Shown here: positions 1 to 34,020 of the stretch, one piece after another | Layout: each line of letters starts with the position of its first letter | How positions within the stretch are numbered: the first letter of the stretch is position 1 | DNA from: Candidatus Peregrinibacteria bacterium | GTDB lineage: Bacteria > Patescibacteriota > Gracilibacteria > CAIRYL01 | Direction: 5' to 3' | DNA: 34,020 nucleotides | Assembly: GCA_016220175.1 (NCBI GenBank) | Contig: JACRHZ010000073.1 | Location: 1 to 34,020 of the forward strand | The notes under the pieces: model-generated | Told to the model about the DNA's origin: nothing | Database searches by the model: none | What the model saw: the letters and a program-made list of their open reading frames with translations, nothing else | Made by a program: the position numbers and the translations under genes

Positions 1-126
1 CCAAAGTATCAGAAGAAAAAATCTATGCAGTACAAGAAAAACTCAACGACAGACCAAGAAAATCACTTCGATATCGTACTCCAAATGAAGTCATTTCTGA
101 TCTCCTCTAGGGGTGGTGCTTATAAT
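1..126 (+). mobile_element. IS30-family element, right end (partial)
   Basis: This is the right end of an insertion sequence cut by the window edge. It contains the transposase C-terminus and a terminal inverted repeat at about 105-126. The outer 16 bases of that repeat (111-126) are the exact reverse complement of 33895-33910 at the other end of the window, so both ends carry the same element family. The transposase stop codon lies inside the inverted repeat. The exact boundary is uncertain by a few bases because no target duplication can be read from one end. Confidence 0.85.
3..110 (+). CDS. IS30-family transposase, C-terminal fragment
   Basis: An open frame of 35 codons runs from the window edge to a TAG at 108-110. 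It carries the LNDRPRKSLRYRTPNEV motif, the hallmark C-terminus of IS30-family DDE transposases, where the last catalytic region is followed by N-x-RPRKxLxYxTP. Only the tail is visible, so activity cannot be judged. The full gene would lie to the left of the window. Confidence 0.85.
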   Translation, partial: KVSEEKIYAVQEKLNDRPRKSLRYRTPNEVISDLL

Positions 127-132
127 CCTTGA

Positions 133-831
133 ATTTTCCAGCTGCTGAGACTTTACAAAAAAGCAAATGCCGTACAATCATCACTTCGTGAAGATGAACG
201 AATAAAAGAGGCAGAAGGGAAAATTGATGTAGATGCTATGAAAGCACGAAAATTAAAAAATGTGTGTCTCTCGTATCTTTGCGCTCTTCAAGATACACAT
301 ATTCAGCTGGCAAAAGATCAATTCGAAAACCCAGAATGTGGTTCAGATGAACTTATTGCACTTAAAATTCTCTGTGAATCAGAAGAAGAGCGAAAAGGAG
401 CGCTGGCGACATATTTTGAGAGATGGAAAGAAGAACCAATTGGTGTTGATCAATGGATGGAAATGCAAGTGCAAATAGATGATCCGGAAGCAATTGCCAT
501 GGCCAAAAAAATTGTTACAAGTGAATCATTTTCATACGAAGTTCCGAGTCGAGCCTTCTCTGTCATTAGGGGATTAATTCAAAATGGAGCTTATTTTCAC
601 TCTCAAGAAGGATATGAATTTATTGCTGACGAAATTCTTCGCATAGAAAATGAAACTCTTGCTATTTTGCTGATGAAATCTGCATTCCGAGATCTTCCAA
701 ATCTGGAAGCGAGACTTCAAGATCACATAAAAACACAACTCCAAAAAATTGATAATTCACATAGTGGAGAAGCAGTACGCCAATACGCTCAAAAAATGCT
801 CAGAGAAAATTTTCCAGAAGAAAAGAAATAA
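133..831 (+). pseudogene. pepN: Aminopeptidase N (PepN), 5'-truncated C-terminal fragment
   Basis: The frame is open from just after the IS30 end to TAA at 831. The product matches the C-terminal helical-repeat domain of PepN-type M1 aminopeptidases. Recognisable blocks are RKLKNVCLSYL, a FERWKEEPIGVDQW segment equivalent to the family's DKWHQNGLVMDKW region, and YFHSQEGYEFIADEI equivalent to FHAEDGSGYLFL. The catalytic domain with HEXXH zinc site and GAMEN motif is absent. An in-frame TGA at 130-132 sits at the IS junction. The first ATG in frame is at 238, but homology clearly extends upstream of it, so this is a remnant disrupted by the insertion rather than a small gene. It converges on alaX with an 11-bp gap. 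Confidence 0.85.
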
Positions 832-842
832 TAATTTGACGA

Positions 843-1565
843 TTATAACGAGGTGTTTTCAAGCGCATACGCCACCCTTGTCACTCCATTTTTCGATGAA
901 ATTTTTCGAATGGTCATTTTTCCGATTTCTCCAGAATCGCGAACGTGAGTTCCTCCACATCCGCAACCTTCGTATCCCTGAAAATTTACGACTCGAGCAG
1001 CTTTTCCGGGAGGAGCAAAAATTTGTCTTTTTTGCGCTTCTTCTGGAGAAAGTTCTATCTTTTCCATGAGAATTTTCGCAGCGACAAGCTCAGTCAAAAT
1101 CTCTTCCAACTTCGAAATATATTCCTGAGGATTTTTGAGTTCTCCTTTATATTCCACGTATGGACCTTCGGGAAAATGATAACCCTTTGTCGGCACGAGA
1201 CCCGTGATTCCAGATTTTTGAACCGCAACATCAAGAAGATGCCCCGCAGAATGAAGACGCGCATTCAAGGTTCTTCGTTCAGAATCAATTGTTAATGTGA
1301 CCTCATCGCCATTTTTCAAAGTGCCGCTGAAAAAATTTCCATAATGGAGAACTGTTCCGGTTTCATCAAGCCTGACATCAGTAACAGCAAACACAGCTGT
1401 ATTAGAAGAAATTTCTCCAAAGTCCGCCGGCTGTCCGCCACCCTGCGGATAAAAAATCGTTTGATCCAAGATAATCGCTTTTCCTTTTTCCGTGTTGCGT
1501 ATTTCGAGAACCTTTGCCGCTACTAAAAACAAATACGTATCAGAGAGATAGAGTAATACAGTCAT
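843..1565 (-). CDS. alaX: AlaX-type alanyl-tRNA editing protein
   Basis: This 240-residue protein is a free-standing homologue of the AlaRS editing domain, which hydrolyses Ser-tRNA(Ala) or Gly-tRNA(Ala) in trans. The GGGQPAD motif lies at residues 42-48. The zinc ligands are the HxxxH pair H105/H109 and C203/H207 in the CGGTHV block, all present. The length fits AlaX-M/AlaX-S proteins, which lack the aminoacylation and C-terminal domains. The same window also carries full alaS at 20874-23498, which has its own editing domain, so this is a second layer of proofreading. The start is ATG at 1563-1565 with no Shine-Dalgarno. It is divergent from the SLH gene at 1728. Confidence 0.88.
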   Translation of the reverse strand: MTVLLYLSDTYLFLVAAKVLEIRNTEKGKAIILDQTIFYPQGGGQPADFGEISSNTAVFAVTDVRLDETGTVLHYGNFFSGTLKNGDEVTLTIDSERRTLNARLHSAGHLLDVAVQKSGITGLVPTKGYHFPEGPYVEYKGELKNPQEYISKLEEILTELVAAKILMEKIELSPEEAQKRQIFAPPGKAARVVNFQGYEGCGCGGTHVRDSGEIGKMTIRKISSKNGVTRVAYALENTSL

Positions 1566-1660
1566 GTGAGAAAAATATAAAAATATGTTTCACAGAAATA
1601 ATTGATACAATATTTAGAATGCAATGGCAAGTGAAAATGGAAAAATAAAAAAATGAGGAA

Positions 1661-1689
1661 TTGTTTTTTTTGAGCAAAACTGCTCTAAT
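1661..1689 (+). promoter_or_regulatory. Putative promoter of the SLH-protein gene
   Basis: TTGTTT at 1661-1666 and TCTAAT at 1684-1689 are separated by 17 bp and lie about 38 bp before the ATG at 1728. The -10 matches 5 of 6 consensus bases and the -35 matches 3 of 6. A short inverted repeat, GAGCA-aaac-TGCTC (1672-1685), touches the -10. It could be an operator, but five base pairs is little evidence. Confidence 0.4.
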
Positions 1690-1727
1690 TACGGGGAATT
1701 TTTCCATTATTTTTCCCCCATATTCGC

Positions 1728-4490
1728 ATGAAAAAATTCCCCTCCTTTTTGAAAGGAATTGCCCTCTCTTCTGTGGCAATACTTTCACTTGTTTTTTCTC
1801 CGCTTGTTTCACTCGCGGTGGATGAACTCCCATTGCCGACTGAAGCAGAGAAAACTTCTGTGGTAAATCTTATTTTGGCTTCAGAAGAAGCAAATTCTGC
1901 AACCGCAACTATTACTGATGCTCGAGCAGAATATATGCGAGCAAAAATTACGTACATCAAAACAGGAACAGAGGGATCTGGTCTTGCAAAAAAATCTGGA
2001 GCAGAGTGGCAAGTAATTTATCAAGGGGATGGCAAAGAAATGTGTGAAGCCATTGCATCGCATAATTTCCCAGCAGATATGGTGCCAGAATGTGGGGAAA
2101 AAAAAGAAGAGAATTCAAACACTGACGGAGTTGATTATCCTTCAGCTGCTGACACTGAAATATTGAAGGATCTTAACACTCCACAGGATGGAAAGGTGTA
2201 TGACTTTTATATTTCTGCCCCCTCTACATCTACTCATGTCTATGGCTGGTACATATTAGAAGGACAACAATCTTCTGAAGAAAATTGGAGGGCAGGTTTT
2301 CTCGCGGTGAAAAATAATGGTACATGGGAAGTAGTACATAAATTTGCGAGTCAAGAAGAAGATTATTGTGCTCCTGCGAAAAAATATGATTTTCCTGAGA
2401 GAATGAGAGATCTCTGTAGTGAAAGCATTGAGAAAGGTGAAACTCCTCTCCCTGAAACAGAAGAAAACATTATAGATACCTATGAGGAAGCCGTAACTGA
2501 AGTTGATAATGCGTACACACAGGTTGATTTAATGGACGACGAACTCTGGGGACTTGAAGGCGAGGAACTTGCCACTGATGAAATTATTCAGTGCGTAAAT
2601 GATTTTGAAGCTATCACCTGGGGAGGAGATGACTATCTCTATGAATATGAGTTTGATACCGACTTTTGGAATTCAGAATATCAAGGGCCACTTGCGGACA
2701 CATGGCAAAAATGTTGGGATCTCATTGATGCTGCGTGGTATTCTCAGGATCCTGAGGTTTGGGTGAATGACAGAATTGAGGAGCTAGATCAAATGAGAAC
2801 TCAGGTGGAATATTTTTCTGGTCAGATTTTAGAACATGAAAATGAATCTATTGGACAGCTCGCGATAGATGCGCTCGACCTCATTGATAAACTCGATAGT
2901 GTGTTTACTGATATTTTATATTACCTTACCGACGGTCCAAATTATAACTATGAAGCAGCGATTGATCTTATTGATAATCAATATGATCCGATGAGAAATG
3001 ATCTGAACACGATTATTCCTGATCTCGAGTATTATCTCGATGTCGTTATTACTGAAGAAGATTATAAATTTTTGTGGCAACAAATCCAGGATGCACGTAC
3101 AGTCCTTGATGAAAAGGCATCTTCTAGCAAAATTGCGAAAAATACCATCAATACGTGTTACGACCTTCTCACTGAAGGAGAGGATCTTCACAATGAGGCT
3201 ATTGATCATCTGAGTTATAAGGAAGTCGATCTCTTTAATGATACGGAATATGCCATTGATGATTGGGCGAGTGAGGTCGAAGACACGTGTGATTTTCTTT
3301 TTGAGGAAGAAGAACTGAGTTCTGCAAATGTTGATGGATACGTGGAAGATGTCTACAAAGGGAAAAATAAGGATGAAATGGCAGATGTGATGAATCTCGT
3401 TGCAGATGCGATTGCGCGAGAAGTTATGCAGAAACTCATGACTATGGATCCGAAAGTACTCGATGCCCTCCTCGCCTCTGCAGGAAAAGAATATGCTGAC
3501 GATACAGCGAGCCTCATTTCTGCGCTGAATATGGTGCCGGACAAACATCAGGATGAACTCGTAGAACAGAAGAAAAGTGTTATGGAAGAGATGAAGAAAC
3601 TTGAGGAGGCGAGAAAAGCTCTCGAGACGGAAAATGCCTCTCTGAAAGATGAACTCAAGAAATTGAAAGAACTTGAGAATAAAATTGCTGGAAATACTTT
3701 TTACGGTGATTCTGCAAAAGAAATTACCGGGGAAATTAAGGACTTGAAAGAAAATATTACTGAACTTTCCGAAAAGGATTTACAAAAGAAGGTAGCAGAT
3801 TTGGACAAGAAAACGGATGAAGCGGTAAAAGAATCCCAAAAAGAGCAATACAAAGACGGAGTCGTTCCATTTACGGATGTGAAATTGACCGATTGGTACG
3901 CTCCATCTGTGGCGGAAATGAAAGATGAGGGAATTGTAAAGGGCTACACTGACAAGGAAACTCAAAAATCAACTGGAGAATTTGGAGCCACTGATACTCT
4001 CACAGTTGGAGCAATTCTGAAGATGGCAATTGAAGCGGTTGAAAGCGAGAAAGTTTCAGCTGCTGAAGGAAATGATCATTGGGCTGAACCATATAAGAAA
4101 ATAGCGACCGAGAAATATGGAGTAAAGGTATCGAAAGGTCTTGATGATAAAGTTACCAGGAGTGAAGTAGCAGAAATGCTGGTAAAAATTGGAGGACTTC
4201 TCCTCTCTGATGACAAAGAAGCTCACTGTCCGGATGTTTCAGCAGATGACACCTATTTTGCAGTATGGCAAACAGTGTACAACAACAAAATAATGCAGGG
4301 AGATAACGGTGGGACAGGAACATGCCGTGGGAATGACAATCTTAACCGTGCTGAAGCATCAAAAGTTGTTGAAAAATTGCTGGATCTCAAGAAGAAAGAG
4401 GAAACGAAAAAGGTAGCAGAAAAAGAAAGGACTCAGAAGGAAGAAGAGAAAAAAGATGTACCACCTCCTCTTGAAGGCACGAAAAAATAA
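1728..4490 (+). CDS. Secreted coiled-coil protein with three C-terminal SLH domains
   Basis: This 920-residue protein is probably an S-layer or wall-anchored surface protein. A signal peptide spans about residues 1-30. Two related modules follow, each with a W(Q/E)V core and a Cys-x15-Cys spacing (C106/C122 and C214/C230). Residues 240-540 are acidic and mostly helical, and 606-705 form a charged coiled coil. Three SLH-like domains lie at about 714-768, 783-822 and 834-885; the third carries Cys834 and Cys866. The protein ends in a Lys/Glu-rich tail. SLH domains bind pyruvylated wall polymers in many bacteria, so an anchoring role is inferred. No catalytic domain was recognised. The gene stands alone and has a strong terminator directly after it. 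Confidence 0.8.
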   Translation: MKKFPSFLKGIALSSVAILSLVFSPLVSLAVDELPLPTEAEKTSVVNLILASEEANSATATITDARAEYMRAKITYIKTGTEGSGLAKKSGAEWQVIYQGDGKEMCEAIASHNFPADMVPECGEKKEENSNTDGVDYPSAADTEILKDLNTPQDGKVYDFYISAPSTSTHVYGWYILEGQQSSEENWRAGFLAVKNNGTWEVVHKFASQEEDYCAPAKKYDFPERMRDLCSESIEKGETPLPETEENIIDTYEEAVTEVDNAYTQVDLMDDELWGLEGEELATDEIIQCVNDFEAITWGGDDYLYEYEFDTDFWNSEYQGPLADTWQKCWDLIDAAWYSQDPEVWVNDRIEELDQMRTQVEYFSGQILEHENESIGQLAIDALDLIDKLDSVFTDILYYLTDGPNYNYEAAIDLIDNQYDPMRNDLNTIIPDLEYYLDVVITEEDYKFLWQQIQDARTVLDEKASSSKIAKNTINTCYDLLTEGEDLHNEAIDHLSYKEVDLFNDTEYAIDDWASEVEDTCDFLFEEEELSSANVDGYVEDVYKGKNKDEMADVMNLVADAIAREVMQKLMTMDPKVLDALLASAGKEYADDTASLISALNMVPDKHQDELVEQKKSVMEEMKKLEEARKALETENASLKDELKKLKELENKIAGNTFYGDSAKEITGEIKDLKENITELSEKDLQKKVADLDKKTDEAVKESQKEQYKDGVVPFTDVKLTDWYAPSVAEMKDEGIVKGYTDKETQKSTGEFGATDTLTVGAILKMAIEAVESEKVSAAEGNDHWAEPYKKIATEKYGVKVSKGLDDKVTRSEVAEMLVKIGGLLLSDDKEAHCPDVSADDTYFAVWQTVYNNKIMQGDNGGTGTCRGNDNLNRAEASKVVEKLLDLKKKEETKKVAEKERTQKEEEKKDVPPPLEGTKK

Positions 4491-4511
4491 AGAAAATATT
4501 GGACAAGAAAA

Positions 4512-4547
4512 ACCCGGGACGTGAGACTTCTTCGTTCCGGGTTTTTT
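4512..4547 (+). terminator. Rho-independent terminator after the SLH gene
   Basis: A 10-bp stem pairs 4512-4521 (ACCCGGGACG) with 4533-4542 (CGTTCCGGGT) across an 11-base loop, with one G-U pair, followed by six T residues (4542-4547). It starts 21 bases after the stop codon. On the minus strand the stem could also serve the tRNA, but the T-tract is better on the plus strand. Confidence 0.85.
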
Positions 4548-4591
4548 GAAATGCGATGAATTCTCCGCTCTAATTAATAATATGTGAGGTC

Positions 4592-4656
4592 CCTCAATCG
4601 CTTCGCTCTTTCGGGACACAGTATCTTCGGACTCGTCCGCTAAAATGCGGACTCGT
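4592..4656. repeat. Two small hairpins and a direct repeat beyond the tRNA 3' end
   Basis: Two inverted repeats occur here: GTCCC...GGGAC (about 4592-4616), with a long loop rich in CGCTTCGCTC, and a 6-bp stem with a TAAAAT loop (GTCCGC/GCGGAC, about 4636-4653). The ten-base string CGGACTCGTC occurs twice. Neither hairpin has a T-tract, so a terminator role for the minus-strand tRNA is only possible. I see no open frame of interest between 4548 and 4670. Confidence 0.4.
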
Positions 4657-4670
4657 CTCGAATTCAACTG

Positions 4671-4747
4671 TGGTGGGCGCTGAGGGATTCGAACCCGCGA
4701 CCCTCTCGGTGTAAACGAGATGCTCTAGCCAGCTGAGCTAAGCGCCC
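4671..4747 (-). tRNA. tRNA-Val (anticodon TAC)
   Basis: The 77-nt reverse complement folds as a standard cloverleaf. The acceptor stem GGGCGCT/AGCGCCC is perfect, the D-arm is GCTC-AGCTGGCTA-GAGC, and the anticodon arm is TCTCG-TTTACAC-CGAGA with anticodon TAC. The variable loop has 5 nt and the T-loop is TTCGAAT. A 3' CCA is encoded. The T-stem GCGGG/CCCTC has one C-U mismatch at its second pair, a mild irregularity. The tRNA stands alone rather than in a cluster. Confidence 0.95.
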
Positions 4748-4774
4748 GAACTCAAAAAATATTTTTGCGGAGGG

Positions 4775-4804
4775 AGTGTACCCGAAAGATCGAACAAAGA
4801 GCAA
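4775..4804 (-). promoter_or_regulatory. Possible promoter for tRNA-Val
   Basis: On the minus strand TTGCTC (4799-4804) is followed after 18 bp by TACACT (4775-4780), placing the start point some 20 bases before the mature tRNA 5' end at 4747. The -35 is weak (3 of 6), so this is tentative. Confidence 0.35.
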
Positions 4805-4852
4805 GATTTTTTTATCTCTCATTCGTTCCCCAAACATAATATGGACTTGAAC

Positions 4853-4881
4853 TTGACATAATTTATTTTTATTGTTAATAT
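4853..4881 (+). promoter_or_regulatory. Upstream TTGACA promoter-like site
   Basis: A perfect -35 hexamer, TTGACA at 4853-4858, is followed after 17 bp by TAATAT (4876-4881), which matches 4 of 6 bases. It lies about 125 bp before the zinc-ribbon gene and could be a second, distal promoter for it. Confidence 0.35.
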
Positions 4882-4930
4882 CCTCTCCTTTTTCTTGCAC
4901 TGAACCAATTTTTCTCCATTTTCCAAAATA

Positions 4931-4959
4931 TTGACAAAGAAATAGGAGAAGAGGAAAAT
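4931..4959 (+). promoter_or_regulatory. Promoter of the zinc-ribbon/lipoprotein pair
   Basis: A perfect TTGACA at 4931-4936 is followed after 17 bp by GAAAAT at 4954-4959 (4 of 6). The predicted start point near 4966 leaves a leader of about 40 nt before the ATG at 5007. Confidence 0.5.
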
Positions 4960-5006
4960 TCGGGTACGAAGGAGTCACGATCACCACTTTTTTTGAGCAC
5001 CCCCTT

Positions 5007-5357
5007 ATGGACCCAATACATATTCACAATCTCCTCCGCCAGCTTACGAATGAAGTGCGATGTCCCAGTTGTAAGATTCGAGTTCGTCCGAATATGATTC
5101 ATGTTGAAAATTCAACAGAAAACTATTGTCTTCTCAGAATTCGGTGTCATGCCTGTGGTGAAATTTTCCATGGACATGCTCATGTAGGAATCAAAGTGGC
5201 TTCAGGAGAAAATGTTCCTGAAACTGTTCGTCGAATAGCTCCAAAGGATCTTCCTCCTGCTCCTCCGCCAATTTCAGACGAAGAACTTGCAAATTTGGAA
5301 GGAGCACTTGTTCAAAAGATAAGCAGTATCACTGAGTTTTTTCAGGTGCATGCATGA
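5007..5357 (+). CDS. Small zinc-ribbon protein of unknown function
   Basis: This 116-residue cytoplasmic protein has two CxxC knuckles, C19-P-S-C22 and C47-H-A-C50, with the spacing of a zinc ribbon. A proline-rich linker (about residues 80-90) leads to a short acidic helix ending in a hydrophobic EFF motif. Zinc ribbon plus linker plus terminal helix is, from memory, a common unannotated CPR layout; I cannot assign a function. The gene overlaps the next, the lipoprotein, by four bases (ATGA type), so the two are translationally coupled, an odd pairing of a cytoplasmic and an exported product. No Shine-Dalgarno precedes the ATG. Confidence 0.72.
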   Translation: MDPIHIHNLLRQLTNEVRCPSCKIRVRPNMIHVENSTENYCLLRIRCHACGEIFHGHAHVGIKVASGENVPETVRRIAPKDLPPAPPPISDEELANLEGALVQKISSITEFFQVHA

Positions 5358-5686
5358 AGAAAAACCATCACGGAATTTTTTTCATTATCGGCATATCCCT
5401 CATGCTTCTTGCACTTTCTGCGTGCGAGTTGCCATATAAAAATGAGGTACAGCAAAAAATTGATGACGCACGAGAAAAAGGCGAGGAAATAAAAGGAAAG
5501 ACTCTCGAAACCTTTGATAGTATTCAAAATGACCTCAAAAACACGAAAGAAGATGCAGAAAAAACACTCAATCAGGTCCAAGAAAAGGTTGATGATATCA
5601 ACAACGCTGCAAAAGCCATCAACAAAGTTTTTGGAGAAGATGACAAAAAAGACCCAAAATCCTCTCCTCCACCACCCCAACCGTAA
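5354..5686 (+). CDS. Small coiled-coil lipoprotein
   Basis: This 110-residue exported lipoprotein has a basic start (MKKNHH), a hydrophobic stretch and a lipobox LSAC with the acylated Cys at residue 24. The mature part (about 30-95) is a highly charged helix with heptad-like spacing, and the tail is proline-rich (PPPPQP). The tail and helix suggest a membrane-anchored spacer or wall-spanning protein; no enzyme domain is seen. It starts inside the end of the zinc-ribbon gene. Its upstream AGGTG, 5 nt before the ATG, is the only Shine-Dalgarno-like string near any start I checked here. A terminator follows 20 bases after the stop. Confidence 0.75.
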   Translation: MKKNHHGIFFIIGISLMLLALSACELPYKNEVQQKIDDAREKGEEIKGKTLETFDSIQNDLKNTKEDAEKTLNQVQEKVDDINNAAKAINKVFGEDDKKDPKSSPPPPQP

Positions 5687-5705
5687 TTCCCATGAAATTC
5701 TTCAC

Positions 5706-5733
5706 AAAGAAGCTCACCTGAGTTTCTTTTTTT
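5706..5733 (+). terminator. Rho-independent terminator after the lipoprotein gene
   Basis: A 10-bp stem, AAAGAAGCTC (5706-5715) with GAGTTTCTTT (5720-5729), one G-U pair and an ACCT loop, is followed by further T residues to 5733. This separates the pair from the downstream pilin operon. Confidence 0.65.
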
Positions 5734-5802
5734 GATGACTTTTGATACTTCGCTTTTGGGATACTACTTCTCATAAATACTGCGAAGTTTTAGAAACTAT
5801 AA

Positions 5803-5830
5803 TTCAATAGCCAAAGCTTCGTGGTATAAT
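5803..5830 (+). promoter_or_regulatory. Putative promoter of the VirB2/PKD operon
   Basis: A perfect -10, TATAAT at 5825-5830, is preceded after 16 bp by TTCAAT at 5803-5808 (3 of 6). It would give a leader of about 90 nt before the ATG at 5928, containing the hairpin at 5845-5886. Confidence 0.5.
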
Positions 5831-5844
5831 ACAAAAATTTAAGT

Positions 5845-5886
5845 ACGCTTTTTAAAACGAAGCAGTATGAGTTGAAAAAAAAGCGT
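5845..5886 (+). promoter_or_regulatory. Leader hairpin of the pilin operon
   Basis: ACGCTTTTT (5845-5853) pairs perfectly with AAAAAGCGT (5878-5886) across a 24-base loop. It lies between the promoter and the start codon. It may stabilise the long surface-protein transcript or act as a control element. No known riboswitch class is recognised. Confidence 0.35.
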
Positions 5887-5927
5887 GTTTATGAGATAAT
5901 GATGAGATAAAAATTTATATATTCTCC

Positions 5928-6323
5928 ATGAAGAAAAAAATTTTCCTCCTCATTGGAATTTTTGCCATTGGACTTCTCTCCGGAGTTTTTGCAAATTCTG
6001 CGTTCCGAGCAGATACCGTTTTTGATGGACCAGGACTTGAAGGAGGTTTGCAGTATCTTAAGACACTTCTTCTCGGAACTGGCATAGACACTTCCACATC
6101 TCTGATTGGAGCAATTCTCTTCTGGGTTCGTATTCTCCTCATCATTGCCGGAACACTCGCATTTGTGGGATTCATATGGGCTGGAGTCCTCTACGTCACA
6201 ACTTTTGCGAGTGAGGAGAATAGTGAGAAGGCAAAAAAGATTATGATGTACACGGGTATAGGAATTATTGTTATTCTCTTTTCCTACGCGCTCACAAACT
6301 TCTTTATTAACGCAGCGGTCTAA
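5928..6323 (+). CDS. VirB2/TrbC-like pilin
   Basis: This 131-residue membrane protein has a cleavable-looking signal (about 1-24), a linker, and two hydrophobic segments (about 62-92 and 107-128) separated by a short charged loop ENSEKAKKI. This is the layout of VirB2/TrbC pilin subunits of type IV secretion systems, which sit in the inner membrane before assembly. The second half closely parallels residues 66-127 of the next protein (loop GEDENVTKGKKI followed by a GIII-LLSYAI-NFFI helix), so the two are probably products of duplication. The gap to the next gene is 11 bp, indicating one operon. No Shine-Dalgarno is present. Confidence 0.8.
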   Translation: MKKKIFLLIGIFAIGLLSGVFANSAFRADTVFDGPGLEGGLQYLKTLLLGTGIDTSTSLIGAILFWVRILLIIAGTLAFVGFIWAGVLYVTTFASEENSEKAKKIMMYTGIGIIVILFSYALTNFFINAAV

Positions 6324-6334
6324 AACAAAAACCT

Positions 6335-9300
6335 ATGAAAACCTTTTTCAAATACATATTTCTTGGAATTTTCTTCTTCTCGATCTTTTCGGGAATTCAA
6401 AGTTTTTCGGCTTCAGCAATAGACATGGGGCAGAAATGTCCTCCAGGAGGCTGCCTTACTCCGCCTCCAATAGGTGAAGTTGCCCCTGAAATCATCACAG
6501 ACAAAAGTTTTCGGGCAGCAGCATTGCAAGTGGTAAATTATTTCCTTGGTTTTCTCGGACTCGTTGCTGTCATCGCGGTTATTTACGGCGGATTTTTGAT
6601 GCTCCTTTCTGGAGGCGAAGATGAAAATGTCACCAAGGGAAAGAAGATTATCCTCTACGCAGGTCTCGGAATAATTATCATTCTCCTCTCTTACGCCATA
6701 GTGAACTTTTTTATCGATGCTGGAAAAGATCAGCCGAATACGCCGCCACCGGTTGAAAATCCTGACAACCCAAAAGATGACAAGCCCGTAGTTGTTGATA
6801 AAGATGGAAAACTCGCAGAAAAAAATAAAGATGGAACTACCACTCCTATCGTTATTAATCCAACAAATCCTCGTCTTCCTCCAGGTCTCATTCTCCTTCC
6901 TGACAACACAATTATTACCAAAGATGGGACAAAAATTCCGGGGAAAATTGTAATAAAACCAGATGGAAGTGCTGCACTCGTCGGGAAAGACGGAAAAGAA
7001 CTTCCTCCTGGAACAATTATTAATGCCGATGGAAGCATTACTCTTCCAAACGGAACTCGAATTTTCCCGGATGGAACCACAATCCTTGCTGATGGAACCA
7101 TCATTCTCCCCGATGGCACTATTCTCCCTCCGGGAAGTTATAATGTCCTTGATGATGGAACTATTCTCCTTCCAAATGGAACACAAATATCTTCAAATTT
7201 CAAAACTCCAGACTCTTCTCTAAAAATTTTGGTGAAAGCAATTGCAGAGCCATCAAAAGGGAAAGCTCCACTTACACTTCAGCTTTCCGGAATAGACTCA
7301 AAATATCCGGGACTCGATGAAACTATTCCCGATAATTCTTTTCACTGGAGTTATATTGATCGCAGCGGGAAAACGATTGAACTCGGAGGAGGACATTCCA
7401 AAATTGTTACTCTGGAACAGAGCGGAAGATACGTCTTTACTCTGCGAATTGACAAGCGTGAAAGCGGACCGGAACAAATGGATGGAGTTGATACTGTTCA
7501 GGTCACGGTTGAAGATTCTGGACCTCCTGTCGATTTCCTCATTAATGGAGAGAAATCTCAACTCTTTCAGGAATTTTCACTCTCTGAAGCAGGAAGAGGA
7601 ATTGTATTTTCTCCGCGTCTTCAGGAATCAGAATTGCAAAATGTTCAGGAATATTCATGGGATTTTGGCGATGGAACACCTCTTCGAAAAAAAGAAACAG
7701 GAGATCCCATTACGCACATTTTCTCAAAGAAAGGAGAATATAGTGTTGTTCTTTCTGTAAAAGATGCTTTGGGACAAACTAATATGAGAACAGTTACCAT
7801 TCTTGTTTCTGATATTGTCGCAAGAATGAGTATTTCTCCACGAGAAAGAATTGTGGGAAATCCTATTTCTTTTTCGGCAAGTGCTTCGAGTAGTAATTTA
7901 GGCGATATCGTTTCGTACAAGTGGACGCTTATTGATAGCACCGGTGAAAAACAAGAAAACTCTGAAGAGAATTTTTCAAAAATATTCCCAAAAGGCGGAA
8001 ATGTTCAGGTCTCACTCAGCATTACCGATTCCTCCGGAGAAACTGCCGTTTCTTCTGAAATTATCACTATCGAAACTCAAAAACCGACTGCTGGTTTTGA
8101 TGCTCGACCAAAAAGCAATTCTCAGCCATCTCTCATTCTTTTTGACGCAGGACTCAGTAATGATCCAGAAGGATCTCCGCTGACATATTCTTGGGATTTC
8201 GAAAATGATGGCACATACGAGATCACGAATTTGAGTTCCAGTAGAGCTGAATATACTTTTTCAGAAACTGGAGCACACAACATTAAGCTGGAAGTCACTG
8301 ATGACAGTGGAAAATCAGATGCAACCGTGAAGAGAATCGATATATCTTCGGTCCTCAACGTAGAATTCACCGCTACTACTTTTGTGACGCATCCAGAAGA
8401 ACAAATTACATTTTCTGCAAAATCATCAAACGCCATCAAATACTATTGGGATTTTGGAGACTCCGAAATCGCTCAAGGATCTCAGCCAGATACAACTCAT
8501 ATTTTTCGCAACAAGGGAAAATATACGGTAGAGCTTACGGTATTCGACACAAATGATACAGAAAACTCAATTCAGCACAGCATATATGTAGGAGAAAAAG
8601 ATATGCCCGTTGCCGGGTATGAAGTACAAAAAGACGGAATTCTTCAGATGATAGAATCAGATCATTGTGGAGAAGGGAAACCTGGCATAAGTGTTTCTCG
8701 AGTCGACGTTGTTACTTTTGATGCTGAACCTTCGATTAACAGAGATGGTTCTCACTCCAATCTTGAATACGAATGGATATTTCATGATCGAACGTTTGAA
8801 CGAAACAAAACAGCAAACAAGAAATTCAATGAACCCGCTGACAAAACAGACTGTTTTCCCGTGAAACTCACGGTAAAAGATGTGCTCTCTCAAAAAACAA
8901 ATACTGCAGAGGTGCTTTGGATCAAAGTAGTGAATTCAGCACCACAAATGGATTCCCTCGTCGTTTCAATTCCAGAGAATAAAACCGCTCCTGTGATTGT
9001 TCCTCTAAAAGTGCAAAATGCAAAGGATCCTGATGGAAATGTTGTCGAGTATAAATGGTGGGCATATCGCTCAGGAGAAAAAGAAAAAATTGGTCTTCAT
9101 ACGAGCACGATTCCCCAAACAAGTATCATTCTGCCAGCGTATGGCAATCCAAAGGAAACAAGCCGCTATTATTTTGTCGTGGAAATGAAAGACAACCTCG
9201 GAAAAAGTATAAATTCCGAAGATCTTTTTGGAAAAAGTTCTTTTGTAGAAGTGGTGAATGGAGAAAATAGAAGTCCTCTCGTAGACTTTAAAATGGAAAA

Positions 9301-10219
9301 AACGAGCATAGATGAAGGAGATACTATTACATTTTATGCCACTGCAAAAGATCCTCTCGGTGGAACTATTCCTGATTCTGGATACTATTGGGATTTTGAT
9401 GGGGATAATATATACGATGATATTTCTTCCGGACCTCAGGCATCACATCGCTATGAAAAACCCGGAGAATACACCGTAAAACTTAAGGTGATATACAGAG
9501 GACTTGCAACAAGCCAAACTCGAACAGTATATGTCGCTCGAAGACACAAACTTCCGAAAGCTGCATTTTCCTATACGGTTCAAGGACATAATGTTGTATT
9601 TGATGCGGGAGAATCGGAAGCAGATGGAACCGTTCCGAATAACCGACTCACGTACTCGTGGGATTTTGATGCAAAAAAAGATTCTGATGGAGATGGCAAT
9701 TCTGAGAATGACGTCGATTCCACCGAAATGCGTACAAAAGAATTCTTTGAAGATTTTGGAATGAGATCAGTAAAACTTACTGTTGCCGATATTCTTGGCG
9801 TAGAAGACAACGTCATACGTGATGTTCCTGTTGCTGAAAGTGGCAGAGTGCTTGGAAAAGGTGATCGTATTTCTTCTTCAGGAGAAGCTCTCGGAATTTT
9901 TGGAAGCATACGACTCAAATCCAGTCATTCGATTACGACTCTTGATCTCGTTCTCGGAAATAGGGTTGTAACAAAAAATGAAAAAACTCAACTTTTGGCA
10001 TTTGTAAAAAATGCGAATAACACTCTTTTTGAAGGTCAAATTCAATTCCGAATTCTTTCTGGATCTGCTACGATCTCTTCCGAATCCGTGACCGCCGCCT
10101 TAGGCGAAGCTGCAACTCAAATTCTCTCCGAAAATACAGGGAAAGTTGTTATTGAGGCGACTGCAAAAAATACCGTTTCTGGCGACATTTCTGAAATTAT
10201 CACCTTGCTCGTGGAATAA
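6335..10219 (+). CDS. Giant surface protein: VirB2-like membrane domain, DGT-repeat stalk and PKD domains
   Basis: This protein has 1294 residues. In order: a signal peptide (1-28), a Cys/Pro-rich segment (35-47), two VirB2-like membrane helices (66-91 and 105-127), a Pro/Asp linker, a stalk of about ten short repeats with the theme PDGT-hydrophobic (181-284), then about nine PKD or PKD-like beta domains (about 295-1190) and an invasin/Big-like C-terminal domain (about 1205-1294). Clear PKD cores read YSWDFGDG, YSWDFENDG, YYWDFGDS and YYWDFDGD, each followed about 30 residues later by a GxYxVxLxVxD strand; other copies are degenerate. PKD arrays are extracellular and typical of adhesins. The fusion suggests a pilin-like anchor displaying a long adhesive arm. 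Whether it polymerises with the upstream pilin is unknown. Confidence 0.82.
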   Translation: MKTFFKYIFLGIFFFSIFSGIQSFSASAIDMGQKCPPGGCLTPPPIGEVAPEIITDKSFRAAALQVVNYFLGFLGLVAVIAVIYGGFLMLLSGGEDENVTKGKKIILYAGLGIIIILLSYAIVNFFIDAGKDQPNTPPPVENPDNPKDDKPVVVDKDGKLAEKNKDGTTTPIVINPTNPRLPPGLILLPDNTIITKDGTKIPGKIVIKPDGSAALVGKDGKELPPGTIINADGSITLPNGTRIFPDGTTILADGTIILPDGTILPPGSYNVLDDGTILLPNGTQISSNFKTPDSSLKILVKAIAEPSKGKAPLTLQLSGIDSKYPGLDETIPDNSFHWSYIDRSGKTIELGGGHSKIVTLEQSGRYVFTLRIDKRESGPEQMDGVDTVQVTVEDSGPPVDFLINGEKSQLFQEFSLSEAGRGIVFSPRLQESELQNVQEYSWDFGDGTPLRKKETGDPITHIFSKKGEYSVVLSVKDALGQTNMRTVTILVSDIVARMSISPRERIVGNPISFSASASSSNLGDIVSYKWTLIDSTGEKQENSEENFSKIFPKGGNVQVSLSITDSSGETAVSSEIITIETQKPTAGFDARPKSNSQPSLILFDAGLSNDPEGSPLTYSWDFENDGTYEITNLSSSRAEYTFSETGAHNIKLEVTDDSGKSDATVKRIDISSVLNVEFTATTFVTHPEEQITFSAKSSNAIKYYWDFGDSEIAQGSQPDTTHIFRNKGKYTVELTVFDTNDTENSIQHSIYVGEKDMPVAGYEVQKDGILQMIESDHCGEGKPGISVSRVDVVTFDAEPSINRDGSHSNLEYEWIFHDRTFERNKTANKKFNEPADKTDCFPVKLTVKDVLSQKTNTAEVLWIKVVNSAPQMDSLVVSIPENKTAPVIVPLKVQNAKDPDGNVVEYKWWAYRSGEKEKIGLHTSTIPQTSIILPAYGNPKETSRYYFVVEMKDNLGKSINSEDLFGKSSFVEVVNGENRSPLVDFKMEKTSIDEGDTITFYATAKDPLGGTIPDSGYYWDFDGDNIYDDISSGPQASHRYEKPGEYTVKLKVIYRGLATSQTRTVYVARRHKLPKAAFSYTVQGHNVVFDAGESEADGTVPNNRLTYSWDFDAKKDSDGDGNSENDVDSTEMRTKEFFEDFGMRSVKLTVADILGVEDNVIRDVPVAESGRVLGKGDRISSSGEALGIFGSIRLKSSHSITTLDLVLGNRVVTKNEKTQLLAFVKNANNTLFEGQIQFRILSGSATISSESVTAALGEAATQILSENTGKVVIEATAKNTVSGDISEIITLLVE

Positions 10220-10231
10220 ATTTTTTATAAT
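10205..10231 (+). promoter_or_regulatory. Possible internal promoter for the PKD receptor gene
   Basis: A perfect TATAAT at 10226-10231 lies 24 bp before the ATG. A weak TTGCTC -35 at 10205-10210 gives a short 15-bp spacer and overlaps the end of the preceding gene. It could give the third gene of the operon independent expression. Confidence 0.35.
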
Positions 10232-10254
10232 TCCCTTCGCGAAAAAAATTACAC

Positions 10255-12909
10255 ATGAAGAAATTGTCTCTTATTCTCAGGCTTTCCACTATCGCGCTCG
10301 GATTTTTTGGAGGAATTTTTTTGATAATGATTCTCTATTTTTCCATAATCATTGGAGAACCGGCATCTGCAAGCGGAATTGTTTATGTAAAACTCGGAAA
10401 TACCCTTACTCTTGAAGCCGAGGGGAATCCTCAAGGAGTCTCATATTCATGGGTACTAAAAAAAGGAGAAGAAGTTATTCCCCAAAAATTTGTCGAAAAA
10501 GGAAAAGATTCTGCTACAGCTGAGGAGAAAATGAGTTCTTCAGACCGAACATTCCGTCATACATTTTCTGATTTGGGTGAGTTTACTATCAGTCTTATTC
10601 TCACAAATACAGCTACTGGAGAAGTACAAAGTACGAGCGCAAAAGTACTCGTGAGCCTCGAAAATCCAAAATTTACTTCTGAAAAAGCTGTATTAAAAAC
10701 ACTTCCTGAAACAAAGGCGGATGGGACTCTCGTGCTTTCTGGAGAATCCGCAGAAGTTATTTTCTTTCCTTCTGCACCGGGAAATCCATCTGAATTTCAT
10801 ATAGATGCTGATATTGCAGAAGATAGTGATGGAGACGGAATCGCAGATAATGATAATGACAACAAAGGTCACGCGTCATTTTTTAGCGGACAAGCGTGGA
10901 GTAAAATCTATCAAAATAAAAAAACTTCCCAGATCGCTCAATTGACGGTAGTTTACGATACAGGAAAAACGGAAAAAGCGAGTGTGGAAATACTTTTTAC
11001 TGACAATAAGGAACAGAAAGAAAAACCACTCAAGGCAGTTTTAGAAACAAATCCTCCGGCAGATAAGGATGGAATTATTCATCTTTCTGGAGATGAAGGA
11101 GATGTGACATTTTTTCCAGGAAATTCTGAGGGAAATATTTTGGAATACCGAATTGATAAAAATATTTTATTTGATACAAATCAAGACGGAAACACCGGAA
11201 ATGACATCGACAATGGAGAGTCCTCTTCTTTTGAAGTCAGTGCGCCCTGGACGACGAATTTTCAGAAAGCATGGGGAGCCGTCACCGTAGAACTCCTCGT
11301 TGTTGGAAAAGACAAAAGCGGAAGCAGATTGCAACGCCAGATTGTATTTGATGGAAAGGAAATTGCGCCTCCTTCATCTTCTGAGGAAGTGCCTCCAGAA
11401 TCATTCCAAAAGCTCATTGTAAGTCAGAAAAAAATATTTGCGGGAGAAACAGTAGATTTCCTTCTCCTCGGCGTCCAGGAAGGCACGAATATCATTTGGG
11501 ATTTTGATGGTGATGGCATTCCAGAATATGAGGGCATTCGAACGAGCAATAGTTACCAATATCAATTTGAGGGAGAATATCCAGTGATTGTTCAAATTAA
11601 AAAAGAAAAGGGAGAAAACATTCGTTTTGAAGAAAGCATTACCGTTCAGGGGCGAAAGGAAGGAGAAACGCTTACGTCTCCTCCAACTGCCAGCTTTACT
11701 TTTTTGATTTCAAAAGGAGAAGTCACTTTTCAGAGTACTTCCGAAGCGGATAGAAGACTCATTGAGAAGAAAATTTCATATTCTTGGGATTTTGGAGATG
11801 CAGGAGTAAGTGATGAAGCAGCTCCAAAACATACTTACGCCAAAACCGGAACATTTACTGCTGTTCTCACGGTAACGGATTCTATTGGACGAAGCAGTAC
11901 TACAGCGCAAAACATCACTCTTACCGAAATTGCTTCCGTAGAAACTCCACCTCCAGGAGAACCAGAGGTAAAGCCTAAGGAACCAGGTCCAGAAACTCCT
12001 CCCGTATCAACCGAGCCGCCGACAGAAATTCCTTCAGAATCCGGAGTGCCGTCAGAAAATGGAGGATGGGGAATTCTTTGGATAATCGCTTTTATTCTCC
12101 TCGTGCCAATTGGTCTCGTCGGTATTTATCTCGTGATTCGAAAAATTCAGTTGCCCGATCTTTCATTCGAAGAAATTATTATTGAGGATATCGAAAAACT
12201 GAGAGGGAAAAAGCATGATGAAATCTCCGCAGAAGCAATATCTTTCACTCCATCCACGCCACAGACCGCTATCCTCATTCCAAAGACCGAAGTTCAAATT
12301 CAAAAAGAAGTTTCTTCTGTGTCTTCTCAAGTTTCCCAAGGAACTCCTCAGCAGAGGAATGTTATCGATATTACGGAAAGCGCTCCTGAGCCTTCAGAAG
12401 CTCATGAAGAAACAACTCCTGAATGGCTTAAAGATAGCAATAGTAATACTCCTCAGCCAATTTCAGGAACAGATGAATCTTCTCATGAAGATGTTCCTGA
12501 CTGGCTCAAAGATACTCATGCTGATTCCGAAAAGGCTCATGATAATGATGAAACATCTCATGAGGAACAAACCCAGAGTGAACAGGTTCCTGACTGGCTG
12601 CACGAGAATATCGGGCCAGAAACACCAGCAGCATCTGTACCTTCGACTTCTTCTGAAGAAAATGGTGATATTTTAGGTTCGGATGAAGTACCTCACGAAT
12701 CTCATGATGATATAGAAGAATCAGAGGAAGTACCTGAAGTTATTAGTGAAACTGAGGCTTCAGAAGACGAAAATCAGGAAAGTGAAGAAAATGAACTGAC
12801 TGGAGAGGTTGCTCCTCCACCAGTTTCAAATCAGAATTCTTCCGAAAATGCTCCCCTTCCGCCACCTGAGGAAGAAGCGCTTCCAGATTGGCTCAAGGGA
12901 GAGAAGTAG
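10255..12909 (+). CDS. Single-pass PKD receptor-like protein with cytoplasmic P(D/E)WL-motif tail
   Basis: This protein has 884 residues. A signal anchor (about 10-35) is followed by a PKD-like domain (40-135), two tandem repeats of about 110 residues (145-251 and 260-370), and two PKD domains (385-465 with IIWDFDGDG; 476-557 with YSWDFGDAG). Each tandem repeat contains an Asp-rich loop (DSDGDGIADNDNDN and DTNQDGNTGNDIDN) resembling calcium-binding thrombospondin type-3 loops. A Pro-rich linker leads to a membrane helix (605-628). The cytoplasmic tail (630-884) is acidic and low-complexity, with four copies of P(D/E)WL(K/H), at 722, 748, 779 and 877; the last lies at the extreme C-terminus. 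The motifs look like short docking sites for a cytoplasmic partner (inference). The TAG stop is the first unit of a heptamer repeat. Confidence 0.8.
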   Translation: MKKLSLILRLSTIALGFFGGIFLIMILYFSIIIGEPASASGIVYVKLGNTLTLEAEGNPQGVSYSWVLKKGEEVIPQKFVEKGKDSATAEEKMSSSDRTFRHTFSDLGEFTISLILTNTATGEVQSTSAKVLVSLENPKFTSEKAVLKTLPETKADGTLVLSGESAEVIFFPSAPGNPSEFHIDADIAEDSDGDGIADNDNDNKGHASFFSGQAWSKIYQNKKTSQIAQLTVVYDTGKTEKASVEILFTDNKEQKEKPLKAVLETNPPADKDGIIHLSGDEGDVTFFPGNSEGNILEYRIDKNILFDTNQDGNTGNDIDNGESSSFEVSAPWTTNFQKAWGAVTVELLVVGKDKSGSRLQRQIVFDGKEIAPPSSSEEVPPESFQKLIVSQKKIFAGETVDFLLLGVQEGTNIIWDFDGDGIPEYEGIRTSNSYQYQFEGEYPVIVQIKKEKGENIRFEESITVQGRKEGETLTSPPTASFTFLISKGEVTFQSTSEADRRLIEKKISYSWDFGDAGVSDEAAPKHTYAKTGTFTAVLTVTDSIGRSSTTAQNITLTEIASVETPPPGEPEVKPKEPGPETPPVSTEPPTEIPSESGVPSENGGWGILWIIAFILLVPIGLVGIYLVIRKIQLPDLSFEEIIIEDIEKLRGKKHDEISAEAISFTPSTPQTAILIPKTEVQIQKEVSSVSSQVSQGTPQQRNVIDITESAPEPSEAHEETTPEWLKDSNSNTPQPISGTDESSHEDVPDWLKDTHADSEKAHDNDETSHEEQTQSEQVPDWLHENIGPETPAASVPSTSSEENGDILGSDEVPHESHDDIEESEEVPEVISETEASEDENQESEENELTGEVAPPPVSNQNSSENAPLPPPEEEALPDWLKGEK

Positions 12910-12958
12910 GAATCAGGAAGTAGGAATCAGGAATTAGGAATTAGGGATCAGGAATTAG
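12907..12958. repeat. Heptanucleotide tract, TAGGAAT/CAGGAAT type
   Basis: Seven and a half degenerate 7-bp units, alternating TAGGAAT and CAGGAAT/CAGGAAG, begin exactly at the TAG stop codon of the preceding gene. No hairpin or T-tract is present, so it is not a terminator. Confidence 0.85.
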
Positions 12959-13006
12959 AACAATACTTAAAGTGGGAGCATTCGTCCACGCGTGCCCAAA
13001 AAAGTC

Positions 13007-13921
13007 TTATTTTTTCTGTGAAGATAAGTATTCGAACACCGAATTCGCCGCAATGCTTCCTTCTCCGATCGCAGTAGCGATTTGATGAAAATGATTCGAA
13101 AGATTGGTGACGTCTCCGGCGGCATAGAGGCCGCGAACAGCAGTTGATTGATCTTTGTTCACGATAAGGAATCCTCCTTTATCTTTCTCCAATCCGAATT
13201 TATCAACAAGAGTAGTGTTTGGAGTAGAACCAATTTCAACAAAAGCTCCGACGACATCTTCGATCAGAGTCCCATTTGTGAGTTCAATTTTTTCCAATTT
13301 TTGTGTTCCGTGAAATTGTTTCACTTCTGAATTATACAAAATCTGAATATTTGCTCTTTTTTCGAGCTCACCGACCCAAATCGGTTCTGCTCGCATCTTT
13401 TCTTTCCGAACGATGAGATACACTTTCGGGCAAAGATCGGCTAAATAAAGTGCCGCAGTTGCGGCAGAATCGCCGCCGCCAATAATTGCGGTAACCTTGT
13501 TTCGAAAGAAAAATCCATCACATGTAGCGCAATAGGTAATTCCTTTCCCATCAAGTTCTTTCTCTCCGAGAGCACCTAATTTTTTCGTTTTTGTTCCGAC
13601 TGTAAGAATTAGAGACCTCGTCATTGTTGCTTCAGAAATCCCACGTTTTAGAGTAAATGTTCCGTCTGAATTTTGGATAATCTCAGTAACTTCGTCATTT
13701 TGGACTTCCACTCCATATTCTATGGCGTGTTCCCGAAATTTTTTCATGAGTTCCGGGCCTTTAATGGAGATAAATCCCGGATAATTCTCGACATCATGCG
13801 CCTGAGCAGTTTGTCCTCCTTCTTGACTTCCAATCACGAGTGTTTTGAGTTTATATCGAACAGAATAGATTGCCGCGGCATATCCAGCAGCTCCAGAACC
13901 GATAATAACGACATCGTACAT
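13007..13921 (-). CDS. trxB: Thioredoxin reductase
   Basis: This 304-residue flavoprotein moves electrons from NADPH through FAD to thioredoxin. The FAD-binding GSGAAG motif is at residues 8-13, the redox pair C131-A-T-C134 lies in the CATCDG block, the NADPH-binding GGGDSAATAA motif follows, and a second FAD motif (GLYAAGDV) is near the C-terminus. Length and order match bacterial low-molecular-weight TrxB. The usual thioredoxin gene is not in this window; bcp at 26458, a peroxiredoxin, is a plausible end user. Start is ATG with no Shine-Dalgarno. Confidence 0.93.
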   Translation of the reverse strand: MYDVVIIGSGAAGYAAAIYSVRYKLKTLVIGSQEGGQTAQAHDVENYPGFISIKGPELMKKFREHAIEYGVEVQNDEVTEIIQNSDGTFTLKRGISEATMTRSLILTVGTKTKKLGALGEKELDGKGITYCATCDGFFFRNKVTAIIGGGDSAATAALYLADLCPKVYLIVRKEKMRAEPIWVGELEKRANIQILYNSEVKQFHGTQKLEKIELTNGTLIEDVVGAFVEIGSTPNTTLVDKFGLEKDKGGFLIVNKDQSTAVRGLYAAGDVTNLSNHFHQIATAIGEGSIAANSVFEYLSSQKK

Positions 13922-13990
13922 GAGTATTTCTTAAAAAAATCGGGCAGGGAAAGGGTATCAAAAAAGAAATGTTTGAAGAAATAAGAATGA

Positions 13991-14018
13991 TTGACATTTT
14001 ATGTATCTTAATCATAAT
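13991..14018 (+). promoter_or_regulatory. Strong promoter-like site that fixes the start of the next gene
   Basis: TTGACA (13991-13996) and CATAAT (14013-14018) are 16 bp apart, 11 of 12 bases matching consensus. Transcription would start near 14025. This excludes an ATG at 14001 as the start of the downstream gene and supports the ATG at 14067. Confidence 0.65.
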
Positions 14019-14066
14019 TACAACAATGAACACTTTGCAATTTATGAATTTATATTTCGTTTTAAT

Positions 14067-14363
14067 ATGCAGCTACGTCAAATCAGACTTACTGACGATG
14101 AAAAACAGGAATTAGAAGAACTCACCTGTCTTCTTCAAGAAATTAAAAAAGCACCAAATGAAATGGCACTGTGTAAAATAGCAGAAAGAATTAACAGTTC
14201 TATACGTGACTTATTGAGTAATATTCTTGGATATATTGATGCAGAAGTTCTATCTGAAACGATTAGAGATTATCGAGAAATAAGACCAGATTCTCTGACC
14301 GTCCTAAAGAATAAAATGTTTCAATGGCTTGAAGAGGCAGTAGCGGAACTATCTCTTAAGTAA
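14067..14363 (+). CDS. Small helical protein of unknown function
   Basis: This 98-residue soluble protein is predicted to be almost entirely helical and acidic, with no Cys/His cluster and no membrane segment. The frame is open further upstream to an ATG at 14001, but the promoter at 13991-14018 would overlap that start, so the internal ATG at 14067 is preferred. It lies between trxB and the VirB4-like gene, convergent with the latter. I do not recognise a family. It could be a regulator or antitoxin-like partner, but nothing in the sequence shows this. Confidence 0.6.
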   Translation: MQLRQIRLTDDEKQELEELTCLLQEIKKAPNEMALCKIAERINSSIRDLLSNILGYIDAEVLSETIRDYREIRPDSLTVLKNKMFQWLEEAVAELSLK

Positions 14364-14409
14364 AGCGAGAGATCTTCAAAGAACAGTAAGAAAAAATTAT
14401 TGATCACTT

Positions 14410-16470
14410 TCATTTCCCCGCACTCTCTTCCTGCTTCATGATGTCTTCTGGTTTCGTAGTAATAATTTTATCTTCCGTATACGAAGCAATAATCTGAATT
14501 GCAACGTGTTTGAGTCCAGCGAAGAAAATTCCCTGACCAATTCCGGAATTGAGGAGAAGATATTTTTCTCCTTCGGTAAGATTAAAGACTTTCGTAAGTA
14601 CTTCCGCTGCGGTGGGAGATTGTTTCAGAAGAAGTTGCATAGATGAGTTTGTGATAATTGGCTTTCCGAAATCGCTCTTCAAAAAGTCCTCTACATCCTG
14701 AGTAATTGTGGAAACTCCGAGATAGTATTTTCTCGCCCTTTTCACAAGTCCATACAAAAATCGCGCAGAATCTTCGTATTGCATCATAATCCACGCCTCG
14801 TCGACCACAAGAATCCTCTTTTTCATCGACGACCTCACCCTGTTCCAGATGAAATTCAGAATAATATAAATTGCAATTGGTCTCAGTGATTCTTCGAGAT
14901 CACGAATTTGAAAAACGACGAGTCCACCAGAAAGATCAATATTCGTTGATTGATTGAAGAGTCCAGAAAACGTTCCCGAAGTATATTTCTGCAGACGTTC
15001 CTTGAGATTTTCTGCGCCTTTAATCGTGCCGAGGACATCATACAAATCTTGCATGGTAGGCGGTTCAACTTTTCCCGGATCTTCCGTTTCCATCGTAATG
15101 CCTTTGAGCGCATAAGTATCGAGAAGCGCTCTGTCCATAACGCCTTCCTCCGTCGGACTCAGTTTTCCGAGCATAAGATTAAAGAGACCATGAAGCGCAA
15201 TGATGTTTCCGCGAAGGAGATCTCCGGGGCGAATTACTTCACCTTGAAATGGAGAAGGAAGATCAAAAGGATTGATTCGTCTCTCAGAATTTAAAGACAC
15301 TTTGAGAAGTTTTCCCCCAACAGTTTCGCAGAGCGCTTCATACTCATTTTCCGGATCGATGACAATTACATCCGTTCCCATCATTATCGAACGAAGAATT
15401 TCGAGTTTTACCGCATACGATTTTCCCGCTCCAGATTTCGCAAAAATTACAGAATTCGCATTTTCGAGACTGAATCGATCAAAAATAATAAGCGAATCAT
15501 TATGGCGATTCAGTCCATAGAGAATTCCATCATTTGAAGTGAGTTCTGAACTTGTGAAGGGAAAACTTGTTGAGAGCGGCGAAGTATTCATATTTCTGAG
15601 GACTTCGATTTCATCTGAACAAATGGGAAGAGTTGAGTTAAAACCGTGTTCCTGTTGTAAATTTGCACTCTTCGTGAGGATGAGTTTTCCTCCGAGAATC
15701 GATTCGAGGTGCGTTTGGACTTTTCTGAGCTTCTCCAAACTTTCTGAATAAATCGTGAGATACAGGGCAAAATGAAAGAATTTTTCCTGTCCTCGCTGGA
15801 GCTTATCTCTGAGTTCTTCGGCATCCTGGAGCGAAGCTTCAATTGCGGGATCACGCACCATTCCTCGATCTCGGTTGAGATGAATGGTAGATTGCATTTG
15901 CGCGACTTTGTTGCGAAGTACTTTCATAATTGCAGCGGATTCACTCGGATAAATAAACATCGAAATATCCAAAGTAGCATCCAGATTAATCGCTGGAGAA
16001 AGCCAGTTGGCATCAATAAATCGCGGATATCCGTACACATAAAAACTTCTTGTGAAAATTCCTCCAATTTTGAGGTGATCAAAATTGATTTCCATTGATG
16101 AAGGCGCAATGAGATCTTTGATCGTTGCGAGTCCTTCTCGATACATCCTTTCGGCTTCCTTAATTCTCTTTTCCTCATCGGCCGTAAGCCCAACATTTCC
16201 TTTCTTTGCTGCTCCCTCGATAACTTTTGCTTCAGCATGAGCCGCCTTTTGAGATGCTGTTTTTCTTCCAAAAAGCCGTGCAAAAAATCCGAGTTTTTCT
16301 GGAGGTTGCGGAATAATCGGCTGCATGGAATTTGGCTGATTTTGAACAGGCGTTTCTCGCGACGGCAATGGTTCCTGAGATGGATGCATGGGAGCAGGCT
16401 GCTGAGCTTGCACCTCTGCAGGAGAGAATTGAACATGTGTTTGCTGATTTTGTGGAGTTGGATTTGGCAT
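14410..16470 (-). CDS. VirB4/TraC-like type IV secretion ATPase
   Basis: From ATG at 16470 the product has 686 residues. A Pro/Gln-rich N-terminus (about 1-60) precedes a mixed domain and a HerA/FtsK-type ATPase core. Walker A is AKSGAGKS (about residue 345), followed by IVIDPENEYEAL, and Walker B is RILVVDEAWIM (about residue 550). These are hallmarks of VirB4, the hexameric motor that drives pilus assembly and substrate transfer. The frame extends to a TTG at 16536, but the added residues look like non-conserved leader, so the ATG is preferred. It lies downstream of the YgjP-like gene with an 85-bp gap. As the VirB2-like operon is only 1.5 kb away on the other strand, the two probably serve the same appendage; VirB3, VirB6 and VirB8-10 are not visible here. 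Confidence 0.88.
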   Translation of the reverse strand: MPNPTPQNQQTHVQFSPAEVQAQQPAPMHPSQEPLPSRETPVQNQPNSMQPIIPQPPEKLGFFARLFGRKTASQKAAHAEAKVIEGAAKKGNVGLTADEEKRIKEAERMYREGLATIKDLIAPSSMEINFDHLKIGGIFTRSFYVYGYPRFIDANWLSPAINLDATLDISMFIYPSESAAIMKVLRNKVAQMQSTIHLNRDRGMVRDPAIEASLQDAEELRDKLQRGQEKFFHFALYLTIYSESLEKLRKVQTHLESILGGKLILTKSANLQQEHGFNSTLPICSDEIEVLRNMNTSPLSTSFPFTSSELTSNDGILYGLNRHNDSLIIFDRFSLENANSVIFAKSGAGKSYAVKLEILRSIMMGTDVIVIDPENEYEALCETVGGKLLKVSLNSERRINPFDLPSPFQGEVIRPGDLLRGNIIALHGLFNLMLGKLSPTEEGVMDRALLDTYALKGITMETEDPGKVEPPTMQDLYDVLGTIKGAENLKERLQKYTSGTFSGLFNQSTNIDLSGGLVVFQIRDLEESLRPIAIYIILNFIWNRVRSSMKKRILVVDEAWIMMQYEDSARFLYGLVKRARKYYLGVSTITQDVEDFLKSDFGKPIITNSSMQLLLKQSPTAAEVLTKVFNLTEGEKYLLLNSGIGQGIFFAGLKHVAIQIIASYTEDKIITTKPEDIMKQEESAGK

Positions 16471-16555
16471 TAGAAGAGAAATATCTTCATGAAGATTTCC
16501 CTTTATTATCTCATAAAAAGCCCTGAAAATCAACAAAAATGAAGCGATTCTCTTG

Positions 16556-17194
16556 TTATGTTGAATACGATTTCAGCTCTTTTCTCTGCCTCTTCCACTC
16601 CGGACAAAATCCGCCTACAATTGCCCAAAATTTTCTTGAATGATTCATTTCTTTTATGTGACAAAGCTCATGAATCATCACATACTGCCGAAGATGCGCT
16701 GGAAGTTTCATAAGCGCGGCATTCAACGAGATATTTCCTTTTCTGCTACAACTCCCCCACTTTGACGTTTGCGAACGGATTTTGAGACGCGAATATGGGA
16801 TTCCAATATTTTTGCTGATGTCATCGAGTTCAGGCGGCAGAAATTCCTCCGCGCTCCTCTTCAAAAAACTCCGAAAATACATTTCTCCATGTTTCTCGGT
16901 ATCCGCGCCAATGAGAACTTTCCCGAGATGAAATTTCACTGCTCCTGGCTGCAACTCATCAGAAAGCTCGAGAGTGAACTCTTTTCCCTGCACCACAAAT
17001 ACACTTTTCTGACTTTTTTCGAATTTCTGTAAACTTTCGAGAATCCACTCTCTCTTTCGATCTATAAAAAAAAGTGCTCTTTTTTTCGGAAAAAATATTG
17101 GGAGCACGACTTCTAAGAGGCATTTTGAGCGAATTTTTATCCTCAAATATTTTACTTTTTTCCTCGTAAAGATGATATCGAATGGAAATTTCAT
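16556..17194 (-). CDS. YgjP-like (DUF45) metallopeptidase
   Basis: This 212-residue protein of the YgjP/SprT-like zinc peptidase family has the SKWGSCS block (144-150), the zinc site HELCH (175-179) with a third ligand candidate at H185 in MNHSRKFW, and the usual GNISLNAALMKLP segment between. Family members are small cytoplasmic gluzincin-like proteins of poorly defined substrate. It precedes the VirB4-like gene on the same strand and may be co-transcribed with it. Start ATG at 17192-17194; a GAGAGG string directly abuts it, too close to act as a Shine-Dalgarno. Confidence 0.85.
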   Translation of the reverse strand: MKFPFDIIFTRKKVKYLRIKIRSKCLLEVVLPIFFPKKRALFFIDRKREWILESLQKFEKSQKSVFVVQGKEFTLELSDELQPGAVKFHLGKVLIGADTEKHGEMYFRSFLKRSAEEFLPPELDDISKNIGIPYSRLKIRSQTSKWGSCSRKGNISLNAALMKLPAHLRQYVMIHELCHIKEMNHSRKFWAIVGGFCPEWKRQRKELKSYST

Positions 17195-17240
17195 CCTCTC
17201 AGCGGTAAAATGTCTTTAAGAGTGTATGAAATAAGTTTAG

Positions 17241-17310
17241 AAATTGAAAATTAAAAATTAGAATTTATTTAATCCCGCTTTGCGGGATAAAATTCAAAAT
17301 TTAAAATTGT
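17241..17310. repeat. Heptanucleotide tract split by a hairpin, upstream of ribH
   Basis: Units AAATTGA, AAATTAA, AAATTAG and AATTTAT (17241-17268) are followed by a perfect 7-bp hairpin ATCCCGC-ttt-GCGGGAT (17272-17288), then AAATTCA, AAATTTA and AAATTGT (17290-17310). The tract ends three bases before the ribH ATG, so it forms the whole 5' leader. It shows none of the conserved FMN riboswitch blocks. Confidence 0.75.
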
Positions 17311-17313
17311 CCC

Positions 17314-17781
17314 ATGTCCTTCTTCTTCTCCAATTCCTTCCCTCAGGCTCAAAATCCATATTCTGTAGCCATTATCCGCTCGGAATTCAACGAAACTCTT
17401 ACTGCAAAGCTCCTATCATACGCAGAAAAGGGATTCAAAAAATGTGGAATCCCCGAAGATTTGATTGAAATTTTTTCCGTTCCCGGAGCTCTCGAAATTC
17501 CATTTGCTACCAAAAAAATCCTCGACACAGGGAATTTTGACGGTATTCTTGCCCTTGGAATTGTGATACGCGGAGAAACATACCATTTTGAGCTCGTTGC
17601 GAACGAATCAGCGCGCGGAATACTCGAACTGAGTATGGAAGGCTCTATTCCGATCATTAATGGAATTCTCACCACAGAAAATGAAGTCCAAATAACTCAG
17701 CGCCTCGAAAAAGGAATGGAGTTTGCCGCGAGTCTTGTAAAAATGATGAACCTTATGACCTCTCTCAATGAAAAAATCTGA
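17314..17781 (+). CDS. ribH: 6,7-dimethyl-8-ribityllumazine synthase
   Basis: This 155-residue enzyme condenses 5-amino-6-ribitylaminouracil with 3,4-dihydroxy-2-butanone 4-phosphate in riboflavin synthesis. The SVPGALEIPFA substrate loop (55-65) and the GETYHFE block with catalytic His91 are present, as is GILTTENEVQ leading to the conserved Arg130. The usual GTKAGNKG segment is shortened. No other rib gene occurs in the window, so substrates come from distant genes or elsewhere. It ends at TGA three bases before the convergent gene; the normal length shows that TGA is a stop in this organism. Confidence 0.92.
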   Translation: MSFFFSNSFPQAQNPYSVAIIRSEFNETLTAKLLSYAEKGFKKCGIPEDLIEIFSVPGALEIPFATKKILDTGNFDGILALGIVIRGETYHFELVANESARGILELSMEGSIPIINGILTTENEVQITQRLEKGMEFAASLVKMMNLMTSLNEKI

Positions 17782-17784
17782 TGC

Positions 17785-18504
17785 TTAGGAATTTGGGGTT
17801 TTGTTGGATTCATCAGCAGTTTCCTCAAAGTCAGCATCTACATTCCCACTTAGGACATTTTGCTCATGTACTTGATTTTCAAGAGTTTTCACGAGCGTCT
17901 GAAAGAATCCTCTTGAGAATGTATCGAGATTTTCAAGAGGCGGAACATCCAGAGATTTCCCATTAAAAAATTCCTGCATCACCATGACCTTAAAAAGAAC
18001 TAAGTTTTCATCAAGATTCCAGTCATAATCCAAAATAGTTTCGAGCATACGATGCGGATCTGAAGTCGCAACAGAAAAAATATTTCGCGTCCATTGAGAG
18101 ATCTCTGCTTTTGTCTCCTGAGGAAAAAAAGGACTGGCATTCTCCTTTTCCAAAGGAACATCCTGATTTGGGGCTTTAAGCAATTTCGCTTGGATAGCTT
18201 CAGCAGATTCTTTGTGAATGAGGGAAAGAATTACGAGAAGAAGATCAGACGGGATGTTTTTTGCCACGAGTCTCGAGATCACCACAAAGAACCGAGTAAA
18301 TCTGGGATCGTGGAGAAACTGAACAATAATATGCGCGAGGGTGAAATCCTGTTTCTTTTTCTTCGCCTCTTGCTTCCTGATCTTCTGAACAGCCGCCTGC
18401 GTTTTTCGATACTGATCACGAAATTGATCATAAGCTTCTTCGCTTACTTCTTGAGTTCCACTGCCCTGCGCATCACCTTGTTCAAACTGTTCAAAATCTG
18501 GCAC
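17785..18504 (-). CDS. Uncharacterised helical protein
   Basis: This 239-residue soluble protein has an acidic Gln/Glu-rich N-terminus (1-40), a basic helix KIRKQEAKKKKQ (42-53), a mainly helical middle (about 55-205) and an acidic, polar tail. The start is GTG at 18502-18504; there is no ATG upstream before an in-frame stop. No signal peptide or clear membrane helix is seen, although residues 68-95 are rather hydrophobic. It converges on ribH with a 3-bp gap. I do not recognise a family. The architecture (basic helix, hydrophobic helices, acidic ends) would fit an adaptor, but this is not shown. Confidence 0.65.
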   Translation of the reverse strand: MPDFEQFEQGDAQGSGTQEVSEEAYDQFRDQYRKTQAAVQKIRKQEAKKKKQDFTLAHIIVQFLHDPRFTRFFVVISRLVAKNIPSDLLLVILSLIHKESAEAIQAKLLKAPNQDVPLEKENASPFFPQETKAEISQWTRNIFSVATSDPHRMLETILDYDWNLDENLVLFKVMVMQEFFNGKSLDVPPLENLDTFSRGFFQTLVKTLENQVHEQNVLSGNVDADFEETADESNKTPNS

Positions 18505-18595
18505 GGAATTTTGGAAAAATTCAAACGGATTGTAGCAAATTCATATTGCTACTGCTACCAAAAAAATGATGTGAAATTTTGAGTTTTCCATTCCA

Positions 18596-18630
18596 TTTTG
18601 TATTTTGTACTTTGTGTTTTATGCTTTGTA
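18596..18630. repeat. Heptanucleotide tract TTTTGTA upstream of nadE
   Basis: Five consecutive 7-bp units run TTTTGTA, TTTTGTA, CTTTGTG, TTTTATG, CTTTGTA. The last unit supplies the start of the TACAAT -10 box of nadE. Confidence 0.85.
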
Positions 18631-18634
18631 CAAT
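18605..18634 (+). promoter_or_regulatory. Putative nadE promoter built from the repeat
   Basis: TACAAT (18629-18634, 5 of 6) lies 18 bp after TTGTAC (18605-18610, 3 of 6), both formed by the TTTTGTA heptamers. The leader before the ATG at 18652 would be only about 10 nt. The match could also be chance in a T-rich repeat. Confidence 0.4.
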
Positions 18635-18651
18635 AAATTTTCCTCAAAAAT

Positions 18652-19383
18652 ATGAAAACACGCGCCGAAAATATTATTCGTGGAATTCAAGAATATTTTC
18701 ATAAAAACGATCGAAAAAAAACAGTCGTGGGAATTTCCGGTGGTGTTGATTCTGCGGTAACCGCAGCACTTGCGGTTCGTGCTCTCGGAAAAGAAAATGT
18801 GTTCGGACTTATTTTGCCGTACACTGCCTTTTCAAGCCCTGAAAACACGCAAGATGCGAAGGAGGTTGGAGAATTTCTTGATATCCAATGTGAAGTGATA
18901 TCTATCGACTCAATTGCCGAGCAATTTTTTCAGTTTCCGTGGGTGAAAAAAGATCTTTCCAAAGGAAATATTCTCGCGAGAATTCGCATGATTCTGCTCT
19001 ATTCTTGGGCAAATGAAAATGGCGCGCTCGTCCTCGGAACATGTAATAAAAGCGAGGTCCTGCTCGGATATGAAACGAAATTTGGAGATGGCGCATCGGA
19101 CATTTCTATTCTCGGCAACCTTTGGAAAACAGAAGTTTGGGAAATGGCAAAATATCTTGGGCTTCCAGAAAAATTCATCACGAAGGCTCCTTCTGCAGAG
19201 CTCTATGAAGCTCAAACAGATGAAAATGAATTGGGATTTTCCTACAAAGAAGCAGATCTTATTTTACAGAACTGGGAAAAGGGAAACCCCTTGAACGACG
19301 ATGACCCAAAAGTGAAAGAAATTTTAAGAAGAATTGTTGCGAGCGAACATAAAAGAAAAATTGTTCCTACGATTTCAGGCTAA
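18652..19383 (+). CDS. nadE: NH3-dependent NAD+ synthetase
   Basis: This 243-residue enzyme amidates deamido-NAD with ammonia and ATP. The PP-loop motif SGGVDS is at 29-34. The GTCNKSEVLLGYETKFGDGASDISILGNLWKTEVW block that binds ATP and deamido-NAD is intact, followed by the flexible KAPSAELYEAQTDENELGF segment. It has no N-terminal glutaminase domain, so it is the short ammonia-dependent form. It ends 17 bp from the convergent O-antigen-ligase-like gene. Confidence 0.95.
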   Translation: MKTRAENIIRGIQEYFHKNDRKKTVVGISGGVDSAVTAALAVRALGKENVFGLILPYTAFSSPENTQDAKEVGEFLDIQCEVISIDSIAEQFFQFPWVKKDLSKGNILARIRMILLYSWANENGALVLGTCNKSEVLLGYETKFGDGASDISILGNLWKTEVWEMAKYLGLPEKFITKAPSAELYEAQTDENELGFSYKEADLILQNWEKGNPLNDDDPKVKEILRRIVASEHKRKIVPTISG

Positions 19384-19399
19384 TAGAAATTTTCTATCT

Positions 19400-20773
19400 C
19401 TACGAAAATTTTCGAAAAATTTTTTGTGAGAAAGATGTAAAAAATCTCTTCACTTTTGTAAAAAATCCTGATTTTTCTGTTGGAGAAAGGAGAATTCCCG
19501 CAAGACCCCAAAATGTGAGAGAAACACTCGCACTTTCCCATGAGTGGAGCAGTATCGCCATGATCGAAATACCAAGAAGGCCACACATAAGTGCCTGTCC
19601 TCGCCAATCATGAATCTGAAAGAGTCTCTTCCCGAGCAAAAAAAGAATCATAAAAAAGAGAATTAACCCCGGAAATCCAGTATCAATTCCCACTTGTAAA
19701 TACCAACTTTCCGGAATAAATCCAGTTTCATTTGCATAAAATCTAGCAGATGCGGGACCTGAATCTCCGAGTCCCGTACCAAACGGATGCAGAAGGATAT
19801 GAAGAATTCCATCCCTACTTCTCTCGAAATGTCCCTGATTTGAAGAAATGCGTATGATAACCTTTTCAAAGAATTCATGAGCGAAGAAGGAGAGTGAAAC
19901 AAATGCAACAAGAGCAAGCGAAATCAAACTCCAAAATGTCTTCTTGAACCACTGTTTTTCACGAAAAAGAATGATAAATCCGAGAGTGAGGGAAACTATC
20001 GCCCCAGCCCATGCCGACCTGGAATACGCAAAGACCAGATCAAAAATTCCTATGAGAAACATCGTTGCGCCGAATGCACGAAGTGGAGCATTTTTTTGGA
20101 TTTCTTTTTTCCGATGAAACGGATGAAGGACAAGAAAAAAGAAAAGTGGAAGCGTAAACATCAAAAACGCTGAAAAATCGTTAGGACCGCTGAAAAAAGA
20201 TTGGAGTCGACACGTGTTCGTAAAGGAAATCATTTGGCAGTAGGATGTCGGTCCTCCCGGAGCGAAATCACTAAATACGGGAGAATACCCGAAATGAACG
20301 AGAAAATCCTGCGGAAGAAATTTTTGAAAGACTCCAAAGAAAAATGTAATTGCAGCCACGCCGAGAAAATAATGAAAAAATTTGTTCCGCTCTTCTTCTT
20401 TCAGTGGAAAATGACGAACGAGTAAGAAAAATATCAAAAATAATAGTGAATATTTTGCTCCAAAAATTGTCCGCTCAATATCCAAAATTCCCCATCGAAA
20501 GAATCCTGTAGATAGAGCCCACACGATGTACAGAGTAATCACTCCATCGAGAGTGTCAAATTTTGGGAATGGAATTTTTTTTTGAAAAATAAGAATCGCG
20601 AGAGCAAGAGCAAAAATAACAATGAGAATTTCTTTCCACGCCGCAATCCAGAGAGGAAAAGGAACATCCACGTACAGAAAAATTCCCTGAAACACATTCA
20701 TGAGAAATGCGTGAAAAGGAAGGAAAATGAAGAGAAAAGTGAGGATGCCGAGATTGAGGTTGCGGAGAGACAC
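19400..20773 (-). CDS. O-antigen ligase/polymerase-like (Wzy_C family) membrane protein
   Basis: This 457-residue protein has about eleven hydrophobic segments and a large extracytoplasmic loop between late helices. That loop has the O-antigen ligase family pattern: an Arg-rich entry (FERSRDGILHILLHPFGTGLGDSG), then a segment leading to ESWYLQVGIDTGFPGLILF. WaaL, Wzy and related proteins transfer lipid-linked sugars to acceptors at the outer membrane face; the acceptor here is unknown, and a surface glycan or glycosylated protein is equally possible. Start is GTG at 20771-20773, with no in-frame ATG before an upstream stop. No glycosyltransferases are next to it. The gene start is adjacent to a heptamer tract. 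Confidence 0.75.
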   Translation of the reverse strand: MSLRNLNLGILTFLFIFLPFHAFLMNVFQGIFLYVDVPFPLWIAAWKEILIVIFALALAILIFQKKIPFPKFDTLDGVITLYIVWALSTGFFRWGILDIERTIFGAKYSLLFLIFFLLVRHFPLKEEERNKFFHYFLGVAAITFFFGVFQKFLPQDFLVHFGYSPVFSDFAPGGPTSYCQMISFTNTCRLQSFFSGPNDFSAFLMFTLPLFFFLVLHPFHRKKEIQKNAPLRAFGATMFLIGIFDLVFAYSRSAWAGAIVSLTLGFIILFREKQWFKKTFWSLISLALVAFVSLSFFAHEFFEKVIIRISSNQGHFERSRDGILHILLHPFGTGLGDSGPASARFYANETGFIPESWYLQVGIDTGFPGLILFFMILFLLGKRLFQIHDWRGQALMCGLLGISIMAILLHSWESASVSLTFWGLAGILLSPTEKSGFFTKVKRFFTSFSQKIFRKFS

Positions 20774-20781
20774 GAGGAAAA

Positions 20782-20880
20782 AATGTAAAAGATAAAATGT
20801 AAAATGTTAAAAAAAATTCTAAGTTCTAAAATTTAATGCTTAAAAATTAAGACTTATTTTTACATTTTGCCTTTTACATT
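20782..20880. repeat. Inverted heptanucleotide tracts between the ligase-like gene and alaS
   Basis: The 23-bp arm 20782-20804 (AATGTAA AAGATAA AATGTAA AA) and the arm 20858-20880 are inverted copies matching at 21 of 23 positions. Both have 7-bp periodicity. The right arm overlaps the alaS stop codon and its last two codons. A close copy of the arm is at 26913-26935. Confidence 0.85.
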
Positions 20881-23498
20881 TTACATTCTTCTTCCACTCT
20901 CTTCCTGATCTCCTGAAACTGTTCCAAGTTCACTCCCGCTCCCTGCGCAAAATTTTGAGCTCCACCGCCGCTTCCTCCCGCAAATTCCGTAATTTTTTGA
21001 AGAATGTCTTTCGCGGAAATTTTTCCTTTTGAAGCCACGGAAATCCCACCGTCTCTCGTAAATGTCACGGCGACATCAATTCCACGCTGAACGAGTTCTC
21101 GAGCCAGCGCTCCAATTTTTTTCTTGTCTCCTGTCGGAATTGGTTCACAAACAACTTTCTTGCCATTCACATCTTTTTGAAGAGGAATAAGCTCATCTGT
21201 CTCCAATCTCACAATTTCTTTATTGATCGCAATATGTTCATTTTCTAAATCTTTCCTTTCCTGAAGAAAAATCTTTACTCTTTCTTCGAGTTGTTCAACG
21301 GGGGTTTTTAAACTTGCAGCAATCGATTCTGTCATATCGGATAATTTCCAGAGAAATCTTTGAGCCTCCTTTGCACACACAAGCTCCATTCTCCGAATTC
21401 CACTCGCGACACTTGATTCCGAAATAATTTTTATCGCACCAATATCAGCAGTGTTTCGCACATGAGTTCCTCCGCACAGTTCAAAACTTTTGTCTCCCAT
21501 TCGAATTGTGCGAACAATATTTTCATATTTTTCTGAAAAAAGAGCCTCGGCTCCTGCTTTTTTCGCTTCTTCGAGCGGCATTTCTTTGGTAGCAACTTCA
21601 TTTGCGGAATTCACCCAATCGCAAATTATTTGTTCGATTTCACGAATTTCTTCTTTCGTGACTGCTTTTGGATGGGAAAAATCGAAGCGCGTTCGAGTAG
21701 ATTCCACGAGTGAACCTTGTTGTTCCACATGTTTTCCGAGTACTTGTTTGAGAGCGGCATGAAGAAGATGCGCAAGCGAATGATGACGACGAATTTGTTC
21801 TCTTCTTTCCACATCAATTTTTAGAAAAACTTTATTTTCTTTCTCGAGAGGCGATTCCCCAGATATAATTTTACCAATATGCACAAAAACTCCATTCGGC
21901 ATTTTCTGAACATCCTGAACTTCAATTTTAATTCCAGAATCAGATTCTACTAATCCGGTATCTGCGACTTGTCCTCCTGATTCGGCATAAAACGGAGTTT
22001 CATCGAGCGCGAATTCTACGATTCCTTCGCCCACTTCTTGAATTGCGAGAATTTTTGATTTCCCTTCATTTTTTTCATATCCAATAAATTTTGTTTTCGG
22101 AAGATTTTCAAATATTTTCCGATCAGCATTCTTTCGATCAAAAAATTCTCCTTTTCCTTCTCGAGATCTTTTCTTTTGCTGTTCCATTTCTTGATCAAAC
22201 TTCCTTTCATCCACGGAAATCCCTTTTTCCCTTGCGATATCTCGAGTAATGTCGAGAGGAAATCCATAGGTATCAAACAGTTTAAACGCGTCTTCTCCTG
22301 AAATTACTTTTGGATTTTTCTCCAGAATTTCTTCGAGAATTTTTTCTCCCCGTTCAAGTGTTTCAAAAAACTTTTCTTCTTCAATTTTTATCGTGGTGAA
22401 AATCGTTTCCTTTCGTTCTTCAATTTCTGGATAAAATTCTTTGAAATCTTGAATGTATGCGTCAGAAATTTTCGTGAGAAATGGCGTATTAATGCCCAGA
22501 GTTCGACCATACCGAACTGCCCGACGAATCAGCCTTCGGAGTACGTAACCTCGACCTTCATTGGAAGGAATCGCACCATCAGCGATGATATGCGTTGCGG
22601 CACGGGAATGATCGGCAATAATCCGCATCGCGCGAGTAATCGGATTTTTTACATCAATATCTCCAGAATATGGCGGATATTTCTTTTTGGAGATTTTTTC
22701 TGTTGCGGTAATAACTGCCGAAAATGAGTCAGTTTCAAATATTGTTGGATTTCCATTGAGCACCATCACAATTCTCTCAAGTCCCATTCCTGTATCGACA
22801 TTTTGTGCTGCGAGTTTCGTTAATTTTCCGTCTGCATCTTGATTGAATTCCATGAGCACGTCATTCCAGACTTCGATAAAATCGGTTTCGTCCGTCGCGG
22901 GAGTTTGTTCTTTTTTTGGTTTTTCTTTGCCAATATACACGTACATTTCGGTACATGGACCACATGGACCTCCTCCGCTTCCCGCAGGTCCCCAAAAATT
23001 ATCGCCTCGTCCTTTTTTCCCTCCCGGTTTTGGACCAATTGGAATAATCCGTTCTTCAGGAATTCCGAGTTTTTTCCAAATTTCTATACTTTCGGTATCG
23101 AGCGGAATATCTTTGTCTCCACCAAAAACAGTTACCCAAATTTTTTCAGCAGGAATTTTGAGTTCTTTCGTAAGAAATTCAAAACTCATTTGAATCGCGC
23201 CTTTTTTGAAATAATCGCCAAGAGACCAATTTCCGAGCATTTCGAAATACGTGAGATGTCGATTATCTCCAACTTCATCAATGTCATTCGTCCGAACACA
23301 TTTTTGCGCGCTACAAAGCCTTTTTCCCTTGGGATGCGGTTTTCCCATAAGATTCGGCACAAACTGCTGCATTCCGGCAGTCGTAAACAAAACGGTATGA
23401 TCGTTCTCAGGAAGAAGCGAATCACTCGCAACAAGTGCGTGATTTTTGGAAATAAAGTAATCGAGATATTTCTTGCGAATTTCTTTGGAAGTAACCAT
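20874..23498 (-). CDS. alaS: Alanyl-tRNA synthetase
   Basis: This 874-residue class II synthetase charges tRNA(Ala). The N-terminal catalytic core includes FTTAGMQQFVPNLMG and ERIVMVLNG. The editing domain has HHSLAH (about 568-573) and CGGTHV (about 675-680), supplying the zinc/editing ligands. The C-terminal DHHA1-like domain contains GGSGGGAQNFAQGAG. Length is full. The C-terminus (ECKM) and TAA are encoded by a heptamer repeat. Upstream lie a UUCG-type mini-hairpin and a palindromic element. Start ATG at 23496-23498, preceded by CTCCTC rather than a Shine-Dalgarno. AlaX at 843 adds trans-editing. Confidence 0.97.
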   Translation of the reverse strand: MVTSKEIRKKYLDYFISKNHALVASDSLLPENDHTVLFTTAGMQQFVPNLMGKPHPKGKRLCSAQKCVRTNDIDEVGDNRHLTYFEMLGNWSLGDYFKKGAIQMSFEFLTKELKIPAEKIWVTVFGGDKDIPLDTESIEIWKKLGIPEERIIPIGPKPGGKKGRGDNFWGPAGSGGGPCGPCTEMYVYIGKEKPKKEQTPATDETDFIEVWNDVLMEFNQDADGKLTKLAAQNVDTGMGLERIVMVLNGNPTIFETDSFSAVITATEKISKKKYPPYSGDIDVKNPITRAMRIIADHSRAATHIIADGAIPSNEGRGYVLRRLIRRAVRYGRTLGINTPFLTKISDAYIQDFKEFYPEIEERKETIFTTIKIEEEKFFETLERGEKILEEILEKNPKVISGEDAFKLFDTYGFPLDITRDIAREKGISVDERKFDQEMEQQKKRSREGKGEFFDRKNADRKIFENLPKTKFIGYEKNEGKSKILAIQEVGEGIVEFALDETPFYAESGGQVADTGLVESDSGIKIEVQDVQKMPNGVFVHIGKIISGESPLEKENKVFLKIDVERREQIRRHHSLAHLLHAALKQVLGKHVEQQGSLVESTRTRFDFSHPKAVTKEEIREIEQIICDWVNSANEVATKEMPLEEAKKAGAEALFSEKYENIVRTIRMGDKSFELCGGTHVRNTADIGAIKIISESSVASGIRRMELVCAKEAQRFLWKLSDMTESIAASLKTPVEQLEERVKIFLQERKDLENEHIAINKEIVRLETDELIPLQKDVNGKKVVCEPIPTGDKKKIGALARELVQRGIDVAVTFTRDGGISVASKGKISAKDILQKITEFAGGSGGGAQNFAQGAGVNLEQFQEIRKRVEEECKM

Positions 23499-23545
23499 CT
23501 TTTGAGGAGCGAAAAGACGGAGAGATTGTAGCGTATTCTCCTTCG

Positions 23546-23572
23546 GAGAGACAAGACAATGCCTTGTCTCTC
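23546..23572. repeat. Palindromic element, intergenic copy
   Basis: Arms GAGAGACAAG and CTTGTCTCTC flank a 7-base centre (ACAATGC) identical to the centre of the copy inside trpC at 25108-25136. It lies 48 bp upstream of alaS, next to a small CTCC-ttcg-GGAG hairpin. It differs from the trpCF copies in its outermost bases. Confidence 0.85.
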
Positions 23573-23608
23573 ATGGAACATCATCCAGAATATCCCAGTT
23601 CTCTCATC

Positions 23609-24202
23609 TCATCCTAAAAAAATCCGTATTCCCACAATGAAAAGAAGTCCGCTGAAAATATAATTTTGCGCCGTGAGAAATCTGCCTTTAAAAATTATCT
23701 TTTCAAAAAACTTTCCTCCTGCCACCCAAATAAAATGGCTTGTTACTGTGAGAGTGAGAAGTCCGAGAGAAAGTATGAGCGCTTGAAACCATCGAGAAGA
23801 ATGTGTGTCTAGGAGCTGGGAATACATGAGAAGTGTCACAATAACGCCTTTTCCATTGAGAACACTCAGAAGGAATCCTTCACGAAATCCGAATGAACAT
23901 TTCTGTTTTTCCTTTTGAATTTCTGTTGATAAAAATGTAAGAGCTAAATAAAAAATATAGAACACTCCCATATATTTTAAAACGATAAGCGCCATAGGAT
24001 AGAGCTCAAATAAAGCGCCAACTCCAAATCCTATCGCTAGACTTCGAGTAAAAATTGCTAAATTCAGCCCGACAATAAATGGAAATATTTTTCGTATTCC
24101 ATATTTACTTCCCACCGATGCGCACATGATGTTGTTTGGACCCGCAGACCAAACAAGGGGGAGCATCATTGCCAAAAAAATTGAGATTTGTTCGAGAGAC
24201 AT
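23609..24202 (-). CDS. LysE/RhtB-family amino-acid exporter
   Basis: This 197-residue inner-membrane protein has six predicted helices. The N-terminal LPLVWSAGPNNIMCASVGSKYGIRKIFPFIVGLNL region matches the LysE family signature (S/TPGPNxxxxxxxxxxxGxxxGxxxxxG). Members export amino acids or their analogues; substrate cannot be told from sequence. It begins 26 bp after trpCF on the same strand and may be its operon partner, which would suit a tryptophan-related or general amino-acid overflow role (inference). Confidence 0.85.
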   Translation of the reverse strand: MSLEQISIFLAMMLPLVWSAGPNNIMCASVGSKYGIRKIFPFIVGLNLAIFTRSLAIGFGVGALFELYPMALIVLKYMGVFYIFYLALTFLSTEIQKEKQKCSFGFREGFLLSVLNGKGVIVTLLMYSQLLDTHSSRWFQALILSLGLLTLTVTSHFIWVAGGKFFEKIIFKGRFLTAQNYIFSGLLFIVGIRIFLG

Positions 24203-24228
24203 GAAGGTTGCTATAGCGAAAGAGTATT

Positions 24229-25731
24229 TTAGTTTATGAAAATTGTAAAAAGATTTTTGAGAAGCTCCTCATCCTTTCTCCCCACACTCTTCTCCACTCC
24301 CGAATTCACATCAATTCCATTCGGAAAACAGGATTTTATAATTTCTTGAACATTCTCTGGGGTAATTCCTCCAGCAACAAAGAATTTCTGACCTTCTGCG
24401 AGATATTTTGGAATTTTTTTTAATAATTCAAGCGAAATTTGTTTTCCTGTTCCGCCGCGAGATTTTTCGGAATATGCATCTAATAAAACCGCATCACAAA
24501 AAGAATATTCAGAAATTTTCTGTAAATCTGATTCATTTATGATGCGCAATGCCTTCCAAATTTTTGGTTTGTTTCGTAGAGACGCGCTATAGCGCGTCTC
24601 TACTACGAATTCACGGCAAAATTCCGGTGTTTCGTCGCCATGCAATTGAATTACATCCAGAAAATTATATTCATGTAGAGACGCGATTAATCGCGTCTCT
24701 ACGTTTAATGGATTTACAAAAACACCAACAAATTTTGGTTTTTTCATCGCGTGTTCGCGGATATTTTCGACAATTTTTCGTGCATCTTCCAATAAAATCC
24801 TCCGTGGCGATTCCTCCGCAAAAACAAACCCGAGATAATCAGCATCTTTTCCTGCCAAAATTGCATCTTCTAAATTTGTAATTCCACATATTTTCACTTC
24901 CGGTTTTCCAGAAAGATCATAAAGCGTCTTTTTTCGATCGTCTGAAGCAATAATTGCGGTACCAATCAAAATCGCATCGGCATTTTTTGCGTATTTACGA
25001 ATATCATTACGAGAAGAGATTCCACTTTCGCAGACGAAAATTTTCTCTTTTCGCATATTTTCTGGAACTTTTGAAAAAAGGTCATGAAAATTATTTAGAT
25101 TTAATTCGTAGAGACAAGACAATGCCTTGTCTCTACTATCAACATTACAATCTCGATTCACCTGTAAATTTCGATTATTCACTCCAACAATTCTCGCATC
25201 GGTATTCTTCAAAACATCGAATAATTCCTCTTCATCATGAACTTCTACAAGCGCATCCATTCCTAATTCTTGAAGAATCGATAAAAACTTTTGAATTGTT
25301 TTTGCATCAAGAACACTTCGCATGAGAAGCACGGCATCAGCCCCATATTCAGCTGCTTCGTAAATTTGTATTTCATCCAAAATAAAATCCTTTCTGAGAA
25401 TCGGAAGATTTGTAATTTCTCGAACTTTTCGAATATTCTCAATTGATCCGCCAAAAAAATTTTCATCGGTGAGAACTGAAATTGCCATAGCTCCAGAATC
25501 AGAATACAATTTCGCAAGACTTTCCACGCTATCATCCGAGCGAAAAAGCTGACCTTTTGATGGCGATTTTGGCTTTATTTCCGCAATCAGTTTTGGATAT
25601 ATCGATTCTTGAGAAAGCGCTTTGTAAAAAGCAAAATTTCTCTTTTTAAAATTCTGAGGCATCACAAAATTTTTCTTTAGTTCAAGAATTTCTTTTTTCT
25701 TGTTCTCAATGATTTCTTCTAAAATGTTCAC
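24229..25731 (-). CDS. trpCF: Fused indole-3-glycerol-phosphate synthase / phosphoribosylanthranilate isomerase with in-frame palindromic insertions
   Basis: This 500-residue bifunctional tryptophan enzyme has TrpC at about 1-270 and TrpF at about 277-500. TrpC blocks: LIAEIKPKSPSKG (48-60), LRKDFILDE (112-120), VEVHDEEEL (162-170), VGVNNRNL (182-189), CESGIS (234-239), LIGTAI (255-260). TrpF blocks: VKICGITNLEDA (279-290), FVGVFVN (334-340), QLHGDE (362-367), SRGGTGK (424-430), AGGITPEN (453-460), GIDVNSGVE (472-480). Catalytic regions look intact. Three palindromic elements (24576-24603, 24675-24702, 25108-25136) are translated in frame as parts of loops or helices at about 199-208, 344-353 and 377-386. 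The start is GTG at 25729-25731. No other trp gene is in the window. Confidence 0.93.
   Translation of the reverse strand: MNILEEIIENKKKEILELKKNFVMPQNFKKRNFAFYKALSQESIYPKLIAEIKPKSPSKGQLFRSDDSVESLAKLYSDSGAMAISVLTDENFFGGSIENIRKVREITNLPILRKDFILDEIQIYEAAEYGADAVLLMRSVLDAKTIQKFLSILQELGMDALVEVHDEEELFDVLKNTDARIVGVNNRNLQVNRDCNVDSRDKALSCLYELNLNNFHDLFSKVPENMRKEKIFVCESGISSRNDIRKYAKNADAILIGTAIIASDDRKKTLYDLSGKPEVKICGITNLEDAILAGKDADYLGFVFAEESPRRILLEDARKIVENIREHAMKKPKFVGVFVNPLNVETRLIASLHEYNFLDVIQLHGDETPEFCREFVVETRYSASLRNKPKIWKALRIINESDLQKISEYSFCDAVLLDAYSEKSRGGTGKQISLELLKKIPKYLAEGQKFFVAGGITPENVQEIIKSCFPNGIDVNSGVEKSVGRKDEELLKNLFTIFIN
24576..24603. repeat. Palindromic element 1, inside trpF
   Basis: A perfect 28-bp palindrome with half-site GTAGAGACGCGCTA. 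On the coding strand it is read as V-E-T-R-Y-S-A-S-L-R (377-386). Flanks show TTCGTA and TACGAA around it. Confidence 0.95.
24675..24702. repeat. Palindromic element 2, inside trpF
   Basis: A perfect 28-bp palindrome with half-site GTAGAGACGCGATT. It is read in the same frame as element 1, as V-E-T-R-L-I-A-S-L-H (344-353). Confidence 0.95.
25108..25136. repeat. Palindromic element 3, inside trpC
   Basis: A 29-bp near-palindrome with 11-bp arms GTAGAGACAAG and CTTGTCTCTAC and a 7-base centre. It is read in a different frame from elements 1 and 2, as S-R-D-K-A-L-S-C-L-Y (199-208). Confidence 0.93.
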
Positions 25732-25771
25732 AATTCTGTAAAAATAGACTCAAACATGCTTTCGATAAAAG

Positions 25772-25777
25772 TATAAT
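25772..25777 (+). promoter_or_regulatory. Possible -10 box of maf
   Basis: A perfect TATAAT lies 32 bp before the maf ATG. No convincing -35 is seen 16-18 bp upstream. Confidence 0.35.
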
Positions 25778-25803
25778 TTAAAATCTAAAATTTAAAATCT
25801 AAA
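25776..25803. repeat. Two perfect 14-bp repeats (7-bp period) upstream of maf
   Basis: ATTTAAAATCTAAA occurs twice in tandem without mismatch; each copy is two degenerate heptamers. The tract ends six bases before the maf start codon. Confidence 0.85.
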
Positions 25804-25809
25804 ATTGCT

Positions 25810-26400
25810 ATGCTTTCCGAACTCACTCATCACTTCAGCAAAAATTCACCGCTGATCTTGGCTTCCAAAAGTCCACAGCGCATTCGAATTCTCAAAATGC
25901 TCGGAATTCCATTCGTATCTGTCGAACATGAATTTGAAGAATTTCTGGATCATGAACTTTCTCCTGAAAAAAACGTGGAAATGCTCGCGGAAGGAAAAGC
26001 TCAAAGTCTTGTAAAAAAATACCCAAATTCCTGCATTGTCGGAATCGATACTCTCGTTGTTTCTGAATCGGGAAAAATACTCGGGAAACCTCAGCATAAA
26101 GAGGAAGCGCGAGAAATGTTTCGAGAAAAATCCGGAAAAAAAGAACTCATCATTTCTGGAATTTCTATAATAAAAGATAATCAAAAAATTACGGCGCACG
26201 AGGTGAGCAGTGTGGAATTCATGGAATTTTCCGAAGCGGATATTGAAAAAATTCTTGAGCTGAACGAGTGGAAAAATAAAAGTGGCGGAATTATGATCGA
26301 GGGAAAAAGCTCAATGTACATCGAAAGTATCGAAGGAAATTTCTGGAATATTGTGGGATTTCCCGTGCCAACGTTTTTGGAGCTGCTGAAATCAATATAA
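25810..26400 (+). CDS. maf: Maf-like nucleotide pyrophosphatase
   Basis: This 196-residue protein has the Maf/Ham1-related fold. The N-terminal phosphate loop is LILASKSPQRIRILKMLG (about 17-34), VGIDTLVV carries the conserved acidic residue, and the family's LGKP and ISGISII strands follow. Late residues GGIMIEGKSSMYIESIEGNFWNIVGFP match the conserved GxAGxYxIQ-GxxxxxxIxGxxxNVxGLP block, though with MIEGK in place of AIQG-type residues. Maf proteins hydrolyse non-canonical nucleoside triphosphates and influence septation. It is convergent with bcp. Confidence 0.88.
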   Translation: MLSELTHHFSKNSPLILASKSPQRIRILKMLGIPFVSVEHEFEEFLDHELSPEKNVEMLAEGKAQSLVKKYPNSCIVGIDTLVVSESGKILGKPQHKEEAREMFREKSGKKELIISGISIIKDNQKITAHEVSSVEFMEFSEADIEKILELNEWKNKSGGIMIEGKSSMYIESIEGNFWNIVGFPVPTFLELLKSI

Positions 26401-26406
26401 CAGAAA

Positions 26407-26455
26407 GCGACGATCCCCATCGTCGCGATGGAAAAGCGCGGATAGGGATCCGCGC
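26407..26455 (-). terminator. Double GC-rich hairpin between maf and bcp
   Basis: Two perfect 8-bp hairpins lie in tandem: GCGACGAT-cccc-ATCGTCGC (26407-26426) and GCGCGGAT-aggg-ATCCGCGC (26436-26455). On the minus strand the second follows the bcp stop at once and is trailed by TTTT, so it can work as a bcp terminator. Without a T-tract on the plus strand it is not an obvious maf terminator. The pair also resembles a REP/BIME-type repeat. Confidence 0.6.
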
Positions 26456-26457
26456 CT

Positions 26458-26907
26458 TCAGGTTGTGGCTTGGACAAATTCCAAAACTTCTTCCGCGTGA
26501 CCTTCCGGCTTCACACTTTCCCAAACATGAAGAATATTTCCCGTTTCATCGACAAGATACGTTGTACGCGCAACACCAAAATATTTTTTTCCGTACATGC
26601 TTTTTTCGACCCAAAGCCCTAACTCTCCTATCAACTTCTTCTCTGGATCGGAAAGGAGAAGAAAATTAAGATCATACTTGTCCATAAATTTACAGTGCGA
26701 TTCGTTCTCATCTGGAGAAATTCCAACAATCATAGCATCCAATTTGCTATATTTTGAAGCTGCATCGCGAAATCCTTTCGCCTCGAGCGTACAGCCCAGC
26801 GTATCGTCCTTTGGATAAAAATAAAAAACAACTTTTTTCCCAGAAAAACTGGAAAGAGTGTACGTTTTTTCATCGCTGCCGAGAAGAGAGAAATAGGGGA
26901 ACATCAT
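26458..26907 (-). CDS. bcp: Bcp-type (PrxQ) peroxiredoxin
   Basis: This 149-residue thioredoxin-fold peroxidase reduces hydroperoxides. The peroxidatic Cys39 lies in the PKDDTLGCT motif, in which the usual TPGCT proline is Leu37. The second Cys five residues on, present in many PrxQ proteins, is missing (EAKGFRD), so it would be a 1-Cys form or use an external thiol; trxB at 13007 belongs to the likely recycling chain. It begins 30 bp after murE in the same direction. Two adjacent ATG codons are possible starts. Confidence 0.9.
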   Translation of the reverse strand: MMFPYFSLLGSDEKTYTLSSFSGKKVVFYFYPKDDTLGCTLEAKGFRDAASKYSKLDAMIVGISPDENESHCKFMDKYDLNFLLLSDPEKKLIGELGLWVEKSMYGKKYFGVARTTYLVDETGNILHVWESVKPEGHAEEVLEFVQATT

Positions 26908-26912
26908 GGGGG

Positions 26913-26935
26913 AATGTAAAAGGCTAAATGTAAAA
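26913..26935. repeat. Heptanucleotide tract between murE and bcp
   Basis: AATGTAA AAGGCTA AATGTAA AA matches the alaS-side arm (reverse complement of 20858-20880) at 22 of 23 positions. It is followed by an inverted partial copy that encodes the last residues and the stop codon of MurE. It is the whole murE-bcp spacer. Confidence 0.85.
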
Positions 26936-26937
26936 TT

Positions 26938-28224
26938 TTACATTTTCTGAAGTATTTCCTCCACCACTTTTCGATCATTCCATGGAATTTCTTTTCCTCC
27001 CATATTTCGCGATGTTTCAGCTCCGATACCGGTGATGATAATGGCATCTCCTTTCTGTGCATTTTTGAGTGCAAAGGTGATTGCTTCGTATCGATCCGGA
27101 ATTTCCCAAAAATGCTGAACATTGCCACTCTGATTCCATATTGTTGTTTTTTGAATTCCTTTTTTGACTTCTTCCCGAATTGCTTCTCCATTTTCCGTAT
27201 ATGTTTCATCATCGGTAAGAACCACGAAATCTGCTATTGTTCCTGCAATTTTCCCCATTTGTTCCCGTTTCGAACGATCACGGTCTCCTGTACATCCAAA
27301 TACAACCCAAATATTTCCTTGGGTAATGTTTTTGAGCGAATGGAGAACTTCTTTGAGGGCATTCGCCGTAACGGCAAAATCAACATATACTTCAAAATTC
27401 TGACCTTTTTCTATTTTTTCGAGTCGCCCGGGAACGCCTGAAAACTTTCGAAGACCTTCGACAATTACTTTCGGAGAAATATTGAGGAGTGTAGCAATCG
27501 CAAAGGCGAGTGTGGCATTTTGGACATTATATTTCCCGAGAATTGGCATTTGAAGACGTTCTCCCATCAGAGAAAACTCGATTCCCTTTTGTGTTTCCAC
27601 GAGATGAGTAGAAACAAAATCTGCAGAATAATCACCGTAAGAGGAATACCATTTTTTTATTTTTCGAATGCGCGAATCCATTTCTAGGACAACCTCATCA
27701 TCTTTGCTCAGTACTGCAATCCCCTTTTTTTTGAGATAATGACGAAACAATTTTTCTTTAAGAAGAATATACTTCGCAAATCCACCGTGATCATCCAAAT
27801 GCTCTTCTGAAATATTCGTGATGCCGGCAATATCGAAAGACATCCCAAAAATTCGCCCCTGATCAATCGCATGAGAAGAAACTTCAATAACGGCTATTTC
27901 TACATGCGAATCTACCGCTTTTCTGAGGAGACTTCCCATTTGTAGTGGAGAGAGCGTCGTTCGCTTCGAGGTATTTTCGGTTTGAGTGCCATCAAGATGG
28001 ATTGATACCGTCGATATTTTGAGGTGACGAATGTTTGCTTCCTTCAAAATTTGGGAAATCATTTCAACTGTTGTTGTTTTTCCATCTGTTCCAGTAATTG
28101 CGACCATTTTGAGTTTTTGAGACGGAAAATCATAACGAATGAGCGCAAAAATCGCTTTCAGATAGTACCAAATTTTTCGTACGAAAGAATTCTTTGGAAA
28201 AAAATTTCGGAGAAGTGCGAGCAT
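26938..28224 (-). CDS. murE: MurE-type Mur ligase lacking the N-terminal domain
   Basis: This 428-residue ATP-dependent ligase adds the third stem residue to UDP-MurNAc-L-Ala-D-Glu. The ATP loop GTDGKTTT is at 45-52, followed by the conserved EVSSHAIDQGR and NISEEHLDDHG motifs, the KYNVQNATLAFA helix and PGRLE. Usual MurE proteins have about 490 residues with an N-terminal UDP-binding domain; here only about 40 residues precede the ATP loop. The DNPR motif that marks meso-DAP enzymes is replaced by TDDETYTEN, so the amino-acid specificity is uncertain and may be a different diamine or Lys. It lies between the nuclease-pseudopilin fusion and bcp, same strand. Confidence 0.85.
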   Translation of the reverse strand: MLALLRNFFPKNSFVRKIWYYLKAIFALIRYDFPSQKLKMVAITGTDGKTTTVEMISQILKEANIRHLKISTVSIHLDGTQTENTSKRTTLSPLQMGSLLRKAVDSHVEIAVIEVSSHAIDQGRIFGMSFDIAGITNISEEHLDDHGGFAKYILLKEKLFRHYLKKKGIAVLSKDDEVVLEMDSRIRKIKKWYSSYGDYSADFVSTHLVETQKGIEFSLMGERLQMPILGKYNVQNATLAFAIATLLNISPKVIVEGLRKFSGVPGRLEKIEKGQNFEVYVDFAVTANALKEVLHSLKNITQGNIWVVFGCTGDRDRSKREQMGKIAGTIADFVVLTDDETYTENGEAIREEVKKGIQKTTIWNQSGNVQHFWEIPDRYEAITFALKNAQKGDAIIITGIGAETSRNMGGKEIPWNDRKVVEEILQKM

Positions 28225-28334
28225 TTTTTTTCGAAATTGAATACGCAGAAATACTACAGCGCTTCGAATTTGAGATCAATCATCCTTGTCTGAAGACGTT
28301 TAGGGAATTTTAACTTTTCTTTGTCAGAAACTTC

Positions 28335-30239
28335 TCACTTTGTCCCATTTTGAAGAAATTCTTTCCATGAGTTTGGACATTTTCCGGCTTCAAAGAGCAT
28401 TGGGTTAGTACCTCCATCATTTTGCATCTTCTCCAAATTCTCCTTTGCTTCTAGTGGAATAGAAATGCGGAAACATTTCTCACCGCTTGTATTTTCGAAT
28501 GGCTCATACACAACATTTTGCGGAAGTTTTTTGATATATATCCCTTCAAGAATATCGAGTTTCCCTTTCTCAGGAAATTTGCCCTCATCGGAGTAGTAGA
28601 GATTCAAAGTAGTATCAAGAAGAGAAATTTCAACGAGTTTTTCCGCATCTTTTGCCTTCAGTTTGGTTTCTTCAGAAGAACTTGTTTCGCTTTCGGGAAG
28701 ATTTCCTTTGTCATCACTTGTCTGAGTTACGTCATTTTTCTTTTCTGAAACAGGTACAGCTCCTTCAGGGAGAACACACTCTTTTCCATCTTTCGATCGA
28801 GCTGCTCCTTCTCTGCAGGCGAGGATGTAGGCACCTTTATAAAAGTACAAAGAGCTATTCGGTGGAATTGTAACAAGAATTTTATCTTTTCCCTCTGAAG
28901 TTCCAGGAGAAAAAATTACTTCATGATCCGGCGCATTTGCCAAAAAGAGTTCATTCTCTGGAAGCGGAAAAGAAATTTCTTCATACTCCGGAGCGGATGC
29001 GCGAATTTCTTGCTTCGTATCTCCCTGAACGACAACTGGGGCGGCTGGTTCCACCACTGCTACGGGAACGGGAACTGCAAAAAAAGTAAAGTATCCATAT
29101 ACGAGGAGGAATGTTGCGAAGCTCCCTCCGAGCGCAGGAAATAGCCTTGTCCAGAAACTTACAGGACTCAGATTATGCCCTTCTTCATGCTGAACGGGAT
29201 GATCAGAAATATGAGATTCTTGACTCTCAGTTTGTAGCTTTTGGATTTCTGCAAGTTTCCCAATTTTTTTGGAAGGTACAGGTGTTCTCTGTATTACATT
29301 TTCGATATGCGCCGGAATATTTCTGAGTTCTTCATCTGTACTTACGCTGAGAGAAGGAGCACTTTCAGGTTCTTTTGGAGTTTGGAGCTCTTCATCCGCA
29401 TTCGTTAAAGAAATGTCTTCCTCCGAATGAACCTCATCTGAAACAGCTACTTTCTTTTTTGCTTCCACATTTTTTTCAATTTTTTCCGCATACATTTTCT
29501 CTTGAACTGAAGGTTCTTTTTTGTGATCTTTCAAAGAAATCTCCTCTTCATTTTTTTGTTCTATTTTTTGTTCAGGAATGACCACCGCTTTCTCTTTTTG
29601 ATCCGGGAGAGAGTTTGCGATGACCTCTTCTGCCGAATTTACGGGAGCTTCCGTTTGTGTCTTTTCCTGAGGCGAAGTGCTTTGAAGAGCATTTTCTGGC
29701 TCTTGTTGAGATGCTTCAGGGTGTGATGCCAAATGATCTGATGATTGAGACTCCTGAGGAACTTCTCGTTCCTCTTCTTCCTGAGGATTTTCTGAATGTT
29801 GTTCTGCTGGTTTTGGCGGAGTTTTATTGAGAAGAACATCCACATCATTTTCGCCTTTGAGTTCGGATTTATCGCCGCTTTTTCGACGGCGAATAATCTC
29901 TCGAAGCGCCGTAATGGCATCTTCACTCCTGTTTTTGGAAACAACATCAAATCCAAGAGTAAACACAAGATATCCGAGCTTTTTCAGCTGTTCTCTTCTG
30001 TGAAGATTCTGATGTTTTTCTGCATCACCTCTATGACACTCTCTTTCCACTTCAATGGCAATTTTTACCTCTCCTGATTCAAAAATCATATCTGGAACGA
30101 GATATTCTGTTCCTCCTGATTCAGATATAACTCCGATCATCTTTTTTCCCTTGAGAGGAATCCCCTGCCTTTTCGCTTCTTCCCTGCACAAAGTCTCAAA
30201 ATCTTTACGATTCGAAGGAGTATTTTGTATCATATTCAT
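28335..30239 (-). CDS. Nuclease-like domain / membrane helix / pseudopilin-like domain fusion
   Basis: This protein has 634 residues. The N-terminal domain (about 10-118) resembles PD-(D/E)XK/DUF559-type nucleases: LVPDMIF with D50, IAIEVE with E63 and E65, then H69, R81 and the LKKLGYLVFTLGFDVV strand-helix pattern. A long acidic, Pro/Gln/Ser-rich segment (125-355) follows, then one membrane helix (about 366-392). The outer part (395-634) includes a region (529-600) with the DAEKLVEISLLDTTLNLYY...GKFP pattern of type II/IV pseudopilins, although the N-methylation motif is absent. The nuclease would face the cytoplasm and the pilin-like part the outside. It precedes murE and is divergent from dnaK. 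No named homologue is recognised, and catalytic competence is unproven. Confidence 0.7.
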   Translation of the reverse strand: MNMIQNTPSNRKDFETLCREEAKRQGIPLKGKKMIGVISESGGTEYLVPDMIFESGEVKIAIEVERECHRGDAEKHQNLHRREQLKKLGYLVFTLGFDVVSKNRSEDAITALREIIRRRKSGDKSELKGENDVDVLLNKTPPKPAEQHSENPQEEEEREVPQESQSSDHLASHPEASQQEPENALQSTSPQEKTQTEAPVNSAEEVIANSLPDQKEKAVVIPEQKIEQKNEEEISLKDHKKEPSVQEKMYAEKIEKNVEAKKKVAVSDEVHSEEDISLTNADEELQTPKEPESAPSLSVSTDEELRNIPAHIENVIQRTPVPSKKIGKLAEIQKLQTESQESHISDHPVQHEEGHNLSPVSFWTRLFPALGGSFATFLLVYGYFTFFAVPVPVAVVEPAAPVVVQGDTKQEIRASAPEYEEISFPLPENELFLANAPDHEVIFSPGTSEGKDKILVTIPPNSSLYFYKGAYILACREGAARSKDGKECVLPEGAVPVSEKKNDVTQTSDDKGNLPESETSSSEETKLKAKDAEKLVEISLLDTTLNLYYSDEGKFPEKGKLDILEGIYIKKLPQNVVYEPFENTSGEKCFRISIPLEAKENLEKMQNDGGTNPMLFEAGKCPNSWKEFLQNGTK

Positions 30240-30315
30240 GGGATATATATTTGTTTGAATCTTTCAGGAATCATTATAGCACAAAAAATCATGTTTTGTC
30301 TAACTCAACAGCTCA

Positions 30316-30385
30316 GAGCGAAGAGTTAAGAGCGAAGAGCTAAAGGCGAAAAATTCTCGCTCTTAGCTCTTAGTTCTTCGCTTTT
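30316..30385. repeat. Inverted heptanucleotide tract upstream of dnaK
   Basis: Units GAGCGAA, GAGTTAA, GAGCGAA, GAGCTAA, AGGCGAA (30316-30350) face CGCTCTT, AGCTCTT, AGTTCTT, CGCTTTT (30358-30385). Both arms have an exact 7-bp period and pair imperfectly into a long hairpin, ending three bases before the dnaK -35 box. Confidence 0.9.
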
Positions 30386-30388
30386 ATC

Positions 30389-32380
<1,992 letters not shown>

Positions 32381-32395
32381 ATATCAGATTTTGTG

Positions 32396-32423
32396 AAGGC
32401 GCGACAAGGGTTGCGCCTTTTTT
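32396..32423 (+). terminator. Rho-independent terminator of dnaK
   Basis: AAGGCGCGAC (32396-32405) pairs with GTTGCGCCTT (32410-32419) with one G-U pair and a 4-base loop, and is followed by a T-run to 32423. Confidence 0.85.
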
Positions 32424-32442
32424 GTAATTTTGATTAATTTTT

Positions 32443-33342
32443 ATGCTTAAAAAGTTTTATCAATCAAAAGTTGAAGAAATAAGATTAAAATACGAAAATA
32501 TTTGTAATTTTATGGAACATAATGGCGAAAAGGGTAATGAGAACGAGCTTATTCTTATTGATTTTTTAAAAGATTTTTTACCAAAAAGTTATTCAATTGG
32601 AAGGGGTTTTATAATTGATAGTGAAGGTAATACTTCAAATCAATGTGACATTGTTATCTATGATAATTTTTATAATCCGAATTTGATAAGATTCAATAGT
32701 AATACTTACTTTCCGGTTGAAAGTGTCTACTGTGTTATTGAGGTGAAAACAACAATTAGAGATCAAGATATGAAAAAATCTTTTGATGACATGACAAAAA
32801 TTGCCAATTTAGCTTTTCATCAGGAGGACACAACTTATACAAAAGGAAATGCAGTTTGGTTCGGAAGAACAACGAGACCTAATTACTTTTTATTTGGCTA
32901 CAAGTCGGATACTAAAATAGTCGAAACTATTCTAAAAAGATTTATAAAATATCCAATTGAAACATGCTTTATCCTCAACATGGGAACCCTTAGTAAGAAT
33001 AAAAAAAAGATGCAGGACAAAAACATGGAACAAGTTAAATTTGAGATTTCTTATCTGCGAGATCTAAAAGAAGAACAAAAAAAATCCATATTAGATGCAT
33101 ACAATAATAAAAGTGATTATTTTGAGTTAAATTGCATCAAATATCCGATCATCGAATATGAAAATCAGCAATATCTGGTCGATTATGTGAAGAATTTTTT
33201 AATATTTTTGTTTTTGGTAAATTTTTATATTACAAATAAGCAGATTAGTAGGGATTATTTGAAGCATTATTTCCCATTGGATAAACTCCTAGTACTTACA
33301 AAAAATCTTGTCGCGGAAGAAGGTGTTGGCGGGACAGAGTGA
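32443..33342 (+). CDS. DUF6602-like PD-(D/E)XK nuclease-family protein
   Basis: This 299-residue protein has a putative nuclease core: an N-terminal helix with HNGEKGNENELILIDFLKDFLP, then QCDIVIYD with D69 and YCVIEVKT with E100 and K102. This D-x(n)-E-x-K pattern is diagnostic of the PD-(D/E)XK fold. Proteins of this sort occur beside restriction and anti-phage genes, but targets are unknown. The C-terminal half has a hydrophobic segment (about 254-270) that may be a buried helix. Base use is clearly more AT-rich (many TTT, AAT, ATA codons) than in dnaK next to it, a sign of transfer. It lies in the accessory right end with a GIY-YIG gene and an IS30 copy. Confidence 0.7.
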   Translation: MLKKFYQSKVEEIRLKYENICNFMEHNGEKGNENELILIDFLKDFLPKSYSIGRGFIIDSEGNTSNQCDIVIYDNFYNPNLIRFNSNTYFPVESVYCVIEVKTTIRDQDMKKSFDDMTKIANLAFHQEDTTYTKGNAVWFGRTTRPNYFLFGYKSDTKIVETILKRFIKYPIETCFILNMGTLSKNKKKMQDKNMEQVKFEISYLRDLKEEQKKSILDAYNNKSDYFELNCIKYPIIEYENQQYLVDYVKNFLIFLFLVNFYITNKQISRDYLKHYFPLDKLLVLTKNLVAEEGVGGTE

Positions 33343-33370
33343 GGACATCTGCTCCAATTCCCCACTCTTG

Positions 33371-33393
33371 TCACCCCGGACTTGATCCGGGGT
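33371..33393. repeat. REP-like palindrome A
   Basis: ACCCCGGA-cttga-TCCGGGGT (33373-33393), an 8-bp perfect stem. It overlaps the GIY-YIG 3' end. Copy B at 33751-33775 is inverted. This sequence type, GTCACCCCGGACTTGATCC, is recalled as a common bacterial palindromic repeat. Confidence 0.9.
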
Positions 33394-33715
33394 CAAGGAA
33401 TTCAGAAAAATCCCACGATTCCGCCAGATCCTTCCAAAGAGGATTTTCTTTTTCTATGAGTTCTTCTTTCCATTTTCTTCTCCATTTCTTGAGCTGCTTC
33501 TCTCGATAAATCGCATCTTCAATATATTGGTATTCTTCAAAATACAGGAGTTTTCCCACTCCGTATTTTTTTGTAAATCCGTCATTCACCTTTGTCTTGT
33601 GCTCAAACATTCTTCTTTCGAGATCATTCGTTACTCCGACATAGAGAACTGTTCTTTTTTTACTTCCCAGAATATAGACGTAATAGGTTCTCTCTTCAAA
33701 AAAATATCTGGTCAT
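33371..33715 (-). CDS. GIY-YIG nuclease family protein
   Basis: From ATG at 33715 the product has 114 residues, a single GIY-YIG domain: YYVYILGSKK corresponds to the first strand (GIY variant YVYIL), VLYVGVTNDLERRMFEH to the YIG strand with catalytic-type Arg, and EDAIYREKQLKKWRRKWKEELI to the helix with the conserved Glu. Such small UPF0213-like proteins are widespread, with poorly known roles. A TTG at 33763 inside the palindrome would extend the frame but is unlikely. The last eight residues (LDPGSSPG) and the TGA are encoded by the palindrome at 33371-33393. An inverted palindrome lies just upstream. Confidence 0.82.
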   Translation of the reverse strand: MTRYFFEERTYYVYILGSKKRTVLYVGVTNDLERRMFEHKTKVNDGFTKKYGVGKLLYFEEYQYIEDAIYREKQLKKWRRKWKEELIEKENPLWKDLAESWDFSEFLDPGSSPG

Positions 33716-33750
33716 ATCAGACGGAATATATACACTGAAGAGTATACGTT

Positions 33751-33775
33751 GATCCCGGATCAAGTCCGGGGTGAC
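33751..33775. repeat. REP-like palindrome B (inverted)
   Basis: ATCCCGGA-tcaag-TCCGGGGT, 8-bp stem with one G-U pair, in opposite orientation to copy A, about 36 bases upstream of the GIY-YIG start. Confidence 0.9.
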
Positions 33776-33894
33776 AAAAAAAGAAGAGTTCGAATTCCCT
33801 CAACAACAAAAGAAAAAATCCGGATTCGATTCTGTCGTCGGACCTCGTCGACACATTTTGGCTTCCAAAAAAAGGAAAAATCGTACATTCTAAA

Positions 33895-34020
33895 ATTATA
33901 AGCACCACCCTAGAGATAAAATAAGTTTATATTTTATTTCTAGACATGAAACAAGTTCGCAAGCCAATCAGCTTCAAAGAGCGAGAGGAAATAGAGAGGA
34001 TGTTAGAAAAGAAAAAGTCG
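33895..34020 (+). mobile_element. IS30-family element, left end (partial)
   Basis: The terminal inverted repeat ATTATAAGCACCACCC (33895-33910) continues as TAGAG and is followed by the start of a transposase gene. It has the same orientation as the partial copy at 1-126. The inner part of the repeat differs from the left copy by one base (three versus four G residues). The rest lies beyond the window. Confidence 0.85.
33946..34020 (+). CDS. IS30-family transposase, N-terminal fragment
   Basis: The first 25 codons begin at ATG 33946 and read M-K-Q-V-R-K-P-I-S-F-K-E-R-E-E-I-E-R-M-L, matching the IS30-family N-terminal helix-turn-helix (L-T-x-x-E-R-x-x-I-x-x-L). The gene continues past the window end. 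Confidence 0.8.
   Translation, partial: MKQVRKPISFKEREEIERMLEKKKS

Follow-up and report, generated by a model that had tools for sequence, protein, structure and literature searches.

The window analysed here is a stretch of 34,020 nucleotides from a draft genome (1.49 Mb, 79 contigs) of the class Gracilibacteria. On its minus strand, at 24229..25731, lies trpCF, which encodes a bifunctional indole-3-glycerol-phosphate synthase / phosphoribosylanthranilate isomerase of 500 amino acids. The open reading frame, two Pfam matches (PF00218, IGPS, residues 4-270, E 1.6e-67; PF00697, PRAI, residues 279-495, E 6.4e-38) and an alignment with E. coli 1PII spanning residues 34-496 all support this assignment. 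Within the gene, on the same strand, are three palindromes of the general form GTAGAGAC-N-GTCTCTAC. Element 1 (24576..24603, GTAGAGACGCGCTATAGCGCGTCTCTAC) and element 2 (24675..24702, GTAGAGACGCGATTAATCGCGTCTCTAC) are perfect, 28 bp long and located in the PRAI domain, at codons 377-386 (VETRYSASL) and 344-353 (VETRLIASL). Element 3 (25108..25136) is a near-perfect palindrome of 29 bp with one mismatched pair (AAGACA/TGCCTT), and it is read in the IGPS domain at codons 199-208 as SRDKALSCLY. The three arm pairs account for 6 occurrences of GTAGAGAC in the window, against 0.33 expected from a shuffled window. Folded as single-stranded DNA, elements 1, 2 and 3 reach -15.8, -14.1 and -9.5 kcal/mol, values not matched in 200 shuffles. 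Pattern search, folding and translation thus confirm the three in-frame palindromes that the initial annotation had reported. It missed a fourth, decayed copy, GAGAGACAAGACAATGCCTTGTCTCTC, at 23546..23572, which shares a GAGACAAGACAATGCCTTGTCTC core with element 3 and sits in the gap upstream of the alaS ORF (20874-23498, minus strand).

The arm contains TAG in one of its three frames, and the same annotation noted that this is the frame not used. That observation is correct for trpCF, where the reading is GTA-GAG-ACG in elements 1 and 2 and (A)GT-AGA-GAC in element 3. It is also correct for the genome as a whole. Among 13 in-frame copies, the phase is GTA-GAG (or GGA-GAG) in seven and AGA-GAC in six, and the TAG phase is never used.

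The palindromes of trpCF belong to a dispersed family. There are 26 exact GTAGAGAC-N-GTCTCTAC palindromes in the genome, against 0 for a reversed-pattern control, and a looser pattern finds about seven further decayed copies, for some 33 overall, of which about 40% lie within genes in the reading frame. Scoring each copy as intergenic or in frame, as had been proposed, extends in-frame insertion to ten genes beyond trpCF, with 8 of the 26 exact copies intragenic. The 13 in-frame copies, exact or decayed, lie in eleven genes identified by Pfam, with coordinates set by translation. The exact ones are in TrpCF (three), IleS, PriA, RsmF, a QueE-like protein and a Y1 transposase; the decayed ones are in RadA, PheT, RibD, a FemX-like protein and RibF. 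A further, degenerate copy stands in tandem in PheT. The sequence GCAGGTGCAAGACCCGCCCCTAC in RsmF, translated as AGARPAPT, appears to be left over from a different family. Two further matches to the loose pattern were set aside: L114:1163-1178 as apparent chance, and L105:3948-3967 as apparently native sequence of a 2217-aa ORF, which we take from reading it to be alpha-2-macroglobulin-like. A GTAGG..CCTAC family is not amplified (2 copies), and a literature search for the 8-mer returned unrelated papers only.

Across 45 distinct elements, from loci taken around elements and RAYTs, the length is always 28 or 29 bp and the arms are fixed, and the cores are variable, covarying and mostly paired (fully so in 35 of the 45). 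We read fixed length and arms together with paired, variable cores as a likely signature of hairpin recognition at the DNA level. GTAG pairs with CTAC in all 26 exact copies, as the search pattern demands, and the decayed copies lack these outer bases. A flanking direct repeat of at least 4 bp occurs at 0-1 of the 26 copies, so target duplication is absent, and the flanks show a pyrimidine bias at -1. This is as would be expected of HUH/Y1 and not of DDE transposition, and a reading of the elements as MITEs of a DDE transposase was dropped when no target-site duplication was found.

The genome has nine Y1_Tnp matches, several with their own palindrome within or beside the ORF. The RAYT on contig C55 of this genome (G000) has GTAGAGACAAGGCAATGCCTTGTCTCTAC upstream, at 4442-4470, and again in frame at 5060-5088, where the copy sits between the HUH and Tyr motifs. 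Compared with the published motifs NH[IFV]H, WQ and YIxNNP, the RAYTs on C72, C49 and C75 match, the one on C11 has DHVH, and the C55 RAYT departs from them with EHLH and YIQYNP; WQ is present in five of five. At least eleven other genomes of the class (G001, G015, G026, G035, G042, G044, G058, G074, G129, G177 and G281) likewise have RAYTs with an in-frame GTAGAGAC element. In a sample of 277 class genomes, taken as G000-G276, 53 have both palindrome and RAYT, 12 of the 65 palindrome-bearing genomes have no RAYT match, 32 have only a RAYT and 180 have neither; the odds ratio of 25 (p 5e-23) takes no account of kinship and is raised by the copies that RAYTs themselves carry. The identical 29-mer GTAGAGACAAGGCAATGCCTTGTCTCTAC also occurs in Bacteroidota, Ignavibacteria, Gammaproteobacteria (Thiocystis), Planctomycetota, Riflebacteria, Neomarinimicrobiota and other Patescibacteria, and the copies in other phyla are mostly intergenic.

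Several known systems invite comparison. Quentin et al. 2018 described double-foot REPs of TnpAREP subclass 2.4 and found such REPs inserted into the tnpAREP frame, between HuH and Y; the inserts they report concern tnpAREP itself, and earlier work is cited for other genes (PMC6006769). The elements here resemble these subclass 2.4 (RAYT group 4) REPs in their 5' GTAG and 3' CTAC, long hairpin and spread over several phyla, in the HxH/WQ/YIxxNP layout of the RAYT with a REP in its frame between HuH and Tyr (PMC6006769), and in being dispersed multicopy hairpins with one copy flanking a tnpAREP gene of the same genome (C55:4442-4470). They differ from the published cases in their host, a member of the Gracilibacteria (Patescibacteria), in numbering only some 33 copies and in the share of these that is in frame in genes (about 40%), with three copies in one gene. 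Cutting of single-stranded REPs by TnpAREP depends on GTAG (PMC8266576). Di Nocera et al. 2013 described intragenic GTAG and CGTC repeats (PMC3733652). Like the GTAG REPs of O. terrae in that work, the present palindromes are GTAG-tagged, associated with RAYTs and found in frame in replication, repair and tRNA-synthetase genes (PMC3733652). In classical GTAG REPs, however, the tag is unpaired and at one end, whereas all exact copies here are symmetric, with GTAG paired to CTAC.

The initial annotation named the Rickettsia palindromic elements as the precedent. As a functional precedent this stands, since those elements too are palindromes that sit in frame within core genes, in a bacterium with a small genome, and are translated into additional peptide. 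As kinship it is not supported. Intragenic repeats of R. conorii were identified as RPE-4 and RPE-6 (PMC3733652), which are CGTC repeats and apparently have no dedicated transposase (PMC3733652); RPE-1 is longer than either. The elements here have another tag and sequence, with arms GTAGAGAC/GTCTCTAC and GTAG ends, and a RAYT carries the same palindrome.

We believe the palindromes are very probably non-autonomous double-foot REPs (5' GTAG, 3' CTAC) spread by an HUH/Y1 TnpAREP/RAYT of subclass 2.4. We base this on the C55 RAYT with its palindrome both upstream and in frame, on the co-occurrence across the class, on the copies in other phyla and on the lack of target duplications. The RAYT would recognise the single-stranded hairpin plus GTAG, cut beside it and paste a copy into new sites. 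Copies that shift the frame, introduce TAG or strike a rigid part of a protein would be lost. Those that add a net multiple of three bases and land in tolerant segments would be retained as extra peptide (VETR..., RDKA...). On the predicted translations the in-frame copies should be read in this way, and the retained segments probably carry no benefit.

It had also been suggested that the repeats are selected to be translatable, and on this reading they would be Rickettsia-element-like donors of peptides. We consider this improbable. None of the 13 in-frame copies is in the stop phase, but a survival filter accounts for the phases, and random palindromes are nearly as open. The two non-TAG phases are open in 0.97 and 0.92 of distinct elements, against 0.88 and 0.86 of random palindromes with the same arms; the excess is slight in phase 0 (p 0.02) and not significant in the other phase (p 0.11). 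Under a neutral-survival model, in which all frame-keeping, stop-free insertions are neutral and the coding fraction is 0.92 as estimated from the window, an intragenic share of 0.71 is expected, and the observed share of 8/26 exact copies is below it. Taken together with the marginal excess in openness, this means that loss of frame-breaking insertions suffices. In favour of selection, the intragenic share outside RAYTs is higher in this genome than that of the identical 29-mer elsewhere, in other phyla (7/26 vs 3/61, p 0.007, from samples drawn differently), which points to a higher tolerance of intragenic copies in this genome. However, the same sequences are shared with those phyla and are mostly intergenic there, and GTAG ends in place of CGTC, with a RAYT partner, argue against the Rickettsia kinship as well.

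A different objection is that the segments were never inserted at all, and that local template switching (quasi-palindrome correction) made palindromes out of the DNA of native segments. The homologs of TrpCF bear directly on this. Element 3 lies within a 16-aa insert in the IGPS domain that is missing from nearly all of 23 class homologs, one of which has two extra residues there. In the class alignment element 2 gives a net gain of 3 residues relative to PRAI homologs. Most homologs have a short version of the PRAI loop that holds element 1. In relatives of the same family the loop is of similar length, and against these the class alignment gives no clear gain, so the three are not equally clean insertions; some 55 unrelated residues occupy the element 1 loop in the TrpCF of another genome (G018). 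The proposal that related trpCF genes would lack the element segments is supported for element 3. A structural model of TrpCF built from 29 sequences has a mean pLDDT of 92.6, with local dips at residues 191-210 (element 3) and 341-350 (element 2), and places element 1 at a helix end and loop. In the other enzymes, with alignments to solved homologs read by eye, net gains are about 14 residues in PheT, roughly 8-12 in IleS, 11 in PriA, about 10 in RibD, about 5 in RsmF and about 1 in RadA. Inserts thus range from +1 to +16 residues with no constant element length, and this variation implies that flanking sequence was probably gained or lost along with insertion. The few residues, if any, gained at elements 1 and 2 and the one or so in RadA speak for template switching, but the clean 16-aa insert at element 3 speaks against it, and the same arms and cores at 26 sites in the genome and in other phyla are beyond local events. 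We regard template switching as very unlikely.

We give as little weight to the idea that these are functional mRNA hairpins or regulatory sites, attenuator-like or stabilising, whose translation is incidental. The hairpins are stable, and an mRNA role has been proposed for REPs elsewhere (PMC3733652), but the genes that hold copies are unrelated, the positions within them likewise, and intergenic DNA has copies too. That short-read misjoins at a dispersed repeat produced the pattern is extremely improbable even in a 79-contig draft, where 28-bp repeats can confuse assemblers, since in many genes the two flanks of an element encode parts of a single protein and share its frame, as misjoined unrelated loci would not, and the pattern recurs in independent genomes.

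In-frame palindromic repeats are known from elsewhere; their presence in so many core enzymes of this lineage is new to us. The Patescibacteria are a reduced, probably host-dependent lineage. Reading the palindromes as RAYT-linked REPs would extend the phenomenon of REPs turned into protein to such a lineage, in at least eleven genes, among them those for tRNA synthetases and for enzymes of replication, repair and riboflavin synthesis, and would make it a parallel to Rickettsia by an independent type of element. Whether bacteria with reduced genomes tolerate such insertions more than others becomes testable. The in-frame inserts whose homologs have known structures also offer a natural experiment on where enzymes take ten extra residues.

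Whole transposase domains are found in frame as well. Three genomes of one family, in two genera, have a Y1_Tnp/RAYT domain in the CP1 region of isoleucyl-tRNA synthetase (L157:2323-6255 in G014:C40, L158:2539-6246 in G035:C3, and G044:C64:10179-10874). In G014 and G035 the domain is complete, both HxH and Tyr being kept, and it has its own palindrome, GTTAACC...GGTTAAC. A congener of G035, G026 (L309), has an empty site, FNYFADKKNEGAFRVVAADF against FNYFADKD-[RAYT]-QKPQGFRIVAADF, and the site in G058 (L311) is likewise empty. Between G014 and G035 the RAYT domain has a dN of 0.25 against a dS of about 2.4, the latter near saturation. This indicates purifying selection on the RAYT domain, and the synthetase sequence around it is constrained in the same manner. 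AF2 modelled the RAYT segment in IleS poorly (pLDDT 46.6), and we found no earlier description of a RAYT domain inside IleS in the literature searched. Short REPs and this whole domain both persist in frame in essential genes. On that basis the TnpAREP/REP system of Gracilibacteria might be a standing source of protein insertions, and the element may have evolved for life within ORFs, for example with ends that are readable and a RAYT that can function as an internal domain; we think this improbable.

Some other observations concern related elements and neighbouring sequence. Other RAYTs of this genome have palindromes of their own, of the GAAGGCG..CGCCTTC, GGAGCAACTC..GAGTTGCTCC and TTTCTTTTCTGTCG types, some in the RAYT frame (L091:11646-12112, L109:2598-2625, L111:1709-2470, L108:2429-2467). 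In G129 and G177, relatives with many in-frame TGA codons, RAYTs (L030:1209-1865 and L033:1218-1814) carry GTAGAGACAATTCATGAATTGTCTCTAC in the TGA-containing phase, read as Gly by code 25 (RRDNSGIVST). Two ORFs of G193 (L034:1456-2085 and L189:482-2122), both with prepilin-like N-termini, contain the same element, read VETYCNTSL, in frame and just ahead of the hydrophobic segment. Further in-frame elements in other Gracilibacteria, with gene likeness judged by eye, are in a DapF-like gene (G281, L187:1739-2896), a PrmC-like gene (G197, L031:1154-1837) and an IleS-like gene (G001, L160:2-3775). The G001 IleS seems to be without the His_Phos_1 domain (PF00300) that the IleS of our genome (L089:1299-5165) has at residues 544-710, where it separates the two halves of the catalytic domain. 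Finally, the window contains an imperfect inverted, repetitive GCTCTTA/AAGAGC block at 30307-30389, in the gap before a dnaK-like ORF at 30452.

Follow-up and report, generated by a model that had tools for sequence, protein, structure and literature searches.

The window, the whole stretch of 34,020 nucleotides analyzed here, corresponds to contig C73 in a genome of 1.49 Mb (G000). Its minus strand contains a 500-codon gene (24229-25731) for a fusion of indole-3-glycerol-phosphate synthase and phosphoribosylanthranilate isomerase (TrpC-TrpF), whose frame stays open throughout with three palindromic elements inside it. Element 1 (24576-24603, minus strand; GTAGAGACGCGCTATAGCGCGTCTCTAC) is a perfectly self-complementary stretch of 28 nt without a loop, which codes in frame for residues V377-R386 of TrpCF and is read as VETRYSASL plus one base of the R codon. 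Element 2 (24675-24702, minus strand; GTAGAGACGCGATTAATCGCGTCTCTAC), a 28-nt palindrome with the core ATTAAT, lies 71 bp from element 1 and codes for V344-H353 in the TrpF helix region that follows the GVFVN motif. Element 3 (25108-25136, minus strand) is a 29-nt palindrome of the GTAGAGACAAGG..CCTTGTCTCTAC family, a separate 29-nt sub-family, and is likewise in frame, coding for S199-Y208 in the TrpC half. A decayed fourth copy (GGAGAGACAAGACAATGCCTTGTCTCTCA; 23545-23573, unstranded) is found between the ORFs at 20874-23498 and 23609-24202.

The palindrome of element 1, from which the original prediction had started, proved to be real. Its arm pattern has two matches in the window as against none in 100 dinucleotide shuffles, and 10 copies with at most two mismatches are present in the genome, as against none for the reversed control. 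A chance origin was ruled out by these two controls. With its GTAG...CTAC ends and its length class of 28/29 nt, the element has the form of the short (20-40 bp) palindromes with a GTAG end that typify one group of REPs.

Loop lengths in the TrpF and TrpC halves

The spacing from the C of QLHGDETPEFC to the WKA of the following strand is 19 residues in the host protein, as had been stated originally. The accompanying estimate of about 9 residues for a typical TrpF agrees with the wider relatives, which have 7-11, and roughly with two genomes of the same family (G001 and G004), which have 12. It fails for four others of that family (G002, G003, G005 and G006), in which the spacing is 16-20 residues, all of them lacking the palindrome; a search of these four long loops for decayed palindromes found none. 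Close relatives that lack the element and yet have the same extra residues had been named beforehand as evidence against the ten-codon claim, and these four genomes supply such evidence in part. Removal of 30 nt at element 1 leaves 9 residues, within the range of 7-12 seen in most relatives, relative to which the net gain is +7 to +12 residues. Hence element 1 explains most of the extra length of the TrpF loop relative to most relatives, whereas the proposal of an expansion by exactly ten codons is not proven. A nucleotide-level empty site, for which an inspection of the flanks in relatives had been suggested, was not found among the genomes compared, the nearest of which belongs to another genus.

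These lengths also bear on a different account, in which a TrpF loop that was already long in this family was later partly overwritten by the palindrome, or lost neighboring residues at the insertion, so that the palindrome would not explain ten extra codons. The four long-looped genomes are what it would lead one to expect; however, the 12 residues of G001 and G004 and the still shorter spacings of the wider relatives are not, and the residues left after removal of 30 nt match the short form. We regard this account as possible but rather doubtful.

The other two elements in the gene differ from element 1 in this respect. At element 2, the corresponding segment has 18 residues as against 15 in nearly all relatives, a net gain of only 3, and this element has replaced sequence rather than added to it. 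Element 3 is associated with a net gain of 16 residues at a site whose length is near-constant across about 40 relatives. It is this element, rather than element 1 as formerly held, that is the cleanest insertion in the gene. In another genome (G018, locus L008) the TrpF half of trpCF is enlarged by two long segments, unrelated in sequence and devoid of a palindrome.

An AlphaFold2 model of the TrpF domain, built with 16 sequences, attained a mean pLDDT of 87.9 with element 1 included. The block encoded by element 1 (mean pLDDT about 82) forms the end of a helix and a loop ahead of the IWKA strand, and the region of element 2 is modeled with lower certainty (pLDDT 65-72). The TrpF barrel is thus predicted to form with element 1 in place, a prediction that says nothing on activity; the TrpCF enzyme presumably works despite the elements.

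Copies in other genes, their frames and flanks

Pattern searches detected at least 32 dispersed copies of GTAGAGAC-type GTAG...CTAC palindromes in the genome, falling into several sub-families with compensated arms. At least 13 of these are in-frame intragenic copies, distributed over nine genes identified by means of Pfam and NCBIfam: three in trpCF, two close together in pheT, two in priA, and one each in ileS, radA, rsmF, queE, a pfkB-like ORF and a gene for a REP-associated tyrosine transposase (RAYT). Given the identical copies elsewhere, the second element 71 bp away, the third in the TrpC half and the occurrences in eight other genes, the view that element 1 is an inserted multi-copy element lengthening TrpF is well supported. 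This is the part of the ten-codon claim that stands.

The GTAG end reads as a TAG stop in one of the three frames of each strand, which leaves two frames open, and the 13 intragenic copies are confined to those two (eight in frame 0 and five in frame 1, whereas frame 2, the one with the TAG, has no copy). Comparison with relatives indicated net gains of 14 residues in pheT for its two copies together and of 5 to 10 in ileS; as these relatives are only about 30-60% identical, the loop lengths for genes other than trpCF are uncertain by a few residues. Little or no net gain is seen for the first copy in priA (0), radA (+3 to +4) and rsmF (about +3 to +5), which, together with element 2, favors a replacement of pre-existing residues as in the long-loop account of TrpF. 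Element 3 and trmD, in which the net gains are clear, speak against it. In trmD, the allele of G063 has the element and that of its sister species G114 lacks it, the two being 85% identical and differing in length by 54 nt. In a same-genus pair with and without the element in pyrC the difference is 18 nt, and in pgm the corresponding site of the sister species is occupied by a decayed copy. Over all copies the net change thus ranges from 0 to +18 residues and is not uniformly +10, so that insertion is not a simple event of fixed length.

Further variation at such sites was encountered in mnmA, where two sister species (L173 in G115 and L184 in G070) have different GTAG palindromes a few codons apart, which suggests, as far as the sequences go, a tolerant site that was inserted into repeatedly. 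In addition to its palindrome, the ileS gene of G000 (L109:263-4165) contains an inserted histidine-phosphatase domain (PF00300; residues 556-722).

The same distribution bears on whether the hairpins are retained for regulating the trpCF mRNA, through its stability, pausing or attenuation, rather than being mobile passengers. Three strong hairpins within one biosynthetic gene might be taken as a sign of such a role, and a function at the RNA level has been proposed for REPs in general (PMC3733652). Yet the same palindromes occur between genes and in the unrelated ileS, pheT, priA, radA, rsmF and queE genes, and the homologous positions in relatives are devoid of them, making such a regulatory role improbable.

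The sequences TTCGTA and TACGAA flanking element 1 had been put forward as a possible short target duplication. They are reverse complements of each other, i.e. inverted rather than direct repeats, and hence are not a target-site duplication; moreover, in the left copy GTA already forms part of the palindrome. Among 92 distinct copies with flanks we noted direct repeats of at least 2 nt in 12 (5.5 expected), of at least 3 nt in 7 (2.4 expected) and of at least 4 nt in one (1.06 expected), so that no target-site duplication of fixed length, of the kind left by classical transposons or MITEs, was found across these copies. The absence of a fixed duplication is expected of single-strand transposition like that of IS200/IS605 elements, with which these 92 copies therefore fit. 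The first two bases outside the copies are purine-rich (77% and 70%).

Palindromes within RAYT genes

There are nine genes with the Y1_Tnp domain in G000. A motif-based census of 39 RAYT ORFs, mostly gathered by protein match (L037, L156 and L167 were gathered by the palindrome), revealed a strong in-frame palindrome between the HUH motif and the region of the catalytic tyrosine in 27. A further three of the 39 have a strong palindrome elsewhere, and one (L159) looks spurious. Within G000 the loop palindromes are in frame in the RAYTs of contigs C55 and C11, where they are strong, and C15, where it is imperfect; the loops of those on C72, C49 and C75, inspected by eye in translation, have longer, broken repeat-like stretches. 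In-frame loop palindromes are also present in RAYT genes from other genomes of the same class, as well as at loci L220-L282. A longer coding stretch of rsmF (L111:2939-4540), VGTTLVVARNKRAGARPAPT, resembles the loop segment VGTTFAVAQ...RAGARPAPT of the RAYT on C75 (L108), and the two could possibly represent another RAYT-linked family.

As regards the sub-family of the window itself, an intact RAYT in G076 has the identical palindrome, GTAGAGACGCGATTAATCGCGTCTCTAC, in its loop. The same palindrome occurs at the same loop position in the 3' half of a broken RAYT gene of G000 (L071; G000:C4:18153-18343). Thus a cognate RAYT for these GTAG-type repeats exists in intact form in G076 and in broken form on C4 of G000, and for the exact sub-family of element 1 our search of G000 found only the broken one and no intact RAYT. 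In BLAST searches against 40 RAYTs the best match of the broken gene was the G076 protein (53% identity over 73 residues, E = 5e-25); this pairing is confined to the local comparison, as the nearest neighbor in a global alignment is L270 and not G076. Over 24-25 RAYTs, the similarity of the proteins is correlated with that of their palindromes (Mantel r = 0.27, a value attained by 12 of 5000 permutations). A second copy of the palindrome within 500 bp of the RAYT was found in only 4 of 24 GTAG-type cases, flanking REPs being mostly absent. What was observed is a genetic association, and it suggests that the RAYT mobilizes the palindrome.

Relation to known repeats and proposed origin

In 2013 Di Nocera et al. 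described GTAG-ended REPs that have RAYT partners and also occur within ORFs, among them those of housekeeping genes, with most such cases in Opitutus terrae (PMC3733652). The repeats analyzed here resemble these in being dispersed palindromes of 20-40 bp with a GTAG end, in forming several sub-families per genome and in occurring alongside RAYT genes, and element 1 joins the known intragenic GTAG-type REPs. However, they differ in having GTAG on both strands, in being perfect palindromes with no loop or a loop of one base, and in numbering only tens of copies, whereas in the REP literature copies usually exceed 100 per genome (PMC3733652, PMC2817692). They differ further in that the matching palindrome lies within the RAYT coding sequence. 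Nunvar et al. (2010, PMC2817692) characterized RAYT genes as having a REP on either side, and in both papers the RAYTs are REP-flanked or overlapped by REPs at their ends (PMC3733652, PMC2817692). A cognate palindrome held in frame within the RAYT gene does not figure in the passages of these papers that were consulted and seems to be the new feature, though it may already have been reported elsewhere.

Translation in frame within many unrelated genes is a property shared with the Rickettsia palindromic elements (RPE) and those of Wolbachia, and raises the question of whether element 1 is itself an RPE, given that RPEs likewise enter many housekeeping genes (PMC3733652). According to the same source, CGTC is the end of RPE-4 and RPE-6, and repeats of this CGTC type reportedly have no dedicated transposase (PMC3733652). 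The copies studied here, by contrast, have GTAG/CTAC rather than CGTC ends, with GTAG on both strands, and RAYT partners, of which none is reported for the RPE and Wolbachia elements; RPE-1 units are moreover longer. We consider an RPE identity extremely unlikely. RAYTs have a transposase domain of the Y1 HUH type (Pfam Y1_Tnp) in common with the IS200/IS605 elements, and the absence of any target duplication of fixed length is in keeping with this; a search for an autonomous IS unit with the palindrome of the element as its ends found none.

Taken together, we are fairly confident that element 1 is a GTAG-tagged, REP-type, non-autonomous mobile palindrome that was most likely moved by a RAYT, landed in frame in trpCF and is now translated. 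In the most likely course of events the palindrome would have moved as single-stranded hairpin DNA, the RAYT cutting and pasting it, with flanking bases probably often lost or gained upon insertion. A copy would then have landed in trpCF with the reading frame preserved, the survivors within genes being those in the two TAG-free frames whose net change is a multiple of three. The translated result would be an extension of roughly ten residues at the edge of the TrpF loop. We are evenly divided on a broader proposal, that in this bacterial class a RAYT and its palindromic substrate constitute one unit, in which the matching palindrome held in frame in the transposase loop would seed read-through copies in host genes, the element then acting as a mobile word that is translated and not as an extragenic repeat.

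A mobile palindrome of a mere 28 letters has thus entered housekeeping coding sequences repeatedly within a single small genome, where it is apparently tolerated as protein, and related bacteria seem to hold this repeat within the transposase genes that are presumed to disperse it. If RAYT genes do carry their own substrate in frame, each of them names its own substrate palindrome, and the seeding of REPs and their retention near the transposase become testable.

A literature search with the palindrome sequence as a string returned no related work, and a plasmid search with the loop of the G076 RAYT gave no match. An identical 28-mer of the window's own sub-family is present on two cyanobacterial plasmids, being intergenic in the annotated one, so the palindrome is not restricted to this bacterial class. 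The small genomes, together with in-frame TGA in some of the relatives, point tentatively to a Patescibacteria-like class. Eleven IMG/VR contigs (L283-L293) contain exact GTAGAGACGCGATTAATCGCGTCTCTAC, two of them in three copies each.

Follow-up and report, generated by a model that had tools for sequence, protein, structure and literature searches.

The window analysed here, the whole 34,020-nucleotide stretch of contig JACRHZ010000073.1 from an ultra-small Candidatus Peregrinibacteria bacterium (class Gracilibacteria), carries on its reverse strand an open reading frame for a protein that joins a DUF559/Vsr-like N-terminal domain to a type IV pilin head (Table 1). The frame lies where an earlier sequence-only reading had placed it, and the fusion which that reading described, of a PD-(D/E)XK-like N-terminal region with a pilin-like C-terminal region, is confirmed, both domains being supported by profile scores against shuffled sequences (see below).

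Table 1. Features of the fusion gene and its product, in window coordinates.
Feature	Coordinates	Strand	Remarks
Whole gene	28335..30239	(-)	634 aa; start ATG, stop TGA
Promoter-like site	30273..30302	(-)	TAGACA-18-TATAAT, with TG extension
Residues 1-123	29871..30239	(-)	Divergent DUF559/Vsr-like PD-(D/E)XK domain
Codon D50	30090..30092	(-)	Candidate metal-binding Asp at the Vsr D51 position (one-residue alignment uncertainty)
Codon E63	30051..30053	(-)	Invariant with DUF559
Codon H69	30033..30035	(-)	Invariant with DUF559
Residues 124-366	29142..29870	(-)	Acidic low-complexity linker (53 D/E, 27 K/R)
Residues about 369-391	29067..29135	(-)	Single predicted membrane span (hydropathy)
Residues 401-523	28671..29039	(-)	Outer linker with Cys pair C475, C488
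Residues 524-634	28338..28670	(-)	Type IV pilin head, DGG...E.G motif, Cys pair C589/C621

The gene is followed on the same strand by a Mur ligase gene and has a divergent dnaK upstream. An extended sigma-70-like promoter match (11/12) is located 34 nt 5' of its ATG, and its GC content by codon position is typical of the neighbouring genes and uniform along its length; on these two grounds the gene looks resident and could be expressed. A perfect CIRCE (HrcA) element is found upstream of dnaK (30403-30429), and none of 100 shuffles contained one.

No orthologue was found among 353 genomes of the class, 379 of the phylum and 99 relatives, searched with the full-length protein as well as with its domains, nor in two genome-contig scans, a viral-contig scan, phages and plasmids. 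The other six members of the family that have genomes all lack the gene (0/6), and the synteny around dnaK in six relatives revealed no counterpart, the dnaK region being different where it was read. The fusion is real and unusual, and is known from one genome only.

Several other features were observed in the window. At 33368-33777, 34-nt inverted repeats (TTGTCACCCCGGACTTGATCCGGGGTCAAGG...) flank a GIY-YIG open reading frame, and since both frame and repeats recur at another place in the genome (L175, 7780-8214), the whole looks like a mobile unit of roughly 410 bp. A trpC-trpF fusion gene (24229-25731) contains in-frame perfect palindromes of the form GTAGAGACGCG(ATTAAT or CTATAG)CGCGTCTCTAC, located near 24577-24602 and 24676-24701, as well as another palindromic repeat (25105-25134) that is common to 23542-23571. 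The DUF6602 gene at 32443-33342 has a GC content clearly below that of its neighbours and was possibly acquired.

A DUF559/Vsr-like domain at the N-terminus

The assignment of the N-terminal region to a divergent DUF559/Vsr-like PD-(D/E)XK domain is supported by a profile of 20 DUF559 domains from the class, which scored it at 20.4 bits, compared with 10.2 bits for the best of 5000 shuffles. In Pfam the region matched DUF559 (PF04480, E 0.028) and MTES_1575 (E 0.056), both of which are REase-type families and both with scores below the gathering cut-off. NCBIfam returned only matches to unrelated families far below their cut-offs, and neither PADLOC nor PHROGs gave a match for the window protein. 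In published work DUF559 counts among the Vsr-like PD-(D/E)XK domains, and the DUF559 protein VsrA of Caulobacter was shown to cause, in vivo, the SOS response that a methyltransferase mutant displays (PMC12907096).

When class and phylum were searched with the single domain sequence, DUF559 proteins came up mixed with spurious matches, the top match being L004 in the class (DUF559-like by motif) and L098 in the phylum (DUF559-like by Pfam). The weak matches L005, L007-L011, L099-L101 and L104 were judged to be chance, several having interrupted frames and the translated ones being unrelated; the DUF559 match of L065 comes from the C-terminal portion of a long protein without such a layout, and a PDB sequence match (E 4.9e-6) to 8etq, a designed repeat protein, was treated as chance too. 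In relatives, DUF559-like domains also occur in frame within other genes, one riboflavin-synthase-like (L004, 25-2187) and one for a RarA-like ATPase (L006, 1117-1773), both gene names being given by eye.

Over nine aligned proteins, the window domain and DUF559 share the invariant columns D50, F53, E63 and H69. When aligned with 33 DUF559 domains from viral contigs, the window domain keeps E63, H69 and R81, has E65 where DUF559 has Asp, and shows D50 offset by one column. The active-site D, E and H of the DUF559/Vsr branch of PD-(D/E)XK are present as D50 (with this one-residue shift), E63 and H69, the Vsr residues used for the D50 comparison being those of PMC11879112. The full near-invariant set of DUF559 is not found in the domain: D78, G66 and R94 are replaced by N78, R66 and T94, and the helix-1 Glu has no confident placement, pairing with R11 in the 33-domain alignment and with E21 in the phmmer pairing. 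With D78, G66 and R94 changed, catalysis by this domain is not assured. In addition, FASTKD4, a protein whose cavity is Vsr-like, reportedly binds RNA but does not cut it (PMC11879112), so that a kept fold is no guarantee of activity.

A structural model built with the 33 viral-contig DUF559 domains as alignment rows (pLDDT 85.8, pTM 0.75) displayed the nuclease core fold proposed in the sequence-only reading, its best matches including 3hrl (Z 12.2), I-Bth0305I (Z 10.6) and Vsr (Z 9.3); Bax1 was also among them, and nucleases of the fold lead at Z 9.0-12.2. Because the DUF559 rows bias the model, this match indicates consistency and is no independent proof. Without these rows the single sequence modelled poorly (pLDDT 51.4), its helices and strands coming in a compatible order, and a fold search with that model was meaningless at pLDDT 51.

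The pilin head and proteins of the same layout

The C-terminal domain scored 47.0 bits with a profile of five true pilins from which the window row was left out (best of 5000 shuffles, 8.3 bits), and residues 524-627 are 40% identical to the type IV pilin that this genome encodes, the match taking in the DGG...E.G end. What had been read as a pseudopilin-like region at residues 529-600 stands as a pilin head; its limits move to about 524-627, and a prepilin signal is absent. The N-terminus is the soluble DUF559-like domain and the sole hydrophobic span lies at about residues 369-391, so that we have to do with a membrane protein carrying a pilin head and not with a pilin. Its sequence shows two domains, a linker and a single span. 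The orientation is most naturally read with the pilin head exposed outside and the N-terminal domain within the cell. The four cysteines that follow the span (C475, C488, C589, C621) could make two disulfides.

When the pilin-head alignment was used to search the class, long proteins bearing such heads came to light. At nine loci a short TPR-like N-terminus (a label given by eye, with no TPR match in Pfam) is followed by a low-complexity linker, a single span, another linker and then the pilin head, and proteins of this layout are present in other families of the class. A pilT-type gene is located at most three genes away in five of the eight neighbourhoods read; three of these five genes are T2SSE ATPases by Pfam and two were called by sequence. 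In L022, a relative's protein, a zinc ribbon takes the place of the TPR-like unit and is followed by the span and the pilin head. Given the nine TPR-like loci and this zinc-ribbon relative, the window protein follows a plan that recurs with varying inner modules, and it looks like a nuclease-headed version of the span and pilin-head design. The pilin-head search found no TPR-like pilin-head protein in the window genome, and no description of stalked pilin-head membrane proteins was found in the literature searched.

At the recurring locus represented by L163-L170, a gene for about 300 aa, a gene for about 190 aa and a TPR-like/TM/pilin-head gene are found together, often with dus-like and pilT genes, and one of the genes for about 300 aa has a weak FtsQ-type POTRA match.

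Possible role at the pilus and comparison with known systems

In this genome the type IV pilin gene adjoins PilB- and PilC-type genes, and comEC has a PilT-like ATPase gene as its immediate neighbour. Across the patescibacteria group, ComEC and pilus genes occur widely (PMC6744442), and in one cultured patescibacterium comEC is required for transformation (PMC10633639). The presence of the pilus genes and of the comEC-pilT pair makes action at DNA entry the leading, if unproven, role. The window gene is itself unlinked to com or pilus genes, being located between the Mur ligase gene and dnaK with comEC and the pilus genes on other contigs, and a link of its product to DNA uptake is possible. 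The coupling of surface DNA capture to uptake or defence that was proposed from the sequence alone therefore survives in part: it is favoured by the pilus genes and by ComEC next to a PilT-like ATPase, but not by the gene's neighbours or by PADLOC. As to the nucleic-acid scavenging called upon as its support, com genes were dispensable for growth in a Tn-seq screen of Saccharibacteria (PMC10633639), which argues against nucleotide scavenging there.

The reading that we prefer, with a probability of roughly 0.4, is that of a membrane-spanning, pilus-associated adaptor with an inner Vsr-like nuclease domain. The pilin head, on its stalk outside the cell, would touch the type IV pilus or its incoming cargo, while the long disordered linker inside the cell would bear the Vsr-like domain, which would act on or bind DNA near the membrane; both the contact with the pilus and the nicking or cutting of DNA by the inner domain at the entry site (ComEC) are steps that we infer. 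The adaptor reading draws on the recurrence in the class of pilin heads on non-pilin membrane proteins, several of them beside pilT, and is weakened by the lack of linkage to pilus or com genes, the lack of a known orthologue and the lost DUF559 positions.

These lost positions, together with the FASTKD4 precedent and the inner domains of the same-layout counterparts, which show no enzyme signs, also suit a Vsr-like domain that is catalytically dead and binds nucleic acid or protein only, in which case the protein would be a pilus-to-interior tether or signal adaptor like its TPR-headed counterparts; the retention of D50, E63, E65 and H69 speaks against this alternative, which we consider tentative though a serious one. 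It is unlikely that the protein is by itself a receptor-nuclease, in which an outer pilus-like head senses or captures DNA or phage at the pilus and positions or switches the inner Vsr-like nuclease on entering DNA, and which would represent one variant within a modular class of stalk proteins with pilin heads. Pili are common phage receptors, and the topology and the nuclease-like inner domain would befit a sensor whose outer head binds a pilus-specific phage and whose inner nuclease attacks the injected DNA, but such a sensor is improbable, with no defence-gene neighbours recognised, no match in PADLOC and nothing comparable in phages, plasmids or viral contigs. Finally, an origin of the fusion as an assembly chimera or through gene decay, without joint function, as its single known copy might suggest, is very hard to reconcile with 634 open codons, a promoter, uniform codon-position GC and the occurrence of this layout in other proteins of the class.

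If the preferred adaptor reading is real, one chain links a surface pilus-type domain to an intracellular nucleic-acid enzyme. The protein also draws attention to a larger set of membrane proteins that bear pilin heads on stalks in these bacteria, several of them encoded beside pilT, which could be examined for a part in retracting the pilus, in DNA entry or in host-cell contact.

Compared with known systems, the inner domain shares its core fold and the D...ExD/E...H pattern with DUF559/Vsr-like endonucleases (VsrA of Caulobacter, E. coli Vsr, I-Bth0305I), which also provide its best solved-structure matches. It differs from DUF559 in falling below the Pfam cut-off and in several altered family positions, and from these endonucleases in being joined to a membrane span and pilin head; many DUF559 matches of the class occur in open frames that, unlike that of the window protein, are short (about 100-200 aa). 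The C-terminal head, DGG...E.G end included, resembles those of type IV pilins and GspG-like pseudopilins, but the protein has neither a prepilin signal nor the FTLIELL helix, and its head is borne on a stalk some 130 residues past a separate membrane span. With the TPR-like - linker - TM - pilin-head proteins it shares the order of parts and the kind of C-terminal head, their inner domain being a short helical unit where the window protein has a nuclease fold. L022 is similar in having a small inner domain, one span and an outer pilin head, and differs in its zinc-ribbon inner domain, its large extra outer region and its weaker, partial pilin-head match.
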